Below are positions 1 to 64,000 of a stretch of DNA of 64,000 bases, one piece after another. Source of the stretch: Anaerolinea sp. GTDB taxonomy: Bacteria > Chloroflexota > Anaerolineae > Anaerolineales > Anaerolineaceae. How positions within the stretch are numbered: position 1 is the stretch's first letter; each line of letters begins with the position of its first letter. The notes under the pieces are model-generated. The model saw only the letters and a program-made list of their open reading frames with translations. It had not been told where the DNA came from and made no database searches. The stretch lies in the NCBI GenBank assembly GCA_020725865.1, contig DYEC01000001.1:186001-250000 (forward strand), written 5' to 3'. Made by a program: the position numbers and the translations under genes.

Positions 1-225
1 GCTATTGTTCGCCAGCTCACTTCACTGGCGCAAGAATTGGGTGTTACAACTGCCCAACTTGCCATCGCTTGGTTATTGCGCCGTAAGGAAGTCAGCAGTG
101 TGATCACCGGCGCCACACGTTTGGAGCAACTCGATGAAAATCTGGGTGCAGCCGAAGCCGTGGAACTGCTTACCGATGATGTGCAGGAACAAATAGAACA
201 GATCTTAGGAAACACCCCAGAGTAG
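1..225 (+). CDS. Aldo/keto reductase, C-terminal part (cut by window edge)
   Basis: The reading frame is open from the first base, so only the last 74 residues of a larger protein are seen. The segment Q-L-A-I-A-W-L-L-R, followed by S-S-V-I-T-G-A-T and E-Q-L-D-E-N-L, is the typical C-terminal helix and NADP-contacting stretch of the aldo/keto reductase superfamily, resembling the potassium-channel beta-subunit/YghZ group. Such enzymes reduce aldehydes or ketones with NADPH in the cytosol. The catalytic Tyr/Lys/His lie upstream of the window. The next gene begins 25 bases later on the same strand, so the two may be co-transcribed. The substrate cannot be told. Confidence 0.85.
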   Translation, partial: AIVRQLTSLAQELGVTTAQLAIAWLLRRKEVSSVITGATRLEQLDENLGAAEAVELLTDDVQEQIEQILGNTPE

Positions 226-250
226 TCTCACCAAGTCTGGTAACTTTATC

Positions 251-1900
251 ATGTCTACACAACAGACGCGGTCCCTGCTTATCATCCTCAGCCTTGGATT
301 GCTCTACTTTATTACATTCATTCCTGTCAACCTGATGGGTGCCAGGGATGTCAACATGCTGGCGCTGTTTGAGGTAGATGAGTACGCACAGTACCCGCAT
401 GTTTTGAGGATGCTCCAATCGGGCGAGACCACCTATCAGACCCTGCGCAATTTCTTCATTTACCTGCACTACTTTTACGGCTATCCTTTCTACTTCTTTT
501 CTGCGTTGGCATTGATGCCCCTCCGATCCAATTTTGGGCCTGGTTGGGAAAATCAAACCCAGCAAATAGTGCTGATTCTTCGACAGCTAATCAATGTTCT
601 CCCAATGTTGAGCGCAGTGGGGTTGTTGGTGTATCTCCAGACCCGTTTGCGTTCCTGGTGGCGCTCGGCTGGGCTATTCGTTTTCCTGCTGGCTTGCCCG
701 GCAGTGGTGGTTAATAATCTTTGGTGGCATCCAGACAGCCTGGTGTTCTTCTTCATTGTCTTGACATTCTTCTTCCTTGACCGTGATGATTTACGTTTTG
801 GTAAGCACTTCTGGCTGGCAGCCGCTGCCTGCGGGCTGGCAATTGGCACAAAGCATTTGGGAGTTTTTTTTGTTCTGGCAGTTCCAGCTTACCTCGTCTC
901 GGGTATCATTGCAAAACGATTGACCCTGAAAAAAGCAGTACGCAATGGCGCACTTTTTATCCTTGTGATGTTACTGTCCATCGTCATTTCTAACCCACTG
1001 TTGCTTTTACCTCAAGAACGTGCTGCGATCATTTCCACCCAGGTCGCTCAGTTCCGACAAACCTCAGTGGGCATCCTGACCGCAAATACCAGTTCATTCT
1101 TTGAGAAAGGCAGTTATCCGGAAGACTTTCGCATCCATTATGGGGAATGGTTCTTTGTCCTGCTGAGCTTCCTTGCTTTGGGAATTGGCATCGCCCGATC
1201 AGAAAGCCGCCGTCTGAATGTTCTGATACTGGCATGGATCATACCACTGGCGCTGGTTTTGCTTAATGTTGGCACACGCCGTACGCACTACTTTCTGCCG
1301 CTCATTCTGCCACTGTACTCCTCGCTGGTTCATTTTTTTCCTGAAACAATCACTATTCCGAAAAGAAATGCCTGGGTTGCTCTGCGCAGTCGCACCATCC
1401 GCCTGTTACGCTGGCTGATGATCATCCCCGCTATTCCGATGCTTTTTCAATTTGCGCTTTTCATCACAACAGATGTGACAATTTACTCGCGCCATCTATG
1501 GCGCGAACTGACCTCACCCAGCCTAGCATTTTATCAGAGTTTACAAGATGTCTTGAAACCGATGCCTCAGCCCCCGCGAGTTGTTTATCGAGACTGGCGT
1601 ATTTATTATCCGGGACAGCCGGGGCAACAGGTTGAGATGAACTGGGATATGGCAACCTACCCATATATCCGCGACTTGAAACCGGATTTAATCCTGCTGG
1701 AACACGAGAATCTGGCACTGTTTTCCAAGCCTGAAGTAATCGAAAAAGCTGCCAATCCGGGCAATATGCGCCTAATCCATGAGTTCTACCGCGACGCGGC
1801 GCTGGATACCGTCGAAGGTTACCGAACTGTCTATCAGAACAGCTTTGCCAGCGCGCTGATTAGTGAAGCTCTCTTCAACCAATACTTCAAAAATCCTTAA
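251..1900 (+). CDS. Integral membrane glycosyltransferase, GT39/ArnT-like
   Basis: This is a 549-residue protein with a dozen or so hydrophobic segments spread over the first ~400 residues and a soluble C-terminal part of ~130 residues. Near the first membrane segment it has an acidic pair in F-E-V-D-E-Y-A, the usual position of the catalytic acidic residues in dolichyl-phosphate-mannose/undecaprenyl-phosphate-sugar dependent (GT-C fold) enzymes. It probably transfers a sugar from a lipid carrier on the outer face of the membrane. The ATG start has only a weak ribosome-binding site; the frame cannot extend far upstream. A terminator hairpin follows directly. Acceptor and donor are unknown. 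Confidence 0.7.
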   Translation: MSTQQTRSLLIILSLGLLYFITFIPVNLMGARDVNMLALFEVDEYAQYPHVLRMLQSGETTYQTLRNFFIYLHYFYGYPFYFFSALALMPLRSNFGPGWENQTQQIVLILRQLINVLPMLSAVGLLVYLQTRLRSWWRSAGLFVFLLACPAVVVNNLWWHPDSLVFFFIVLTFFFLDRDDLRFGKHFWLAAAACGLAIGTKHLGVFFVLAVPAYLVSGIIAKRLTLKKAVRNGALFILVMLLSIVISNPLLLLPQERAAIISTQVAQFRQTSVGILTANTSSFFEKGSYPEDFRIHYGEWFFVLLSFLALGIGIARSESRRLNVLILAWIIPLALVLLNVGTRRTHYFLPLILPLYSSLVHFFPETITIPKRNAWVALRSRTIRLLRWLMIIPAIPMLFQFALFITTDVTIYSRHLWRELTSPSLAFYQSLQDVLKPMPQPPRVVYRDWRIYYPGQPGQQVEMNWDMATYPYIRDLKPDLILLEHENLALFSKPEVIEKAANPGNMRLIHEFYRDAALDTVEGYRTVYQNSFASALISEALFNQYFKNP

Positions 1901-1906
1901 AAATGG

Positions 1907-1942
1907 AACCGGACGGGGTATAAGAAATGGCCCCATCCGGTT
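1907..1942. terminator. Bidirectional intrinsic terminator
   Basis: Arms AACCGGACGGGG and CCCCATCCGGTT pair with one mismatch around a 12-base loop. The hairpin is preceded by an A run and followed by a T run, so it can stop transcription of both the GT39-like gene and the convergent pheT. Confidence 0.8.
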
Positions 1943-1955
1943 TTGTATTTAATCT

Positions 1956-4478
1956 CTATTGGCTTCTAATTTTCGCACCCAGTTCCTGTTCCAGCCTTCG
2001 GATAATGCGCTGACGCACCTGTGCGGCTTCCTGATCGGTCATTGTCCGATCAGGCGCCTGATAAGTCAGGCTGTATGCCATGCTCTTTTTTCCGGCGCCG
2101 ATTTGTGAACCGCGGAAAATGTCAAACAAACGGATTTCTGTCAAAAGCTTGCCGCCCGCTTGTTGAATCACCGCTCGGACCCGCTCAGCCGGAACATTCT
2201 CATCCACAACAACTGCAATGTCTTCCAGAACTGGCGGAAAGACTGGCACCGCCCGTGTTTCATACCGTTCTGGCATGAGGTCTAGTATGGAACTCAGATC
2301 AAGCTCTGCTGCTAGCACCGGCGCTGAACCAAACTCATAGCGTTCCTTGACCAGCGGGTGTAGTTCCCCAAACACCCCAAACGTAGTCTCTCCTGCACAA
2401 ATGCGGGCACACTTTCCTGGATGGTAATACGAATGCTCTATCGGTAAATACTCAACTGGATTGATATGAAGGGCATCAAACAATGCTTCCAAAATACCCT
2501 TGAGATCATAAAAATCGTATGGTTCTCCAGCCGAACGATCCCATGCCGCCGGGTTTCGTTCGCCGCTCAACACAATAGCCAGGCGCGCCTGCTCGACAGG
2601 CAAAGCCTTTTCTGCTACCGGTAAAAACACCGGTCCAATCTCAAATAGTGCCAACCGATCGCTCAAACGACTGTTGCGTTCCGCTACTTCCAGAACTGAA
2701 GCCAGCAAACTGCGCCGCAATACTCGCCGCTCTGGTGCAATCGGATTCGCCAGCTCAACATACGGCGCATTTGCAACTTCCAGCAAGCGCGCTTCCCGTT
2801 CTGGTGCAGTCAAACGATAGGTGACTATCTCCTGCAATCCCAAATTTACCAGTGTGTCGCGTAGCTGTTCTTCGCGATCCAATAGTGGATTTCCGCGTTG
2901 CGGCGGTAAACTATCTGACAGGCGTGTTTCTGGGATCACATCATAGCCATAATGGCGGGCAATTTCCTCAATCAGGTCAGCCTGTCCAACCACATCACTG
3001 CCGATGTCCAGACGATGTGGGGGCGTTTTTGCTAAAACCACACTGCCATTTACTGTGCACTCAAACTCCAGCCGCCTTAAGAGAGCAGCAATCTGTTTAG
3101 CACTCAACGCGATGCCTAAGTGGCGCTGAACATCTGCCTCCGAAAGGGTAACTACCGGATCAACAGCCGGCTTGGGATAAGCATCAACAAATCCTGCTGC
3201 AATCTGTCCGCCGCTCCAGGCCGCCATGCGATCCAAGCCAAGTTCCACACCTTCCAGCGCCAGCGCAGGGTGAATACCGCGCGCAAAGCGATAGGCTGCC
3301 TCAGATGATAATTTTTGTGCCGCGACCGTTCGCCGGGTGTTTATAAAATTCCAGGTAGCACCTTCCAAAAGAACATTGCGCGTCTGTTCGGTTACCTCAC
3401 TCTCTAAACCGCCCATCACACCTGCTAGAGAAAGTGCCCCTGCAGTGTCACAAACCAGAATAGTGAAGTCATCCAGTTTACGCTCGATACCATCCAGCGT
3501 GGTGAGAACTTCGCCCTGTTTCGCAGCACGTGTGATGATCGTGGGGGCTTTACCGTCAGCGCGTTTGACCAGCACATCATAGTCAAATGCATGCAGAGGT
3601 TCACCTAGTTCCAGCATGACATAGTTAGTAGCATCCACAATACTATTGATTGGGCGCATGCCTGCCAGTCGCAGGCGACGTTGCACCCAGTAAGGACTTG
3701 GGCGCGGCACTGCACCTCGTAAAAGTCCAACCACAAAACGCGGATTGAGGTTGGAATCAGTGATCTGAATTGCCACCTGGCCTTCAATAGATGGTCCATC
3801 CATTGGTTGCGTGCGTTTCGGTTTCCGTAAAGGCTTATTGGTCAGAGCAGCCAATTCGCGCGCCACGCCTACAATACAGGCATTGCGAATCATATTGGGT
3901 AGAATGCTGATGTCAAACACGGCGTCGCCCATATAATCCACCAGCGGCATCCCGGTTGGTGCATCATCATCCAAAATAATCACGCCTTCGTGTTCATCTG
4001 AAATACCCAGTTCTTTTTCCGAACACACCATTGAGAAGGATTCGAAGCCGCGAATTTTTGTGCGTTTCAAAGTGGTGAGTACTTGCCCGGGCTGATGACC
4101 ATCATAAATTTTTGCTCCCTCGCGGGCATAGGCAACCTTTAAGGGTTTTTCCAACGCGCCTTGCCCCTTATAGGGGTAAAGATTAGGCGCACCGGTTAGG
4201 ATAACCAGCTCCTGAGTACCATCGTAAAGACGGCAAAGTACTAGACGATCAGCATTGGGGTGTGGCATCACCTCATTGATTTGTGCCACAACAATCTTAT
4301 CGGTTTCCCAGCTCAAACCAGTAAAGCGGAATTCGTGTTGCTCCTGTACAGGCATCGGCAACCCGACCAACCGTACTTCGTCCACCTCAAGCCCAAGCAT
4401 TGTCAGGGCACGGGCAATTTCATGCAAAGGCATGTCAATATCTACATAATCTTTCAGCCAGGATAGAGGAACTTTCAT
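1956..4478 (-). CDS. pheT: Phenylalanine-tRNA ligase beta subunit
   Basis: This 840-residue protein is a complete bacterial PheRS beta chain, slightly longer than the usual ~800. It opens with M-K-V-P-L-S-W-L-K-D-Y-V, then an EMAP/OB-type tRNA-binding domain (about residues 45-165), the B3/B4 editing region, B5 (around 410-490), the pseudo-catalytic class II core, and a C-terminal ferredoxin-like anticodon-binding domain (about 745-840). With PheS it forms the (alpha-beta)2 enzyme charging tRNA-Phe in the cytosol. An AAGGAG site precedes the ATG. It lies 33 bases downstream of pheS in the same transcript and should share the T-box control. Confidence 0.97.
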   Translation of the reverse strand: MKVPLSWLKDYVDIDMPLHEIARALTMLGLEVDEVRLVGLPMPVQEQHEFRFTGLSWETDKIVVAQINEVMPHPNADRLVLCRLYDGTQELVILTGAPNLYPYKGQGALEKPLKVAYAREGAKIYDGHQPGQVLTTLKRTKIRGFESFSMVCSEKELGISDEHEGVIILDDDAPTGMPLVDYMGDAVFDISILPNMIRNACIVGVARELAALTNKPLRKPKRTQPMDGPSIEGQVAIQITDSNLNPRFVVGLLRGAVPRPSPYWVQRRLRLAGMRPINSIVDATNYVMLELGEPLHAFDYDVLVKRADGKAPTIITRAAKQGEVLTTLDGIERKLDDFTILVCDTAGALSLAGVMGGLESEVTEQTRNVLLEGATWNFINTRRTVAAQKLSSEAAYRFARGIHPALALEGVELGLDRMAAWSGGQIAAGFVDAYPKPAVDPVVTLSEADVQRHLGIALSAKQIAALLRRLEFECTVNGSVVLAKTPPHRLDIGSDVVGQADLIEEIARHYGYDVIPETRLSDSLPPQRGNPLLDREEQLRDTLVNLGLQEIVTYRLTAPEREARLLEVANAPYVELANPIAPERRVLRRSLLASVLEVAERNSRLSDRLALFEIGPVFLPVAEKALPVEQARLAIVLSGERNPAAWDRSAGEPYDFYDLKGILEALFDALHINPVEYLPIEHSYYHPGKCARICAGETTFGVFGELHPLVKERYEFGSAPVLAAELDLSSILDLMPERYETRAVPVFPPVLEDIAVVVDENVPAERVRAVIQQAGGKLLTEIRLFDIFRGSQIGAGKKSMAYSLTYQAPDRTMTDQEAAQVRQRIIRRLEQELGAKIRSQ

Positions 4479-4511
4479 GACATCATCTCCTTCAGGGGTT
4501 TCAAGCTGGCT

Positions 4512-5555
4512 CTAGAACTGTGTTAAGAACCGTACATCATTCGCCCAGAAATAACGAATATCTTCGATGCGGTGAAGCAACAGAGTGATTCGTTCCGGGC
4601 CCATGCCTGCGGCAAATCCGCTGTACTGGCGCGGGTCATAACCGCCGTTCTGCAGGACAATCGGGTGAACCATGCCACAGCCCATGATTTCCAGCCACCC
4701 AGAACCCTTACAAATCTGACACCCTTTGCCGCCGCATACAAAACATTCTACATCCATCTCGGCGCTCGGCTCAGTGAAGGGGAAGTAAGAGGGGCGCAGG
4801 CGCGTACGCGCTTGAGCGCCAAACATGCGCCGAGCAAAATCGTTCAGCGTGCCTTTCATATCGCTGAAAGTGATCTTGCGGCCTACCGCCAGTACTTCGA
4901 CCTGATTGAACTGAATCTCAGAGCGCGCGCTGATCTGCTCATATCGGTAACACATCCCTGGCAGGATGACCCGCACCGGTTCAGGCGCAAACTCGCGCAT
5001 GGCATGAATCTGTCCCGGAGAGGTGTGCGTGCGCAAAATCACGCCTGGGCGGGTGGTGTGAAAAGTATCCCACATATCGCGGGCGGGATGATATGCCGGG
5101 ATGTTTAGCAACTCAAAGTTATATTCATCCGTCTCAACATCGCGAGAGCGGTAAATTTGAAACCCCATATCAGCGAAAATGCTGTAAATTTTGCGCAGTG
5201 TCTGCGTGGTTGGATGCAGCCGCCCCCTAACCGGCTGGCGGCCGGGTAGGGTAACATCCAGACGTTCGCTGGTCAGTGAACGTTCCAAAGCTAGTCGTTT
5301 GAGCTGCTTTGCGCGCGCCTCCAGTGCGGCTTCCAAAGCCTGCTTAACCTGGTTGGCACGTTGACCAATGCGGGGGCGTTCTTCTTTCGGCACCTCGCTC
5401 AGATGACTGAAAATCTGCATGACCGATGAATGGCGCCCCAGATGTGCCACACGCCACTCTTGTAAAGCCGCCTCATCCTGCACCATTTCCAGCGCCCTCA
5501 ATGCACTTTGTTGAATTTGCTCCAGTTGCTCAATGATCGTTTGCCCTTCTGGCAT
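4512..5555 (-). CDS. pheS: Phenylalanine-tRNA ligase alpha subunit
   Basis: This 347-residue catalytic subunit has an N-terminal coiled-coil arm (about residues 1-90) and a class II synthetase core. Motif 2 surrounds M-R-E-F-A-P-E and motif 3 is G-M-G-P-E-R-I-T-L-L-L. A Cys cluster, C-F-V-C-G-G-K-G-C-Q-I-C, is the metal-binding-like insertion found in many bacterial PheS proteins. The start was set at the ATG at 5555 because GGAGG lies five bases upstream; an upstream non-ATG start is less likely. The gene follows a T-box leader, so transcription is expected to rise when tRNA-Phe is uncharged. Confidence 0.97.
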   Translation of the reverse strand: MPEGQTIIEQLEQIQQSALRALEMVQDEAALQEWRVAHLGRHSSVMQIFSHLSEVPKEERPRIGQRANQVKQALEAALEARAKQLKRLALERSLTSERLDVTLPGRQPVRGRLHPTTQTLRKIYSIFADMGFQIYRSRDVETDEYNFELLNIPAYHPARDMWDTFHTTRPGVILRTHTSPGQIHAMREFAPEPVRVILPGMCYRYEQISARSEIQFNQVEVLAVGRKITFSDMKGTLNDFARRMFGAQARTRLRPSYFPFTEPSAEMDVECFVCGGKGCQICKGSGWLEIMGCGMVHPIVLQNGGYDPRQYSGFAAGMGPERITLLLHRIEDIRYFWANDVRFLTQF

Positions 5556-5648
5556 ATCAACCTCCACAACCAAACATCAAAGTTCGCACTTACACACAGG
5601 CCTTACCATCAGCCTGGCTTTAACTAACATCCGCATTTCAAAAACAAT

Positions 5649-5671
5649 CCCCGTCCCATCAAGGGACGGGG
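5649..5671 (-). terminator. T-box terminator hairpin
   Basis: CCCCGTCCC and GGGACGGGG pair perfectly (9 bp) and are followed on the minus strand by ATTGTTTT. It lies just after the T-box motif and about 95 bases before the pheS start, as expected for the regulated terminator. Confidence 0.9.
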
Positions 5672-5932
5672 AAATCCGCGGTACCACCCTTGTTGGCTGC
5701 AAACGCAGTCCACTCGACCCAACAACTGTCTTACAACAGCGATTGGCGGCGCACGATAACGCGGCGCTCAGCGTCCCGAACTACTGGCTCGAAACTCGAG
5801 CGTTCCCCCGGGCGGCTCGGGAGGGAACTTCAACTGGCTTCCCTCGTGCTGGGGTCTCAGTCTCAGCCCCTGCTTCCCTGTCGGCTTCCGCCAGCCTACT
5901 TTCCTCCGTCATTGCCTTCTTAATTTCTTTTT
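5649..5932 (-). promoter_or_regulatory. T-box leader (tRNA-Phe sensing) of pheST
   Basis: The minus strand carries the T-box signature AGGGTGGTACCGCG at 5690-5677, immediately followed by a terminator hairpin at 5671-5649. Upstream is a long Stem I region with an AGTA element (5900-5897) on its 5' side. On its 3' side is GAA-G-TTC-C (5831-5824), in which TTC at 5827-5825 fits the specifier for phenylalanine in the usual GAA-x-codon layout. The family is known to bind uncharged tRNA and switch from terminator to antiterminator. The motif and terminator are directly visible; the specifier assignment is an inference that a covariance model would settle. Confidence 0.93.
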
Positions 5933-5938
5933 ATGATA

Positions 5939-5966
5939 ATTATCATCAAACAAGCCAAACTGTCAA
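5939..5966 (-). promoter_or_regulatory. Promoter of the pheST T-box transcript
   Basis: A perfect TTGACA (5966-5961) is followed after 16 bases by GATAAT (5944-5939). It lies directly downstream of the end of proA, so pheST is transcribed independently of proBA. A perfect 14-base palindrome, ATGATAATTATCAT (5933-5946), overlaps the -10 box. Confidence 0.8.
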
Positions 5967-5974
5967 GGGAGGTG

Positions 5975-7234
5975 CTACCCGCGCACATGATAATCACCTT
6001 CTACAACCCACTTATACGTAGTTAGTTCTTGCAATCCCATTGGCCCGCGTGCATGTAATCTTTGAGTTGAAATCGCTACTTCAGCACCTAGCCCAAACTG
6101 ACCGCCGTCGGTAAAACGCGTGCTGGCATTGACATAAACTGCCGCCGAGTCCACTGCTGCTATGAACCGTTCTGCATGTTTACGATTCTCAGTGAGAATA
6201 CCATCCGAATGACCGGTAGAATGAAGAGTAATGTGCTCAATAGCTTCTTCCAGATCATCCACAATCCGAATACCCAATACCAACGAGAGCCATTCGGTAT
6301 CAAAATCATGTTCCCCAGCCAGCTCTACTACGTCAGCAAACTGCCCATGTAGAATAGCAAATGCTTTATCATCTGCTTTAAATCGCACACCATCTCTCTT
6401 CAGTAACTTAACCAGCTCAGGCAGAAATTGCTCTGCAATTGAACAATGTATCAGAACAGTATCCAGTGCGTTACAAACCGTCGGGCGTTGTACTTTGGCA
6501 TTTTGAATCACCTTCAATGCTTCAGAAAGATTGGCACTTTCATCCACAAATAAATGGCAAATTCCAATTCCACCGGTGATAACCGGGATACGGCTGTTTT
6601 GTTTGCAAAATTCGTGCAAACCTGCCCCACCGCGCGGAATGACCATATCCACATATTGATCTAAGTGCAACAAGTCATAAACCAGTTGCCGGTCTGGTTC
6701 ATCAATAAACTGCACTGCTGCCAACGGCAGCCCGCTCTCTTCTAATCCCTGATGAATTGCTGCCACGAGTTGCCGGTTGGTCATGATAGTCTCACTGCCC
6801 CCACGTAGAATCACACAATTGCCGGACTTTAATGCAAGTCCGGTAACATCTATGGTCACATTCGGACGCGCTTCGTAAATCACTGCCAACACGCCCAGAG
6901 GAACGCGCCGCTTATGGAGGCATAAACCGTTTGGTAGCCGCCGCGCCTCGAAAACCTCACCAACCGGGTCGGGCAACTCTGCCACTTGCCGTAAATCAGC
7001 GATCACACCCGCCAGCCGGCTCTCGTTAAGCATCAGACGGTCAATCATCGCTTCCGAAAGTCCCGCAGCCTGCGCTTTCTCTACATCTTGCAGATTGGCA
7101 GCCAGAATATTTTCTCGCCATGCCCATAAGCGGTTAGCGATCATGCGCAGAGCGGCTTTTCGCTGTTCAGAGCTAATCTGTGCCAGTTGATGCGCTGCTT
7201 GTTTTGCTTGTCGTCCCATTTGTTGAATATCCAT
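5975..7234 (-). CDS. proA: Gamma-glutamyl phosphate reductase
   Basis: This 419-residue cytosolic enzyme reduces gamma-glutamyl phosphate to glutamate-5-semialdehyde with NADPH, the second step of proline synthesis. Family signatures include V-I-Y-E-A-R-P-N-V-T near residue 115, I-L-R-G-G-S-E, the catalytic-Cys segment V-Q-R-P-T-V-C-N-A-L-D-T, and V-N-A-S-T-R-F-T-D-G-G-Q-F-G-L-G-A-E near the C-terminus. Length is normal. The ATG at 7234 is preferred over a GTG one codon upstream because GAGGTG is then well placed. It starts nine bases after the proB stop, so the two form an operon. Confidence 0.97.
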   Translation of the reverse strand: MDIQQMGRQAKQAAHQLAQISSEQRKAALRMIANRLWAWRENILAANLQDVEKAQAAGLSEAMIDRLMLNESRLAGVIADLRQVAELPDPVGEVFEARRLPNGLCLHKRRVPLGVLAVIYEARPNVTIDVTGLALKSGNCVILRGGSETIMTNRQLVAAIHQGLEESGLPLAAVQFIDEPDRQLVYDLLHLDQYVDMVIPRGGAGLHEFCKQNSRIPVITGGIGICHLFVDESANLSEALKVIQNAKVQRPTVCNALDTVLIHCSIAEQFLPELVKLLKRDGVRFKADDKAFAILHGQFADVVELAGEHDFDTEWLSLVLGIRIVDDLEEAIEHITLHSTGHSDGILTENRKHAERFIAAVDSAAVYVNASTRFTDGGQFGLGAEVAISTQRLHARGPMGLQELTTYKWVVEGDYHVRG

Positions 7235-7243
7235 CACTCACCT

Positions 7244-8350
7244 CTAAAGAACAACCAAATTATTGCGGTGAATCACTTCATCACCAAAGGTATACCCCAG
7301 AATCTCCTCTATCTCAGAAGACCGCCGTCCCCGAAAAGCCCTGACATCCTGTGCCGGATAATTGACTAATCCCAATGCAACGACCTTGCCAGCAGTGTTA
7401 ACTACGCGTACTGTATCGCCACGATCAAAATCCCCTTTCACGTCAACAATACCTGGCGGTAGAAGACTGCCTCCCCTTCCCAGCGCCCGGCAGGCACCAG
7501 CATCTACTACAATCTCATTTTCCACATTGCCACCTGCAAGAATATAACGCTTGCGCCCTTCCAACTTATTGGTAACCGGGAGAAATTGAGTGCCAATTGT
7601 TTCACCGCGCGCTATCCGCAACAGTATGTCTGTTTCATCCCCTTTGGCAATGTACACCGTGGTACCGCCATGCCGAGCCAGATCTGCCGCCTGCAACTTA
7701 GTCACCATTCCGCCTGTACCTAAACCATTATGAGTGTCCCCTGCCGCCCGCCAGATTTCGTCCGGAATTGCCCCAACTTCCACGCGCCGAATCAGACGAG
7801 CTTGCGGATTCTGGCGCGGGTCATCAGTGAACAGCCCCTCTTGGTCGGTCAACAACACCAGCAGGTCCGCTTCAATTAAGTTTGCAACTTGTGCAGAAAG
7901 ACTATCGTTATCTCCAAAACGAATTTCCTCTGTAGCCACAGTGTCATTTTCGTTAACAATTGGGATTATCTTATGCGCCAGCAGGGCATCGAATGTATTC
8001 CGCGCATTAAGGAAACGCCGTCTGTCGGTAAGATCAGTTCTTGTTAACAGTACTTGGGCTACCTTTTCGTTATAAATAGCGAAAAACTGCTCATAGATTG
8101 CCATTAGACGCGGCTGCCCAACCGCCGCCAGCATTTGCTTAGCGGGAATGAAACTGGGCAAAGTCGGATAACCTAAAGCCTCTCGACCCGCTGCAATCGC
8201 GCCGGAAGAAACCAGCACCACTTGATGCCCCTGACTGCGCAGGGTTGCAACCTGTCGGACAAGATCAATAAGTCGAGGCGTAAACAAGCGTTTTGTTCCC
8301 TCGGTCAGTGTGGATGTTCCAAGTTTGACAACAATTCGTTGCCCAGTCAT
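7244..8350 (-). CDS. proB: Glutamate 5-kinase with PUA domain
   Basis: This 368-residue enzyme phosphorylates glutamate at the gamma position, the committed and usually proline-inhibited step of proline synthesis. It starts with R-I-V-V-K-L-G-T-S-T-L-T, the amino-acid-kinase fold entry, contains V-N-E-N-D-T-V and F-G-D-N-D-S-L-S-A, and ends with a PUA domain (about residues 280-360). The ATG at 8350 was chosen because a GGAG site is eight bases upstream and the family begins there; a longer frame adds 43 residues that do not belong to the family and overlap the promoter. Operon with proA. Confidence 0.97.
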   Translation of the reverse strand: MTGQRIVVKLGTSTLTEGTKRLFTPRLIDLVRQVATLRSQGHQVVLVSSGAIAAGREALGYPTLPSFIPAKQMLAAVGQPRLMAIYEQFFAIYNEKVAQVLLTRTDLTDRRRFLNARNTFDALLAHKIIPIVNENDTVATEEIRFGDNDSLSAQVANLIEADLLVLLTDQEGLFTDDPRQNPQARLIRRVEVGAIPDEIWRAAGDTHNGLGTGGMVTKLQAADLARHGGTTVYIAKGDETDILLRIARGETIGTQFLPVTNKLEGRKRYILAGGNVENEIVVDAGACRALGRGGSLLPPGIVDVKGDFDRGDTVRVVNTAGKVVALGLVNYPAQDVRAFRGRRSSEIEEILGYTFGDEVIHRNNLVVL

Positions 8351-8439
8351 AATAACACTCCAGTTTTTAATACGCTTAATCATACCAGACAAAAAACGAT
8401 AGACGAATAAGAATTTTGCGCTCCTAAAATCCCAAACTA

Positions 8440-8467
8440 TTGACATTACAGTAATTAAGAGTATAAT
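8440..8467 (+). promoter_or_regulatory. Promoter of the cysteine hydrolase gene
   Basis: TTGACA (8440-8445), a 16-base spacer and a perfect TATAAT (8462-8467) lie about 75 bases before the ATG at 8543. Confidence 0.8.
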
Positions 8468-8476
8468 TAGTGTCAA
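8448..8476 (-). promoter_or_regulatory. Probable proBA promoter
   Basis: On the minus strand a perfect TTGACA (8476-8471) is followed after 17 bases by TACTGT (8453-8448), a weak -10. It overlaps the oppositely directed promoter of the neighbouring gene almost completely. Confidence 0.5.
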
Positions 8477-8542
8477 CAAAACACTATATCAATTGCATTC
8501 CTCTTGTCCATATGCCGGCAAAGATAAATTGGAGTGAAAGAA

Positions 8543-9256
8543 ATGAACGCTCAACTTGCTTTTTCTGAAAATCAATCTTTTCTGAATTACCTAGAAAAAT
8601 GGTTGTCCGAACTACCCATCCTCAATATCCAAGAAACCATCCCCCAACCTGAAAAATCTGCCATTATTTCTGTGGACATGATTAAGGGATTCTGCAACCT
8701 AGGCCCATTAGCTAGCCCACTGATTTATGCTATTGTGCCATCCGTTGTGCAACTGCTCAAAACCGGGTGGGCACATGGTATTCGTCACATTCTGTTTTCG
8801 CAGGATGCCCATGACCCGCAGGCAGTTGAATTTGCTGCTTACCCACCGCACTGTATCAAAGGTACACCAGAAGCGGAAACTGTGGATGAATTAAGAACCT
8901 TGCCCTTTTTCAACCAGATCACCATCCTGCAAAAGAACTCAACCTCATCTGATGTGAATACCGAGTTTCGAGAGTGGCTAACACAACGTCCCCAGCTGGA
9001 TACATTCCTGCTGGCAGGCAATTGCACAGACATTTGTGTCTATCAGTTGGCAATATTCCTGCGCGTAGATGCAAATACTGCCCAAAAACCACGCCGCATC
9101 ATCATCCCAGCTGACTGCGTTGCCACCTACGACTACCCATTAGAAATCGCTCAGAGTCAAGGGGGGATTCCCCACCCCGCCAATCTGCTCCACGCCATGT
9201 TCCTTTACCATATGGCACTCAATGGCATCGAGATTGTCAGGAGCATTCGGGAGTAA
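8543..9256 (+). CDS. Isochorismatase-like cysteine hydrolase (nicotinamidase-type)
   Basis: This 237-residue protein belongs to the isochorismatase/nicotinamidase superfamily. It shows the early catalytic Asp in I-I-S-V-D-M-I-K-G-F, a metal-ligand-like segment F-S-Q-D-A-H-D, P-P-H-C-I-K-G-T, and the nucleophilic Cys in L-A-G-N-C-T-D-I-C-V. The P-P-H-C-x-x-G-T pattern favours nicotinamidase, which converts nicotinamide to nicotinate for NAD salvage, but other amides are possible. The ATG at 8543 is used because GGAG sits eight bases upstream; a GTG three codons earlier would overlap that site. It has its own promoter and terminator, so it is monocistronic. Confidence 0.8.
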   Translation: MNAQLAFSENQSFLNYLEKWLSELPILNIQETIPQPEKSAIISVDMIKGFCNLGPLASPLIYAIVPSVVQLLKTGWAHGIRHILFSQDAHDPQAVEFAAYPPHCIKGTPEAETVDELRTLPFFNQITILQKNSTSSDVNTEFREWLTQRPQLDTFLLAGNCTDICVYQLAIFLRVDANTAQKPRRIIIPADCVATYDYPLEIAQSQGGIPHPANLLHAMFLYHMALNGIEIVRSIRE

Positions 9257-9261
9257 AAAAG

Positions 9262-9284
9262 CGCCGGCTTCCCCGGCGTTTTTT
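9262..9284. terminator. Intrinsic terminator
   Basis: CGCCGG and CCGGCG pair around a five-base loop, followed by TTTTTT and preceded by an A run. It closes the cysteine hydrolase transcript. Confidence 0.85.
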
Positions 9285-9403
9285 ATTCTTGATCAATTCC
9301 GACCAGCGGATGATTTTACCCTAATGAGTGATGGTATACTTCAGAACAACGCTATTCTTTGTAACTTCCAAAGCTTCTTATTCCAGAAAACCGGGATACA
9401 ATT

Positions 9404-10861
9404 TTGGTAACACCACTTACTTCCAAAACCAATAACACGGCTTACCTGCGTTATCAACAGGAACGAATCGCTCACTGGGATCATATCGCAGAACTTTTGA
9501 GCCACTGGAAAGGTTGGGGGGAATTTTACCATCGTTATCTGGAAAAGATTTATCGATTCCAGATACCCCCAGGTCAGCGGGTTTTGGAAATTGGCTGCGG
9601 CAGCGGCAATTTACTCGCCGCGCTTCAGCCTTCTGTCGGTGTTGGTGTGGATATATCAGAAAAGATGATTGCCCGTGCCCGCAAACAGCACCCTGAATTG
9701 CGCTTTATCCGTGCAGATATCCACGAGCTTGATCTTGATGAGCCCTTTGACTTCATCATTCTTTCCGACACTTTGAATGAACTTTGGGATGTTGAACTGG
9801 CGCTTAAGAAACTGGCGTCTATGTGCCTTTCATCTACCCGCCTTTTCTTCAACTATTATAGCCGGCTATGGGAGTTGCCGCTCAAAATTGCTCGTGCGCT
9901 GAAGCTTGCAACACCTGCATTGTATCAAAACTGGCTGACTGTTGATGATGTTCATAATCTTCTTTACCTAACGGATTATGAAGTCATACGCGACTGGCAA
10001 GAAATTCTGTTACCTCTTAACATTCCCTTGCTGGCGCCGGTTTGTAATAGCTTTCTGGCGCGGTTTTGGCCCTTTATGCACCTCACATTGACCAACTTCA
10101 CGTTGGCGCGACCGCGTCCCTCTCATCCAGCAGGCGTTTCATCTTGGCGTGTTTCCGTGATTGTTCCGGCGCGCAATGAAGCCGGCAACATTCGCGATAT
10201 TTTCGAACGCGTTCCAGAGATGGGTAGCGGTACAGAATTGATCTTTGTTGAAGGCCATTCAAAGGACCAGACCTACGAAACCATCGAGCGCCTGATCCCA
10301 GAATATCCTCATCGACAGGTGAAATTATTGCGTCAGCCGGGCAAAGGTAAAGGTGATGCCGTGCGAGCCGGCTTTGACGTTGCAACGGGCGATATTCTCA
10401 TGATCCTTGATGCCGACCTGACTGTTCCGCCAGAAGACCTGCCACGCTTCTATGATGCGCTTGTTTCCGGCAAGGGGGATTTTATCAATGGTGTCCGGCT
10501 GGTTTATCCAATGGAAAAAGAAGCCATGCGTTTCTTTAACCTGCTGGCCAATAAATTCTTCAGCCTTGTGTTTTCATGGCTATTGGGACAGCCGATCAAG
10601 GATACGCTCTGTGGCACAAAAGTGCTCTGGAAGTCCGATTACCAGAAGATTGCTGCCAACCGAGGTTACTTTGGAGAGTTTGATCCTTTCGGCGACTTCG
10701 ATTTGCTCTTTGGAGCAGCAAAACTCAACCTCAAAATTGTAGATATGCCTATCCGTTATCGCGAGCGTACATACGGGACAACCAACATCCAGCGCTGGAA
10801 ACATGGCTGGCTTTTGTTGCGTATGGTTGTTTTTGCCGCCCGTCGGTTAAAATTCGTATAA
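9404..10861 (+). CDS. Fusion of SAM methyltransferase and GT2 glycosyltransferase
   Basis: This 485-residue protein has two domains. Residues ~20-200 form a class I SAM-dependent methyltransferase, with V-L-E-I-G-C-G-S-G-N as motif I and G-V-D-I-S-E-K-M as the next SAM contact. Residues ~245-485 form a family 2 glycosyltransferase, with V-S-V-I-V-P-A-R-N-E-A-G-N, the metal-binding D-A-D-L, and G-K-G-D-A-V-R-A-G. It probably modifies a lipid or polyprenyl-linked glycan at the membrane. The start is a TTG, because no ATG lies between it and the first domain; the ribosome-binding site is poor, so the true start is uncertain. Six bases separate it from xseA. Confidence 0.8.
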   Translation: MVTPLTSKTNNTAYLRYQQERIAHWDHIAELLSHWKGWGEFYHRYLEKIYRFQIPPGQRVLEIGCGSGNLLAALQPSVGVGVDISEKMIARARKQHPELRFIRADIHELDLDEPFDFIILSDTLNELWDVELALKKLASMCLSSTRLFFNYYSRLWELPLKIARALKLATPALYQNWLTVDDVHNLLYLTDYEVIRDWQEILLPLNIPLLAPVCNSFLARFWPFMHLTLTNFTLARPRPSHPAGVSSWRVSVIVPARNEAGNIRDIFERVPEMGSGTELIFVEGHSKDQTYETIERLIPEYPHRQVKLLRQPGKGKGDAVRAGFDVATGDILMILDADLTVPPEDLPRFYDALVSGKGDFINGVRLVYPMEKEAMRFFNLLANKFFSLVFSWLLGQPIKDTLCGTKVLWKSDYQKIAANRGYFGEFDPFGDFDLLFGAAKLNLKIVDMPIRYRERTYGTTNIQRWKHGWLLLRMVVFAARRLKFV

Positions 10862-10867
10862 GACGTT

Positions 10868-12088
10868 ATGGAACAGCAATCTCCCCTTTTCCTGCCAGCC
10901 GCGCTGACTGTGTCCGAATTAACGCGTTACCTGCGTCAACTTATGGAGAATGATGAACTTCTCCAAGATATCTGGGTCTATGGCGAAATTTCCAATTTTA
11001 AACGCCATACCTCTGGACATATTTATCTCACCCTAAAGGATAGCGAGGCATCCCTACGCGCAGTCATCTGGCGCAATATTGCTGAGCGCATCAAGCTGCC
11101 CTTGCAGGATGGTATGGCAGTGGAAGCACATGGCTATATCAGCATCTATGAGCGCGACGGTCAGTACCAGCTCTATATCAATATGATTCGTGCCGCTGGT
11201 GAAGGAAGACTGTTTCAGGAATTTTTGCGGTTGAAAGAGCGATTGGCGGCAGAAGGCTGGTTCGATGAAGAACGCAAGCGTCCCCTGCCACAACGCCCGC
11301 ACAAAATCGGCATTGTCACTTCACCTACTGGTGCCGCTCTGCAAGATATGCTTAATACGCTGAGTCAGCGCTACCCGCTGGCAGAAGTGGTCATTGCTCC
11401 CTGTCTGGTACAGGGCCTGGAAGCCCCAGATGATATTGTACGCGCTCTGCGCAATATTAACCGGCTGGAGCAGCCAGATGTGATTATCCTTGCTCGCGGT
11501 GGCGGTTCACTGGAAGATTTGTGGGCATTCAACGATGAGCGCGTGGTACAGGCTGTCGTCAAGTCAGCTGCGCCGGTGGTGAGCGGTATTGGTCATGATA
11601 CTGATTTCACACTGGCTGATTTTGCAGCTGATCAACGCGCCCCAACCCCAACTGGCGCAGCGGTAATGGCAACACCGGATAAAACCGAATTGATGACCGA
11701 AATTGAAACTCTTTGTCACCGCCTGAACCAATATCTTGAAACAACAATTGAAAACGAGAAATCCAGCCTGAGTGCACTCAGCCACCGCCTTGGACGCGTC
11801 TCGCCTCTCTGGAAAACACAGAACGAATTTCAACGTCTTGACCAGATTATGTGGCGTATTGAACGTGCCATTCAACACCAGTTAGATATTCGGCGTACCC
11901 GCTGGTCAGGTGTGGAAAAACAACTGCAAACCCTGAATCCGCTGGACATTTTGCAACGCGGCTTTGCCATTGTGACCAAAACCGATGGCACGCTGGTGCG
12001 CAACTGCAGCGATGTAGAAATTGACGAAGAGCTGAATATCCGCCTATCCGACGGACAAATCGGGGCTCGCGTTACACAAAAAGAATAA
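10868..12088 (+). CDS. xseA: Exodeoxyribonuclease VII large subunit
   Basis: This 406-residue protein has an N-terminal OB-fold that binds single-stranded DNA (about residues 8-100, beginning L-T-V-S-E-L-T-R-Y-L), then the catalytic region with I-G-I-V-T-S-P-T-G-A-A and R-G-G-G-S-L-E-D-L-W-A-F-N-D-E. A helical region follows and then the C-terminal P-L-D-I-L-Q-R-G-F-A motif. With XseB it degrades single-stranded DNA from both ends. It starts six bases after the preceding gene without a clear ribosome-binding site, so translation may depend on coupling. xseB follows after 16 bases. Confidence 0.96.
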   Translation: MEQQSPLFLPAALTVSELTRYLRQLMENDELLQDIWVYGEISNFKRHTSGHIYLTLKDSEASLRAVIWRNIAERIKLPLQDGMAVEAHGYISIYERDGQYQLYINMIRAAGEGRLFQEFLRLKERLAAEGWFDEERKRPLPQRPHKIGIVTSPTGAALQDMLNTLSQRYPLAEVVIAPCLVQGLEAPDDIVRALRNINRLEQPDVIILARGGGSLEDLWAFNDERVVQAVVKSAAPVVSGIGHDTDFTLADFAADQRAPTPTGAAVMATPDKTELMTEIETLCHRLNQYLETTIENEKSSLSALSHRLGRVSPLWKTQNEFQRLDQIMWRIERAIQHQLDIRRTRWSGVEKQLQTLNPLDILQRGFAIVTKTDGTLVRNCSDVEIDEELNIRLSDGQIGARVTQKE

Positions 12089-12104
12089 TCATCCGGGAGG
12101 AAAA

Positions 12105-12335
12105 ATGTCCGCTTCACCCGTTCCTGTTGAACAACTCTCTTACGAGCAAGCCTTTGCCGAGTTGGAAAGCATTGTGGCTTCTCTGGAAACAGAACAAAAG
12201 TCTCTGGAAGAAGCGATTGCCCTGTTCGAACGCGGCCAATTGCTGGCAAAACACTGCCAGACCTTGCTGGAAAATGCCGAATTACGCATCCGTCAGCTCA
12301 GCAAACCAGAAGAGGAGGAAAATACAGAGGGGTAA
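12105..12335 (+). CDS. xseB: Exodeoxyribonuclease VII small subunit
   Basis: This 76-residue protein has the family pattern L-S-Y-E-Q-A-F-A-E-L-E-S-I-V followed by L-E-E-A-I-A-L-F-E-R-G, a two-helix hairpin that binds the C-terminal helical arm of XseA. The ATG has a GGGAGG site. Its position directly after xseA is the usual arrangement. Confidence 0.94.
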   Translation: MSASPVPVEQLSYEQAFAELESIVASLETEQKSLEEAIALFERGQLLAKHCQTLLENAELRIRQLSKPEEEENTEG

Positions 12336-12338
12336 TCT

Positions 12339-12788
12339 ATGGGCTCAGATCTTATGGGCAATTACATTCTGTTGGCAGGATTAACCGCCTGGGTGCTGGC
12401 ACAGCTCCTGAAGATTCCCACTCATTATCTGGTCAATCATGAGTGGAATTTTGGGTTAATTTTCACCAGCGGCGGCATGCCCAGCTCTCATACTGCTCTG
12501 ATGACCTGCATAACTCTATCCATTGGACTTTATGACGGGTTCGGCACACCATTGTTTGCGCTTGCTTTCGCCATTTCTATGATCGTCATCTATGATGCAG
12601 CCGGTGTGCGCCGCCAGGCAGGAATTCACGCCCAACGTATCAACGTACTTGTGCGTGAGCTTTTAAGCGGTCACCCGGTTTCCCAAGATTTACTCAAAGA
12701 GGTGATCGGACATACCCCCCAACAGGTTATTGGCGGGATAATTCTGGGTACTGTAGTTGCTTTAATATACTGGTTACTGTTGTCGTGA
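12339..12788 (+). CDS. DUF212/YuiD-like divergent PAP2 membrane protein
   Basis: This 149-residue protein has about four hydrophobic segments. The G-G-M-P-S-S-H-T-A motif near residue 45, Y-D-A-A-G-V-R-R near 87, and G-H-T-P-Q-Q-V-I-G-G near 128 identify the family once described as acid phosphatase/vanadium haloperoxidase-related, a divergent PAP2 relative in the inner membrane. Its substrate is not known to me. It starts three bases after xseB, so it belongs to the xseAB transcript, and it ends almost against the convergent herA. Confidence 0.85.
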   Translation: MGSDLMGNYILLAGLTAWVLAQLLKIPTHYLVNHEWNFGLIFTSGGMPSSHTALMTCITLSIGLYDGFGTPLFALAFAISMIVIYDAAGVRRQAGIHAQRINVLVRELLSGHPVSQDLLKEVIGHTPQQVIGGIILGTVVALIYWLLLS

Positions 12789-12793
12789 GTTTT

Positions 12794-14497
12794 CTATCCA
12801 AAGCCTAATTCTCCAAGAATCTGCTCCGTCTTTCGCCTAACACCAGCGCGAACGCCCAATTCTTCCCAAAAGTGTTGATCATAGCGCCTTGAACGCACTG
12901 GGATCGGCATTGGTACACCCCAGCCCAGCAGTAATACCTCTTCCTTCGGCTGCAGACGCGCTAGCATTCCGCGCAGTGCCTCGCGGTTTGCCAACCCGGA
13001 AAGTACCGACTGAATATCTGCATCATCTCCCAGCCAGCCTGAGATGCGCGTGCCCAGTTGGGACATCACCTCATCATCAATTTGCGAAGGGCGCTGGTCA
13101 ATAATCAATAGCGTCACATAGTATTTGCGCATCTCGCGCGCAATCGTACTGAAGGTCGTTTGGGCAGCCATCTCGCGGTTCAGTAACTTGTGTGCTTCTT
13201 CCACTACGATCACAAGCTGACGCGGTTCCTGACCGCCACGACTGCGGTACTCATTGGTCCGCTGCTCCCAAATTTGGCGCAGCTTGCGGGTAAGCAAATT
13301 GGTCACCAACAAGTAGTCCAGATCAGCCTCGTGCTTGCCAAAGGACAAAACAACATGCTGCCCGGCATCTAATGCCCTGACAATCTCTCCTAAAGAGTCA
13401 GCAGCGGTCTGTTCCACTATGTAAGGCTTATTAAAAACGCGTCCTAGTTTAGAATGTAGAGCCTCCGCTGCCATCACCGAAATCCCTGCGCGGTTTGCCC
13501 AAGCTGCCACGCTGTCAGGATGCGGTACTTTCTTGCCTTCATCGTTCTCGACTTGCAACTGGTTCATATTCTTAAAGGCGTGAAACCATTTCTCACGCCC
13601 AAAAGTGGTAATCAGTGCCTCCAAAGTGGTGGGGGTGGTCTCTTTGAGGTTAAGCTCTCGGGTGAGCATTTCAATATCTTCCGGCTGGATGTCTTCTTCA
13701 GCAATTTCCAAGTGGAAATCAGGCGCCTGACCACGAATTGAGGCCGTCCTACCCAGCGCAACCACGCGCACCTTTTGCGGGAACGCCGTTCGCAGACCAG
13801 TCACGCGCTCGCCGGTATCTGAAGCAGTATCATCAAAACCATATTCATTATGCATGTCAAAGACCAGCACTGAAGCCTTTGCATAGTGGATTAACCCCGC
13901 CAGCAAAATGCGCGTCAGGAATGATTTACCTGTGCCAGTGGCGCCAAAAATACCCGCCGAACGCTGAACAACTTTTTCCAGATTAACACAAACCGGATGT
14001 CCCTGTTCCCGAGTATAACCAAGAACAAAGTTGCCTTCCTTCGCCGGATTGCCAAAAATCGTCGCCACGTGCCCTGCATGAGCCATAAAGACAGAAGAAT
14101 GATGTGAAGGAACGGTTTTGATAGGCAGAATAGTCGGCTCATGTTCGGTGTATCTCTCACGCCAGGCAACATATTCTGGCGTACCGGGCTGTGGTTCACT
14201 TTCCAGCATCAATGCCGGCAAGACCACCAGATTGGTGTACAGCGTCTGTCCATGCAGTAGTTTTGCCAGCTCACCGGGCAGGCGTGTTTCGCTTTGCTCA
14301 TCGGCAAACCGCGGGTCAGTCGCGCCCAATTGCAAATCGGTCACCAGACCATAGAATTGCCAGTGTCCGCTTTCAATGACCACAAAACTGCCTTCCTGTA
14401 TTGTCTGTGGCGGCACCGTTAGACGGACATGTAGATTTTCTTTCAGGCTGCCGCCAATGATGTATCCGATCAATCCTTCATTTGCTTGCTCTGTCAT
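12794..14497 (-). CDS. herA: HerA-like ATP-driven DNA translocase
   Basis: This 567-residue protein has an N-terminal HAS-barrel (about residues 8-100), then a FtsK/HerA-type ATPase with Walker A G-A-T-G-T-G-K-S near residue 190, V-L-V-F-D-M-H-N-E-Y, and Walker B V-I-V-V-E-E-A-H near 445. An arginine-finger-like G-T-R-I-S-G-W follows. HerA hexamers pump DNA for the NurA nuclease during end resection. The ATG at 14497 follows AGGAG by five bases. It is the last gene of a three-gene unit with nurA and a HAS-barrel-like gene. An antiphage HerA with another nuclease partner is the main alternative, but the partner here is NurA. Confidence 0.9.
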   Translation of the reverse strand: MTEQANEGLIGYIIGGSLKENLHVRLTVPPQTIQEGSFVVIESGHWQFYGLVTDLQLGATDPRFADEQSETRLPGELAKLLHGQTLYTNLVVLPALMLESEPQPGTPEYVAWRERYTEHEPTILPIKTVPSHHSSVFMAHAGHVATIFGNPAKEGNFVLGYTREQGHPVCVNLEKVVQRSAGIFGATGTGKSFLTRILLAGLIHYAKASVLVFDMHNEYGFDDTASDTGERVTGLRTAFPQKVRVVALGRTASIRGQAPDFHLEIAEEDIQPEDIEMLTRELNLKETTPTTLEALITTFGREKWFHAFKNMNQLQVENDEGKKVPHPDSVAAWANRAGISVMAAEALHSKLGRVFNKPYIVEQTAADSLGEIVRALDAGQHVVLSFGKHEADLDYLLVTNLLTRKLRQIWEQRTNEYRSRGGQEPRQLVIVVEEAHKLLNREMAAQTTFSTIAREMRKYYVTLLIIDQRPSQIDDEVMSQLGTRISGWLGDDADIQSVLSGLANREALRGMLARLQPKEEVLLLGWGVPMPIPVRSRRYDQHFWEELGVRAGVRRKTEQILGELGFG

Positions 14498-14509
14498 TTT
14501 CACTCCTCC

Positions 14510-15136
14510 CTATCTAGAAACTTCTATATCGAGCCGCGCATCTGCCACCGCCCCAAGCACAGCCATCAGGGTGGGATAGTCATCCCGCAAAAGGACGATC
14601 AATTCTTGCACTGCCGCAATTCCCCAGCCCGGATTTCCGGCAGTACGTTGCGCATGTACCATTTGCTTGAGGTGGCTGGCAATCAGCTCGCTGACCGGCA
14701 AATCACCGGCGCGCAGGACATGACGAAAGTAACCAAATTGTCCAACTGGACTGAAACGCACCAGGTCCTCCTGCGCACAGGGGTAAATTGCATCCAGTGT
14801 CAGAGGAGGGCGTGGCGGCAAAAGATGATAAATTTGCTGATCCACCTGATAACCAATGAACAATACACTGATTTCCAATGGCACGTTACGGTTCAGGCGG
14901 TTATCCATAATAATCTCTTCAGAAACCTTTTCAGATGTTACCAACTGGCGCACTAGCCCGTCATCATCAATGTGAATGTCGTATACCAATCCAAATACCT
15001 GCGTCTGAGACAGATCGTCAATCGGTATCCGCACCATACCGCCAAACTCGGGCACATCCTGCTGGGAAGCCTTGCAACCCACCACACACCCGGTAATACC
15101 GGAACGCAGTAAACGTCCAATTTCAATACTGGTCAT
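14510..15136 (-). CDS. Protein between nurA and herA, HAS-barrel-like
   Basis: This 208-residue soluble protein is not firmly recognised. Its first ~100 residues, with G-M-V-R-I-P-I-D-D-L-S, V-F-G-L-V-Y-D-I-H-I and L-E-I-S-V-L-F-I-G-Y, look like a beta-barrel resembling the HAS domain found in HerA. The second half is helical and shows no catalytic motif. Its ATG overlaps the nurA stop (ATGA), and herA starts 12 bases after its end, so the three are almost certainly translated together. I infer an accessory or adaptor subunit of the HerA-NurA machine. Confidence 0.6.
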   Translation of the reverse strand: MTSIEIGRLLRSGITGCVVGCKASQQDVPEFGGMVRIPIDDLSQTQVFGLVYDIHIDDDGLVRQLVTSEKVSEEIIMDNRLNRNVPLEISVLFIGYQVDQQIYHLLPPRPPLTLDAIYPCAQEDLVRFSPVGQFGYFRHVLRAGDLPVSELIASHLKQMVHAQRTAGNPGWGIAAVQELIVLLRDDYPTLMAVLGAVADARLDIEVSR

Positions 15137-16311
15137 CTCTGATACCTCGTTCGAACGCCTGAAAGTTCTTTCAAGCTCTGTTTGTAAGAGGGGCTACCCA
15201 CCTCAACCTCAAGACGGCGCATTTCTGAAATGAGCATTGCTTCAACTTGGAGTTTCTCTTCACGGGTAACTACTGCAATCTCATGAGCACGATGCAGGGC
15301 GTAGGGATACCGTTTACCGGTAATACAGTCACACTGTTCGATCAGAACAGCATGTACGCGATTAAGCAAAGCCGAGTTTTGGACAACCCATGCCGGTACT
15401 TCCACCCGCGCCAGCCAAGGTTTGTCTTCTCGTCCAACGTTCAGATAGAAGAAGTGTAATGCCAGCACATCTGGAAAACTGCTCGCCGAGCGTGATTGGA
15501 TGGCGAAAATTGCTGAACGCTCCCCAGGTTTGAGTAATGGGAAAAACAAATCAGCGTCGGTGACCCCCAGCAGGGGACGTATCCGTCCCGCGTGTGCCAG
15601 TTGCTCTGTCGGAAGCAGTACCAGTTCGAGCAACCTCACAACCAGATCGGCACGCGGTTTATCCACGTAACCCGCGGTAGCCACACTCAACCTTGCTAGT
15701 TCGCGAAGCGCACCCAAATAATCCTGAAAAGGCTGCTGAAAATCCGCTGGTTCTTTCGGTTCACGGAACAACTCCAGCGTACCATCGGTTAGCGTCACAA
15801 CAGGAAGTTGTTCTGTTGCAGCCAGTTCCGCCAGTGTGCGCCGCTCATACAGATCGCGCATGAGCGCCAGCAAATCCCCGCTGATGATTCCATCCGAGCA
15901 ATAAAGCTGATTGCCATACAACAACCAGCTGCGTATCATTTCATGCGGCGGTTCACCCTGCCTCGGCAACATGCGAATTACACCCACGTTAACCTCGGCA
16001 AATTCTACCTGCGCGTGACGGTCAGGCTCAATTTGCGATCCATCTGCTGCCAGCAAGACAATCTTTTCGTGCAAGACCGGACGGGGAATAGACTGGTTCA
16101 GAGGTTCTATCAGTGGCACTGCACAGCGTAAGCCGCTATTTCTTTCACTTGCCAACCTGACCAGACCCTGCAGCCATTCCAGTTCATCTGCATGGGTTGA
16201 CAGTAACTGATGAGCATTTTGGCGAAGTATGTTCAAGCGTTCTTGCTGTTTCTGCGCTTCGCTTCCCGCTTCTCGAATCTGCCGCTGTATCTCAATAAAA
16301 TTGACCGGCAT
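15133..16311 (-). CDS. nurA: NurA-domain 5'-3' nuclease
   Basis: This 392-residue protein carries the NurA hallmark I-V-L-L-A-A-D-G-S-Q-I near residue 85, where the Asp is a metal ligand of the RNaseH-like fold. It also has V-V-T-L-T-D-G-T-L-E near 200, giving a second acidic site, and R-L-P-type helices toward the C-terminus. NurA cuts 5' ends as HerA drives DNA through it. The ATG at 16311 is preferred over an upstream TTG because the GGGG-containing site is then positioned in front. First gene of the nurA-HAS-herA unit; an AT-rich region with TATAAT lies upstream. Confidence 0.88.
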   Translation of the reverse strand: MPVNFIEIQRQIREAGSEAQKQQERLNILRQNAHQLLSTHADELEWLQGLVRLASERNSGLRCAVPLIEPLNQSIPRPVLHEKIVLLAADGSQIEPDRHAQVEFAEVNVGVIRMLPRQGEPPHEMIRSWLLYGNQLYCSDGIISGDLLALMRDLYERRTLAELAATEQLPVVTLTDGTLELFREPKEPADFQQPFQDYLGALRELARLSVATAGYVDKPRADLVVRLLELVLLPTEQLAHAGRIRPLLGVTDADLFFPLLKPGERSAIFAIQSRSASSFPDVLALHFFYLNVGREDKPWLARVEVPAWVVQNSALLNRVHAVLIEQCDCITGKRYPYALHRAHEIAVVTREEKLQVEAMLISEMRRLEVEVGSPSYKQSLKELSGVRTRYQR

Positions 16312-16429
16312 TTTTGACCCCAATTATCGAACATTTGTTTTGTTTATTATAATACAAGAAAACAAAATCTGGCGGGTTCTTCGAACGAATCGCTCACCCA
16401 CCAGACCAGATACAACTCATCCTTACAAT

Positions 16430-17248
16430 TCAGGGTTGAGCAACAGTTAGTGAGAGAAAATCTACCTCCACTGGGCCCTGACTAAAAGACATTACCCCTA
16501 AACCTATCGTACCCTCTGTCAGGGTGTTATCCTTGACAGGTGGTTCATTATTGATTAAGTGCTCCACACCATTCAAGAATACGCGAACGGTTTGACCCTC
16601 ACAGAGCATACCAATGGTATTCAGACCAACACCTGCTTTGATTTCATAAGTGCTGACATGCCCAATGCCCTTAAGCAATTGAACATAAGGCACCTTCTTC
16701 TGCTGTTTGAGCAAAAAGTCATAGCGGAAAAGCTCATAAGTGCCAGCCAGTGGCCCAGCCGTATGAATGCGTAATTCGTAAAAACCTTTTTCTGAGCCGC
16801 GACACCACAATGCAATCCCATTTGCGCCACTCCGAATCGTCTCGACTTCTGCTTCAATATACACATCTTTATAAGAGAATGAACCATTCTCCACATAAGC
16901 GTAGGTTTCTGGTGAAGGCACCTCAAACTTAAGCCGATTGCCTATCTGCCTGACATACGTCTTGCTTGGGTCGCCCGCCAGAACAACCTGCGTCCAGTCG
17001 CTCAAGTCACCTCCAAAGTCCATGGTATAGTAAGGACTTATCTCCTCTGTTGGTGTTGCTTCAGGTTCTGGGGGCTGGGTAGGCTCTGGGGTGTCAGTTG
17101 GTTCAGGGAGTGGCTCTGTTGGCGGTGGGGCAATCGTTGGTGCTTCCGTGGGGGGCAGAGTTTCCTCCGTTGCTTTTGACCCGCCAATCTGACAGGCTGC
17201 AGAAACAAAAATAAACACCAAAACCAAATACAGCAGTCGCTTCTTCAT
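16430..17248 (-). CDS. Lipoprotein with Pro-rich linker and jelly-roll-like domain
   Basis: This 272-residue protein begins M-K-K-R-L-L-Y and has a lipobox V-S-A-A-C at residue 19, so it is exported and lipid-anchored. Residues ~25-75 are a Pro/Thr/Glu linker. The remainder looks like a concanavalin/LamG-like sandwich (Y-T-M-D-F-G-G-D-L-S-D-W, I-A-L-W-C-R-G), a fold often used to bind carbohydrate. The function is not known. GGAGGAG precedes the ATG and a good promoter lies 33 bases upstream. Confidence 0.8.
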   Translation of the reverse strand: MKKRLLYLVLVFIFVSAACQIGGSKATEETLPPTEAPTIAPPPTEPLPEPTDTPEPTQPPEPEATPTEEISPYYTMDFGGDLSDWTQVVLAGDPSKTYVRQIGNRLKFEVPSPETYAYVENGSFSYKDVYIEAEVETIRSGANGIALWCRGSEKGFYELRIHTAGPLAGTYELFRYDFLLKQQKKVPYVQLLKGIGHVSTYEIKAGVGLNTIGMLCEGQTVRVFLNGVEHLINNEPPVKDNTLTEGTIGLGVMSFSQGPVEVDFLSLTVAQP

Positions 17249-17280
17249 GTCTCCTCCATAAACTATAGATTTCTTTAGTA

Positions 17281-17309
17281 ACTATAACGAAAATAATAAC
17301 AAAAGTCAA
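17281..17309 (-). promoter_or_regulatory. Promoter of the lipoprotein gene
   Basis: TTGACT (17309-17304), a 17-base spacer and TATAGT (17286-17281) on the minus strand. Confidence 0.75.
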
Positions 17310-17355
17310 CCGAACTCATCCAAGTTGCTTTCCCCTTTCATCTCAAATCAGCCAT

Positions 17356-17586
17356 CTACGACTTTTCAAGGAAAGGATCGTAATCCGGGTTGGTTGAAGC
17401 CCAAACACACGTGCCCCGATTGAACAGCCGACAATCCACCGCCCCTGAACATCGGTGCGCCTCCACTCGTGGCGGTTGATCCGGTAAATGCTCTGCCGGA
17501 TATACTAATTCCGCATCTAAAGTTACTACCGCTCTTGCGTGTTCACAGTAGCGCCTCTTCAATGGTTGCCAGATCTTTTCTGCCAT
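17356..17586 (-). CDS. Small Cys-containing hypothetical protein
   Basis: This 76-residue protein is not recognised. It has one early Cys (R-Y-C-E-H-A) and three in the C-terminal half, C-S-G-A-V-D-C-R-L-F-N-R-G-T-C, a spacing that could hold a metal. The ATG at 17586 was chosen because AGGAGAG lies nine bases upstream and it begins four bases after the stop of the DUF1232 gene; a longer frame would overlap that gene. Cytosolic, co-transcribed with the DUF1232 protein. Confidence 0.65.
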   Translation of the reverse strand: MAEKIWQPLKRRYCEHARAVVTLDAELVYPAEHLPDQPPRVEAHRCSGAVDCRLFNRGTCVWASTNPDYDPFLEKS

Positions 17587-17590
17587 CTCT

Positions 17591-18004
17591 CTACTCTCCT
17601 GTTTGCTCATTATCACCATTATCAAGTAATTCAAAATCCGAAGCAGTGTTCTTGGACTCATCACTCAAAGCAGGCTCGTCTGCGGGAACGTCTCGCCACT
17701 CACCGGGTATCACCCGCTGCAATGCCTGAAGATGCTCGTCAACCACGTCATCCGGGCAAAGCTCAACAAACAAGTACAATCCAAGCCAGATCACCAGTGC
17801 ATCGTCCACCGGCGTTGCTAGCGGAAGAGCCGCCAGACCTTCTGGGAGAATCAAATATGCCAGACTGGCAAGCGGCAAAGCCTTGAGAAAGATACTGACC
17901 CGTCGGTCGCCCATTAAACGCAGGATCAATTTAATCCGCTTGGCAAGATCTTGTAGAACTCCGCCGCTGTAAGGCTCAATACTCTTTGGCATTTTTTTAT
18001 TCAT
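17591..18004 (-). CDS. DUF1232 (YkvA-like) membrane protein
   Basis: This 137-residue protein has a central hydrophobic pair with the family pattern A-Y-L-I-L-P-E-G-L-A, A-T-P-V-D-D-A-L-V-I-W, which matches DUF1232 (small membrane proteins of unknown role). The C-terminal ~40 residues are acidic and polar. The start is the ATG at 18004 with GAGG six bases upstream. TATAAT lies just upstream on the minus strand (18030-18022 region), back to back with the promoter of the divergent exported-protein gene. Confidence 0.75.
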   Translation of the reverse strand: MNKKMPKSIEPYSGGVLQDLAKRIKLILRLMGDRRVSIFLKALPLASLAYLILPEGLAALPLATPVDDALVIWLGLYLFVELCPDDVVDEHLQALQRVIPGEWRDVPADEPALSDESKNTASDFELLDNGDNEQTGE

Positions 18005-18059
18005 GGGGACCTCTAAAATCAATTATACCTGTTTGCCTCGGATTTTCTATAATTTTGTG

Positions 18060-18087
18060 TTGCAAAATTCTGATATTTTTGTATAAT
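18060..18087 (+). promoter_or_regulatory. Promoter giving a near-leaderless mRNA
   Basis: TTGCAA (18060-18065), a 16-base spacer, and TATAAT (18082-18087) ending ten bases before the ATG at 18098. No ribosome-binding site fits in the gap. Confidence 0.75.
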
Positions 18088-18097
18088 CATAATAGTT

Positions 18098-19066
18098 ATG
18101 CAAAAAATTGTGGGGTTTGTCGCTGTAGTTCTGTTGATCCTCCTGGTAATTGGGGGAACTGGAATTGTCAAGGCGCAACTTCCAGAAGCTGAATTTATCG
18201 AAGAAACAGGCCACTGGATCAAAAACGAATTTCTGGAGTTTTATCGAACGGCACCAGAACCGGAACGCCTATTTGGTTATCCAATTACCGACGAATTCAC
18301 GGATCCGAACACGTCCACTGAAATTTTGAAGACTCAGTATTTTCAAAAGGCGCGCTTTGATTACATCAGCCAGTCAGGTACGCCAATGGTTAAGCTCTTT
18401 CCATTGGGGGAAACATTCTATACGGAAGGCAAAAATTCCCTGGTGCCTTTGACTATCAATAGCACTTCCTGTCAGTATTTTGATCAGAGTGGTCATACGG
18501 TTTGCTATGCTTTTCTCGATTTTTACAAAGCGCACCAGGGCGGGACTTATCTAGGATTGCCGATTTCCGAGCTAGAATATGAGGACGGGCGATATGTCCA
18601 GTACTTCAAAAATTTCCGTCTTGAGTGGTGGCCCGAACGTCCGGCAGGGCAGCGCGTGGTTGTAGCTGATCTTGGACGTATTTATTTCGATATGAGGGTC
18701 GGCAATCCGGAAATTCTGCAACCCGAACGCGGGCAGATACCTCTGCGCAAACCTTTGAGCCTGCAAATGAACGTTTTTGCAGAACATGCGCTACTTCCAC
18801 AAAACAGCCAGCAAGCCATTTATCTTATCGTTCGCGATCAATATCTTAATGCAATTGAAGATGCCAATATCAGCATTAAAGTCTTTTTGCAGGAAGACAG
18901 TCCAGGTATCAGTTACCGCGCTTCAAGCACCAACATGGATGGTATCAGCCAGTTTGCTCTGCCGATTGGCAACCTTCCGGTAGGACAGATGGTCCGAGTA
19001 CTGGCTGAAGCAGAATATCAGGGGCTAACCACTACAGCCGAAACCTGGTTTCGCGTGTGGTGGTAA
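18098..19066 (+). CDS. Exported protein with F-G-Y-P type repeats
   Basis: This 322-residue protein has a signal peptide (hydrophobic stretch ~5-25, ending V-K-A-Q). It then has repeated modules of the form E-T-G-H-W-I-K-N-E-F-L-E-F-Y, L-F-G-Y-P-I-T-D-E-F, Q-Y-F-Q-K-A-R-F-D-Y, repeated as C-Y-A-F-L-D-F-Y and L-G-L-P-I-S-E-L. This resembles LGFP-like repeats that Chloroflexota attach to many surface proteins. The C-terminal ~90 residues look like an Ig-like domain. It probably sits at the cell surface; the ligand is unknown. No ribosome-binding site is present. Confidence 0.75.
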   Translation: MQKIVGFVAVVLLILLVIGGTGIVKAQLPEAEFIEETGHWIKNEFLEFYRTAPEPERLFGYPITDEFTDPNTSTEILKTQYFQKARFDYISQSGTPMVKLFPLGETFYTEGKNSLVPLTINSTSCQYFDQSGHTVCYAFLDFYKAHQGGTYLGLPISELEYEDGRYVQYFKNFRLEWWPERPAGQRVVVADLGRIYFDMRVGNPEILQPERGQIPLRKPLSLQMNVFAEHALLPQNSQQAIYLIVRDQYLNAIEDANISIKVFLQEDSPGISYRASSTNMDGISQFALPIGNLPVGQMVRVLAEAEYQGLTTTAETWFRVWW

Positions 19067-19090
19067 TTCAGACAGCAACAGTCTTTATTA

Positions 19091-19119
19091 AGTGCCAGCT
19101 TTCAATATCGGCTGGCATT
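19091..19119. terminator. Intrinsic terminator between convergent genes
   Basis: AGTGCCAGC and GCTGGCATT pair around an 11-base loop and are followed by TGTTTTAT on the plus strand. It can serve the exported-protein gene and, weakly, the convergent glycosyltransferase operon. Confidence 0.7.
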
Positions 19120-19123
19120 TGTT

Positions 19124-20326
19124 TTATAAAAAACGGCGATAGAAAGCATCCACTCGTGCCCGTACCATGTTGACACCCGCTCGGCGGGGAATCAGCTCGC
19201 GGTTGACCGCGGCTGCCTCTGTTCGCAAAACAGGATTATCCAGCGCTAGCATTATCGCATCCGCCAGTGATTGTGGCTTCGTCGGTTCAACCAGCAAACC
19301 ATTTACACCCGGTGTAATCCATTCGCGCAGGGACTCAATATCTCCAACCACTGGAAAACATCCACACGCCATTCCTTCCAACACAGAATTTGGCGTTCCA
19401 TCATGTATACCAACCGACACCATCACATCTGCACGCAGAAACTGATCCCAAAGCTGTGTCTGCGATAAAAAAGGCATCAACCGCACTGCATGATGAAGTT
19501 TTAGCTTATCCACCCATTCAATTGCCTCTTTCTGTCCTGCCATGCCAGGACACACAAAGCGTACGTTCTGCCAGCGCTGCAAAACCAGTGGAACCGCCTG
19601 AAAGAAGACATCACTTCGTAAACTACCCGGACGAATCCCGCGCGGATTGATTACCAGCGGAACGCCGGATGGCACACCCACCTGTGGTATATCCCCGGCT
19701 ACCTGCCGCAAACGATCAATCTCTATCAGATCAACACCACCCCCGCCCGGCACAACCAGGTGTGGACGCTGCCCATCAAACCCCCACATTTCAGCCAGAT
19801 GAATATCGCGTCTGGCATCTGCCATCAAACCATTTGCCCGTTCGAGCGCAGTACAGGTGAAGCGAAGCATCAGCGGCGAGCCGTGTGCATGAAGAGTCAG
19901 ATCATTTCCCCAGATGGAAACAATCAACGGGATGTCTTTCGGCGCACTGGCTGCCAGCATCCCTTCAAACGGAATACGCAGTGCGTGAACCACATCCGGG
20001 ATGATAGAAGCCACCAGCTTGGCGAATCGTCCATAATATTGCGGCAAAGTCAACGGACCAAGCCAATAGCGTACAAAAAGAAAGCGCGAGCGAAAACGAC
20101 CAACAAACTGCCGCAATCGATTATGAGCCAGACGCCCCGCCACGCCAATCTGACTGCCGCCAAGTGAACCAAAGGCAATTGGTAAAACATGCAGCGCCTC
20201 TAATCCTTCCAGCGGCGTACAGGGAAAGGTTGAAACCAACGTGACCCGGTGTTGCAACGTTTGCAATCCCATCACCCAGCGCCGGGTGATAGGACTGCGC
20301 CCATCAGCAACCAATAGGATATGCAT
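19124..20326 (-). CDS. GT4 glycosyltransferase
   Basis: This 400-residue protein has the GT-B fold. It begins M-H-I-L-L-V-A-D-G-R-S-P, has W-G-N-D-L-T near residue 150, N-P-R-G-I-R-P-G-S and the donor-binding S-V-G-I-H-D-G-T-P-N-S-V-L-E-G-M-A-C-G near 320. It transfers a sugar from a nucleotide donor in the cytosol. The ATG at 20326 is preferred because GGAG lies seven bases upstream and the stop of the preceding glycosyltransferase is only one base away; a longer frame adds 32 unrelated residues. Last gene of the sbcDC-containing unit. Confidence 0.88.
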   Translation of the reverse strand: MHILLVADGRSPITRRWVMGLQTLQHRVTLVSTFPCTPLEGLEALHVLPIAFGSLGGSQIGVAGRLAHNRLRQFVGRFRSRFLFVRYWLGPLTLPQYYGRFAKLVASIIPDVVHALRIPFEGMLAASAPKDIPLIVSIWGNDLTLHAHGSPLMLRFTCTALERANGLMADARRDIHLAEMWGFDGQRPHLVVPGGGGVDLIEIDRLRQVAGDIPQVGVPSGVPLVINPRGIRPGSLRSDVFFQAVPLVLQRWQNVRFVCPGMAGQKEAIEWVDKLKLHHAVRLMPFLSQTQLWDQFLRADVMVSVGIHDGTPNSVLEGMACGCFPVVGDIESLREWITPGVNGLLVEPTKPQSLADAIMLALDNPVLRTEAAAVNRELIPRRAGVNMVRARVDAFYRRFL

Positions 20327-20327
20327 T

Positions 20328-21440
20328 TCAGCCGCTCCAAACTGACCGCACTGCTCGGGCGAATACCTCGACCATTGTTTCGAGGTTAATTTCTTCCCTG
20401 ACAATGCGATAAGATTCTTCACCCATCCGGCGTAACATTGAAATATTGGACAAAGCTGTGCGTAAAGAGTTGATCATACCATCCAAATCACCTGGTTGAA
20501 CCCGCCAGCCGTTCGCCGGGCGTACCAGATCATCTTGTGTGCCATCCGCTTCGGCAGCAATCACAGGCAAGCCGTAAGCCATCGCTTGCTGCAAGGCAAG
20601 ACCGCCTGTGCCGGGCAGCACAAATAAATCTGCCGCCCGAAGATACGCTTCCAGCTCTGCACCGCGCCGGGCACCCAAAAACTCAGCTTCGGGGTAAACG
20701 TTTTGTGCCAGTATCTCCAGTTCCTGTCGCACAGGCCCATCTCCCACCACCCAGAGACGAGGACGGATCATATCCTCCAGTGCCGCACACGCCTGCAAAA
20801 GGAGATCAACCCGCTTACGTTTTTGCAGTCGTCCGACAAATAAGACTGTCGGACGAAAGTCCGGTGTAGGGTTGGGGCGTTGCGGCATCGGATGTTTGGG
20901 TGAGGGAACAACCGCATTTGGGGCAACAAAAATTCGTTCGGTAGGAAAGCCTAGCCGCTGATATTCCTCCGCCCCCTGATGACTATAGGTAATCAATGCA
21001 TCATAACCCGAGATGAATCTTCGGCGAATTGCCTGCCGCAAAATGCCCAACGCCCAACGCTGACTTGGCGGTGCCCCCAATCCCCAGCCTACAACCGGAC
21101 GGCGACGGCTTTTCATCCAGCGCATTGCTCGAAAAATGCACAAATTGCGCGGGTTAGTTTCCAAAATCAATACTTCCGGTTGCCATTGTTCCAACCAGCG
21201 CATCAGACCTTTCTGCCAGTATACATAGAGGGCACCCGAAAAGAGGTGAAAATTTTGCCCTTCGGTAAATTGTACAGAGCGAAAGACGGCTTTTGTTTCA
21301 ACCATCTCATTTGCTCGGGGTTGACCGGCAAAGAGTCCCAGCCCACCCTGACAGACTTCCGCCAGCGTATCAAAAAATGGAGCACGGTAATCTGCCAGAA
21401 CGCGTTGTTGTAGTCCAAGCCGCACCGGAATTAGTTTCAT
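20328..21440 (-). CDS. GT4 glycosyltransferase
   Basis: This 370-residue GT-B protein has G-W-G-L-G-A near residue 118, T-V-L-F-V-G-R-L-Q-K-R-K-R in the donor domain, and the G-G-L-A-L-Q-Q-A-M-A-Y-G-L-P-V-I loop near 280. Its ATG overlaps the sbcC stop by four bases (ATGA), which ties its translation to that DNA-repair gene. It probably works with the following glycosyltransferase on the same glycan; the acceptor is unknown. Confidence 0.88.
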   Translation of the reverse strand: MKLIPVRLGLQQRVLADYRAPFFDTLAEVCQGGLGLFAGQPRANEMVETKAVFRSVQFTEGQNFHLFSGALYVYWQKGLMRWLEQWQPEVLILETNPRNLCIFRAMRWMKSRRRPVVGWGLGAPPSQRWALGILRQAIRRRFISGYDALITYSHQGAEEYQRLGFPTERIFVAPNAVVPSPKHPMPQRPNPTPDFRPTVLFVGRLQKRKRVDLLLQACAALEDMIRPRLWVVGDGPVRQELEILAQNVYPEAEFLGARRGAELEAYLRAADLFVLPGTGGLALQQAMAYGLPVIAAEADGTQDDLVRPANGWRVQPGDLDGMINSLRTALSNISMLRRMGEESYRIVREEINLETMVEVFARAVRSVWSG

Positions 21441-23998
21441 ACCACAACTTTGACCATTGAACCCGAGGAAGTTTTTTCCACTTCAATGCGCGCTGGAAAA
21501 GCGTCCTTCAAATCTTCCAGATGGGTGATGATCAGGATTTTTGAAAACTCATCGCGCACCAGATTGATGGCTTCGATTAAGCGCTGGCGCCCATCGCTAT
21601 CCTGACTGCCAAAGCCCTCATCTATTACCAGCATCTGGAGCTTGGCGCCCGCCCGCCGTGCCAGCACGCGCGAAAGTGCAAGCCGCACAGCGAAATTAAT
21701 CCGAAAAGCCTCGCCACCCGAAAACAATTCATATTCACGCATACCGGTTGTATCGGAAATCAAGATATCCAGCGTTTCGAATTTATCCTCACGTTTCTTA
21801 TCCTTATATTCCCTCTGGGTAGCAAACCGCACTGACATCCTGCCCGCCGAAAGCCGATCCAGAATATCATTTGCTTGAATCTCAATTTCCGGTAATGCTT
21901 GCTCAATCAGTAAAGCAGGAACGCCATCTTTTCCAAAGGCGCGCTCCAGCTTCTTGAACAGGACGATTTGTTGTCTAACTCCGTCTCGTTGGGCAAGCAA
22001 TTCTTCACGCCGGACACGTTGCTGTTGTATCGCCTCCAAAGCCTGCTTCACCCCGCCGATTTTCATGGTCAGAATATTCTCGCGTTCTTGCTCGTCCATC
22101 AGCTCACGTTCAACCTGCACAACATCCGGGAGATTGGCAAAATCAGCTTCGTAAACCTGCCGGGTTTCCTGATAAGAAACCTCGAGCGATTGAAGCTCTT
22201 TTTCCTCTTGTTCGAGCCGCTTTTGCAGATCACCAATTTCACGCTCTAATGGCTCAAGCGCAGCCCGTGCCGCTTCAATTTGACGCAACGCTGTTTCACT
22301 GCCGCGCCCCTGTTGTTCTGCTTGACGACACGCTTCATGAGCCGCAGCATTGTACCCTAAAGCTTGTATTGCCGCATCAATTTTTACCAGCTCGTTGTGT
22401 GCTTCCTGCGCAAAGTTCTCCTCTTTCAAGATAAGCTCAATCTGTTGAAGTCTTGCCATTCCCAAAGATTGCCAGCTTTGCAGAATCTGTTCAATTTGTG
22501 CTTTGCGTGCTTTTACCTGTTCCAATCGCCGCTCCTGCTGGCGCATGTTCCCTTCAACTGCTGAAAGTTCTTTCAGCGTATCTTCGATTCGTGACTGCTG
22601 CTCTGCAAGTTCTTTTAACGTGCCGACATTGGCGCGGTACTGCTCACCCAGCATATTTCCTTCAGTCCTGAGTGATTCCAGCAACCTGAGACGATGATCC
22701 GGTGGTAATGATTGACCGCAGAGCGGACACTCCGCGCCACTGGTTTTTTGAATGCTCTCTATACGCTGCTTGATTTCGCTCATGATTTCTTTCAGGCGGC
22801 GGTTTTCAGTTTGCAATTCCGCCTGTTTAATTTGCCGCTCTTGCAGTTCCTGTTCCAAGTTAGCACGCTGTTCCAACTGGCGAGAGGCTTCCTTGATAAT
22901 AGCCTCAAGTGCTTCGATTTCGGTTACATGTGTTGTCAACTCATCTCCAAGCTGAATTGCCTGGCGTTGCTGGTCTTTCAGGGATTTCAATTCCTGTTCC
23001 AAGCGCGAGCGTTCAGTTTCGATGATCATTAGTAGCTGGTTTCGTTGCGCCTCGAACTGACGGTACTGTAAAAAAAGCTCTTCCCAATGTTCCAGCTCAT
23101 TTCGGGTTGCCTGCCAGCGCTGGTAATCTACTTTCACCTGTTCTGCTTTTGCTAGTTGTGCAAGACACTGATCACGGTCTACCTGACGAACAGTCAGGTC
23201 TTTACGCAGTCCATCTAGGCGCGCACGGGCAGTTTCAAGCTGTCCGGCAAGCATTTCAACTAATCGCCGCTTCTCTTCCATTGCCGCCTGTAATTTTTTT
23301 ACCCCCTCTAGTTCGCGCTCTTTGAACTGGCGGATTTTCTTTTGCTGGGCAAGTTCCTCCTGCAGTTGTTTCAATATTTTCTTGTGTTCCTCTTCGCGGG
23401 CAAGCTCGAAATCAATATCCGATAGGACGCTATTTAGATATCTTTCCTCATTCTCCATTTGCTTACGGCGTTCGGCCGCGCGCTCACGATACTCCTCCCA
23501 GGACTCCAGCCCCAGAATGCTGCTCAAGATACGCTTGCGGTCGGCTGGGCGCTGCTGGGCAAACTGGTCTGCCTTATTCTGTAAAAAGAAGGAAGCGTTG
23601 GTAAAAGTCTCGTAATCCAGCCGCAATATCCGAGCAATATGGGCTTCAGTATCCCGCACTGAATGCCCGGTCAGTGCCCGCCAGCTCTCCCCGCTCTCCT
23701 GAACATAAAGTTCCAGCAGTGTTGTCTTATCACGAGGTTTGCTGCGTTGCACTCGATATAAATTCTTTTCGTAGAAGAAATCGAATACTACCTCTGCCAA
23801 ATCAGCCTGGCTGTTAATCAAGGCATCATCACGGCGGCGCGCCTGTCCAAACAGTGCCCAGGTAATTGCATCCAACAGAGATGATTTACCAGCACCATTA
23901 ACGCCGGTAATACACGCTAGATCGAAGTCGGAAAAATCCAGTTCGGCCGGCTCCCGATAGGATAAAAACCCGCGCACTCGTAAGTATCTGGGTATCAT
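21437..23998 (-). CDS. sbcC: SbcC/Rad50-type SMC-like ATPase
   Basis: This 853-residue protein has Walker A G-V-N-G-A-G-K-S-S-L near residue 35, Q-loop F-F-L-Q-N-K-A-D-Q near 140, long coiled coils, and a zinc hook C-P-L-C near residue 424. It ends with signature L-F-S-G-G-E-A-F-R and Walker B M-L-V-I-D-E-G-F-G-S near 785. Its length matches archaeal Rad50 better than the ~1050-residue E. coli SbcC. With SbcD it tethers and opens DNA ends and cuts hairpins. It starts nine bases after sbcD. Confidence 0.95.
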   Translation of the reverse strand: MIPRYLRVRGFLSYREPAELDFSDFDLACITGVNGAGKSSLLDAITWALFGQARRRDDALINSQADLAEVVFDFFYEKNLYRVQRSKPRDKTTLLELYVQESGESWRALTGHSVRDTEAHIARILRLDYETFTNASFFLQNKADQFAQQRPADRKRILSSILGLESWEEYRERAAERRKQMENEERYLNSVLSDIDFELAREEEHKKILKQLQEELAQQKKIRQFKERELEGVKKLQAAMEEKRRLVEMLAGQLETARARLDGLRKDLTVRQVDRDQCLAQLAKAEQVKVDYQRWQATRNELEHWEELFLQYRQFEAQRNQLLMIIETERSRLEQELKSLKDQQRQAIQLGDELTTHVTEIEALEAIIKEASRQLEQRANLEQELQERQIKQAELQTENRRLKEIMSEIKQRIESIQKTSGAECPLCGQSLPPDHRLRLLESLRTEGNMLGEQYRANVGTLKELAEQQSRIEDTLKELSAVEGNMRQQERRLEQVKARKAQIEQILQSWQSLGMARLQQIELILKEENFAQEAHNELVKIDAAIQALGYNAAAHEACRQAEQQGRGSETALRQIEAARAALEPLEREIGDLQKRLEQEEKELQSLEVSYQETRQVYEADFANLPDVVQVERELMDEQERENILTMKIGGVKQALEAIQQQRVRREELLAQRDGVRQQIVLFKKLERAFGKDGVPALLIEQALPEIEIQANDILDRLSAGRMSVRFATQREYKDKKREDKFETLDILISDTTGMREYELFSGGEAFRINFAVRLALSRVLARRAGAKLQMLVIDEGFGSQDSDGRQRLIEAINLVRDEFSKILIITHLEDLKDAFPARIEVEKTSSGSMVKVVV

Positions 23999-24007
23999 TT
24001 TTCCCTC

Positions 24008-25243
24008 CTATTCTTCCGCCAAATTGGAAGAACCCAGAATCTCAGCCGCCAGTTTTTGCAAAGCGGTTATTTCATCAGGATGAACATTGAGCGTTTTCCA
24101 GTAAATTTCCAGCAGGTCAAGCGGAGACAGGCTGCTTACCGTTTGATCCTCAGGCAGTCGCAGGCGAGCCTCGATTCGTGGTTTGCGAATCAGATGAAAT
24201 TCCAGCGCCGGCTCTGCTGCCCGGCGCAACGCGACTTCATCCAGCATTGGCTCCAGTTCACGCGGATATTCAACAACCAGACGGACAATAGCATCTTTAA
24301 GTTCACCAGCAGGCGGTAAAGCTGCCATTACCTTCTGCATGAGCAATGTCCCGGTGTTAACCGCGACAAATCGGTCAATGAACCGCCTCCCTTCCAGTTT
24401 GCGCCAGCTCACACTGGTTTTGCCTTTTTCCACTTCGGCAATGACAAAAAATTTATCATCCGCAGCTTCGCCAAAATCCACCCGTTCAATTGAACCCGGA
24501 TAAATCACCGGTGGGTGAAATCCCTCATTCACATCTTGCGCCTTGTGGATGTGCCCCAGCGCTACATAATCCAGCCGGGTATCACGCACCATGCTGCCCG
24601 GCAAAACCACATCGTTGCCCAGCATGACACTGCGTTCAGCACCATATCGCGCACTTTGCACTGAGGCATGAGCAGTAAGGATGGTGGGAAGCCTCGGATC
24701 CACCTCATCCAGCCAGGTTTGCACCAGCTCGTTTAAGCGGCTTCCGATTTCTGCGTACACATCTGCCGGGCGCACGTCGCTCAGTTGCAATGCAGCCATC
24801 AGGCCAGAGCGCGAAACCCATGGTAGGGCAATCACCTGCAACGGCAGGTCTTCCAGATCAGAAGGTCGCAGAATACAGGGACGTGCCACCACATGCACAT
24901 GCGGCACCCGCAGGGTTTCAAATTCTTGCAGGGTATGTGCCCTTCCTGTTGCCGGTGGTAAATCATGATTGCCCACCAGCAACAAGATTGGAATGCCAGC
25001 TTCTGAAAGCCGCATCATACGCCGTCCCCACTCCCTTTGATAGGTGGGGGATGGCGTACGATCCTTATAAGCATCACCGGCAAACAAAACCAAATCAACC
25101 TTTTCGGCGATTGCCGTATCTATGATTGTATCAAGGGCTTTCAAAAAATCCAGCACCCGGATCGGCAAGCCACTAGCCGGGTCTTGGCGGCCCTGGCTGA
25201 CAATGTCAATATGAGCATCCGCAAAATGCAGTATTTTGAGCAT
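24008..25243 (-). CDS. sbcD: SbcD/Mre11-type nuclease
   Basis: This 411-residue metallophosphoesterase shows F-A-D-A-H-I-D near residue 8, F-A-G-D-A-Y-K-D near 55, G-N-H-D-L-P near 91, T-A-H-A-S-V near 190 and A-L-G-H-I-H near 226, the five Mre11 motifs with their metal ligands. It is a Mn-dependent exo/endonuclease partner of SbcC. It starts three bases after the C39/TPR gene, so transcription depends on the upstream promoter at 26556. Confidence 0.95.
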   Translation of the reverse strand: MLKILHFADAHIDIVSQGRQDPASGLPIRVLDFLKALDTIIDTAIAEKVDLVLFAGDAYKDRTPSPTYQREWGRRMMRLSEAGIPILLLVGNHDLPPATGRAHTLQEFETLRVPHVHVVARPCILRPSDLEDLPLQVIALPWVSRSGLMAALQLSDVRPADVYAEIGSRLNELVQTWLDEVDPRLPTILTAHASVQSARYGAERSVMLGNDVVLPGSMVRDTRLDYVALGHIHKAQDVNEGFHPPVIYPGSIERVDFGEAADDKFFVIAEVEKGKTSVSWRKLEGRRFIDRFVAVNTGTLLMQKVMAALPPAGELKDAIVRLVVEYPRELEPMLDEVALRRAAEPALEFHLIRKPRIEARLRLPEDQTVSSLSPLDLLEIYWKTLNVHPDEITALQKLAAEILGSSNLAEE

Positions 25244-25246
25244 TGG

Positions 25247-26548
25247 TCAATTTGATACTCCCAATTCCTGCAAGATTTCTTTGCTGGGTTTGAACCCGGG
25301 ATGGTATTTCAAGCTTGTTCGTAAATCGTCAATCGCTCCCTGTCTATCTCCCAGCGCAATTTTTGCGCGTGCCCGCCAGTAAAAACTCTCTTCCAGGTAA
25401 GGTTCTGAAGCCGATTCCAGCGTTGTATTGGCAAGCTCAAGCACATCCTGATAGCGACCGCTGTAGTAATAAGCAAAATATGGTCCGGTCTGATACCAGA
25501 CAATCCGCCACGGACGCAAGTCTTTCTCCAAATCGGGATAGATGCGAAAAGCTTGATCATATGCTGTTGCAGCAGTTACATAATCCTGCAGTCGCACCAG
25601 ACTGGTGCCGCGATTAAACCACGCGAAAAACAAATCCACACCGCTCAAAGTCTGTGTTTCCTTCAAGGCAATTTCCGCGGCGATTTGGTCGCTACGAACC
25701 GGGTCAGCATAATCACCGAGAATTGCCAGCACTTCACTTTCCTTTTCCGGCGGGTAGATGACCATGAAGGTATAGTCAAAGGAACGCCATTCCTGCATAA
25801 GCAATTCATACGGAATCAAATAATCCGGTGCATAGTAAGAGTCCTGAGCAATAAAATTCTCAGCACTGTCATCATAACCGGTTAAGACATTGTAGTGCCC
25901 CATCCAGCTTCTCTTACCGGTAGTGGTTTCAACGATATAAGTTCCTTTTTCAATCACAACTGGAAATCCACTGGCGATCAACGACTTAAGCAATCCTTGC
26001 GTGCCGCCATATCGTTGGAGAGCGCGCAAATCTGTCTCATCTTGCACAAAATTAACCATCTCGTACAACATGACGTTTTTATCTTTTTCAAATGGCTTCA
26101 GATATTGACCTGCAACTAGGCGGTTACCTTCCCAGCCCCAGTACGAAAGCGCCATGGAGAGCGTTGCCGGCGCGCAGTAATTCCACAAACCATGCTGGTC
26201 TTCATAACGAACACCCTGCAATGCTATTTGACCTGGCAAAGGTGTTGCGGTTGCTCTTGGCGTTGATGCTGGAGTCATTGTCGCAACTACCAGGGGTTCA
26301 ATGGATTGCGCGGTTTGCGTTAATGCTTGAAAGGTTGCCCTGACAATATTTTCGACCTGTTGTTGTGGGTCTTGAGGTTGAAATACAACCTCTTCTGGCG
26401 GAAACAGTGAATAAAATATCCTGGTTCTTAGTTGTTCCGCACGCCAGGCCACTCGTTCCCGAATGGGTGGCAAGGCAAGTAAAATTATCCCAAGCATGAA
26501 GAATCCCCCTACTACCATTAAGATACGTTGGATCTTCTGATTTCTCAT
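25247..26548 (-). CDS. Exported C39-like peptidase with TPR repeats
   Basis: This 433-residue protein has one N-terminal membrane segment (about 10-27) and then a low-complexity linker. A C39_2-type papain-like domain (about 110-285) follows, with the candidate nucleophile in N-Y-C-A-P-A-T-L-S-M and the His in M-G-H-Y-N-V-L-T-G-Y. The last ~130 residues are TPR-like helices. It probably acts outside the membrane. The gene is the first of a five-gene unit running into sbcD, sbcC and two glycosyltransferases, and TATAAT lies only seven bases before its ATG, so it should be leaderless. Confidence 0.8.
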   Translation of the reverse strand: MRNQKIQRILMVVGGFFMLGIILLALPPIRERVAWRAEQLRTRIFYSLFPPEEVVFQPQDPQQQVENIVRATFQALTQTAQSIEPLVVATMTPASTPRATATPLPGQIALQGVRYEDQHGLWNYCAPATLSMALSYWGWEGNRLVAGQYLKPFEKDKNVMLYEMVNFVQDETDLRALQRYGGTQGLLKSLIASGFPVVIEKGTYIVETTTGKRSWMGHYNVLTGYDDSAENFIAQDSYYAPDYLIPYELLMQEWRSFDYTFMVIYPPEKESEVLAILGDYADPVRSDQIAAEIALKETQTLSGVDLFFAWFNRGTSLVRLQDYVTAATAYDQAFRIYPDLEKDLRPWRIVWYQTGPYFAYYYSGRYQDVLELANTTLESASEPYLEESFYWRARAKIALGDRQGAIDDLRTSLKYHPGFKPSKEILQELGVSN

Positions 26549-26555
26549 GAATTTT

Positions 26556-26564
26556 ATTATATCA
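26556..26564 (-). promoter_or_regulatory. Extended -10 promoter, leaderless
   Basis: TGATATAAT on the minus strand is an extended -10 (TG-n-TATAAT), ending seven bases before the ATG at 26548. No -35 of quality and no ribosome-binding site are seen. Confidence 0.7.
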
Positions 26565-26661
26565 CCCCGATCATAAGCTCATTGATGACATGTCGAATGC
26601 GAAACTCGGTGCGAGATGACAAATCCCGCTCCAGATTAGTGTCAGCACCCTTGAAGCTTGA

Positions 26662-27918
26662 TCAGCCAGCCAGCTTCAGCAGGACTTCTTTGAACTGCTC
26701 AATCTCCGCCAGGGTGTTGTAATGAACCGCACCAACCCGTACCAATCCCCCAGATTCTTCCAAGCCCAACCGTTCGGTGACTGCCAAGGCGTAAAAGTTG
26801 CCGTCCCAGATATTGATCGAATGCTCCGCCATATACTTTGCTACCTGATGCGGGAGATACCCGCTTAACGTAAAAGAAAACGTGGGTACACGCAGGTCGA
26901 GACGGCTTAAATCGGCAGGCCCATATAGTTGGACACCGGGAATGGATTGTAATGTCTCCAGCAACGCCCGGCTGAGTTCAAATTCATACGCGCGAATCGC
27001 ACTCATTGCTTGTTTAAAGACCAGCCGCCGGCCAGAGAAAGTCCCGGTGAATAATTCGGCGTACTCGCTGCCAAAGGTCAACCCAATCCATTCCAGATAA
27101 TTCAGCGCACCAAGTAACCCGCTGATGCCCTCAAAGTTTCCAGTGCCAGTTTCAAATTTGCCGGGCGGCAAAGCTGGCGCCGGACGCACCCGGTAGGCAC
27201 GCAACCGCTCCAACAAATCATAACGACCATATAAGATGCCAAGATGTGGACCAAAAAATTTATAAGCCGAGCAAACCAGAAAATCACACTCCAAATCTTG
27301 GACGTCTATGGGACCGTGCGGAGCATATTGAACAGCATCCACATAGATCAGCGCACCTGCCTCATGAGCCATGCGAACCAATTTGCGTAGCGGATTAATC
27401 GTTCCCAGTGCATTGGAGGCATACCCAACAGCCACAAGACGTGGATGTTCTTCCAGCGCAGCCTGAAAGTCCACCAGATCCAACATCCCGTTTTCCGGGT
27501 CAAAATCCACCCAGCGAACCCGACAGCCTCGGTCTTCGGCCACTCGAAGCCAGGGTGAAATATTGGCATCATGATCCAGGCGTGTTATCACAAGTGTATC
27601 GCCTTCGCTGAATTCCTGTGCCAGTGCCCGGCTGATATGGAACGTCAGCGTCGTCATGTTGGCACCAAATACAATTTCATCAGGACTGGTGGCATTCAAA
27701 AAATCTGCCATCGCCAGTCTGGTTTCGTCCACGCGCCGGTCAGATTCAATACTAGTTGGAAATACCCCACCGTGATTGGCATTACATTCCACCAGATAAT
27801 TCTGGATCATCTCCAGACTATGGCGCACAATTTGTGTGCCGCCTGGGTTATCCAAAAAAACCGTTGGGTGACTTAAGGCAGGAAATTGACTGCGTATTTG
27901 GTCAAGACTCAAAACCAT
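26662..27918 (-). CDS. Class V aminotransferase, cysteine-desulfurase-like
   Basis: This 418-residue PLP enzyme of fold type I has F-G-A-N-M-T-T-L-T near residue 88, the aspartate that binds the PLP ring in Y-V-D-A-V-Q-Y, and the Schiff-base lysine in C-S-A-Y-K-F-F-G-P-H near 230. It resembles the CsdA-like 'cysteine desulfurase family' that includes isopenicillin-epimerase-like proteins. Without a Suf/Isc neighbour the substrate is uncertain. It follows the DUF gene at 27925 by six bases in the same direction. Confidence 0.82.
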   Translation of the reverse strand: MVLSLDQIRSQFPALSHPTVFLDNPGGTQIVRHSLEMIQNYLVECNANHGGVFPTSIESDRRVDETRLAMADFLNATSPDEIVFGANMTTLTFHISRALAQEFSEGDTLVITRLDHDANISPWLRVAEDRGCRVRWVDFDPENGMLDLVDFQAALEEHPRLVAVGYASNALGTINPLRKLVRMAHEAGALIYVDAVQYAPHGPIDVQDLECDFLVCSAYKFFGPHLGILYGRYDLLERLRAYRVRPAPALPPGKFETGTGNFEGISGLLGALNYLEWIGLTFGSEYAELFTGTFSGRRLVFKQAMSAIRAYEFELSRALLETLQSIPGVQLYGPADLSRLDLRVPTFSFTLSGYLPHQVAKYMAEHSINIWDGNFYALAVTERLGLEESGGLVRVGAVHYNTLAEIEQFKEVLLKLAG

Positions 27919-27924
27919 AGACGG

Positions 27925-28281
27925 TTATTCCACCGAACCTTCTTCCCTGTCATCGTCGTCAAAGTCATCTTCATCTAAGTCCGGCTCTCTACGCACCCAG
28001 AGCAACAACACGTGCCCATCTTGCGTTTCTAAAGAACGGGCAGCCAAGATAGGTGCGCTCTCTTCCAACCCCATTGGATTGCGATAATGCAGGTAAATAG
28101 AGTCTTGTTTACTCCAGGCGCGATGGCAACGTTCTACCAACGCAGGACCATTGAATGTGCGTAATTGTGTAACAGCCAGTTGATAGAGGGATGGTCCCTC
28201 ATTCAAGCCCAAAGCCCAACCATCCTCAATCGTTTGAAATGTGGGCGGTGGCCCCTCAATGATGGTAATGCGATCATCCAT
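27925..28281 (-). CDS. Conserved-looking hypothetical with acidic tail
   Basis: This 118-residue soluble protein is not recognised. It contains E-G-P-P-P-T-F-Q-T, N-E-G-P-S-L-Y-Q-L-A and R-C-H-R-A-W-S-K, and ends with a run of Asp/Glu. It is co-transcribed with the class V aminotransferase. A TG-G-TATGAT extended -10 lies ~40 bases upstream, and AGGA precedes the ATG. Confidence 0.6.
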   Translation of the reverse strand: MDDRITIIEGPPPTFQTIEDGWALGLNEGPSLYQLAVTQLRTFNGPALVERCHRAWSKQDSIYLHYRNPMGLEESAPILAARSLETQDGHVLLLWVRREPDLDEDDFDDDDREEGSVE

Positions 28282-28508
28282 AGTTACAGCATCCTTAATT
28301 TGTCATCATACCACAAACTAACCGACAAAGTTAAAAGTGTGCGAAAAGCATCTGATAAGCCTGCCAATCAAGCGAGTATTTTACCGCGATTTCTTACAAA
28401 ATATCTATCTTTTGCTAATCCAGCTCATACATCTGGCTGATAATATCATGCACAGATGTCAAACAAAACGATATAGCGAACTTAAGTAAATTCTGATGGA
28501 GGTGTGCC

Positions 28509-28922
28509 ATGACTTTTTATATGACCCGATTTCCGCGCCGCGCCCGACACATGATGGAACGTATGATGGAAAGCGATTGGCCCTTTGTTGAGCGTGAAGT
28601 AATCGTTCCGGTGGATGTCAAAGCTGGACAGGATGAATTTATTATTACCGCCTTGTTGCCTGGTGTCAAAGCAGAGGACCTCAATATACAGATCGTCAAT
28701 GAAACCGTCACGATTCAAGGCGAGATTAAAAATGAGCGTGAAGAGAACGCTTCTTATCTACTAATGGAACGTCCCAGCGGACGCTTCTGCCGCACACTCA
28801 CACTCCCAGTACCTCTGGATGCCAGCAAGACAGAAGCCAGTCTCAGCGATGGCGTGCTTACCCTGAGAGTTCCAAAAGCTGAGGAAGCCCGTCCAAAAAC
28901 CATCAAGGTTATCAGCAAGTAA
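28509..28922 (+). CDS. Small heat-shock protein Hsp20
   Basis: This 137-residue holdase chaperone has an alpha-crystallin domain (about residues 35-135). It carries V-P-V-D-V-K, A-L-L-P-G-V-K-A-E-D-L-N near the start of the domain, R-P-S-G-R-F-C-R-T-L-T-L-P, and L-S-D-G-V-L-T-L-R-V-P-K at the end. It prevents aggregation of unfolded proteins. AGGTG-rich sequence (GGAGGTG) precedes the ATG. No CIRCE element was seen in the 227 bases upstream. Confidence 0.93.
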   Translation: MTFYMTRFPRRARHMMERMMESDWPFVEREVIVPVDVKAGQDEFIITALLPGVKAEDLNIQIVNETVTIQGEIKNEREENASYLLMERPSGRFCRTLTLPVPLDASKTEASLSDGVLTLRVPKAEEARPKTIKVISK

Positions 28923-28946
28923 TTTTCTTGTACGTTGTGCAACACA

Positions 28947-28977
28947 ACAGGCGCTAAGTATTTTTCAGCGCCTGTTT
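28947..28977 (+). terminator. Intrinsic terminator after hsp20
   Basis: AACAGGCGCT and AGCGCCTGTT pair perfectly (10 bp) around an 11-base loop, followed by TTGTCTTTTTG. Confidence 0.9.
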
Positions 28978-29027
28978 TGTCTTTTTGTCAACTGGTCTGA
29001 GTATAAGGGACATTCAGGTCATCCCCA

Positions 29028-29894
29028 ATGGCTAGTGTCTACCTTCGTGATAAAAAAGCGTGTACAATTACTGATGTGAACGCGGATAGACTTTGGGAGA
29101 ATCTGATTGGACTACCCATTCCGGAAATCAAATGGTTTGACAGCATTGGCTCAACCAATGATGTGGCTCTCCAGTGGGCAGAAAAAGGTGCTCCAGATGG
29201 TGCATTGGTTGTTGCCGATCATCAAAGCGCCGGGCGGGGCCGCATGCAACGTCGGTGGATTACTCCAGCTGGTAGTGCGCTTGCATTCAGCCTGATCTTG
29301 CGCCCAAGAGATGATGAAATGATCCACCTGACGCACTTTTCCGGATTGGGAGCATTGTCGGTCAGTAAAGCTCTGGATGAGCTTGGTCTGAAAAGCGAAG
29401 TTAAATGGCCCAATGATGTTCTAATCGCCAGGAAAAAAACTGCCGGTGTGCTGGTTGAACTAGTCTGGCAAGCTGATCAGTTGCAGGCACTGGTCATCGG
29501 TATTGGTTTGAATGTTGCACCGGCTTCTATACCGCCCCCCCCCGAAGTGGTTTTTCCAGCCACCTGCGTTGAAACCATGCTGGGAAAAGAGATCAACCGT
29601 TGGGAACTGCTGGAATCTATCCTGAGACATATTTTTCTATTGCGACCGCGGCTGGGTGAAACAAGCTTTATGAAAGAATGGGAAGAGCGGCTGGCATTCT
29701 ATCGGGAATGGGTACAGGTGGAACAACCTGACCAGACTATCCTGGTTGGACAGGTAATAGGAATAGATGAGGAGGGCGGTCTTCGGCTGCTGACAGAAAA
29801 CCAAGATTTTATAGTCGTGACAGCCGGTGATGTACGCTTGCGCCCAATTGTTGGACAAAACCGTTGGTCGGAAACAGGAGGTAACCCATGTTAG
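29028..29894 (+). CDS. birA: Biotin-[acetyl-CoA-carboxylase] ligase, short form
   Basis: This 288-residue enzyme attaches biotin to carboxylase carrier domains. It has S-I-G-S-T-N-D near residue 42, the biotinyl-AMP loop Q-S-A-G-R-G-R-M-Q-R-R-W, K-W-P-N-D-V near 127 and G-I-G-L-N-V near 160, then a C-terminal SH3-like cap. There is no N-terminal helix-turn-helix, so it should not act as a repressor. The start is uncertain: no good ribosome-binding site precedes the ATG. Its end overlaps the next small gene by seven bases. Confidence 0.93.
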   Translation: MASVYLRDKKACTITDVNADRLWENLIGLPIPEIKWFDSIGSTNDVALQWAEKGAPDGALVVADHQSAGRGRMQRRWITPAGSALAFSLILRPRDDEMIHLTHFSGLGALSVSKALDELGLKSEVKWPNDVLIARKKTAGVLVELVWQADQLQALVIGIGLNVAPASIPPPPEVVFPATCVETMLGKEINRWELLESILRHIFLLRPRLGETSFMKEWEERLAFYREWVQVEQPDQTILVGQVIGIDEEGGLRLLTENQDFIVVTAGDVRLRPIVGQNRWSETGGNPC

Positions 29895-30106
29895 ACGATT
29901 TGCGTAGTTCGGCCGCTTCTTCTTTCTACGAGGAAGAACCAACGGAAAATGAAGAATTGCTTGAAAAAGAACGTCGCCGTCAGCGAGGCCCATTTTTGGG
30001 CATGACCGCCGCACAGCGATTTGTTCTTGTTCTGTTGCTGCTCATGATGACCTGTGTATTGGGCACTTTTTGTTTGCTTGTAACCGAAAAAATGGTCCTG
30101 TTTTAA
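29888..30106 (+). CDS. Small single-span membrane protein
   Basis: This 72-residue protein has a charged N-terminal half ([16 protein letters not shown]) and one hydrophobic helix (about residues 44-65). GGAGG precedes the ATG within the birA end. It overlaps birA upstream and gyrA (antiparallel) by four bases downstream. No family is recognised; it may anchor or regulate a membrane complex. Confidence 0.65.
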
Positions 30107-32574
30107 CGTCCGCTATCCTTTCCACTCTCTTGCTGATCAGCCGCAGAAATGCGCGCCAGAGAAGCAACGCTGTCCCCTTTTGCCAGATCCATAAAATGAA
30201 TGCCGCGTGTGGTACGCCCGGTTGGGCTTATTGTTTTTACCTTCTGACGTAAAACCATGCCATTGGCAGAAATCACCGTAATCTCATCTTCCTCCTGAAC
30301 CACACGCGCCACCGCAATTTCCCCAATCTTGGGCAGGTTCTTTTGATCAATTGTTGCTACACCACCAGTTGCTCTGCCTTTGATTGGATATTCGCTCAAA
30401 GCGGTACGCTTGGCAAAGCCCTGAGTTGTGACCACCAGCAAATAACCTTCCGGCTCAACAACTTCCATTGCCGCCACACGATCCCCTTTTGCCAATCTAA
30501 TACCGGTCACTCCGGCTGCCTGGCGTCCCATCGAACGCACTTCATCCTCTGATATCCGTAAAGCCTGACCCTTTGCAGTAACCAGAACAATCTCATCTTT
30601 TCCAGTGGTAAGACGGACCCAACCAAGCTCATCACCTTCTTCCAGAGTGATGGCAACCAAACCGGCTGAACGTACGCTTATGAATTCTTCCAGCGCAACC
30701 CGTTTGATGCGTCCGTTTATGGTTGCCATTGTACAATATGATGCCGCCTCAAAATCCGGCACTGCCACCGCCGCAGTAATGCGTTCACCCTGATCCAGCG
30801 AAAGCAAATTGGTGATTGGGATACCACGATCTGAGCGATTTGCATCCGGTATCTGATACACTTTCTCGGAGTACACCTTTCCACGGTCGGAGAAGAACAG
30901 TAACGTATCCAGTGTGCGAGCGTGGGTGAGCATGAGAACCTCATCCTCCTCGCGCACGGTTTGTCCCATTACGCCGCGCCGCCCGCGTGCGGTGGTTCGG
31001 TAAGCATTCAATCCAACTCGCTTGATGTAACCACGTTGGGTAAAGCTGATAAGAACATCCTCATCTGCAACTAAATCAGCCTCGGTAAAATCTTCTCGAG
31101 CCTCTATCGCTATGGTTGTGCGGCGAGAATCACTATACTTCTGACTCAATTTCTGTAAATCTTCGCGAATCACACCCAATATCTTATGTGAATGGCTGAG
31201 TAAATCCTCCAGATACGCAATGCGCGCCAGCACCTCACGTTGCTCGTCCTCAATCTTTTGCCGCTCAAGCGCAGCCAGACGACGCAGCTGTAAGTCTAAA
31301 ATCGCCTGCGCCTGAATCTCGGTCAGCTTGAAGCGCTTCATAAGGCGCTCTCGCGCCTGTTCGGCATCTGGCGATTGGCGGATCGTCTGGATCACCTCGT
31401 CCAGATTCGCCAGTGCAATCATCAAACCTTCCAAAATATGCGCCCGGTGGCGTGCTTTTTCCAGCTCATACTGCGAGCGGCGGGTGATCACCTGAATGCG
31501 ATGATCAACAAAGATTTGCAAGGCGCGCTTGAGCGGGAGCAACCGCGGCTCACCCTCCACCAGCGCCAGCATGTGAACACCAAAGGTAGATTGCAGGGGT
31601 GTAAATTTATATAACTGATTCAAGACTTGGAGCGCCTGCGCTCCCTTTTTTAATTCGATCACAATGCGCATCCCATGCCGGTCGGATTCATCTCGTAGGT
31701 CGCTGATCGCGTCCAGCTTTCCTTCCCGCACCAGTTCGGCAATCCGCTCAATCAAACTGGTTTTATTAACCTGATAGGGTATTTCGGTGACAATAATGGC
31801 TGCCCTGCCTGAGCGCAGTTCCTTGATTTCTGCTCTTCCCCGCACCACCAGCCGTCCGCGTCCATTGGCATAAGCCTGCAGGATGCCTTCCTGACCGACA
31901 ATTACACCACCCGTTGGAAAATCCGGGCCGGGAACAAATTGCATCAAATCCTCAACTGTAACATCATCTAATTGATCATAGTGATCAATCAAGTAACAAA
32001 GGGCATCACTCAATTCTCGCAGGTTATGGGGCGGAATGTTTGTTGCCATGCCCACTGCAATACCCGATGAACCGTTCAGCAACAGATTAGGTAATCGGGC
32101 AGGCAACACTAGTGGTTCTTTCAGTGAAGCATCAAAGTTATCAACGAAATCAACGGTATCTTTATCAATATCTGCCAACATTTCTTCTGCCAGCTCATTC
32201 AAGCGTGCTTCGGTATAACGCATCGCTGCCGGGGCATCGCCGTCAATCGAGCCAAAATTACCCTGCCCGTCAACCAGTACGTAGCGCATTGAAAAATTTT
32301 GTGCCATGCGCGCCATCGCATCATAAACTGCCATATCTCCATGAGGATGATATTTACCCAACACCTCGCCAACAATGCGAGCAGACTTTTTGTAGGGTGA
32401 ATCTGCACGCAGTCCCATGTCATGCATGGCGTACAGGATGCGACGATGGACTGGTTTCAAGCCATCCCGCGCATCTGGCAGGGCGCGGGCAACAATCACG
32501 CTCATTGCGTAATCCAGATATGCCGAGCGCATCTGATGATCAATATCCACAGAATGGACAGTGCCGATTTCCAT
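30103..32574 (-). CDS. gyrA: DNA gyrase subunit A
   Basis: This 823-residue type II topoisomerase breakage-reunion subunit has [15 protein letters not shown] near residue 31, the QRDR segment [10 protein letters not shown], and the catalytic Tyr in A-A-M-R-Y-T. A coiled-coil gate follows and then a six-bladed C-terminal DNA-wrapping domain with a GyrA-box-like R-G-R-R-G-V-M-G. The position of E. coli Ser83 is Met (residue 81). AGGA precedes the ATG. A TATAAT lies at 32636-32631. ParC is the alternative, but the GyrA-box-like element favours GyrA. Confidence 0.95.
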
Positions 32575-32630
32575 GTGATTAATCCTGCTGTTGAATTTCT
32601 TCTGTTTCGCGACCTGGTCGCAACCCTCCG

Positions 32631-32636
32631 ATTATA
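32631..32636 (-). promoter_or_regulatory. Probable gyrA -10 box
   Basis: TATAAT on the minus strand ~57 bases before the gyrA ATG; the best -35 is TTGAGT at an unusually long 19-base spacing. An IS3-like remnant begins ~45 bases farther upstream. Confidence 0.5.
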
Positions 32637-32679
32637 CTTCAAACCCACGCTCAAAACTCAAACCGGACTACAAGGTTGG

Positions 32680-33240
32680 GCGTAGTGGACCCTAAAAACC
32701 GGACATCTTGCAACTGCGGCGACAGCCGTATGGGTATTGCATCAATCGCGAACGGGTGTAACGTCTGGCGCGGCATTAGGACTGCTGAGACCGGTCAAAC
32801 AGTGGAAAATACGCACCACGAACAGCGTTCACCTTTTCCGTCGTTATGAAAACCTGATCAAACTTCAACAGGCTGTTCGCCCAGATCTGATTTGGGTCAG
32901 CGATATTACAGATATCCGATTGAGGGATGAATTTATGTATCTGGCAGTTGTTCTGGACATATTCACTCATGCACCCCGCACGGGGCGCGCTCAGTGCAGG
33001 GGGAACCTGAGCTGTTCATCCGATCAGCAATTGAGTCTTGGAGTGCTGGAGACGGCTTTGCAGGAGCGTGTTCCTGAGATCTGCCACAGCGGACAGGGTG
33101 TCCAGTGCGCCAGCGGTGAGTACATCTATTTACTTAAGTCTTACCAGGTGCAAATCAGCGTGGCGGCGGTGAGCAAGGCAGAAGAAAACGGCTACGCCGA
33201 GCGGTTCATGTTCGTTCAATCTCTTGCTTGTTTTTCAACA
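32680..33240 (+). mobile_element. Degenerate IS3-family element remnant
   Basis: A stretch beginning near TGGACCC...CCGGACA, which resembles an IS3-type end, carries broken pieces of an OrfB integrase-type transposase. The right end is not identifiable. It lies between the gyrA promoter and the next gene cluster, the only stretch over 300 bases without an intact gene apart from the T-box. Confidence 0.75.
32711..33210 (+). pseudogene. IS3-family transposase (OrfB), broken
   Basis: A HTH_21-like piece (R-R-Q-P-Y-G-Y) in one frame is separated by a frameshift and stops from the catalytic core in another frame: L-L-R-P-V-K-Q-W, D-L-I-W-V-S-D-I-T, Y-L-A-V-V-L-D-I-F-T, H-S-G-Q-G-V-Q-C, E-N-G-Y-A-E-R-F. 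The first Asp and the final Glu of the DDE triad are present, but the second Asp is replaced by Gly in H-S-G-Q-G. There is also a short insertion after D-I-F-T, and the C-terminus is lost. It cannot be an active transposase. Confidence 0.85.
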
Positions 33241-33323
33241 CTCTCGATTATATTTATACAGAGTTTCTCTTATTTTACGAAAAACCCCGGGAGGAAGAAG
33301 GGCGCTGCAACGCTCTGGAATAT

Positions 33324-33356
33324 GTCAAAAATCACCACGAAGCGGTGATTTTTGAC
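33324..33356. terminator. Perfect 13-bp inverted repeat, terminator-like
   Basis: GTCAAAAATCACC and GGTGATTTTTGAC pair perfectly around a seven-base loop. It lies at the end of the transposase remnant and is either a terminator or a leftover of the element. Confidence 0.55.
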
Positions 33357-33452
33357 CATCCACAAAATGTGCAATGTATTTTATTATAAATGCGGAGACG
33401 GAAACTAACAGGACACCTCCAAACAGCTCGTCGCTGTCTCCTCCTTTGGCGA

Positions 33453-33498
33453 AAGCCTCTGCCGGGTTATCACTACTCACCACTCCCGGCAGAGGCTT
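33453..33498. terminator. Strong terminator hairpin beside the kinase operon
   Basis: AAGCCTCTGCCGGG and CCCGGCAGAGGCTT pair perfectly (14 bp) around an 18-base loop, followed on the plus strand by GTTTTAT. It starts ten bases beyond the kinase stop and could end transcription from either side, although the minus-strand T run is weak. Confidence 0.75.
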
Positions 33499-33507
33499 GT
33501 TTTATCG

Positions 33508-35433
33508 TTAGCTTTTCGCCAACGGCAATACAACTGTAAAAGTAGAACCCTTACCGACGGTTGAGTCTACCCAGACTCTGCCGCCGTGATTCTCAACGAT
33601 CGTCTTTACGATTGCCAGCCCTAAGCCAGTTCCCGGTGTACCTCTGGCAAGATTACTCCCACGGAAAAATTTATCAAAGACATATGGCAAATCAGATGCC
33701 GGTATACCAATACCATTATCCTGAAATTGGAGAATAACCTGCTCCTCTTCCACATCTCCGAGTATGGTAATGGTTCCATTGTCGGGTGTATATTTTATGG
33801 CGTTGTCCAGCAGATTGTCAATTACCTGCCGCATTTGTACCGGGTTTGCCAGAACAGTCGGTGAACCGTTTGAAAATTCAATTTCGACTCGGATGTTCTT
33901 ATGTCTTAATTGTGTAATCATCCCATCGACAGAATAATGGATGAGTTTGTCTAATTGAACATTTTCGCGTTGGGTATCGAGGCCGGCTTCAATTCTGCCG
34001 AGATTCAACATTTCGTTGACCAGAGAAGTAATGTTTTGAACACTGGTCTGAACACGCTGGATATATTCTCGCTGAGTCTCATTGATTGAGCCAACGCGCT
34101 CAATCAGCTCGATGTAGCCCATGATTGCTGTTAACGGTGAACGCAAGTCGTGTGAAATTGCTGAAACGAAATCACTTTTGATACGATCAATCTTTTTCAG
34201 ATAGGTAATGTCGTGCATGGAGATTGCCAGGCCGATGCCGGGGATCTCGGATACCCAACAATCGAATACTCGACCGTCTTCGGTGGTCAGCTCACTGTGC
34301 GCAGAGATGTCTTCACTCAAGTGGGTAATCAAGCTGACCAGATCAGCGTGGCGGATCACATCTGACAGTTTCTTTCCAGTGGCTGATTGCTCACCAAGCT
34401 GCAAGATGTTCCGGGCTGCCTGATTAACCAGAATAACTTTATGCTCTTTATCCAGAACAACAACACCATCCTGTATCTGAGTCAGGATACTTTCCAGGCG
34501 CTGACGTTCCTGATTTGTGTTGGAATACAGACGGGCATTGTCTACTGCAATCACGGCGAATTCGGCGATAGCGGAAAGCAGTTTGACATCTCTTTCCTTG
34601 AATGGCAATCGTTTCAAGCGGTTATCAACGCCGAGTACACCAAACACACGCCCGTGGATTTGCAAAGGTACGTAAATTAAACTGTGAACCAGATAGGCGG
34701 TTTTAATCTTTTGTGGGGTATTTTCATCAAGCAGAAAAGGCTGACCAGTTTGTATGACCTGGCTTACCAGACTATCCTTAATAGGCAAGCGGAAGGTGCG
34801 AATGAATTCATCCTGGAAATTGCGCGCCGCGCGCATGTAAAGCTCGCCAGTTTCCTCATCAATCAATAGCAGGCTGCCTTCTTCGGCGCCTGTTAGTTCG
34901 ACGGCGGCAGAGACGATTGCCGAGAAGACACCATCCAGATCCAGAGAACTGGTGATAGTTCTTCCCAAAGCGGCGATGGTTTCCAGCTCATCTACCCGGC
35001 GCTGCAGACTCGCTGTAGCGCGCTTGGCTTCGGTTAAGACCCATGTTTTTCGCTGGATGGCTTTTTCCAGACAATGCTGGACTGACCGGGTGACCTCATC
35101 TGCCCGCAATGGCAAGCACAAATAATCACTCACGCCCACGCGCATGGCTTTTTTGAGCAATTCCGGTGTGTCATTTTCGACAAAAAGAATGATGGGCGCT
35201 GTAGGAAAGCGGCGCACCAGCTCTGCTGCAAATTCTATTCCGCTGCTATCGATTAATCGTTCGCTGATGATAAAAAGATTGGGAGTGACGGTTTCAACTG
35301 CTTCCAGTGCCTGAGCACGGTCCTGGCATACTCTTACAATGTAATCACCGGTAGCCAGAACGCGCTCCACAAGAAACCGTACCTGCGGGTCTGAGATGAC
35401 AAGAATGATTTGATCTTTCGGAATAGAGTACAT
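33508..35433 (-). CDS. Sensor histidine kinase with pseudo-receiver, GAF and PAS domains
   Basis: This 641-residue soluble protein has a receiver-like domain (~8-125), GAF (~165-310), PAS (~320-400), HisKA with the phospho-acceptor His in A-I-S-H-D-L-R-S-P-L, and an HATPase with D-N-A-I-K-Y, D-N-G-I-G-I and G-T-G-L-G-L-A-I. The receiver has Ser57 where the phospho-accepting Asp should be (I-I-S-E-R), so it cannot be phosphorylated normally. The kinase core looks active. The ATG at 35433 follows GAGG. It starts 21 bases after the neighbouring kinase-like gene and is co-transcribed. Confidence 0.9.
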   Translation of the reverse strand: MYSIPKDQIILVISDPQVRFLVERVLATGDYIVRVCQDRAQALEAVETVTPNLFIISERLIDSSGIEFAAELVRRFPTAPIILFVENDTPELLKKAMRVGVSDYLCLPLRADEVTRSVQHCLEKAIQRKTWVLTEAKRATASLQRRVDELETIAALGRTITSSLDLDGVFSAIVSAAVELTGAEEGSLLLIDEETGELYMRAARNFQDEFIRTFRLPIKDSLVSQVIQTGQPFLLDENTPQKIKTAYLVHSLIYVPLQIHGRVFGVLGVDNRLKRLPFKERDVKLLSAIAEFAVIAVDNARLYSNTNQERQRLESILTQIQDGVVVLDKEHKVILVNQAARNILQLGEQSATGKKLSDVIRHADLVSLITHLSEDISAHSELTTEDGRVFDCWVSEIPGIGLAISMHDITYLKKIDRIKSDFVSAISHDLRSPLTAIMGYIELIERVGSINETQREYIQRVQTSVQNITSLVNEMLNLGRIEAGLDTQRENVQLDKLIHYSVDGMITQLRHKNIRVEIEFSNGSPTVLANPVQMRQVIDNLLDNAIKYTPDNGTITILGDVEEEQVILQFQDNGIGIPASDLPYVFDKFFRGSNLARGTPGTGLGLAIVKTIVENHGGRVWVDSTVGKGSTFTVVLPLAKS

Positions 35434-35454
35434 TTGCAAGCCTCAATAAAGTGA

Positions 35455-37104
35455 TCAGGACGGCGCAAATGGAAGTGTAAAATGAAAACGTGCGCCCTCG
35501 CCGGGTTTGCTTTCCACCCACATTTTACCTTTATAGCTGCTAATAATCTCCCTTGCTGTGCCAAGGCTGATTCCCAGACCGCCAAATCTGCGTGGTTCGG
35601 TGCGTTTCTGATTGGCTTCAAAAATTTTATCCAGGCGAGAGGCTTCAATGCCGGGACCGCTATCCTGAACCACAATATGGGCTGTCTGATTGATGGTTTT
35701 TTCCAGAGTAACAGTGATCCTTCCTCCAGGGTGGCAGAACTTGACTGCATTGCTCAGCAGAGCAGCCAACACTTGTCCAATCTGTCCAGCATCAGCAATT
35801 ACAAAGACCGGTTCTGCCGGAACCTCTGCACTTATTATAATCCGATCTGTTTGTGCATAGGGCAGAAATTGATTGACTGCTTTTTGAATGACCTCATTTA
35901 GCTTTGCCGCCAAGGGACCGGGTTGAATTTGAGTAGCTGGTGGAGGCTGAATGGATTGGGTGATCTGGTTGAGCTTGTAAAGTTCATCTTGAACAATTGC
36001 CAGAAATTGACGCTGTGGACCGGTCCAGCGCGCGGTAAACTCTCTGATCAATTTTTCCAGAGAGGTGATAGCATTTTTTAATGGCGTATTGAGTTCCTTT
36101 TTAAGTTGTTCTAACATTTCTGCGCTTACTTTTTCGCCCAGCTGTGCCTGCTCTGAAGCATATTGTAAAAGTCGGGCGCGGCTCTCAACAGCGCGAAACA
36201 GACTGGCATTCACCAGTGAGATAGCAGCATAATCTGCAGCGGCTTCAAGCAACCGTTGTTCGCTGGTTCCAAATTGCAGTGGCTGTCTCCGCATCATGCT
36301 CAACAGACCAATGACCTGATTTTGTGCTTTGACCGGTACGATGAGCGCCGATTGACCAAGCGATGCGATTTTGAAACGCTTAAGCGCGTCACCGAAGATT
36401 GAAAGTGGCTCGCCTGACATGGCAATTAGCGAACTGATCCCGTCATCCCAGGGCAAATTTAATCGCTCCTCAAGTGATGCAGGAAGGTTACGGTACGCAA
36501 CCAGGTTGAACGATTTGGAAGTTTCATCGCGAAGCAGTAACCAACCCAGATCAGCCTGAGTGATCTGGACTGCGCCATCCAGTATTTTTTCAAAGAGCAA
36601 TTGTTGGTTTGTGGTTGAGGTGACCGCTTTACCAAGCGACAGAATTGTGGTTAATTCGCGCACCCGCGCCTGAAGCTCCTGATTGGTTTGCTCCAGTTGA
36701 CGGGCAAGGCGGTCACGTTCGCGGCGCGCATGAACCTGTTTAAGTGCGCGCTCTACTACATTGATGATCTCAGCCTCGCGCACAGGCCAGAACAGGTAAT
36801 CGCTTGCTCCCAGCCGAAAGGCATCAATGATGTTACTCTCTTTTCCCTTTTGTGCCAGGATGATGACAGGGCTTTCAATGTTTTGTGAGTTGAGCGCTAC
36901 CAGCAGGTCTTTGGCACTCAAACCGGGCAAAGCGATGTTCACAATGATAACGTCTGGCATGACCTGAATGATTTTGGGAATAGCGGCACCGGCATCTTCG
37001 ATTACCAGAGGTTGATAACCGGCGGCTTGCAACGCCTGATGGGCGATGAAATCTGATATGAGGGGATCATTTTCAATAATGAGAATTCGATCACTTGCTG
37101 CCAT
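35455..37104 (-). CDS. Pseudo-histidine kinase with pseudo-receiver and GAF domains
   Basis: This 549-residue protein has a receiver-like domain (~5-120) with Asn56 in place of the phospho-accepting Asp (I-I-V-N-I-A-L-P-G), then a coiled coil, a GAF domain (~165-300), and a HisKA-like helix pair. There the expected H-E-L-x-T-P reads K-E-L-N-T-P, so Lys336 replaces the phospho-His. An HATPase follows with intact L-S-N-A-V-K-F, D-S-G-P-G-I and G-G-L-G-I-S. It may bind ATP but cannot autophosphorylate in the usual way. The ATG at 37104 was chosen because the receiver starts there and a -10 box lies ten bases upstream. Confidence 0.88.
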   Translation of the reverse strand: MAASDRILIIENDPLISDFIAHQALQAAGYQPLVIEDAGAAIPKIIQVMPDVIIVNIALPGLSAKDLLVALNSQNIESPVIILAQKGKESNIIDAFRLGASDYLFWPVREAEIINVVERALKQVHARRERDRLARQLEQTNQELQARVRELTTILSLGKAVTSTTNQQLLFEKILDGAVQITQADLGWLLLRDETSKSFNLVAYRNLPASLEERLNLPWDDGISSLIAMSGEPLSIFGDALKRFKIASLGQSALIVPVKAQNQVIGLLSMMRRQPLQFGTSEQRLLEAAADYAAISLVNASLFRAVESRARLLQYASEQAQLGEKVSAEMLEQLKKELNTPLKNAITSLEKLIREFTARWTGPQRQFLAIVQDELYKLNQITQSIQPPPATQIQPGPLAAKLNEVIQKAVNQFLPYAQTDRIIISAEVPAEPVFVIADAGQIGQVLAALLSNAVKFCHPGGRITVTLEKTINQTAHIVVQDSGPGIEASRLDKIFEANQKRTEPRRFGGLGISLGTAREIISSYKGKMWVESKPGEGARFHFTLPFAPS

Positions 37105-37114
37105 ATGTACAATA

Positions 37115-37143
37115 ATCATAGCACGGATAAGGAAAATTGGAAA
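37115..37143 (-). promoter_or_regulatory. Promoter of the kinase pair, near-leaderless
   Basis: TTTCCA (37143-37138), a 17-base spacer ending in TG-C, and TATGAT (37120-37115) on the minus strand, ten bases before the ATG at 37104. No ribosome-binding site is present. Confidence 0.6.
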
Positions 37144-37318
37144 GAAAACCTGAACCAAGCCTCAAACTCATGCAAACCTTACAATTTCATTTCATTTTTA
37201 TCAAAGTGTAGAATTAAAAAAAACTATGTTAATATAATTTTGGAATGGTGATCCATTAAAGCAATAAGGGAGGTATTTGGGGTGGGAAATTCCGGGGTGT
37301 TATAGGAGGATTTGCAAT

Positions 37319-38947
37319 ATGAGGGGACAACTTCATTCAATTCTAAAGAAACCTCCGCAGAAGTTCAGATGGGTTGGGATATCGTTTTTATTTCTTGTCT
37401 ATCTTTTGACCAATTTATTCCGAGTTGGGGGTTATGAGTTCATTACTAACCTAAATAATATTCTGCCTATTTTAGTGGCATTTGTCCTGTTGATTATTAC
37501 ACTTTTGCTATTCCATCGAGTACCGGCGGGACCTAATCGCGGATTATGGTTTGGACTGGCTATTGGTTGGGGGTTATGGTTGATTGCGGAGATATGGTGG
37601 TTCACTGCTGATATTTTACTTCAGGAATTGCCTTTCCCTTCCGGGGCAGATTTTTTCTGGGTAGCCGCTTACATTCCGATCATTGCGGCGCTTGCGATGC
37701 GAAGCTCCTCGCTTCCCAAAAGTCTTTCCCCGCATCAACAAATTTCGATATGGATTTTGGGGCTAGTGTATACAGGTATCACTGGATTTTTTGTCTTGCG
37801 ACCTGCAGTGGCGAATTTCGTTTCAGATACCATGTTGGGAGGCTTTGTTAGCGTTTTTTATCCATTAGCCGATATTACCCTATTTGCATTGAGTTTGCGG
37901 ATATTGTTTTCCTATCGTCAGGGACTATACGGGCGTGCCTGGACATGGATTTCTGCGGGCTTTGCGCTGTTTGCTGTCTCTGACTTATTGTTTGGATACA
38001 CAGTCAATGCGGGACTGTATTATCCGGAGGGTGAGCTTAATTTGATTAGTACGGTTGGAGTGGATGTCACCTACAGTGCCAGTTATTTTCTTTGTCTGGT
38101 GGGTGTGGCTCAGGTCCAGACTTTGCAGGTTGGCTATCGCCAATTAGAAGGTACTGTGCCCATTTTAGATATCCTTCCAAACGCACATGTCTTTTTGCTT
38201 ACTAAAGATGACTGTACTATCACAATGGTTAGCGCCAATTATGCACAAATATTTCCGTTAGATATACAAGATATAAAGGGAAAGACAGTCGCTGAAGCTC
38301 TTGGGACTTTGCCAGGTGATGCCGATGTACTGATCAAGGATATTAAGACCGTTAAAACGATAAATGGACGACCTTTGAATGTAAAAACCCGATATGGGGT
38401 ACAACAAGCCCTTGTTTCCGGAATGTCCGTTGAAGGTCCGGAAGGGAAAGATTTTGGAGGGATGGCGCTGCTTCTTTGGATATTTTCAGAGAACTATGCG
38501 CTGGATGAGATCTTGACAGATTATGAAAAGTGGGTGGTGCGTATATTGTTGAGCAAAACGGGTCTAAAGGAGAGAGAAGAGCTTGAGATTAAGCGCTTTC
38601 TTTCAAATTACTACACAGGATATCTGACAGCTTTATACAATCGCGTTCTTGTGGAGGGAGGAGGAATCATGGTGGATGCGTTTTTGGCAGAATTGCGAAC
38701 TGTTGCCCAGAGGCAGGGATGGCGAGTTGATTTTATGACGGATTCCTTTCTGGATATTGATGCGCTGACCTTGGCGCAAACTAGGGAATGCCTGCCTGCT
38801 TTGTTGAACACTGCCAAAAACTTTACTGCCAGAGTCATTGATCCTGTAACCACTGAGATGATTGTTGATGGTATCCGTGCAAAATATAGCGATATGATTT
38901 TAAAGAATGTCTCATATTATGAGACGGCAAAAGAGACACATCCTTGA
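37319..38947 (+). CDS. Multi-span membrane sensor-like protein with PAS-like domain
   Basis: This 542-residue protein has about eight or nine hydrophobic segments in the first ~285 residues. A PAS-like domain follows (~295-385, with I-L-P-N-A-H-V-F-L-L-T-K-D-D and V-S-A-N-Y-A-Q-I-F), then a helical C-terminal part with no kinase, cyclase or regulator motif. It is divergent from the two kinase-like genes and may pass a membrane or redox/ligand signal to them. The ATG at 37319 was chosen because AGGAGGA lies eight bases upstream. TATAAT occurs at ~37232. Confidence 0.75.
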   Translation: MRGQLHSILKKPPQKFRWVGISFLFLVYLLTNLFRVGGYEFITNLNNILPILVAFVLLIITLLLFHRVPAGPNRGLWFGLAIGWGLWLIAEIWWFTADILLQELPFPSGADFFWVAAYIPIIAALAMRSSSLPKSLSPHQQISIWILGLVYTGITGFFVLRPAVANFVSDTMLGGFVSVFYPLADITLFALSLRILFSYRQGLYGRAWTWISAGFALFAVSDLLFGYTVNAGLYYPEGELNLISTVGVDVTYSASYFLCLVGVAQVQTLQVGYRQLEGTVPILDILPNAHVFLLTKDDCTITMVSANYAQIFPLDIQDIKGKTVAEALGTLPGDADVLIKDIKTVKTINGRPLNVKTRYGVQQALVSGMSVEGPEGKDFGGMALLLWIFSENYALDEILTDYEKWVVRILLSKTGLKEREELEIKRFLSNYYTGYLTALYNRVLVEGGGIMVDAFLAELRTVAQRQGWRVDFMTDSFLDIDALTLAQTRECLPALLNTAKNFTARVIDPVTTEMIVDGIRAKYSDMILKNVSYYETAKETHP

Positions 38948-38976
38948 TCCTGTAAATAATTCTTTATCACAGAGTC

Positions 38977-39005
38977 TTGACAGGGGGATAACTATTTGCT
39001 AATAT
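38977..39005 (+). promoter_or_regulatory. Promoter of the cysK leader
   Basis: TTGACA (38977-38982), a 17-base spacer ending in TGC, and TAATAT (39000-39005): a -35 plus extended -10. The transcript should begin near 39012, giving a leader of about 220 bases before cysK. Confidence 0.75.
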
Positions 39006-39037
39006 TATTGATAATTCTGATATAAATTGGAGTAAAC

Positions 39038-39073
39038 ATGTTGACGTGCATGTGTCTAGGGCGGGACTTCTAG
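39038..39073 (+). CDS. Leader peptide MLTCMCLGRDF upstream of cysK
   Basis: This 11-codon frame has a well placed GGAG site six bases before its ATG. It encodes Met-Leu-Thr-Cys-Met-Cys-Leu-Gly-Arg-Asp-Phe and stops inside the loop of a GC-rich hairpin. Two Cys codons out of 11, directly ahead of the cysteine synthase operon and its terminator hairpins, fit a ribosome-stalling sensor of cysteinyl-tRNA supply. It is too short for ordinary gene finding, and its expression is an inference. Confidence 0.6.
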   Translation: MLTCMCLGRDF

Positions 39074-39086
39074 CTGCCGCCCTTTT
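39059..39086 (+). terminator. First hairpin of the cysK leader
   Basis: GGGCGG (39059-39064) and CCGCCC (39077-39082) pair around a 12-base loop holding the leader-peptide stop codon, then TTTT. It may be a weak terminator or an anti-structure opened by the ribosome. Confidence 0.55.
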
Positions 39087-39102
39087 CGGATAGAGAAAAT
39101 AC

Positions 39103-39200
39103 AGCCGACCGGCACGGTGGCAGTTAGCAGTTCCGCGAGACAATCTTGATTGCTTTGTGCGCTGCGTTGGAAAACCGTTTTGCCGGTCGGCTTTTCTTTT
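39103..39200 (+). promoter_or_regulatory. Attenuator-like terminator stem of the cysK leader
   Basis: AGCCGACCGGCA (39103-39114) and TGCCGGTCGGCT (39181-39192) are perfectly complementary over 12 bp and are followed by TTTCTTTTTC. The enclosed ~66 bases hold further pairings (ACGG/CCGT, GCA...TGC, CAATC-TT-GATTG), so it is a branched structure rather than a plain terminator. It ends about 40 bases before the cysK start. Confidence 0.75.
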
Positions 39201-39232
39201 TCGATATGGATAATGTTTGAGGAGTGCATATC

Positions 39233-40165
39233 ATGAAAATTGCCAATGATGTCACTGAGTTAATTGGTAATACGCCTCTTGTGCGCTTACAGCGAGTGAG
39301 AGATGGCGCTTTAGCTGATGTGGCGCTCAAGTTGGAATACTTTAATCCTGCACATAGCGTGAAAGACCGTATTGGTGTCTCGATGATACGAGCGGCTGAA
39401 GAGGCAGGGTTGATCAAGCCGGATACAATCATCGTTGAGCCAACCAGTGGCAATACCGGAATTGCACTGGCAATGGTTTGCGCAGCGCGGGGATATGCTT
39501 GTACGCTGGTGATGCCAGAAACGATGAGCAAAGAACGGCGAATGCTTTTGCGCGCCTATGGGGCGAATCTGATCCTGACCCCAGGCTCGGAGGGAATGGC
39601 TGGGGCGATTCGTAAGGCTGAGGAATTGGTTAACAGCGACTCGCGCTATTTTATGCCTCAGCAATTTCAAAACCCGGCAAATCCGGAAATTCACCGCCGT
39701 ACCACCGCTGAAGAAATCTGGCGGGATACTGATGGACAGGTGGATATTGTCGTTGCCGGCGTTGGCACCGGTGGGACGATCACCGGTGTGGGCGAGGTAT
39801 TGAAGGCGCGCAAACAATCGGTAAGAATGATCGCGGTTGAGCCGGATGCCTCTCCGGTCCTCTCCGGTGGGCAAAAGGGTCCGCATCCCATTCAAGGTAT
39901 CGGCGCGGGTTTTGTGCCAGATATATTAAACACAAAAATATATGATGAGATTATTCGGGTAAAGGCTGAAGATGCTTTTAGCACCGCCAGACGGCTGGCA
40001 CGCGAAGAAGGGCTGTTGGTGGGCATTTCTTCTGGCGCAGCTACTTGGGCGGCGTTGCAAGTGGCAAAGCGAGCTGAGAATGCTGGTAAGCTGATTGTAG
40101 TGATTATCCCTTCGTTTGGCGAGCGTTATCTGAGCACGGCGTTGTACGCTGATCTGGCAGAGTAA
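39233..40165 (+). CDS. cysK: Cysteine synthase A
   Basis: This 310-residue PLP enzyme makes cysteine from O-acetylserine and sulfide. It has G-N-T-P-L-V-R-L near residue 12, the Schiff-base Lys in [19 protein letters not shown] near 68 and the phosphate loop G-T-G-G-T-I-T-G-V near 177. The ATG at 39233 was chosen because GAGGAG lies eight bases upstream; a GTG three codons earlier sits inside that site. It leads the cysK-cysE operon under the leader described. Confidence 0.97.
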
Positions 40166-40185
40166 TGCTCGAATGAGGTGAAAGA

Positions 40186-40971
40186 ATGGGCATTTCGTTA
40201 TTTAAGATGATGAAGAGTGATATACAGGCTGTTTTTGAACGCGATCCGGCGGCAAGGAGTACACTGGAAGTAATCTTGTGCTATCCCGGTTTGCATGCTG
40301 TATGGGGGTACCGATTGGCACATTGGCTCTGGACGCATCGTCTTAAGCTATTTGGGCGATTAGTCTCGCATCTTGTGCGCGGCTTGACCGGGGTGGAGAT
40401 TCATCCGGGAGCGAAAATCTGCCCCAGCTTATTTATTGACCATGGCATGGGGGTAGTGATCGGCGAGACGGCGGAAATTGGCTGCAATGTGACCATGTAC
40501 CACGGCGTGACGCTGGGCGGTGTCAGTCTGAATAAGGGCAAACGCCATCCCACCATTCAGGACAATGTGGTTATTGGGGCAGGTGCAAAAATCCTTGGGG
40601 CTATAACGGTTGGTGAGGGCAGTCGCATTGGTGCCAATGCAGTGGTAGTCAAGGATGTTCCACCCAATTCTGTGGTGGTGGGGGTGCCGGGACAGGTGGT
40701 GGTACGCAGCCAGCCGCGTCCGGCGGCACCTGATCTGAATCATGATAAATTGCCTGATACAATTGGCACTGCATTGGCTGCTGTGATCAGTCGTCTGGAG
40801 GAACTCGAACACAAACTTGAAGAGTATTCTTCTGCCCAACCAATGCTGGTAACACAAGGTGAATGGATGGGCTTAGCAGAGGGAGCGGGAAATAATGGGT
40901 CTCATGTTCGTCAGACGCTTCCCCATGCACCAGATCATGGGCTATGGCGCGGTGAGGATTTCATGATCTGA
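40186..40971 (+). CDS. cysE: Serine O-acetyltransferase
   Basis: This 261-residue left-handed beta-helix enzyme forms O-acetylserine from serine and acetyl-CoA. It shows [32 protein letters not shown] and [10 protein letters not shown]. The C-terminus is extended by ~70 residues beyond the helix and ends D-F-M-I; the terminal Ile suits the CysE tail that inserts into CysK. It lies 20 bases after cysK. Confidence 0.95.
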
Positions 40972-40988
40972 TAGAACTCAGAGTTTTC

Positions 40989-41981
40989 CTAGTCAGGTGG
41001 CGGCTTTTTCGCACTTATACCGCCTGCCAGCAACACCAGGATGCCCAAAACCGAGATGCCGATTAGGAGAAGAGCAAAGTTTTGACGACTCAATTTGGGC
41101 ATCCTGAAAGATTCTGGTGGCTTGGTTTCTTCTGCAGTGACGTTAATGGTTGCAGTTGGGCGGGTAGGTTTGGGTGTGAAGGTTGGTTTGGGGGTGCGGG
41201 TTGCAGGACGGGGTGTTCTGGTGATGGTGGGGGTCACGGTTTGTGTGAAAGCCGGGCGAATGAGGAGTTGTTGATTGGGATAGATCAAAGGACTTTTAGT
41301 GCTTAAGCCATTCTGGGCGATCAGAATGTCTACACTGACCTGATATGCTATGGCAATACTCCATACTGTTTCACCGGTCTGAACCACATGAATGATGGAG
41401 CCGTTCGGGCGCGGTGTTGCTGTCTGTCGAGGTATGATTGCTTCAGAGTTGGTCGCAGTGCGTGCCTCGCCTGTTCCTTTATTCTGGATGGCGCATACAT
41501 CAAGAGTGTAATACACCACTCCGTTTTTCTCGGCAACTCCTGCGCCGGCGTCTGTGTATTGGGCGTTGAGTATGACCAGCTCACGGTGTTCATAGTCGTT
41601 CCAGATTGTATTGACAACATAGTCTACATTGGTGGCAAGCTGAGCAAGCGCAACGGCTTCATCGCAGACAATGCTGGCACCGTTGCCATAACCGGCAGCC
41701 AACGCCCGATTGGTTTCGTTGGTACCGCCAGCACCCAGGTGAGTAAAGTAGCCCAACGAAGCCTGGTAGACAGCATGTGCCTGCGCTGCGTTCATTAGAG
41801 CCGAATCGGCCCGAAGTGGGGGCAAGTTGCGACTGGCGCGCAGTTTATTGACTGCAGCGATCAAATCAGCAGGCGCCGGTGGTGTAGATTGAACTGCATA
41901 TACCGGCTCGGTGTAGGCGAAAACAGTCCAGGAAACAACCAGTAGCGACAGAATAAGAAGCAAGCAGGATTTTTTATCCAT
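40989..41981 (-). CDS. CAP domain, LysM and C-terminal membrane anchor protein (copy 2)
   Basis: This 330-residue exported protein has a signal segment (~5-28), a CAP/SCP domain (~38-165, with S-R-N-L-P-P-L-R-A and A-A-Q-A-H-A-V-Y), a LysM (~195-245, H-V-V-Q-T-G-E-T-V-W-S-I), a Thr/Pro stalk, one membrane helix (~300-320) and a short positive tail. LysM suggests peptidoglycan or glycan binding. The ATG follows directly on the stop of its paralogue (TGAATG), so translation is coupled. Confidence 0.85.
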   Translation of the reverse strand: MDKKSCLLLILSLLVVSWTVFAYTEPVYAVQSTPPAPADLIAAVNKLRASRNLPPLRADSALMNAAQAHAVYQASLGYFTHLGAGGTNETNRALAAGYGNGASIVCDEAVALAQLATNVDYVVNTIWNDYEHRELVILNAQYTDAGAGVAEKNGVVYYTLDVCAIQNKGTGEARTATNSEAIIPRQTATPRPNGSIIHVVQTGETVWSIAIAYQVSVDILIAQNGLSTKSPLIYPNQQLLIRPAFTQTVTPTITRTPRPATRTPKPTFTPKPTRPTATINVTAEETKPPESFRMPKLSRQNFALLLIGISVLGILVLLAGGISAKKPPPD

Positions 41982-42995
41982 TCAGGAAAGCGGCGGTTTC
42001 TTGTGCTCACTCAGAAAAGTCATCAACACGGAAATCAAACCAAGCGCGCAGATGACAATGATCGCAATCCCTAGCCAGCGTCCTTGACCGCTTTTGAGTG
42101 AAGGAATCTCGGGAAGAATAGGTGGTCGGGTAGCTGTTGATGTCACAGTTGGTGTGCGCGTGGGGATAGTTGGGCGCGGGGTGAAAGTTGGCACGGGTGT
42201 ACGTGTGGGTGGGACCGAGGTGTTGGTAACTGTTGGCGATACAGTGGGTGTAGACGGTCCACGGATGATGATTTTTTGTCCGACATATAACACTGGGTTG
42301 TTGGGATCAATCCATGGATTAAGCGCGGCGATATCTACAATTTTGACATTGTAAGCAATGGCGATGCTCCATAAAGCCTGCCCTTCCTGTACAACATGGA
42401 TGATGGAACCGTCCGGATTGAGAGTTGATGTTTCCACGGGGATAATCCGTTGCGAGGTGGTCGGTTTTGGGGTGACCGCAATAAAGGTTGAACCAGAACT
42501 GCCAGGACTACCCGACGTGTATGCGGCATGTAGCACATAATAGGAATAACCATTGACTGTTGTGACACCAGCGCCGACATGACGGTAATTTGCATTGGTC
42601 ATTGGCAACATATGCAATTCGTCCGCCCAATCCTGATACACAATGGTTTGCACGGTTTTGTTAATACCACAAGAGATGTTCTCTGTAGCCCAGACTTTTG
42701 CCCCGCCCCCATAACCAGCCGCAGCAATACGATCACTAACGCCGCCTAGGTGTGCGCAGGAACTATAAGCTGCCATGGTAGCAGATGTCTGCTGGGCAGT
42801 GCTCATCAGAATTGGGTCAATTTCAAGCGCTGATAAACCATTGGCAATGCGAATGGCATTGATTTCTGCAATGATTGCATAGGGGTCTGCTGTTTGGGTT
42901 GCTGATTGGTAAATGGCGCTGGCATAGACAGGAACGGTCATTGCCAGCGTCGATAACAGAAAAGCAGATAGCAAAATAAAAAAAATTCGGCGCAT
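41982..42995 (-). CDS. CAP domain, LysM and C-terminal membrane anchor protein (copy 1)
   Basis: This 337-residue paralogue of the following gene has the same order: signal peptide (~1-25), CAP/SCP domain (~38-165, with I-A-N-G-L-S-A-L-E and H-L-G-G-V-S), LysM (~200-250, H-V-V-Q-E-G-Q-A-L-W-S-I-A-I-A-Y), a Thr/Pro/Val stalk, a membrane helix near 312-332 and the tail H-K-K-P-P-L-S. No ribosome-binding site; TATAAT ends eight bases before the ATG, so the mRNA should be leaderless. Confidence 0.85.
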   Translation of the reverse strand: MRRIFFILLSAFLLSTLAMTVPVYASAIYQSATQTADPYAIIAEINAIRIANGLSALEIDPILMSTAQQTSATMAAYSSCAHLGGVSDRIAAAGYGGGAKVWATENISCGINKTVQTIVYQDWADELHMLPMTNANYRHVGAGVTTVNGYSYYVLHAAYTSGSPGSSGSTFIAVTPKPTTSQRIIPVETSTLNPDGSIIHVVQEGQALWSIAIAYNVKIVDIAALNPWIDPNNPVLYVGQKIIIRGPSTPTVSPTVTNTSVPPTRTPVPTFTPRPTIPTRTPTVTSTATRPPILPEIPSLKSGQGRWLGIAIIVICALGLISVLMTFLSEHKKPPLS

Positions 42996-43003
42996 CGGGC
43001 TAT

Positions 43004-43009
43004 ATTATA
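43004..43009 (-). promoter_or_regulatory. -10 box of the CAP-LysM pair, leaderless
   Basis: TATAAT on the minus strand, eight bases before the ATG at 42995. The only TTGACA nearby is at too short a spacing (10), so the -35 is unclear. Confidence 0.6.
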
Positions 43010-43045
43010 CCTGATGCGCTGTCAAGGTTTGGGTGATGCACATCC

Positions 43046-43462
43046 TCAACTCAGGTGTTCACCCGGCTCTTTGCTCAGGGCTTCTGCGGCGACCAGAAAG
43101 TCGGCTGCTGCAATCATACCAGTAATTTCACCGTCTTTATTAACGACTGGTAAATGGTGTATACGGTGTTTTTTCATGATAAGGGCACATTCTTTAAGGC
43201 TCATGTCTTCCGGGACGGTGATAATTGGTGAAGACATGATGTCTTTAACCTTAAGGTCGCGCGGATTGCGATCCTGAGCGACAATTTTATCGCTGATGTC
43301 GCGAGAGGTAATAATACCGTACTCAGGATTGGCAGCAGTTTTTTTAACGATCAAGCTCTGGATGTATCGTCGGCGCATCATAGCTAATGCTTCGGCTACG
43401 GTGGCTTCAGGATCAACAAAGACAACAAGGTCCATCATCCAATCACGCACAGTAAATTGCAT
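43046..43462 (-). CDS. Tandem CBS-domain protein
   Basis: This 138-residue protein consists of two CBS domains (about residues 8-65 and 72-130), with A-T-V-A-E-A-L-A-M-M, Y-G-I-I-T-S-R-D-I, and H-H-L-P-V-V-N-K-D-G-E-I-T-G-M-I. Such modules bind adenine nucleotides or related ligands and regulate a partner protein; the partner is not evident here. AAGGAG precedes the ATG. Single gene. Confidence 0.9.
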   Translation of the reverse strand: MQFTVRDWMMDLVVFVDPEATVAEALAMMRRRYIQSLIVKKTAANPEYGIITSRDISDKIVAQDRNPRDLKVKDIMSSPIITVPEDMSLKECALIMKKHRIHHLPVVNKDGEITGMIAAADFLVAAEALSKEPGEHLS

Positions 43463-43546
43463 TTCCAGGTCTCCTTTCTGTGAGGTTTGATTTTAGTGGA
43501 CATGGCTCAATTAGAGTATAGCAGAAACCAGACCCGCTTTACAAGT

Positions 43547-44335
43547 TCAGCTGTTGCGTTTTGCAGGGTTGGGCCATTCCCATCGCTTCAGAGTGTCTAT
43601 TAACTCATGGGCTGTCAGGTCTAGCTTTATGGGGGTAATCGAGATATAACCTTCCGTCAACGCTCCAACATCACTTTCTTTTTCCGGTACTCCCAGCGGG
43701 AAATCGCCGCCAATCCAGTAATATGGTTTGCCGCGTGGGTCTTCGCGGCGAATTAATTCATCGCGATAAATGCGCAAGCCCAAGCGGGTAATTTGGTAGC
43801 CTTTGATTTGATCCAGTGGCAAATTTGGTACATTCACGTTTAACAAAGTTTCAGGTGGCAAAGGATACTTCAAGATGAGCCTGGCAATTTGAACCGCTAT
43901 GCTGGCGGCTGGTTGATAGTCTACGCCTTCAGTACTGGTTTCCGTTCCGTCCAGGCTGATTGCCATTGCCGGAATACCCCAAACCGCAGCTTCCATGGCC
44001 GCGGTGACGGTGCCCGAATAAGTCAGGTCATGTCCTAGATTGGCATAAGGGTTGATTCCAGAAACGACCAGATCAATGGGTTGCGGCAGCAGACCTAATA
44101 TTGCCAGTGCCACACAATCCGAAGGGGCACCATCGCTAGCCAGAGCAGGTGTCCCATCCGGTAGTGTGACCTCTTTAACACGGATTGGACGGTGTAACGT
44201 TTTAGAGTGTCCTGAAGCCGACCAGTTGTGGTCGGGAGCCAGGACACTAACCTGACCCAGTTGACGCATGGCTTGAGCCAGCGCGAAAAGCCCTGGCGCA
44301 TTAACGCCGTCATCATTGGTTACTAAAATATGCAT
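43547..44335 (-). CDS. surE: 5'-nucleotidase SurE
   Basis: This 262-residue metal-dependent phosphatase of nucleoside 5'-monophosphates starts M-H-I-L-V-T-N-D-D-G-V-N-A-P-G, whose Asp pair binds metal. It has S-G-I-N-P-Y-A-N-L-G near residue 95 and Y-S-G-T-V-T-A-A-M-E near 108. The ATG at 44335 was chosen because AAGGAT lies upstream and the family starts there; a longer frame adds 11 residues. It begins ten bases after the adenosine deaminase stop and both act on nucleotides, suggesting a salvage operon. Confidence 0.96.
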   Translation of the reverse strand: MHILVTNDDGVNAPGLFALAQAMRQLGQVSVLAPDHNWSASGHSKTLHRPIRVKEVTLPDGTPALASDGAPSDCVALAILGLLPQPIDLVVSGINPYANLGHDLTYSGTVTAAMEAAVWGIPAMAISLDGTETSTEGVDYQPAASIAVQIARLILKYPLPPETLLNVNVPNLPLDQIKGYQITRLGLRIYRDELIRREDPRGKPYYWIGGDFPLGVPEKESDVGALTEGYISITPIKLDLTAHELIDTLKRWEWPNPAKRNS

Positions 44336-44345
44336 TGTGCGATCC

Positions 44346-45404
44346 TTATTCAGATTCCTGATAACCAATTTGAATCAGCTTGGTTCTTAATTCTCCAAGC
44401 AGAACGTGCTTTTCGGAAGGGGGAAGGAAGGAAGCCTGCGCTGCTGCCAGAATTAATTGGTAAAGCTTCTGGCGTGGCAAATCCAGCTCTTCGCATGCTA
44501 GGCGGTACTCATCACTCAATGTAATATTGGAAATGCTGGGGTCATCGGTATTGAGAGTCACACGAAGACCGGCATCAAGCATCTTAACAATGGGATGCTG
44601 GTGTTTACTTGCGACCGCACCAGTCTGGTAATTACTGGTCACACATACTTCAAAGGCGGTACCACGTTCGCGTGCTAGAGCGACGACATTTGCATCTTCA
44701 ATGATACGTACCCCATGACCAATGCGATCTGCCTGAAGGTTCTCAATGGCAAAACGGACACTCTCTGCGCCAGCCCATTCTCCCGCATGAACGGTCAGAA
44801 ATAACCCACTGCTTTTTGCAGAACGAAAGATATCTGCAAAGGGTTCAGCCGAAAAGTGCGCCTCATTTCCAGCAAGGTCAAGCCCGACAATACCTTTGTT
44901 CATTCGTTCGATTGCCAGCCTGGCGACCTCCTCAGCAAAAGAAGGCGATTCGTGCCGATTGACGCTTGCAATCAGCCGGGTGCGTACATCGAATAGTTGT
45001 TCAGCTTCCCTGGCGCTCTCACAGACCCAATCCATAACCTCCCCTAAGGCAAAGCCGCGGACGCGGCTGAGTGCCACCGGTGTGAAACGCAATTCGAGGT
45101 ATCGGACATGATCTGCCGCTGCGTCTGCTACAGCTTCGCGGGTGACACGGGCGATGACCTCTGGTGAAAGATAAAACAAGCGTAAAGTTTCGAATTTTGA
45201 GAGGAATGTCTCAAATGTCAGTGGATCATTGGGTTGCATTTGCACCAGAGCGCGTAAGCCGGGTTTGAGGGGCAACGTCAACTCGGAGATTCGAGCAATG
45301 TCTATCAGCGTATCCAGGCGCAGCGAACCTTCCAAATGGCGGTGAAGATCCACTTTTGGGAGCTGTCTGTAGCTTATGCCTTGGTAGTTTTCTATCTTTT
45401 TCAT
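44346..45404 (-). CDS. add: Adenosine deaminase
   Basis: This 352-residue enzyme deaminates adenosine to inosine. It shows the zinc ligands in L-P-K-V-D-L-H-R-H-L-E-G-S near residue 16, the zinc-binding H-A-G-E-W-A-G and R-I-G-H-G-V near 215, and T-L-N-T-D-D-P-S-I-S near 297. The start at 45404 is chosen to match the usual short N-terminus; an upstream ATG at 45464 is possible and neither has a strong ribosome-binding site. Adenine or N6-methyl-AMP deaminase are less likely alternatives. Confidence 0.9.
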   Translation of the reverse strand: MKKIENYQGISYRQLPKVDLHRHLEGSLRLDTLIDIARISELTLPLKPGLRALVQMQPNDPLTFETFLSKFETLRLFYLSPEVIARVTREAVADAAADHVRYLELRFTPVALSRVRGFALGEVMDWVCESAREAEQLFDVRTRLIASVNRHESPSFAEEVARLAIERMNKGIVGLDLAGNEAHFSAEPFADIFRSAKSSGLFLTVHAGEWAGAESVRFAIENLQADRIGHGVRIIEDANVVALARERGTAFEVCVTSNYQTGAVASKHQHPIVKMLDAGLRVTLNTDDPSISNITLSDEYRLACEELDLPRQKLYQLILAAAQASFLPPSEKHVLLGELRTKLIQIGYQESE

Positions 45405-45647
45405 GTGTCCAATTTCTGATGTGGCCTCCCATTGCGCTTTCACAAAGCCGGTGTTGTTATTCATTATAGCTTATTCTATTGGACTGAATAACAAATTAAA
45501 AATTGGACTTTAAGGATGCAACAGGTTCCTTTCGAAAACAACTGGTACATTGCTATTTGATGCGTTGGTGTGAGAACCAAACTGCACAGTATCAAAATGA
45601 TGGTAAGATATTGTGACAATCGGAGCGCAGTACAACAGAGGTCTGTG

Positions 45648-46481
45648 ATGCTACGGTTATTACTTGCGTTAACTTTATGCTTATTGTCTGGTGTCCCAAA
45701 CACTGCAACCAATACCAGTCCGAAGCTGTTGTTTGAGCGCTTGGAAGTGGACATCTGGCCAGAATACGATCGTCCGGATGTGCTGGTGATGTATACTATT
45801 TACTTACCAGATGAAACCCCATTACCGGCTGAGTTGAGCTTGCATATTCCCCTTGCAGCCGGGCAGTTCTCAATGCTGGGCGTAATGATGGAAGGTGCCC
45901 TGCGCGATATTGCTCCACAGGATTATCAAACAGAGACTGAGGAGAACTGGTTACGAGTTGACTTTACTGCCCGAATGCCTGTAATTCGATTGGAGTATTA
46001 TGATCCCAGCTTGAATCGCGTGGGTGATCAACGGGATTTTACCTATATCTGGCATGGTGACTATGCTGCGAAGACCATGAAAATTCAAGTTCAGCAGCCG
46101 GCAACCGCTACACAGATGAACATCTCCCTTAAGCGTGATGGGCAGGAAACTGATATGGGCAGTGGGTTGCCGGGGGCAAATGGTTTGCTATACTTTGGGG
46201 CAATAATTGGCGATGTTAAGCCGGGTCAATCAGTACAAGTGAGGCTATCTTATCTTAAGCCGGATGATAGTTTGAGCGTTAATTTACACTCTGTCCAACC
46301 CAGTCAGCCCATCACATTGCAGACCTCTGGCCGGACTACGCTGGTACAACTCTTGCCCTGGGTATTATTTACGGTGATTGGCTTTCTTTTTCTGGGAAGT
46401 ATGCTCTGGTATTGGCGAGACAGGCACTTTTTACAAAAAGGCAGTCGCTACCATTCCGACAAGGTGCAAAAGATAAAGTGA
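45648..46481 (+). CDS. Exported protein with C-terminal membrane anchor
   Basis: This 277-residue protein has a signal peptide (L-R-L-L-L-A-L-T-L-C), an extracytoplasmic beta-rich part (~25-225) and one C-terminal membrane helix (~240-262) with a basic tail. The ectodomain includes Y-T-I-Y-L-P-D-E-T-P-L-P-A and F-T-Y-I-W-H-G-D-Y. No family is recognised. The ATG at 45648 was chosen because AGAGG lies seven bases upstream and the signal peptide begins there. Confidence 0.7.
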   Translation: MLRLLLALTLCLLSGVPNTATNTSPKLLFERLEVDIWPEYDRPDVLVMYTIYLPDETPLPAELSLHIPLAAGQFSMLGVMMEGALRDIAPQDYQTETEENWLRVDFTARMPVIRLEYYDPSLNRVGDQRDFTYIWHGDYAAKTMKIQVQQPATATQMNISLKRDGQETDMGSGLPGANGLLYFGAIIGDVKPGQSVQVRLSYLKPDDSLSVNLHSVQPSQPITLQTSGRTTLVQLLPWVLFTVIGFLFLGSMLWYWRDRHFLQKGSRYHSDKVQKIK

Positions 46482-46596
46482 GATAAGGCAAGTGCAATAT
46501 TTTGCTACTAGTGGGGCAGACATACTGTCAATGGGGATTTGTTCTGCCGAACCTGTGGCATAAAATTACGTAGCGAATAAGAGAGTTGTTGAGATC

Positions 46597-47505
46597 ATGA
46601 AGCAAATATTCCGCAAAGATCAAGAGTGGTTATGGAAACTGTACGAGAAGGTGACCTGGCGGTCTATTCAGGATTACAGTTTGGTGGTGTTGGGAGCTTT
46701 GGTGCAAGCTTTAGCAATGCGGTTGTTTCTGGTACCGGCGCAGCTGGTTAGCGGAGGTGTAAGCGGCGCGGCACAGGTGGTGAACTATTATACCAATTGG
46801 CCTATTGGTTTGATGGTGTTCATCGGCAATGTGCCATTGTTTATTTTGGGGTGGCGGTTTCTAGGTGGACGGCGCTTTGCATTACGAACCGCATTGGCAA
46901 TTGCCGCTTTTTCTTTTTTGACCGATTTACTGGTACTTTTCATTCCCGCCGAAGGGGTAACCAGTGATCTGGTGCTGAATTCGATCTATGGCGGTGTAAT
47001 GTTGGGCATTGGTCTGGGATTAGTCTATCGCGGTCGTGGCACAAGCGGCGGTAGTGATATTCTGGGACGCATCCTGAATTATCGTTTTGGCATCTCGATT
47101 TCACAGGCATATCTGGTCACAGATACAATTGTGGTGTTGCTAGGTGGATTGGCTTTTAACTGGGAGCGTGCTTTGTACGGGCTGGTTGTAATTTATGTAA
47201 GTGGACTGGCGGCAGAAGCAGTTTCGGAGGGTTCGAGCATCTTTCGCGCCACAATGATTATCACGCGATACCCCCGGGAGGTGGCTGACCGCATTTTGAA
47301 CGATTTAGAGCGTGGTGTAACTATTCTCTCCGGTAGCGGGGCTTATACCGGTGCTGACCGTCCGGTTCTGTATTGTGTGGTGACGCGTGCAGAAGTAAAT
47401 CAGATCAAAGAAATCGTGCATCAGGTTGATCCTAATGCGTTCATGGTTATTGGTCAGGTATATGAGGCACTGGGAGAGGGGTTTAGGCCCTTAAAGTTGA
47501 CTTAA
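46597..47505 (+). CDS. YitT-family membrane protein
   Basis: This 302-residue protein has five or six membrane segments (DUF161), with V-S-G-G-V-S-G-A-A and G-R-G-T-S-G-G-S-D-I-L-G, and a C-terminal DUF2179 domain (~225-300, with S-G-S-G-A-Y-T-G and Y-C-V-V-T-R-A-E). The family is widespread and its function poorly defined. The ribosome-binding site is weak (GAG near -8). Monocistronic. Confidence 0.9.
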   Translation: MKQIFRKDQEWLWKLYEKVTWRSIQDYSLVVLGALVQALAMRLFLVPAQLVSGGVSGAAQVVNYYTNWPIGLMVFIGNVPLFILGWRFLGGRRFALRTALAIAAFSFLTDLLVLFIPAEGVTSDLVLNSIYGGVMLGIGLGLVYRGRGTSGGSDILGRILNYRFGISISQAYLVTDTIVVLLGGLAFNWERALYGLVVIYVSGLAAEAVSEGSSIFRATMIITRYPREVADRILNDLERGVTILSGSGAYTGADRPVLYCVVTRAEVNQIKEIVHQVDPNAFMVIGQVYEALGEGFRPLKLT

Positions 47506-47521
47506 AACTGAATGATTGCTT

Positions 47522-48247
47522 TCATCGTGAGATAACTGCAATCGCCAGCAATATCTGCCCAAAGTGATAAGTGATCATGACCCATAAGTTACCTCGTGGT
47601 ATCGGTGAGATAAAACGATTCTTAACCAACAATGCGTCAGAAAGGAAGAACAGACTTGCGCCAAGAGTGGCAAGGATGGCTGGGGTGATTGGTAAGTTGG
47701 GATACCACAACGAGGATAACAGGAAATTTAACCGAACCAAGTGATATTCGTGCACTGCAAGCCAATCGGGGCGCCACAGGGAAGCCAACGCGGAAAGCAA
47801 CATCAGGCTGATAATCGCGCCGTACACCATAATTGCCGGGACAAGGCTTCTGTGACCATGTTGCACCAGGCTCTTGCGAATGTTGAGCAAGAGAAAAAAA
47901 GCCAGGATGATGACAACCAGTGCAACGAGCAAAGCAATACTGTTGAGCACAGGCAGACTCTGGTTGAAGCCAGCGATATAGCAGAGATGGGCAACCAGAA
48001 ATGCCCCAAGCCCAGCTGGGAAATAGCGGGCAGGAAACAGAAGAAACACATCCCCTGCCAGTGAGAAAGACAAACCAAGTCCAAACCAGAAGTATGGCGA
48101 TTGCCAGCCGCCCATTTGCGTGTACCAGATGATTAATGCCAGCAGGGTGGCGGGTTTGGTCAGGTAACGTGTACGTTTCTGGTTGTGCCAAACTGCCAGC
48201 CAGTCTGAAATGGCAAAAAACACTGTCAGCCAGAGAAAGCTATTCAT
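47522..48247 (-). CDS. YhhN-family membrane protein (lysoplasmalogenase-like)
   Basis: This 241-residue integral membrane protein has seven to eight spans. The family pattern includes Y-L-T-K-P-A-T, G-L-S-F-S-L-A-G-D-V-F-L-L and A-H-L-C-Y-I-A-G-F, and F-F-L-S-D-A-L-L near the end. Some members hydrolyse lysoplasmalogens (TMEM86-type). Its ATG overlaps the era stop by four bases, so translation is coupled to era. Confidence 0.85.
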   Translation of the reverse strand: MNSFLWLTVFFAISDWLAVWHNQKRTRYLTKPATLLALIIWYTQMGGWQSPYFWFGLGLSFSLAGDVFLLFPARYFPAGLGAFLVAHLCYIAGFNQSLPVLNSIALLVALVVIILAFFLLLNIRKSLVQHGHRSLVPAIMVYGAIISLMLLSALASLWRPDWLAVHEYHLVRLNFLLSSLWYPNLPITPAILATLGASLFFLSDALLVKNRFISPIPRGNLWVMITYHFGQILLAIAVISR

Positions 48248-49164
48248 TGTCGGTCTTTCTCCACTACGTACCCCAACTGGCGCAGAACAGCCGGGTCATT
48301 GCGCCAGTTTTTAGCAACCTTTACCCGTAGTTCTAAAAAAATTCTACGCCCACTCATTTCCTCAATCGCCTGACGGGCGGTTGAGCCGATCTTTTTCAGC
48401 ATCTCTCCGCCGCGCCCGATAACAATCCCTTTGTGACTCTCCCGCTCAACCAGTAAGGTCGCAGCAACATAAGCGGTTTCCTCGCTGCGTTCTTTATATT
48501 CATCGATCCGAACAGCCAGCGAGTGCGGTACTTCATCACGCAGGTGTAGCAAGGCTGCTTCACGTACGAGGTCGGCAGCAATTTCTCGCTCGTATAAATC
48601 TGTGATTTGTTCCTCATCGTAGAACGGACTGCCGGGAGGCAGATGGTTGAAAATTTCTCTTAACAGTTGATCCTGTCCTTGACCAGTTGTTGCCGATAGC
48701 ACGATAGGGGTAGCGTTTGGATAGAGCGCCTGATAGAGCCGGCTTCGTTCCTGTAGTGCCATGGGGTTAAGCAAATCGGCTTTATTCAATGTCAACATGA
48801 CAGGCGGGGGATTTTTCAATGAGTTGAGTTTGGTGGCGACAATTTTATCTTCCTCTGTAGGCTCCACACTGACATCTACCATCCAGACAATGACATCGGC
48901 ATCCTCTAAAGTGTCCAGTGCAACCTGGTTCATAAATTCTCCGAGTTTGTGGACCGGCCTGTGAATGCCGGGGGTGTCTATAAAGATAATTTGTCCCTCG
49001 TCCAAGGTCAGGATACCAAGTTGCCGGCGGCGGGTGGTTTGTGGTCTTGGAGAAACGGCAGCGATTTTTTGTTTAAGCAACGCGTTGAGTAGAGTTGATT
49101 TGCCAACATTTGGGCGACCAACCAGAGCAACAAAACCAGAGCGAAAGGAGGTTTTTTGTATCAT
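48244..49164 (-). CDS. era: GTPase Era
   Basis: This 306-residue protein has G1 G-R-P-N-V-G-K-S near residue 16, Q-T-T-R-R-R (G2), D-T-P-G-I-H (G3) and N-K-A-D (G4), then a KH domain (~215-300) with I-V-I-G-R-G-G-E-M-L-K-K-I-G. Era binds the 3' end of 16S rRNA during 30S maturation. The ATG has no strong ribosome-binding site. Confidence 0.96.
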   Translation of the reverse strand: MIQKTSFRSGFVALVGRPNVGKSTLLNALLKQKIAAVSPRPQTTRRRQLGILTLDEGQIIFIDTPGIHRPVHKLGEFMNQVALDTLEDADVIVWMVDVSVEPTEEDKIVATKLNSLKNPPPVMLTLNKADLLNPMALQERSRLYQALYPNATPIVLSATTGQGQDQLLREIFNHLPPGSPFYDEEQITDLYEREIAADLVREAALLHLRDEVPHSLAVRIDEYKERSEETAYVAATLLVERESHKGIVIGRGGEMLKKIGSTARQAIEEMSGRRIFLELRVKVAKNWRNDPAVLRQLGYVVEKDRQ

Positions 49165-49310
49165 AATCCAGTTGATTTCGTTCGAATTGGATAAAAAATA
49201 ACAAAATTGTTGGGTGAGCGTAGGGTAATCGTAGGTTTTTCGTCCAGTATTACTTAACAGTGTGTGATATATTACATGTAAGGGCGACTTCTCTTCTTCT
49301 CCTCCTTAGA

Positions 49311-49339
49311 GAGCGCCGGGGTCGGCGTCCCCGGCGCTC
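49311..49339. terminator. GC-rich inverted repeat after the lipoprotein gene
   Basis: GAGCGCCGGGG and CCCCGGCGCTC pair perfectly (11 bp) around a seven-base loop, 16 bases beyond the lipoprotein stop. No clear T run follows, so termination efficiency is uncertain. Confidence 0.55.
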
Positions 49340-49354
49340 GCTGATTTAAGAAAG

Positions 49355-50230
49355 CTACTTGCTGACCAGAATGGTTTCAATCATTTGATCCAACAGGTCG
49401 AGTCTGGGGGTGAAGCTGTCGGCGGGTTGCGCACTGATTTTCTGTTCTATCTCTATAATGTATGTAGGAAACTGGTTTGAAAAGGCCTCCCAGTCGTTGT
49501 TGGGTATTGATTCGTAAGTGGGTGGAAGCGAAGGGTGGTTCACCGGCAGGGTAACGGAGATAAAGTAGCCTTCATTCTCTGTCATGCCCTGAAAACAATA
49601 AAACATATCGTGGTTGTTGATCGGTACAAAACTTTGCGCATATTGAGTGAGGAAACGCACGCCACTGCCATTTTGGAATTTAAGATATTTCACGTGTGCC
49701 TGCATCATCTGAGCTGCGTTCCAGATTGGCAGGTGGGGAATGTCTTCCGGTGCAGCCGGTGTGCGTGACATCAAGTCGCGGAATTCAGTGATGATCTCTG
49801 CTGCAGGCTCGCTCATTTGTATGTATTTGTTCACAGGATACACTTCAATGGTAGGCTCAAAGAATTTATCCTGAAGCACGTAACCATTGAACTTGAATTG
49901 AGTATATTCGGGATAGTTTTCAAACGCCGCGCCATCCGGTACAATGCTGGCAGGAACAACGGCAGTTTCAACACTACTGAAAAGTGATTTGTCGTATGAG
50001 AAGCTGATTCCGTTGAAGTTGACATCTGGCTCTGGTGTTGGACTGGATTGCTCAACCGGTTGGGTCGGTGGTAATTCTGGGATAGTGGGTTGGACGGGGA
50101 GCGTGAGTTGTTCCTGCGATTGTGTGGGGGCTTCGATGTTGCCCGCTTGAGGAACTGGCAAGTTGCAACTCAGAATCAAGATCAATGCTACTCCCACACT
50201 GATCAGTTTTATCGCTTTTGGTTTACTCAT
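49355..50230 (-). CDS. Lipoprotein of unknown function
   Basis: This 291-residue exported protein has lipobox L-I-L-S-C near residue 22, a Pro/Thr/Gln linker (~25-65) and a C-terminal domain with S-F-S-Y-D-K-S-L and Y-T-Q-F-K-F-N-G-Y. No family is recognised. The ATG at 50230 follows AGGAGG by six bases; a much longer frame upstream overlaps the GIY-YIG gene and is rejected. It follows that gene by 17 bases. Confidence 0.75.
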   Translation of the reverse strand: MSKPKAIKLISVGVALILILSCNLPVPQAGNIEAPTQSQEQLTLPVQPTIPELPPTQPVEQSSPTPEPDVNFNGISFSYDKSLFSSVETAVVPASIVPDGAAFENYPEYTQFKFNGYVLQDKFFEPTIEVYPVNKYIQMSEPAAEIITEFRDLMSRTPAAPEDIPHLPIWNAAQMMQAHVKYLKFQNGSGVRFLTQYAQSFVPINNHDMFYCFQGMTENEGYFISVTLPVNHPSLPPTYESIPNNDWEAFSNQFPTYIIEIEQKISAQPADSFTPRLDLLDQMIETILVSK

Positions 50231-50247
50231 TGTATTCCTCCTAGTTT

Positions 50248-50502
50248 TTAGGTGCACTTTTCGTTTTCGATCAAGCGTTGTTTTTGCAAATGGGAGAGAC
50301 GCTTGATCCCCTGTTCGCGGCGCATGGCACTGGACCGATTGGGCAGTTCTTCGGCATAAACAAGACAAACTGGTCGCCGCGATCGTGTGTAGTAAGCACC
50401 ACGCCCCCGATTGTGCTGCGAAACCCGGCGTTTCAGATTGGTTGTCCAGCCGGTGTAAAAAGTACCATCAGCACATTGGAGAATGTAGCAATAAAATGCC
50501 AT
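50248..50502 (-). CDS. GIY-YIG domain protein
   Basis: This 84-residue protein has Y-C-Y-I-L-Q-C-A-D-G-T-F-Y-T-G-W-T (the GIY-YIG pair), the catalytic Arg in N-L-K-R-R-V-S-Q-H-N, and Y-A-E-E-L near the end, as in small YhbQ/UPF0213-type proteins. Some are structure-specific endonucleases. The ATG at 50502 starts one base after the TyrA-like stop, so it is translationally coupled to it. Confidence 0.88.
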   Translation of the reverse strand: MAFYCYILQCADGTFYTGWTTNLKRRVSQHNRGRGAYYTRSRRPVCLVYAEELPNRSSAMRREQGIKRLSHLQKQRLIENEKCT

Positions 50503-50503
50503 A

Positions 50504-51478
50504 CTATTTTGGCTTCTTGCCTGCACGCAAGCCAATCATACGAGCAAAAACTTCGCCGCTGCCAGGGATTTCTGTTGCTGGATGTACCTCCCAGTCTCTG
50601 GCTTGGCGATGTTTCCACCATGCTTCGCGTCCCTGCCGGGCATGTTGGATAAGAGCAGCCAGTGCCTCGCTGTCTCTGGCTTCGATTGCCGAGCGCAGTG
50701 AGTGTAGAGCGGCAATCAGGTTATCCAGAGCGCGCAAGACGTTTTCGCGGTTCAACATAACACTTTGCCCGAACTCTTTTGTCTCGTCCGAGCTGAGTGC
50801 TGGTTGGGTTGCCTGAGCATATGCCTTACCCGCCAGTTTTTGCCCCTCTCGCCAGCCGGGTTGATCAATGGTGGCGTTGAGCAAGGCGACAGCTGCCAGT
50901 TTGGGCAACAAGTAACTGGCTGCCATGAGTCCGTCTGATTCCAGGGGGTCAGTGAAAAGTGGTTGAGCGCCCAGGAGACGAGTGATGTCACTGGCTAAGC
51001 GGATGGCATCGGGCTCAATACCTGGAGGGGTGGTTATAGTGATGATCCCATCTTTAAACAGATCAGCGTGGGCATTGACGGTTTCGCTATCTTCTTCGTT
51101 AAGATAAATTGGGTTCAGAGCGGGTGTGAACGTGATATAAAAGCGTTCTTTAGGCAGCATCTGATTCGCCCATTGACTGGTCGGGCTTTTGATCGGTGTG
51201 GTATCCAAAATCACGCATCTCTCCGGCAGTACAGACGCCATGGTTTGCAGAGTGTCACGAATTTCATCAACCGGTAAAGCCAGCACAACAATATCGGCAT
51301 TCTTAACCGCATCTGGCAGATTTGTACTGATCCGGTCTATGGCGCCGATTTTTTGCGCCTGACGTGATCGTTCCAAGCGTGGGTCGTAGCCAACTCGTTC
51401 GACATTTTTGGTTTGACCTGCCAGTGCCAAACCAAAAGAAGCTCCAATCTGCCCCAATCCAAGAATGGTCATCTGCAT
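50504..51478 (-). CDS. Prephenate dehydrogenase-like protein
   Basis: This 324-residue protein has an N-terminal Rossmann domain with [14 protein letters not shown] near residue 4 and I-V-V-L-A-L-P-V-D. It continues with L-D-T-T-P-I-K-S and a C-terminal all-helical domain typical of TyrA/arogenate dehydrogenases. It would make 4-hydroxyphenylpyruvate in tyrosine synthesis; the usual H-P-M-x-G motif reads F-T-P-A-L-N-P here, so the substrate is less certain. AGGAGG precedes the ATG. Confidence 0.75.
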
Positions 51479-51574
51479 GGGTTTATTTACCTCCTCAGGC
51501 AGCTCAACAACTTTGGTTTGATTATACTTCGAGGTAGGATAAAATGGGTGATTGTTCGGGGTTTCTTTTGTGGA

Positions 51575-51583
51575 TGGTATAAT
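51575..51583 (+). promoter_or_regulatory. Extended -10 promoter, leaderless
   Basis: TGGTATAAT (TG-n-TATAAT) ends six bases before the ATG at 51590, so the first transcribed base should be at or next to the start codon. Confidence 0.8.
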
Positions 51584-51589
51584 CAGTTT

Positions 51590-51802
51590 ATGCTGCCCGA
51601 TCTGAAGCTTGGTGATCTGGTGCGCTTACGAAAACCGCATCCCTGTGGTGGCTACGAGTGGAAAGTCATTCGTCTGGGGGCAGATATTGGTTTGGAATGT
51701 CGCATATGCGGTAGGCGAGTGCTTTTAACACGACGAGAGCTAGCGCGCCGTCTGAAAACAGTGTTTCTTTCTAGCAATGCTGGCAGTGATACGCAAAAAT
51801 AG
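51590..51802 (+). CDS. DUF951 small zinc-ribbon-like protein
   Basis: This 70-residue protein has [17 protein letters not shown] near residue 7 and [12 protein letters not shown] near 36. This is the DUF951 pattern with three Cys and a His able to hold a metal. Its role is unknown. The start was chosen because TATAAT is six bases upstream and the family begins here; a longer frame upstream crosses that promoter. Confidence 0.85.
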
Positions 51803-51823
51803 GGCAGGCAGGTTTCTGCGAAG

Positions 51824-51829
51824 TATAAT
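51824..51829 (+). promoter_or_regulatory. -10 box of tsaE, leaderless
   Basis: TATAAT ends six bases (TCAGTC) before the tsaE ATG at 51836. No ribosome-binding site and no strong -35 are present. Confidence 0.7.
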
Positions 51830-51835
51830 TCAGTC

Positions 51836-52330
51836 ATGCCGATTTTTGATCCTCAGGTTTTAGAGTTTATTAGTCGTAGCCCGGAGCAAACGCGACGGTT
51901 AGGCTTTAGGCTGGGTTCTCTTTTGCAACCTGGTGATCTAGTCTGTCTCTCTGGGGATTTGGGAACGGGAAAAACAACGATGGTGCAGGGAATCGCTCAA
52001 GGATGGGGCTCCTTGGATGTAGTATCCAGTCCGACGTTTGTTCTGGTGAACACATATCGTAAACCGGATGGACGGGTTCTACATCATCTGGATGCCTATC
52101 GTCTGCGGGACGCATTCGAGGCTGAAGATTTGGATATTTGTTCGATGATGGAAACTGGAGCACTGGTGGTAGAATGGCCTGAACGCATTCAGGCTGCATT
52201 GGACCCTCAACGTTTGTGGATCCAATTTACTTGGCTGGCGGATGAACAGCGCGGCATGGTGTTTAAACCACAAGGAGAGCGATACGTGTATCTAATCACA
52301 GAATTCCGCCGTCGGACATTTGGAGGTTAG
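51836..52330 (+). CDS. tsaE: tRNA t6A biosynthesis ATPase TsaE
   Basis: This 164-residue P-loop ATPase of the TsaBDE complex has Walker A G-D-L-G-T-G-K-T-T near residue 41, S-S-P-T-F-V-L-V near 64 and H-H-L-D-A-Y-R-L near 82. The complex puts threonylcarbamoyl on A37 of ANN-reading tRNAs. Leads a run with tsaB, rimI and udg. Confidence 0.95.
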   Translation: MPIFDPQVLEFISRSPEQTRRLGFRLGSLLQPGDLVCLSGDLGTGKTTMVQGIAQGWGSLDVVSSPTFVLVNTYRKPDGRVLHHLDAYRLRDAFEAEDLDICSMMETGALVVEWPERIQAALDPQRLWIQFTWLADEQRGMVFKPQGERYVYLITEFRRRTFGG

Positions 52331-52332
52331 CT

Positions 52333-53001
52333 GTGCTGCTGGCTGTGGATACCTCGACGCAGTGGATGGGTCTGGCATTGTATGATGAAGCCGGCGTGTT
52401 CGGCGAGATGGTCTGGCGGACGCGAAGCCACCACACGGTGGAGTTATCCCCTTCCATTGCTGAGTTATTAAAGCGCTGTGGAGTGGCTCCGCATGACCTG
52501 AGGGCATTGGGCGTTGCGCTTGGTCCTGGCTCATTCACCAGCCTGCGCATTGGGCTTGCTGTGGTTAAGGGGTTGGGGATGGCACTGCATATCCCCGTGA
52601 TCGGTATTCCGACACTAGATATTCTTGTAGCTGCACAGCCCGTGCAAGACTTACCGCTGGCGGCTGTACTTCATGCTGGGCGTGGGCGTTTGGCAGTTGG
52701 CTGGTATCTGGCTGTGGACGGCGGCTGGCAGTTACAGGAGGGTCCGCAGGTAATGAGTGTTGAGGAACTTGCCAGGCAGATTCGCAAACCCACACTGGTT
52801 TGTGGTGAACTGGATAGAGAAAGTCGTCAATTGCTTGGGCGAAAATACAGAAACGTCATTCTGGCTTCCCCTGCCAGTGCACTACGCAGACCCGCCTACC
52901 TGGCTGAACTGGCATGGAAACACTGGCGGGCCGGCAAAGCAGATGATGTTGCCTCTCTATCACCGATTTATTTGCATATTGCGGAATCTTCGTTGGGATA
53001 A
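52333..53001 (+). CDS. tsaB: tRNA t6A biosynthesis protein TsaB
   Basis: This 222-residue ASKHA-fold protein starts (GTG) L-L-A-V-D-T-S-T-Q-W, with L-G-P-G-S-F-T-S-L-R-I-G near residue 62. It is the scaffold partner of TsaD in t6A formation. GGAGG lies six bases before the GTG, within the end of tsaE, giving coupling. Confidence 0.95.
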   Translation: MLLAVDTSTQWMGLALYDEAGVFGEMVWRTRSHHTVELSPSIAELLKRCGVAPHDLRALGVALGPGSFTSLRIGLAVVKGLGMALHIPVIGIPTLDILVAAQPVQDLPLAAVLHAGRGRLAVGWYLAVDGGWQLQEGPQVMSVEELARQIRKPTLVCGELDRESRQLLGRKYRNVILASPASALRRPAYLAELAWKHWRAGKADDVASLSPIYLHIAESSLG

Positions 53002-53005
53002 GAAA

Positions 53006-53518
53006 ATGCCAGCCATACAAGAATTGTTTGTTCGCCGGATGGAAGAGAAGGATATCCCACATGCATGTGCCATTGATATCGCTTCTTCTGCTTTACCCTG
53101 GAGTGAGCACTCCTTACGGTTTGAGCTGAATCAGAATCCGGCTGCTCGCCTGTGGGTGGCAGAAATGGCGGATGATATGGGCGAAGCGCGTGTGGTTGGT
53201 TTGCTAGTTTTGTGGATCATTGTGGATGAAGTGCATATTGCCAATATCGCTGTACATCCAGATTTTCGCCGGCGTCGCATTGGTCAGAGGCTACTTGCGA
53301 AAGGGTTATTGTCTGCAAGCGAAGAAGGGGCGCGTTCGGTCTTCTTGGAAGTCAGGCGTGGGAATCTGGCGGCGCAATCTTTATACCGACGGTTTGGTTT
53401 TATCGAAACGGGAATACGTCCTCGTTACTACCGAGATAACCGCGAAGATGCAGTGCTGATGAGTTTGGAGAGCTTGCAACCCGATCTCTTACACAAATGG
53501 GAACAAGATACGTTGTGA
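53006..53518 (+). CDS. rimI: RimI-type N-acetyltransferase
   Basis: This 170-residue GNAT protein has V-H-I-A-N-I-A-V-H-P and the acetyl-CoA loop R-R-R-R-I-G-Q-R-L-L near residue 90, then L-E-V-R-R-G-N-L-A-A-Q-S-L-Y near 115. RimI acetylates ribosomal protein S18 or other N-termini. It starts five bases after tsaB; a longer frame overlapping tsaB is rejected. Confidence 0.9.
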   Translation: MPAIQELFVRRMEEKDIPHACAIDIASSALPWSEHSLRFELNQNPAARLWVAEMADDMGEARVVGLLVLWIIVDEVHIANIAVHPDFRRRRIGQRLLAKGLLSASEEGARSVFLEVRRGNLAAQSLYRRFGFIETGIRPRYYRDNREDAVLMSLESLQPDLLHKWEQDTL

Positions 53519-53540
53519 ACCGTTACAGGAGCCTGTGGAG

Positions 53541-54200
53541 ATGGAAGCTGATAAAGTATTAGAGGAAATTGCCCGCCAAGTGGTGGTCTGCACCCGATGC
53601 ATGTTGCATCACTCACGTAAAAACGGTGTTCCGGGTGAGGGACCAGCGAACGCGGAGATCATGCTGATTGGTGAAGGTCCAGGTTTTTATGAAAATGAAC
53701 AGGGGCGTCCATTTGTGGGTGCAGCAGGCAAATACCTGGATGAGCTGTTGCAAAAGGCAGGTCTCAGACGCTCTGATGTATTTATTACCAATGTGGTCAA
53801 GTGCCGACCGCCAGGAAATCGAGATCCATTGCCAGAAGAGCTTGCTGCGTGCAGTGATTTTTTGGAGCGGCAAATTGAGGTTATCAATCCGCGCATCATT
53901 ATCACATTAGGGCGGTATTCGATGGCGCGCTTCTTCCCCAATGTCCGTATCAGCGATGTTCATGGTCAGGCACGCTGGGTGAGGGGACGGATGGTTATCG
54001 CTATGTATCATCCGGCTGCGGCACTTCATCAGCCTTCCTTGAAGCTCGCGGTCGAGCGTGATTTTGCCCGTCTGGCAGATTACATTCAACAAGCACGTCA
54101 ATCGCCACAGGTTGCGGCGAAAACCGAAGTCTCCCCTGAGCGGGTTTCTGAGGATAATAAACCCGAAGACAATGCACCGATGCAGTTGAGTTTGTTTTAA
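53541..54200 (+). CDS. Type 4 uracil-DNA glycosylase
   Basis: This 219-residue DNA repair enzyme has the iron-sulfur Cys pair C-T-R-C near residue 16, motif G-E-G-P-G-F-Y-E-N near 45, and N-V-V-K-C-R-P-P-G-N near 80. A fourth Cys is in A-A-C-S-D-F and the motif with M-Y-H-P-A-A follows near 152. It removes uracil from DNA. The ATG at 53541 is preferred over a GTG two codons upstream because AGGAG is then nine bases away. A polar, Pro/Glu-rich C-terminal tail follows. Confidence 0.92.
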   Translation: MEADKVLEEIARQVVVCTRCMLHHSRKNGVPGEGPANAEIMLIGEGPGFYENEQGRPFVGAAGKYLDELLQKAGLRRSDVFITNVVKCRPPGNRDPLPEELAACSDFLERQIEVINPRIIITLGRYSMARFFPNVRISDVHGQARWVRGRMVIAMYHPAAALHQPSLKLAVERDFARLADYIQQARQSPQVAAKTEVSPERVSEDNKPEDNAPMQLSLF

Positions 54201-54224
54201 TCTTTATTACAAAGAGAGGTATGT

Positions 54225-55553
54225 ATGGCGGATAAACCATTTAATGTATTGATGAGCCGTTTGAATGACCACAGCGCCCGGGTGTCAATTTTAGGGCTGG
54301 GATATGTTGGTTTGCCACTGGCGGTTGTGTTTGCTGAAGCAGGTTTCAAAGTGGTTGGCATTGATCCAGTGGCAGAGAAAGTGGCAATGATCAATCGCGG
54401 CGAGAGTTATATTCTAGATGTTCCATCCGAACAGGTACAACGTCTGGTAGATAAAGGGCTACTGCGTGCCAGTACTGATTTTAGCGAACTGCAATTTGCG
54501 GATGCGGTCAGCATTTGTGTGCCGACCCCCTTACGAAAAACAGGCGACCCCGATCTTTCATTCATTGTCTCCGCCACTGAGGCGCTTGCGCCATACATGC
54601 ACTCGGGGATGGTTATTGTACTTGAATCCAGCACTTACCCCGGGACGACACGTGAAATGCTATTGCCCAGACTGGAAAGCTGTTGCGGCTTGAAGGTCGG
54701 CGAGGACTTTTTTCTTGCTTTTTCGCCAGAACGGGTGGATCCGGGACGCAAAGACTGGACGACATATAACACGCCGAAAGTCGTGGGTGGAATTACCCCG
54801 GCGTGCTGTGAAGTTTCAGCTACCTGGTACGCTCAGGCAGTGAAAACGGTGGTGCCAGTCAGCTCAACCGAAGTGGCTGAGATGGCAAAACTGCTCGAAA
54901 ACACGTTCCGTATGATCAATATCGGTCTGGTCAACGAACTAGCGATCATGTGCGACCGTTTGGGGGTGGACGTCTGGGAAGTGATTGAAGCGGCGGCTAC
55001 CAAACCTTTTGGGTTCATGAAGTTTACTCCCGGTCCGGGTTTAGGTGGACATTGTATCCCGATTGATCCGCTCTATCTTTCCTGGAAATTGAAATCCTTA
55101 AACTATAACGCGCGCTTTATCGAGCTGGCTTCTGAAATCAATACCAATATGCCGCGTTTTGCCGTTGGGAAAGTACAGGATGCTCTGAACGATCATGGAA
55201 AGCCAGTAAAGGGCAGCCGAATTCTGGTTTTAGGTGCGGCATATAAGGCTGATATTGACGATATTCGAGAGTCGCCCGCGCTGGATGTGATTGGTTTACT
55301 GATGAAGAAAGGAGCCCAGATAAGTTATCACGATCCTTATATCAGGCATATCGAACACGAATATGAAGGATGGCATTTGTCCTGTGTTGATAATTTAGTC
55401 GAAGCTGTGCGAGAGGCGGATTGTGTGGTGATTGTGACCAATCATTCGGCATATGATTATGGAATGATTTTGGAAAATGCACAACTAATTGTTGATACCC
55501 GCAATGCTCTTGGCAAACTAGCAAAGAATCATCCAAAGGTGGTAAAGCTCTAA
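54225..55553 (+). CDS. UDP-HexNAc 6-dehydrogenase, WbpA-like
   Basis: This 442-residue enzyme oxidises a UDP-sugar twice at C6 with NAD. It has G-L-G-Y-V-G-L-P-L-A near residue 21, E-S-S-T-Y-P-G-T-T, and the catalytic Cys in G-L-G-G-H-C-I-P-I-D-P. The C-terminal region contains D-D-I-R-E-S-P-A-L-D. The pattern fits the WbpA/WecC/TviB group (UDP-GlcNAc or UDP-ManNAc). GAGAGG precedes the ATG. First gene of the polysaccharide locus; WbpD- and WbpE-like genes lie at its far end. Confidence 0.9.
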   Translation: MADKPFNVLMSRLNDHSARVSILGLGYVGLPLAVVFAEAGFKVVGIDPVAEKVAMINRGESYILDVPSEQVQRLVDKGLLRASTDFSELQFADAVSICVPTPLRKTGDPDLSFIVSATEALAPYMHSGMVIVLESSTYPGTTREMLLPRLESCCGLKVGEDFFLAFSPERVDPGRKDWTTYNTPKVVGGITPACCEVSATWYAQAVKTVVPVSSTEVAEMAKLLENTFRMINIGLVNELAIMCDRLGVDVWEVIEAAATKPFGFMKFTPGPGLGGHCIPIDPLYLSWKLKSLNYNARFIELASEINTNMPRFAVGKVQDALNDHGKPVKGSRILVLGAAYKADIDDIRESPALDVIGLLMKKGAQISYHDPYIRHIEHEYEGWHLSCVDNLVEAVREADCVVIVTNHSAYDYGMILENAQLIVDTRNALGKLAKNHPKVVKL

Positions 55554-56530
55554 TGGCGAAATACCTCGTCACCGGCGCGGCGGGCTTTATAGCCTATCAT
55601 ACCTGTAAGTTTCTTCTGGCAGATGGGCATACGGTCGTCGGCATAGATAACATGAATGACGCTTACGACGTGCGTCTAAAACACTGGCGTGCTGAACAAC
55701 TCAAGCTGCACCCCCATTTTCATTTCTTCAAGCAGGATGTTTGTAATTTCCCGGCATTGGAAAGGCTGATCGCTGAGCATGGGCCTTTTGACGCGGTGAT
55801 CAATCTAGCAGCGCGTGCAGGTGTGCGCGCCAGCGTTGAGAATCCCTGGGCATTTGTGGAAACCAATATGACCGGAACATTGAACTTGTTGGAGATTTGC
55901 CGCCGAAACCAGATTCCCAAGTTTATTCTGGCTTCGACCTCCAGTATATACGGCAAGGACGCGCCATTACCAACACCAGAGGATGCAGACAGCAGCAAGC
56001 CGTTACAGCCTTATGCTGCGAGCAAAAAAGGTGCTGAGGCAATGTGTCATGCCTATCATTACCTTTATGATATTGATATAACAGTGGTGCGGTATTTTAC
56101 CGTTTATGGTCCTGCCGGCCGTCCAGATATGGTGATGTTCCGTTTTGCGCAATGGATTGCTGAAGGTCGCACGGTGAGGTTGAACGGTAACGGAGAGCAA
56201 TCTCGCGGGTTCACTTATGTGGATGACATTGCACGCGGCACGATTTCAGCCCTTAGACCGCTGGGGTATGAGATAATCAATCTCGGTGGCCACGAAACGA
56301 TTACCATCAATGAAATGATTGCCATACTGGAAGAACTCATTGGGCGAAAGGCACAGGTGGAATATTACCCGTTTCACAAGGCGGACATGCTGGCAAACTG
56401 GGCGGATGTGTCCAAAGCCCGGCGTCTGCTTGACTGGGAGCCTCAGGTATCATTGAGGGAGGGAATGCGCCGTTTGGTTGACTGGTATCAGGCAGAGAGG
56501 GGTTGGGCAAGTCAGATTCTTACTCCATGA
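55553..56530 (+). CDS. UDP-sugar epimerase (SDR, UDP-glucuronate 4-epimerase-like)
   Basis: This 325-residue extended SDR has V-T-G-A-A-G-F-I near residue 7, S-T-S-S-I-Y-G near 128 and the catalytic Y-A-A-S-K-K near 154. It also has R-Y-F-T-V-Y-G-P-A-G-R-P-D-M near 180, typical of UDP-glucuronate epimerases. It would epimerise the product of the preceding dehydrogenase or another UDP-uronic acid. The ATG overlaps the preceding stop by one base. Confidence 0.9.
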   Translation: MAKYLVTGAAGFIAYHTCKFLLADGHTVVGIDNMNDAYDVRLKHWRAEQLKLHPHFHFFKQDVCNFPALERLIAEHGPFDAVINLAARAGVRASVENPWAFVETNMTGTLNLLEICRRNQIPKFILASTSSIYGKDAPLPTPEDADSSKPLQPYAASKKGAEAMCHAYHYLYDIDITVVRYFTVYGPAGRPDMVMFRFAQWIAEGRTVRLNGNGEQSRGFTYVDDIARGTISALRPLGYEIINLGGHETITINEMIAILEELIGRKAQVEYYPFHKADMLANWADVSKARRLLDWEPQVSLREGMRRLVDWYQAERGWASQILTP

Positions 56531-57858
56531 GTCTTTCGGTGAAGTGGTTACAGGATAAAGTGCTGGTGCGGGTGATCCGGAATACAGGATACCTGTTTAG
56601 CAGTCAGAGTATCGGTATGATCTTAAGCACGCTCCAGGGTATTCTTGCGGCGGTGCTTTTAGGTCCGTCTAGTTATGGCGCGCTTGGGGTGATTATTCTA
56701 TTTGCTTCCAGTGTTAACCGCTTGCTCTCGTTTCGTATGGGTGAGGTGGTGGTCAAATACGCTGGTCAGGCACTGGCGCTGGGGCAAAGGGAGCGCGCGG
56801 CAGCGGTAATCAAAGCTGCTGGGTTGACTGAGGCTGTTACATCTGTGGTGGCTTATGGTTTGCTGGTGTTGCTCTCGCCTCTGGCAGCAGTTTATATTGT
56901 CAAAGACCCTGCAGCAACAACATGGATAATCTTTTATGGTCTGGCTTTGCTGGCAAACCTAATGACTGAAACTGCCAGCGCCGTGCTGCAAATTAGTGAT
57001 CATTTCCGCATTCAGGCGCTGATCAACCTGATTTCAAGCGCGTTGACGGCCGGCTTGATTCTGCTTGCTTTTATTCTGCATGGCGGTGTGGAAGCTGTTT
57101 TGATAGCGTATTTGCTCGGTAAACTGGTGTCGGGAGTTGGACCGATGCTGGCTGCTTATAGAAGGCTGGAACCATTGTTGGGAGAGGGCTGGCTGAACAC
57201 GCCGTTAAACCTGCTCCATGATCGCACAGCAATCGCCCGTTTTGCCATCAGTACAAATCTGAGCGGAACAATAAATCTAGTGATCCGCGATAGCGAAGTG
57301 CTGTGGGTGGGTTTTTTCTTAAGTACTCTGCAGGCTGGTTATTTCAAATTTGCTCTGGCAGTGATGAATATTGTGCTGATGCCGATCAATCCGTTTATTG
57401 CTACCACCTTTCCGGAAATCAGCCGCTCGGTCGCAGAAAAGAAATGGAGTGTGCTACAAACCCTGTTGAAGCGCACTTCATGGATTGCCTTTATCTGGAC
57501 AATGAGCGCTGTGGTAGGATTGATGCTTCTGGGACAGCCGTTCTTAATCTGGCTTAAGGGTGGCGCCTATCTGCCTTCCTATCCAGCTATTTTAATTTTG
57601 GTGGCGGGTTATGGTTTTGCCAACATCTTTTTCTGGAATCGCCCGCTTTTGCTGGCATTTGGCAGGCCGAATTTTCCCCTGCTGATAACTTTTCTGGTTG
57701 GGGTTGTGAAGACTGCCTTGATGTTCATTCTCGTACCGCGTTTTGGTTTTCTTGCGCAAGCGTGGTTGCTTTCTGGTTACTTTATCCTTTCAGTGGGAAT
57801 TATCGTCTGGCGCTGCCAGCGCGAGATCAGCCAGGCAAAACTGGGAGGTGATTTGTGA
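56527..57858 (+). CDS. Polysaccharide flippase, Wzx-like
   Basis: This 443-residue membrane protein has about 12 hydrophobic spans and the MOP-superfamily look of Wzx/O-antigen flippases. An N-terminal V-R-N-T-G-Y-L-type entry and a mid-protein helix turn with F-A-I-S-T-N-L-S-G-T are visible. It would move lipid-linked repeat units to the outer face of the membrane. The ATG at 56527 overlaps the epimerase stop (ATGA). Confidence 0.88.
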   Translation: MSLSVKWLQDKVLVRVIRNTGYLFSSQSIGMILSTLQGILAAVLLGPSSYGALGVIILFASSVNRLLSFRMGEVVVKYAGQALALGQRERAAAVIKAAGLTEAVTSVVAYGLLVLLSPLAAVYIVKDPAATTWIIFYGLALLANLMTETASAVLQISDHFRIQALINLISSALTAGLILLAFILHGGVEAVLIAYLLGKLVSGVGPMLAAYRRLEPLLGEGWLNTPLNLLHDRTAIARFAISTNLSGTINLVIRDSEVLWVGFFLSTLQAGYFKFALAVMNIVLMPINPFIATTFPEISRSVAEKKWSVLQTLLKRTSWIAFIWTMSAVVGLMLLGQPFLIWLKGGAYLPSYPAILILVAGYGFANIFFWNRPLLLAFGRPNFPLLITFLVGVVKTALMFILVPRFGFLAQAWLLSGYFILSVGIIVWRCQREISQAKLGGDL

Positions 57859-58994
57859 AAATTGCCTGCATTGCTTCCTCGGCAATTCCTTCTGCGACTG
57901 CAAACAGTATTCAGGTGATGAAAGTTTGTCAGGCGTTGAAACAGGTGGGTGGCGCGGTCCGTTTATGGGTTCCAGGAAAGCACTTTACCGATTGGGTGCA
58001 GCTTGCGGATTTTTATGGGTTGACCACGTCTTTTGAAATAGAGTGGGTTAGAGCTAGCCGCTTTTGGAAGCGTTATGATCTGGCATGGAAGTCCGTTGAA
58101 CTGGCGCAGCGTTGGGGGGCTGATATGATCTATACCTGGATGATGCAGAGCGCAGTTCTGGCACTCTGGAGGGGTCTACCGGTGATTCTGGAATTGCATG
58201 ATCGTCCAAGCGGTCGAGTGGGACCATGGCTGTTTCGGGAATTTATTCGTCATCCGGGTCGGAAACGTCTGCTTGTAATTACGGAAGCTCTGCTCGAACG
58301 GGTGCAACAAGAATATCACATGCAATTGCCGCAGGAGTGGGTGCAAATTGCTCCCAATGGAACGGAGTTGGAGCGTTATGAGAACTTGCCACAGCCTGAA
58401 GAAGCCCGCCGCCAGCTAGGATTGCCGCAAATGCCGACGGTGGTATATAGTGGTAGTTTTTATGCCGGGCGGGGATTAGATTTATTGCTGCATCTGGCGC
58501 GCGATTTTCCATTGGTTATGTTTCTTTGGATTGGTGGACGCCCGCAGGATGTGGCTGGGTGGAAAAAGCGGCTGTCAGATATGGGGTTGAGGAATGTGCA
58601 TCTGACCGGGTTTGTGGAAAACAGCCGTTTGCCTTTGTATCAGGCAGCAGGTGATGTGCTTTTGATGCCGTATGAGCGGTCAATAGCTGGAAGTAGCGGC
58701 GGCAATTCAGCCGAGATTTGCAGTCCGATGAAGATGTTTGATTATCTTGCCTGCGGGCGACCCATTCTTGCCAGCGACCTGCCAGTTTTTCATGAAGTGC
58801 TGAATGAAAACAATGCCGTGTTTTGCCCGCCTCAGGATACCGCTCTCTGGAGCAAAACGCTTGAAGCGCTGCTGGCAGATGCAGATAGGCGGCAAAGACT
58901 GGGCGAACAAGCAAAAGCCGATTCGGCGCGCTACACATGGCGGGAACGCGCCGGGCGTGCACTTGCCGATTTTTTGATTAATCTTGATCAATAG
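57855..58994 (+). CDS. GT4 glycosyltransferase
   Basis: This 379-residue GT-B protein has M-K-I-A-C-I-A-S-S-A-I-P near the start, V-V-Y-S-G-S-F-Y-A-G-R-G near residue 196, and the donor loop G-N-S-A-E-I-C-S-P-M-K-M-F-D-Y-L-A-C-G near 282-300. It overlaps the flippase stop by four bases and belongs to the polysaccharide locus. Confidence 0.9.
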   Translation: MKIACIASSAIPSATANSIQVMKVCQALKQVGGAVRLWVPGKHFTDWVQLADFYGLTTSFEIEWVRASRFWKRYDLAWKSVELAQRWGADMIYTWMMQSAVLALWRGLPVILELHDRPSGRVGPWLFREFIRHPGRKRLLVITEALLERVQQEYHMQLPQEWVQIAPNGTELERYENLPQPEEARRQLGLPQMPTVVYSGSFYAGRGLDLLLHLARDFPLVMFLWIGGRPQDVAGWKKRLSDMGLRNVHLTGFVENSRLPLYQAAGDVLLMPYERSIAGSSGGNSAEICSPMKMFDYLACGRPILASDLPVFHEVLNENNAVFCPPQDTALWSKTLEALLADADRRQRLGEQAKADSARYTWRERAGRALADFLINLDQ

Positions 58995-59007
58995 AGGTTT
59001 GCCTTTA

Positions 59008-60531
59008 ATGAAAGTTGCAAAACGACTGATTTATTCCCTGCTCATTGGTCTGGCAGTCGGGGCGGTAGTGGCTGCGCTCAGCCCCGGGGTTTTCTGGCGC
59101 GGCTGGCTTGCGGCAGGGTTTTTGAGCTGGCTGAGTGCGTTTTTCCTCTGGTCTGTATGGTCATGGGCAGGTGCAGGAAAAACGCTCGCGTGGATGGTGG
59201 CGCTGGCATTCTTGCTGCGGCTGGGGATTGGAATGGCGGTCAGTCTGGCATTACCCGTGTATGGGCATGATGAACCCACTCAGAAGGCAGGTTATCTTTT
59301 CTTTGATGCCTATAAGCGAGACCAGGAATCCTGGGGAATGGTGCTGTCAAAGTCATCTTTTATAGATGCTCTATATATGGAATTTGATACTGATCAATAT
59401 GGCGGTTTACTGGTGCTGGGCGGGATGGTGTATTCCTATCTCAGCCCGGATGCCCACCGTCCGTTTCTTGTGCTGATTCTTGGGGCTTTTACAGCCGCAC
59501 TTGGTGTGCCGTTTTTCTGGCGTGCGGTCAGACAACGCTGGAACATATCTCTGGCTAATCTGGCGGGGTGGATACTGGTTTCGTATCCAGACGGTATCTT
59601 TTTTGGTGCATCCCAAATGAGAGAGCCGTTTTTGATTGGATTGAGTTGTGTTGCCTTCTGGGCAGTAGTGGAATGGGCACACAAGAAAAGGGAAGCAATT
59701 CTGGCTTTTATGCTCAGTACTGCCGGGATGGCAGTGTTTTCTTCGCGCGTGTTTCTGGCAGTGATGGCTGTGCTGGCGGTTTGGTTCTGGCTGGAATATT
59801 TGTTGCCACGTTCAAAAGCTTGGCGGATTGCTGGCATTTTGGGGCTGATTGTTGCCGGGTTGGGGTTGTTGTTTGTGATTGGAGATTGGTTGAGGTCTGT
59901 GGCTTGGTATGATTTACGGCTGACGGTGCTGGATTCCGGGCGCTGGCAAGAGGCTTTGAATCAGATACAGGGCTGGATGAAAACCCCGGTTTTAATTGGT
60001 TATGGATTAACCCAGCCTGTTCTGCCGGCAGCAATTGCTTACCCTACAGTATGGATATGGAAGGTGATTGCCATCCTGCGTGCTGCGGGGTGGTACGCGC
60101 TGGCACCCTTTTTACTTTACGCAGTGTACACGTCATTCAAAATTCAGGTACCAGCTGATCGGCGCGTACTGCTCTGGAGCGCGATCGCAGTTATGATCTG
60201 GATAATTGTGTCCTCGGCACGCGCCGGGGGTGATCAGTGGGATAACCCGCGCTACCGTTCCTTGTTTTTGCCTTGGATGGCGCTTTTAGCAGCCTGGGCG
60301 GTTCAACATGCACTGGCAACGCGTGACCTGTGGTTGGTGCGCTGGCTGCTGGTAGAAGCGATCTTCCTGGCTTATCTTACCCACTGGTATTTCACGCGGT
60401 ATTTTCAGTGGAGTGGCCGGATGCCATTCTGGAGAATGATCGCCTGGATTTTAGGGTTAAGTGCACTGGTATTGAGCAGCGGTTGGCTGTGGGATGCCTG
60501 GCGCTGGTGGCGTAAAAGAAGGTCACAGTAA
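59008..60531 (+). CDS. Polymerase-like multi-span membrane protein
   Basis: This 507-residue protein has about 12 hydrophobic segments. A soluble-looking loop near residues 85-130, with Y-G-H-D-E-P-T-Q-K-A, contains an Asp/Glu pair. This resembles GT-C or Wzy-type proteins of polysaccharide loci. Its role as repeat-unit polymerase is inferred from context. The ATG at 59008 was chosen because AGAGG lies upstream, after the preceding stop. Confidence 0.7.
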   Translation: MKVAKRLIYSLLIGLAVGAVVAALSPGVFWRGWLAAGFLSWLSAFFLWSVWSWAGAGKTLAWMVALAFLLRLGIGMAVSLALPVYGHDEPTQKAGYLFFDAYKRDQESWGMVLSKSSFIDALYMEFDTDQYGGLLVLGGMVYSYLSPDAHRPFLVLILGAFTAALGVPFFWRAVRQRWNISLANLAGWILVSYPDGIFFGASQMREPFLIGLSCVAFWAVVEWAHKKREAILAFMLSTAGMAVFSSRVFLAVMAVLAVWFWLEYLLPRSKAWRIAGILGLIVAGLGLLFVIGDWLRSVAWYDLRLTVLDSGRWQEALNQIQGWMKTPVLIGYGLTQPVLPAAIAYPTVWIWKVIAILRAAGWYALAPFLLYAVYTSFKIQVPADRRVLLWSAIAVMIWIIVSSARAGGDQWDNPRYRSLFLPWMALLAAWAVQHALATRDLWLVRWLLVEAIFLAYLTHWYFTRYFQWSGRMPFWRMIAWILGLSALVLSSGWLWDAWRWWRKRRSQ

Positions 60532-60573
60532 GTGGCTGAAACTACATTAAACTGTAGCTTGTGTCTTTTAGGA

Positions 60574-60582
60574 TGTTATAAT
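60574..60582 (+). promoter_or_regulatory. Internal promoter in the polysaccharide locus
   Basis: TGTTATAAT (extended -10) lies 37 bases before the GT2 ATG; the leader can form a short hairpin CAGC...GCTG. No strong -35. Confidence 0.5.
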
Positions 60583-60619
60583 TCAGCGCCGAGCGGCTGA
60601 AAAAATTGTGGAGATTTCG

Positions 60620-61594
60620 ATGGATTTGTCAATTGTTGTCCCGGTATACAACGAGGAAGAAAACCTGCCCCATCTTTATCAGGCGATTATGAAGGCGATG
60701 GAAACTGTCAGAGGACAGTGGGAAGTCATTCTGGTGGATGATGGCAGTCGGGATGGCAGTCTGGGTGTGCTGGAAAAGCTGGCTGCCGATGATCCGCAGC
60801 ATATCAGGGTGGTCAGTCTGCGGCGCAACTTTGGGCAAACGGCAGCAATTGCTGCTGGAATTGATCACTCAACCGGCGAAATCATTGTTTTGATGGATGC
60901 AGATATGCAAAATGATCCTGCGGATATTCCCATGCTGCTTGAAAAACTGGATGAAGGGTATGACGTGGTAAGCGGCTGGCGTATTAAGCGGCAGGATGCT
61001 TTGATCACTCGCACAGTGCCTTCCCGGATTGCCAACTGGCTGATCTCTCAGGCGACCGGAGTTCGATTGCATGACTATGGGTGTACGTTAAAAGCTTACC
61101 GCCGGGAAGTGTTAACCGGCTTTCGTTTGTATGGTGAAATGCACCGTTTTATTCCGGTCTATGCCAGCTCGGTTGGAGCGCGCATTATTGAAGTGCCAGT
61201 TCAACACCACCCGCGCAAATTTGGCAAGGCGAAATATGGGCTGGAACGTACAGTTAAAGTGATACTTGATTTGTTCACGGTTAAGTTCTTAAGCAGCTAT
61301 GCCAATAAACCAATTTACATTTTTGGCGGCAGCGGATTGGCATTGATTTTTCTCAGCTTTATTGTATTAGCTGCGCTGGCAGTGCGCCGGCTTTTTGCGG
61401 AAATTTCTCCCTTCACATCGCCTTTGTTTCCGGTTTCCATCATGATTGGCATTCTAGGAGCGCAATCCATTCTCATGGGATTGATTGCCGAGATGCTCAT
61501 GCGGACGTATCACGAGTCACAGGGCAAACCAACTTACACCGTACGAAAGACGCTGAACGTTGACGCGGACGTTCCGGCGCGAAAGCGGGGCTGA
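60620..61594 (+). CDS. GT2 glycosyltransferase with membrane anchor
   Basis: This 324-residue protein has L-S-I-V-V-P-V-Y-N-E-E near the start, V-D-D-G-S-R-D-G-S, M-D-A-D-M-Q-N-D-P (metal site) and two C-terminal membrane helices (~235-260 and 275-300). It looks like a polyprenyl-phosphate sugar transferase of the DPM1/GtrB/ArnC group. GTGGAG six bases before the ATG at 60620 decides the start. Confidence 0.9.
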   Translation: MDLSIVVPVYNEEENLPHLYQAIMKAMETVRGQWEVILVDDGSRDGSLGVLEKLAADDPQHIRVVSLRRNFGQTAAIAAGIDHSTGEIIVLMDADMQNDPADIPMLLEKLDEGYDVVSGWRIKRQDALITRTVPSRIANWLISQATGVRLHDYGCTLKAYRREVLTGFRLYGEMHRFIPVYASSVGARIIEVPVQHHPRKFGKAKYGLERTVKVILDLFTVKFLSSYANKPIYIFGGSGLALIFLSFIVLAALAVRRLFAEISPFTSPLFPVSIMIGILGAQSILMGLIAEMLMRTYHESQGKPTYTVRKTLNVDADVPARKRG

Positions 61595-62727
61595 TGCGCA
61601 TTCTGGTTCTGGTACATGAGTATCCGCCGGTAGGCGGCGGCGGCGGACGGGTGGCACAGGATTTGTGCCGTGGTCTGGCAGAGCAAGGACACCAATTGTA
61701 TGTTCTGACAGCCCATCATGGTGATCTGCCATTAGAGGAAAATGAAGCTGGTCTTTATATCCGCCGGCTGGTCTCCGGGAGACGCTGGGCTTTTCGGGCT
61801 GACCTGCGAGCGATGCTGGGGTATGTGCTGGTCAGTTTCTGGCATGGACTGAGGGTTATTCGTCACTGGAAACCGGATGTTATCCATGCTCATTTTGCCG
61901 TACCGGCCGGTGCAACCGCGCTTGCGCTTTCTTTGTTAACCGGTGTGCCGTACATTCTCACCGCGCATCTGGGTGATGTGCCCGGCGGGGTTCCAGAAAA
62001 GACCGGTAAGTGGTTCCGCTGGATTTTTCCCCTTACACCCCCAATCTGGAAGCGGGCAAAACGTGTCATTGCAGTCAGTCAGTTTACGCGTCAGCTTGCA
62101 CAAGCTTGTTACCCTGTATCGGTAGAAGTAATTCCAAATGGTGTGGACTTGCAGGTATTTGATCCGGGTGTCATCCGTTTACAGAATCCGCCGCGCATTA
62201 TCTTTGCAGCGCGCTTTATGCCGCAAAAAAATCCGCTTCAGGTTGTTGAAACTCTTTCTGAATTGAAAGAACTGCCTTGGCAGTGTGAGATGCTCGGCGA
62301 TGGTCCGCTCAAAGATGAAGTCGAGCAACGCATTCGAGAGCTGGGACTGCAAGACCGCATTCGTTTGCATGGCTGGGTGTCGCCGGAGAAAGTACTGGGA
62401 TGGTATCGCCAGAGCGATATTCTGTTTATGCCCTCGCTTTCGGAGGGGCTGCCGGTTGCAGGGGTACAGGCGCTGGCGATGGGTCTGGCGCTGGTGGTAA
62501 GCCGAATTGGGGGGTGGGTGGATTGTGTGCAGGAAGGAGAAAACGGTTTTATGGTCAACCCGCAAGACAGAGCTGGTTTTGCAGTAGCGCTACGAGCACT
62601 GCTGAGCGATCCACAACGTTTACTGGCGGCAAGGCATGCAAGCCGCGCCTTGGCAGGTCGTTTTGACCTGAAGCGTGTGGTCGCTGCCTATGCGGCGGTT
62701 TTTTCCGAAGTTTGCAAGAAGAATTAA
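61594..62727 (+). CDS. GT4 glycosyltransferase
   Basis: This 377-residue GT-B protein has Y-P-P-V-G-G-G-G-G-R-V-A-Q-D near residue 10, I-P-N-G-V-D-L near 180, I-F-A-A-R-F-M-P-Q-K-N-P near 198 and the donor loop S-L-S-E-G-L-P-V-A-G-V-Q-A-L near 285. Start ATG overlaps the preceding stop (TGATG). It completes a set of three glycosyltransferases in the locus. Confidence 0.92.
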   Translation: MRILVLVHEYPPVGGGGGRVAQDLCRGLAEQGHQLYVLTAHHGDLPLEENEAGLYIRRLVSGRRWAFRADLRAMLGYVLVSFWHGLRVIRHWKPDVIHAHFAVPAGATALALSLLTGVPYILTAHLGDVPGGVPEKTGKWFRWIFPLTPPIWKRAKRVIAVSQFTRQLAQACYPVSVEVIPNGVDLQVFDPGVIRLQNPPRIIFAARFMPQKNPLQVVETLSELKELPWQCEMLGDGPLKDEVEQRIRELGLQDRIRLHGWVSPEKVLGWYRQSDILFMPSLSEGLPVAGVQALAMGLALVVSRIGGWVDCVQEGENGFMVNPQDRAGFAVALRALLSDPQRLLAARHASRALAGRFDLKRVVAAYAAVFSEVCKKN

Positions 62728-62742
62728 ACGCAGGGTCTTCCC

Positions 62743-62771
62743 TTGACAAATGCCCGGTTTCATGCGAGAAT
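62743..62771 (+). promoter_or_regulatory. Promoter of the winged-helix regulator, leaderless
   Basis: TTGACA (62743-62748), a 17-base spacer and GAGAAT (62766-62771), ending seven bases before the ATG at 62779. The region is AT-rich and has no ribosome-binding site. Confidence 0.75.
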
Positions 62772-62778
62772 TCAAAAA

Positions 62779-63273
62779 ATGAATGCTCAAATGCCTTCTC
62801 CCGATGTCAAACAACAGGAATATGAACTACTGAATGCTATTGCTCAAGATTCATTGGTTACGCAGGCGGGGCTTTCTGCGCGACTGGGAATCGCTGTGGG
62901 CAGTGTTAACTGGTATATTAAGCGGCTGATCAACCGCGGCTATGTTAAGGTATCTCATCTTGACCGTACGCGGCTGAAATACGACCTGACGCCGGAAGGA
63001 ATGCGGGTACTCACCCAGCGTGCACTGCTTTACATGAAAAGCTCGCTACGGGTGTATCAGGAATGGCGGGAAAAGGCGAAAAAGATAGCCAGTGACCTCA
63101 AAGCCAGGGGCGTCAAAAGTGTTTATCTGGAAGGTAACGACGAGGTTATGGATATCCTGCGGCTGACCTGTATTGAGATGGGGCTGGCGGTGGCTGATAA
63201 GCCATGTGGGTGGACATTGCGTCATATTCTTCAAGATTATGTAATCGTGGAAGATGCCGATGAAGGTAATTAA
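62779..63273 (+). CDS. Winged-helix transcriptional regulator
   Basis: This 164-residue protein has an N-terminal winged helix (~10-75, with S-A-R-L-G-I-A-V-G-S-V-N-W-Y-I-K-R-L as the recognition helix). A C-terminal part (~95-160) contains S-V-Y-L-E-G-N-D-E-V-M-D-I-L and may sense a ligand. It sits inside the polysaccharide locus and has its own promoter, so it may regulate it. The start at 62779 was chosen because the TTG-initiated longer frame begins inside the -35 box. Confidence 0.8.
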   Translation: MNAQMPSPDVKQQEYELLNAIAQDSLVTQAGLSARLGIAVGSVNWYIKRLINRGYVKVSHLDRTRLKYDLTPEGMRVLTQRALLYMKSSLRVYQEWREKAKKIASDLKARGVKSVYLEGNDEVMDILRLTCIEMGLAVADKPCGWTLRHILQDYVIVEDADEGN

Positions 63274-63321
63274 TTTGGATGCATTGACACTTCTTGAAAT
63301 TTTTTTGTACTGAGGAGAACA

Positions 63322-63927
63322 ATGGCAATCAGAATTCATCCAACTGCTGAAGTGGCTGAGGATGCCATGATTGGGGATGGAACCAGTATCTGGCATCATT
63401 GCCAGATACGCCCGCGGGCACATATCGGACAAAATTGCATTCTTGGGAAGGGGGTATATGTGGATGCGGATGTCTCCATTGGAGACAATGTCAAAATTCA
63501 AAATTACAGCTCGGTTTATCATGGGGTGACACTGGAGGACGGTGTTTTTGTCGGTCCGCACGTTTGCTTTACCAACGACATGCGCCCGCGCGCGATCAAC
63601 CCGGATGGCACACTGAAAGCGGCAACTGATTGGGAAGTTTCCAAAACGTTGATAAAACGTGGGGCGGCATTGGGCGCCAACTCAACCATCCGCTGTGGCG
63701 TAACGATTGGTGAGTGGGCAATGGTCGGTTCGGGAAGTGTGGTGACGCGCGATGTCCCCGCCTATGGACTTGTCTATGGCAACCCGGCACGCCTGCACGG
63801 GTTTGTCTGCCCTTGCGGCACTCAATTGGACTATAAGGAAGAAAAGGTTGATGTAGTCGTTATGACCTGTCCGGATTGTGGTCAGCAAATTGAAATCAAG
63901 AAATCCGTTTGGGAGATGCGCAAATGA
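63322..63927 (+). CDS. WbpD/WlbB-like N-acetyltransferase with zinc-ribbon tail
   Basis: This 201-residue left-handed beta-helix enzyme has I-H-P-T-A-E-V-A, W-H-H-C-Q-I-R-P-R-A-H-I-G, C-F-T-N-D-M-R-P-R-A near residue 90 and V-Y-G-N-P-A-R near 150. This is the 3-N-acetyltransferase pattern of WbpD, which acetylates UDP-GlcNAc(3NH2)A. The C-terminal ~45 residues carry C-P-C-G and C-P-D-C-G, a likely zinc ribbon. TGAGGAG precedes the ATG. Confidence 0.9.
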   Translation: MAIRIHPTAEVAEDAMIGDGTSIWHHCQIRPRAHIGQNCILGKGVYVDADVSIGDNVKIQNYSSVYHGVTLEDGVFVGPHVCFTNDMRPRAINPDGTLKAATDWEVSKTLIKRGAALGANSTIRCGVTIGEWAMVGSGSVVTRDVPAYGLVYGNPARLHGFVCPCGTQLDYKEEKVDVVVMTCPDCGQQIEIKKSVWEMRK

Positions 63928-64000
63928 TTAGTATGGCAAAGCCCCTGATGGGGGAAGAAGAAAAACAGGCTGTTTGGGAAGTGCTTGAGTCGGGCGTCAT
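63924..64000 (+). CDS. DegT/DnrJ/EryC1 aminotransferase, N-terminal part (cut by window edge)
   Basis: The first 25 residues, I-S-M-A-K-P-L-M-G-E-E-E-K-Q-A-V, match the start of DegT-family PLP aminotransferases such as WbpE, which aminates the 3-keto sugar before WbpD acts. The ATG overlaps the WbpD-like stop (ATGA). The rest is outside the window. Confidence 0.85.
   Translation, partial: MISMAKPLMGEEEKQAVWEVLESGV

Follow-up and report, generated by a model that had tools for sequence, protein, structure and literature searches.

LvrB is the prototype of the Rec-controlled histidine kinases and has a receiver that is phosphorylated at D56, according to the accessible text of its report (PMC13269768). 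DivL of Caulobacter is a pseudo-histidine kinase whose Tyr is described, in the accessible part of the report, as conserved in alpha-proteobacteria with one exception (PMC4211667). The pseudo-receivers of ShkA and CikA inhibit kinase autophosphorylation without Asp phosphorylation, as stated in the accessible portion of a 2025 review that also terms the working of bacterial pseudo-receivers a mystery (PMC12632262). Among titles and abstract openings of the kinase and receiver literature, a coverage that takes in few subscription papers, we found no description of the gene pair considered here; under the same coverage, no publication joined Anaerolineae, histidine kinases and receiver domains.

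The pair lies on the minus strand of a 64,000-nucleotide stretch of the genome of an Anaerolinea sp. of the Chloroflexota (the window, contig DYEC01000001.1 of assembly GCA_020725865.1, to which all coordinates refer). Gene A (35455..37104) encodes 549 amino acids, comprising a pseudo-receiver, a GAF domain, a DHp-like hairpin without His and a HATPase_c domain. Its open reading frame spans 35455-37158, and translation probably starts at the ATG of MAASD and not at the first TTG of the frame. The receiver (residues 4-125, 36730..37095) scores 50.6 bits against Pfam Response_reg (cut-off 30.2), and in an AlphaFold model of A with a mean pLDDT of 87.9 it matches solved receivers with a Z of about 22. 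Its aligned active-site positions read E,N/N56/A/W106, canonical receivers having D,D/D/T/K, with Asn56 (codon 36937..36939) at the phospho-Asp position. The GAF domain (residues 167-299, 36208..36606; Pfam and model) is followed by a helical hairpin resembling a DHp domain (residues 321-386, 35947..36144), in which Lys336 (codon 36097..36099, within KELNTP) takes the position of the phospho-His. The only histidines of A are residues 22, 125, 458, 476 and 541, none of them in the DHp helices, so a register shift cannot supply a hidden phospho-His and this candidate explanation is ruled out. The catalytic ATP-binding (CA) domain (residues 399-549, 35458..35910; Pfam E 1.4e-23) retains its N, G1 and G2 boxes (N452, DSGPG at 481 and GGLG at 508), and neither HisKA nor PAS was matched in A by Pfam at E 0.01. 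The model predicts a DHp-CA fold matching the structures of HK853 and DivL (for DivL 4q20, Foldseek E 6.1e-17; VIA Z 22.0, rmsd 4.7 over 202 residues). By sequence and predicted fold, A is a pseudo-histidine kinase. An extended -10-like element, TGCTATGAT (37115..37123, minus strand), noted by eye and possibly part of a promoter, ends 10 nt before the MAASD ATG; similar elements are visible by eye 5′ of A in many relatives.

Gene B (33508..35433; open reading frame 33508-35439) encodes 641 amino acids from the ATG of MYSIP, and its AlphaFold model has a mean pLDDT of 82.5. Response_reg, GAF and HATPase_c are found by Pfam in both proteins, PAS and HisKA in B alone. The decayed receiver of B (residues 8-121, 35071..35412; 47.9 bits, cut-off 30.2) reads I,S/S57/V/L in the alignment, with Ser57 (codon 35263..35265) at the phospho-Asp position. 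The GAF domain (residues 164-298, 34540..34944; Pfam) and a PAS domain (residues 317-414, 34192..34485; PAS_7) precede the DHp and catalytic domains (residues 416-639, 33517..34188; HisKA 5.5e-19, HATPase_c 1.2e-32), where His428 (codon 34150..34152) is the phospho-His of an HDLRSP motif. Judged from these residues and profile matches, the kinase of B is intact; it falls below the NCBIfam equivalog cut-offs for PnpS (266.8 against 400), PhoR (253.3 against 334.2) and WalK (248.7 against 725).

A preliminary description of this DNA had pointed to Asn56, Ser57 and Lys336, to the intact ATP boxes of A, to HDLRSP in B and to the lack of a nearby response regulator, and each of these holds when residues are counted from the MAASD and MYSIP ATGs. 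When 191 sequences of A and B are aligned, Lys336 shares a column with His428, and Asn56 with Ser57, leaving no shift, and the receivers it had called dead prove more so than claimed, other active-site positions of both also being non-canonical. Both proteins place an N-terminal receiver before the kinase core, which is the presumed ancestral Rec-controlled plan, and the receiver Asp that serves this plan as phosphorylation input is absent from both. Two profiles made from 16 sequences of this analysis (E 1e-3) revealed no response regulator and no further receiver or kinase among the open reading frames of the window.

Across related genomes, A is followed by B, adjacent and on the same strand, in 85 of the 87 non-redundant loci that hold both genes. 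The cultured relatives Levilinea saccharolytica (L106) and Bellilinea caldifistulae (L103) each carry the pair at full length. Mean pairwise identities within 24 hand-picked loci of the clade of the window are.60 for the receiver,.61 for GAF,.26 for DHp and.29 for CA in A, and.35,.66,.39,.76 and.53 for the receiver, GAF, PAS, DHp and CA of B. Separately, 28 loci with a short A gave.64 (receiver) and.60 (GAF) for A and.35,.56,.71 and.52 (receiver, GAF, DHp and CA) for B. None of 99 A receivers is canonical (two are not fully readable), with Ala standing at the Thr position in 85 and Trp at the Lys position in 59. On this complementary conservation, the receiver of A is a constrained pseudo-receiver and that of B a decaying relic. 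Both are dead, as had been stated, but they are not equivalent, with that of A conserved and that of B drifting.

The kinase half of A has fared differently in different relatives. The CA domain does not align in 46 of the 99 A sequences. Among the 53 full-length representatives, 39 lack His at the phospho-His column, where Q (10), K (8), R (5), N (4) and other residues replace it, and 14 carry it, nine of them together with both the N-box Asn and the G1 Asp. One or the other of these two residues is missing, as aligned, in 23 of the 53, so ATP binding is not required throughout the A family. At least nine changes between full and short A are needed on a tree of 83 pairs, on which loci L067, L122 and L128 were scored 'H' despite incomplete ATP boxes and a lost flanking motif. 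The phospho-His of B is retained in 91 of 92 sequences. The lasting part of A, as read from these alignments, is the pseudo-receiver with GAF, and the pseudokinase half of the copy in this window, which is predicted to fold, may add to an interface without being an essential part. The earlier suggestion that a pseudokinase tunes the active kinase is thus partly upheld, in that a conserved adjacent pair combines one pseudokinase with one intact kinase, but A can do without its pseudokinase half, and the pseudo-receiver and GAF are the part that is kept.

In other orders, eight relatives show a REC-GAF-PAS-kinase architecture that combines a canonical DD/D/T/K receiver with an HDLR[ST]P motif, and the pair therefore looks like a duplicated Rec-controlled kinase that has undergone complementary decay. 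The helix between receiver and GAF is 41 residues long in all 97 A proteins measured, as it is in eight single-gene relatives and two proteins of family f60 (by script) and in a ninth relative (by eye). The corresponding helix of B has 39 residues in 64 of 73 sequences, none with a canonical receiver, and 41 in four sequences, all with one. Receiver state and helix length are not matched without exception, since among the six B receivers that are canonical, one is followed by a helix of 30 residues and another by one of 34.

From the observed residues, conservation pattern, synteny, losses and kinship to canonical relatives, we favor, with about as much confidence as doubt, a reading in which a Rec-controlled kinase was duplicated and its work divided, A being a regulatory subunit that gates B in a hetero-oligomer. 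A single ancestral histidine kinase with the order REC-GAF-PAS-DHp-CA would have been duplicated. One copy, A, would have become a regulatory subunit composed of a phosphorylation-independent pseudo-receiver and GAF joined by a helix of constant length, its kinase half losing first the His, then commonly the ATP site and, across many lineages, all of the CA domain, this order being the probable one. B would have retained the kinase with GAF and PAS while its own receiver decayed. The pseudo-receiver and GAF of A could then assemble with B through the homologous GAFs and signalling helices, and the gating of B autophosphorylation may be set by what A binds, be it a ligand or a protein, with control presumably running from A to B. 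B would in turn phosphorylate a response regulator encoded elsewhere.

It is possible, but on the unlikely side, that A and B are independent homodimers sharing an operon, with B an ordinary orphan kinase and A acting by itself on another target, either as a pseudo-receiver/GAF scaffold or as a sensor of some ligand. Seven loci have A without B and four with room to judge have B without an adjacent A. Moreover, in 58 of 67 pairs the receiver-GAF helix of A and that of B are two residues apart in length, which sits ill with a simple heterodimer kept in register over its full spine. However, independence accords poorly with the adjacency in nearly all loci holding both genes, with the complementary decay of two paralogues, and with a loss of the kinase that is repeatedly tolerated in A while the His of B stays.

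We consider it improbable that A works allosterically as a DivL-like pseudokinase, whose DHp-CA portion binds a phosphorylated regulator or the kinase core of B and whose ATP binding tunes B. The match of its model to DivL 4q20 and the ATP boxes of this copy would fit such a role, as would a dN/dS below 1 for the kinase half of A in all pairs that allowed its computation (0.07-0.34 in seven close pairs, versus 0-0.13 for receiver plus GAF). However, DHp-CA is the least conserved part of A, CA is absent from nearly half of the sequences, and the N-box Asn or G1 Asp is missing from many full-length copies. The position held in the DivL family by a Tyr, conserved according to the accessible text (PMC4211667), is occupied by Lys in A and is variable in its relatives.

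That A is a functionless, redundant paralogue on its way out, as its loss of His, ATP boxes and CA domain and the B loci without an adjacent A (one with a 73-aa A-like fragment) could suggest, is highly improbable and already disfavoured by a receiver and GAF conserved nearly like the GAF of B and under the low dN/dS given above, by the invariant helix length, and by the open frames of the short A genes in the members of family f12 that were found.

Some relatives depart from the division of labor that would make A the regulator of an active B. At locus G048, on the longest branch of the tree, B has Leu in place of His and A keeps HELRAP, and the N-box Asn is lost from both (Lys in A, Asp in B). 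The rule suggested by this locus, that at least one partner has to be kinase-active, was dropped: neither protein has that Asn, the branch is the longest, and the arrangement is unrepeated in seven f13 relatives. Five of the latter have both His (three being L131, L139 and L141), and the other two have a dead A (G068) and a short A (G063). In f60, the partner kinase has Arg for His in the two loci examined, which also speaks against the rule and means that kinase output is not universal.

In 51 of 83 loci, this window not among them, the pair lies face to face with one or more genes of a dnaJ-htrA-baeRF10 operon, and none of the three is present in 32 of the 83 loci with 4.5 kb upstream. In this genome the trio lies on another contig, where the 18 kb read yielded no kinase or receiver. 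We regard as doubtful the proposal that the pair is a sensor split over two subunits, the regulatory one being a pseudo-receiver that works without phosphorylation, and that it reports to a protein-quality-control regulon. The promoter region of the operon carries a conserved 11-bp direct-repeat box, seen also before groES, hrcA, htpG and ftsH. Trained on 49 stretches from upstream of dnaJ, a matrix placed 42 of them above the best of 49 shuffled stretches (14.5) and scored 23.7 at dnaJ of this genome, which was outside the training set. With one mismatch allowed, the pattern gave 28 matches in nine genomes versus 19 for a reversed control, so many matches arise by chance. Eight lie before dnaJ and four before groES-groEL, as identified through a Pfam match to Cpn10 in L226, by reading in L240 and L229, and indirectly, from a shared upstream gene and antisense frame, in L250. 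One each precedes genes for HrcA, Hsp90, FtsH, a Clp ATPase, trigger factor and an Fe/Mn superoxide dismutase (Pfam), the orientation to the gene being reversed for Hsp90, Clp, trigger factor and dismutase. Twenty dnaJ loci were compared from 24 genomes (four had no match), 15 of them from genomes lacking the pair at the thresholds used, G092 included. The box occurs at its usual place with a score of at least 12 in seven of these 15, and likewise in three of five loci from genomes with A. The box is thus independent of the pair. Its candidacy as the pair's own operator was set aside, and a link between pair and regulon is putative.

Across living genomes, this one orthologous pair spans states from a canonical receiver with an intact kinase to a dead receiver with a dead kinase and no CA domain. 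The pseudo-receiver with GAF is what survives, in many genomes on a kinase-less protein. Such a two-protein system would allow whatever a pseudo-receiver does to a kinase to be included or omitted, a natural test of 'dead' signalling domains.

The accessible text on LvrB describes an N-terminal receiver that controls a DHp-CA kinase via a signalling helix (PMC13269768), and the single-gene relatives of A and B share this layout, with the addition of GAF and PAS between its parts. In the Foldseek list, LvrB chains (8vc9) rank first, with a poor overall superposition (TM 0.26). The LvrB receiver is phosphorylated, whereas those of A and B lack the Asp as well as further active-site residues, and the work here seems split between two proteins. 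Chains of a dual-sensor histidine kinase (6oap, 6oaq and 6ob8) align to residues 1-306 of A, the receiver and GAF region, with a Z of about 21 and an rmsd of 11.6-12.5 over about 280 residues. The title of 6oaq gives it as BeF3-bound, so this kinase appears phospho-responsive, and the accessible description indicates no separate pseudo-receiver subunit. DivL, in the accessible portion of its report, likewise retains a histidine kinase fold repurposed without the phospho-His, but its DHp-CA senses a regulator and multiple PAS domains precede its kinase core (PMC4211667), whereas A often loses CA, keeps its pseudo-receiver and GAF, and has no PAS match. ShkA and CikA, as far as the accessible text describes them, carry the pseudo-receiver within a hybrid kinase, whereas here the conserved pseudo-receiver sits on a kinase-dead paralogue.

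Two adjacent minus-strand ORFs in the window, A (35455-37158; residues numbered from MAASD) and B (33508-35439; numbered from MYSIP), encode sensor-kinase-like proteins, as the preliminary description had it, and their Pfam architectures are REC-GAF-HATPase_c and REC-GAF-PAS-HisKA-HATPase_c. That description also placed Asn56 (A) and Ser57 (B) at the phospho-accepting Asp of the receivers (REC) and Lys336 at the phospho-His of A, and all three calls are correct. When 191 sequences are aligned jointly, Lys336 falls in the column of B His428, and Asn56 in that of Ser57. No histidine is present in the phospho-His domain (DHp) of A, and among the five receiver active-site positions the sole remaining acidic one is the first of A, as Glu.

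The AlphaFold model of A (mean pLDDT 87.9, pTM 0.54) runs from the receiver through a long helix (110-163), GAF and a helical hairpin to the catalytic ATP-binding (CA) domain. Because pTM is low for both A and B (B mean pLDDT 82.5, pTM 0.41), the arrangement of domains in these models is untrustworthy. Among the best matches listed, the A receiver model superimposes on solved receivers with Z of ~22 and rmsd of 1.1-1.8 over 120-132 residues, and structure comparison shows that its DHp-CA portion resembles HK853 and DivL.

Relatives were sought in 61 genomes (the window's own and 60 relatives). Of these, 40 have an A-like match with E of 1e-40 or better and 51 a B-like match with E of 1e-60 or better; weaker B matches are in many cases longer kinases of other kinds, or cover the PAS-kinase part alone. 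Genomes G003, G021, G029 and G030 belong to the family of the window's genome. Forty regions were taken from this survey, and a genome-collection scan gave 321 confirmed relatives, of which the 80 kept, apart from L118 ('Candidatus Aquidulcis'), are by name Anaerolineae or Anaerolineales, some presumably so, or just Chloroflexi or Chloroflexota. Removing identical A (or B) sequences reduced the 120 loci to 104, with A in 99, B in 92 and both in 87. A and B are adjacent on one strand in 85 of these 87 loci; the two exceptions are L139, where the called frames overlap by 257 bases, and L086 (genome G038), where a third REC-GAF-kinase lies between them. The three consecutive kinases of L086 (2148-7586) all have the His, and the receiver is canonical (DD/D/T/K) in the last, B, and non-canonical in the first two. 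Twelve loci have A only: seven lack a neighbouring B (L070, L071, L082, L083, L091, L098 and L117; in genome G014, B is on a different contig from A), three end in a B fragment and two are unjudgeable. Five loci have B only, four with room to judge the absence of A and one unjudgeable, and such cases are under-counted because the scan loci were found through A.

A and B form a conserved paralogue pair in which what one loses, the other keeps. Among 24 loci of the window's clade, all with full-length A and picked by hand after the tree was seen (13 from same-family genomes and 11 grouped with those on the tree), mean pairwise identities over 276 comparisons each are.60 (REC),.61 (GAF),.26 (DHp) and.29 (CA) for A, and.35 (REC),.66 (GAF),.39 (PAS),.76 (DHp) and.53 (CA) for B. 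At 28 loci where A lacks CA, the values are.64 (REC),.60 (GAF) and.30 (leftover DHp-aligned part) for A, and.35,.56,.41,.71 and.52 for the same five domains of B. The A receiver is best conserved in b1 (.78), b5 (.75) and a3 (.70), then a4 (.65) and a1 and a5 (.61). None of 99 A receivers, two of them not fully readable, is canonical: the Asp position holds N in 51, D in 34, S in 10 and E in 3, the Thr position A in 85 and the Lys position W in 59. Canonical receivers occur in six of 92 B proteins (L086, L087, L088, L095, L096 and L099; two have no readable receiver), and 91 of 92 retain the phospho-His. Full-length A proteins number 53, and 46 lack CA, among them L099, L157 and L166, which are yet long ORFs for other reasons.

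Where retained, the kinase half of A is under constraint, though weaker than that on its receiver and GAF. For seven close pairs, not independent since three have sequences in common (L066, L137, L142), NG86 dN/dS values for DHp/CA are 0.07/0.07, 0.17/0.13, 0.12/0.15, 0.34/0.24, 0.22/0.16, 0.30/0.18 and 0.07/0.17, versus 0-0.13 for REC and GAF; in five pairs the values of the kinase half clearly exceed those of REC and GAF, and in two they are roughly level. Further pairs had saturated dS or an A of another type, as in L132/L135, where A has the His and the values are 0.21 (GAF), 0.12 (DHp) and 0.15 (CA).

Of the 104 loci, 83 with both genes were placed on a tree and 21 omitted; the tree came from a quick search, was rooted at its midpoint and has 25 weak branches among 80 inner ones. 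It requires at least nine changes between full and short A, 15 in a three-state kinase label, two between canonical and dead B receivers and one in the B His. Outside the order, eight REC-GAF-PAS-kinases (L205-L209, L213, L215, L216) combine DD/D/T/K receivers with HDLR[ST]P, and L212 combines DN/D/T/K with HDLRAP; L210, L211 and L214, being other kinase types, were excluded. None of the nine counted has a neighbour resembling A within the sequence read. The receivers and His motifs of these single-gene relatives point to a direction from canonical to dead.

The helix joining REC to GAF is 41 residues long in 97 of 97 A proteins and in the nine single-gene relatives, of which eight were measured by script and one by eye. 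Among 73 B proteins, 64 have a helix of 39, all with non-canonical receivers, and four have one of 41, every one canonical; the remaining two measured canonical receivers have 30 and 34, and dead receivers have 35 once and 26 twice. Shortening to 39 may have been a single event. These lengths fit a B receiver uncoupled from helix phase and an A receiver still coupled, with 30, 34, 35 and 26 as exceptions in B.

In family f60 (L203:3896-6105, L204:4107-6316) an A-like receiver-GAF protein, also with a 41-residue helix by script, retains DD, Asp and Lys, with Thr replaced by Val, beside a 338-residue PAS-kinase that has Arg for the phospho-His and intact ATP boxes. In genome G048 (L093:2414-5464) A retains HELRAP, and B has Leu for the His and no Pfam match to receiver or GAF at 1e-5; reading this as a reverse state is weakened by the loss of the N-box Asn, to Lys in A and to Asp in B.

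In the window, B is followed by an rve integrase-core ORF by Pfam (32737-33348, plus strand, 203 residues), possibly an IS remnant where the usual neighbourhood was disrupted, and a GyrA/ParC-type gene (30103-32574, minus strand). Facing A is a 556-residue ORF (37277-38947, plus strand) that, judged by eye, appears to contain membrane segments; it has no match in Pfam or NCBIfam, and among 120 related loci it matched the window's own copy only. In relatives, dnaJ often faces A, and beyond it come genes for an HtrA-type protease (trypsin-PDZ) and a member of baeRF family 10 (Pfam, one example). Upstream sequence of 4.5 kb or more exists at 83 loci; at least one of this trio is present at 51 of them, all three at 27 and none at 32. 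In the window's genome they are together on another contig. According to PMC6514570, baeRF family 10 retains the catalytic Gln and is a possible peptidyl hydrolase, and a word search of the main text of that source gave neither 'dnaj' nor 'htra'. At L257 and L261 (G044 and G057, family f9) dnaJ adjoins an opposite-strand kinase frame of ~480 residues that matches B in the PAS-kinase part only.

An 11-bp direct-repeat element, TCTTATRNAAYTCTWAY, lies ~50 nt from dnaJ (L223:9978-9996, contig C9 of the window's genome, G000), and a TTGACT sequence resembling a -35 element, picked out by eye, is downstream of it. The direct repeat also precedes dnaJ in relatives, groES in four of nine genomes, and hrcA, htpG and ftsH once each; Pfam confirmed the neighbouring genes, for groES in one of the four genomes. 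The element looks like a candidate activator site of a heat-shock regulon, and is present also in the absence of the A-B pair.

HisKA domains without His and receivers without Asp are, taken singly, already known (0.9% of HisKA domains and 2.0% of receiver domains, PMC12632262), and our literature search found no account of a conserved pair with graded, repeated loss. We infer that A and B work together, with A perhaps acting as a pseudo-receiver subunit that would gate B. Against such gating stand the two-residue helix offset, the loci with A or B alone, and family f60. The gating role is suggested by two precedents: ShkA and CikA each have a pseudo-receiver that is reported to inhibit autophosphorylation (PMC12632262), and the N-terminal receiver of LvrB drives its kinase via a helix (PMC13269768).
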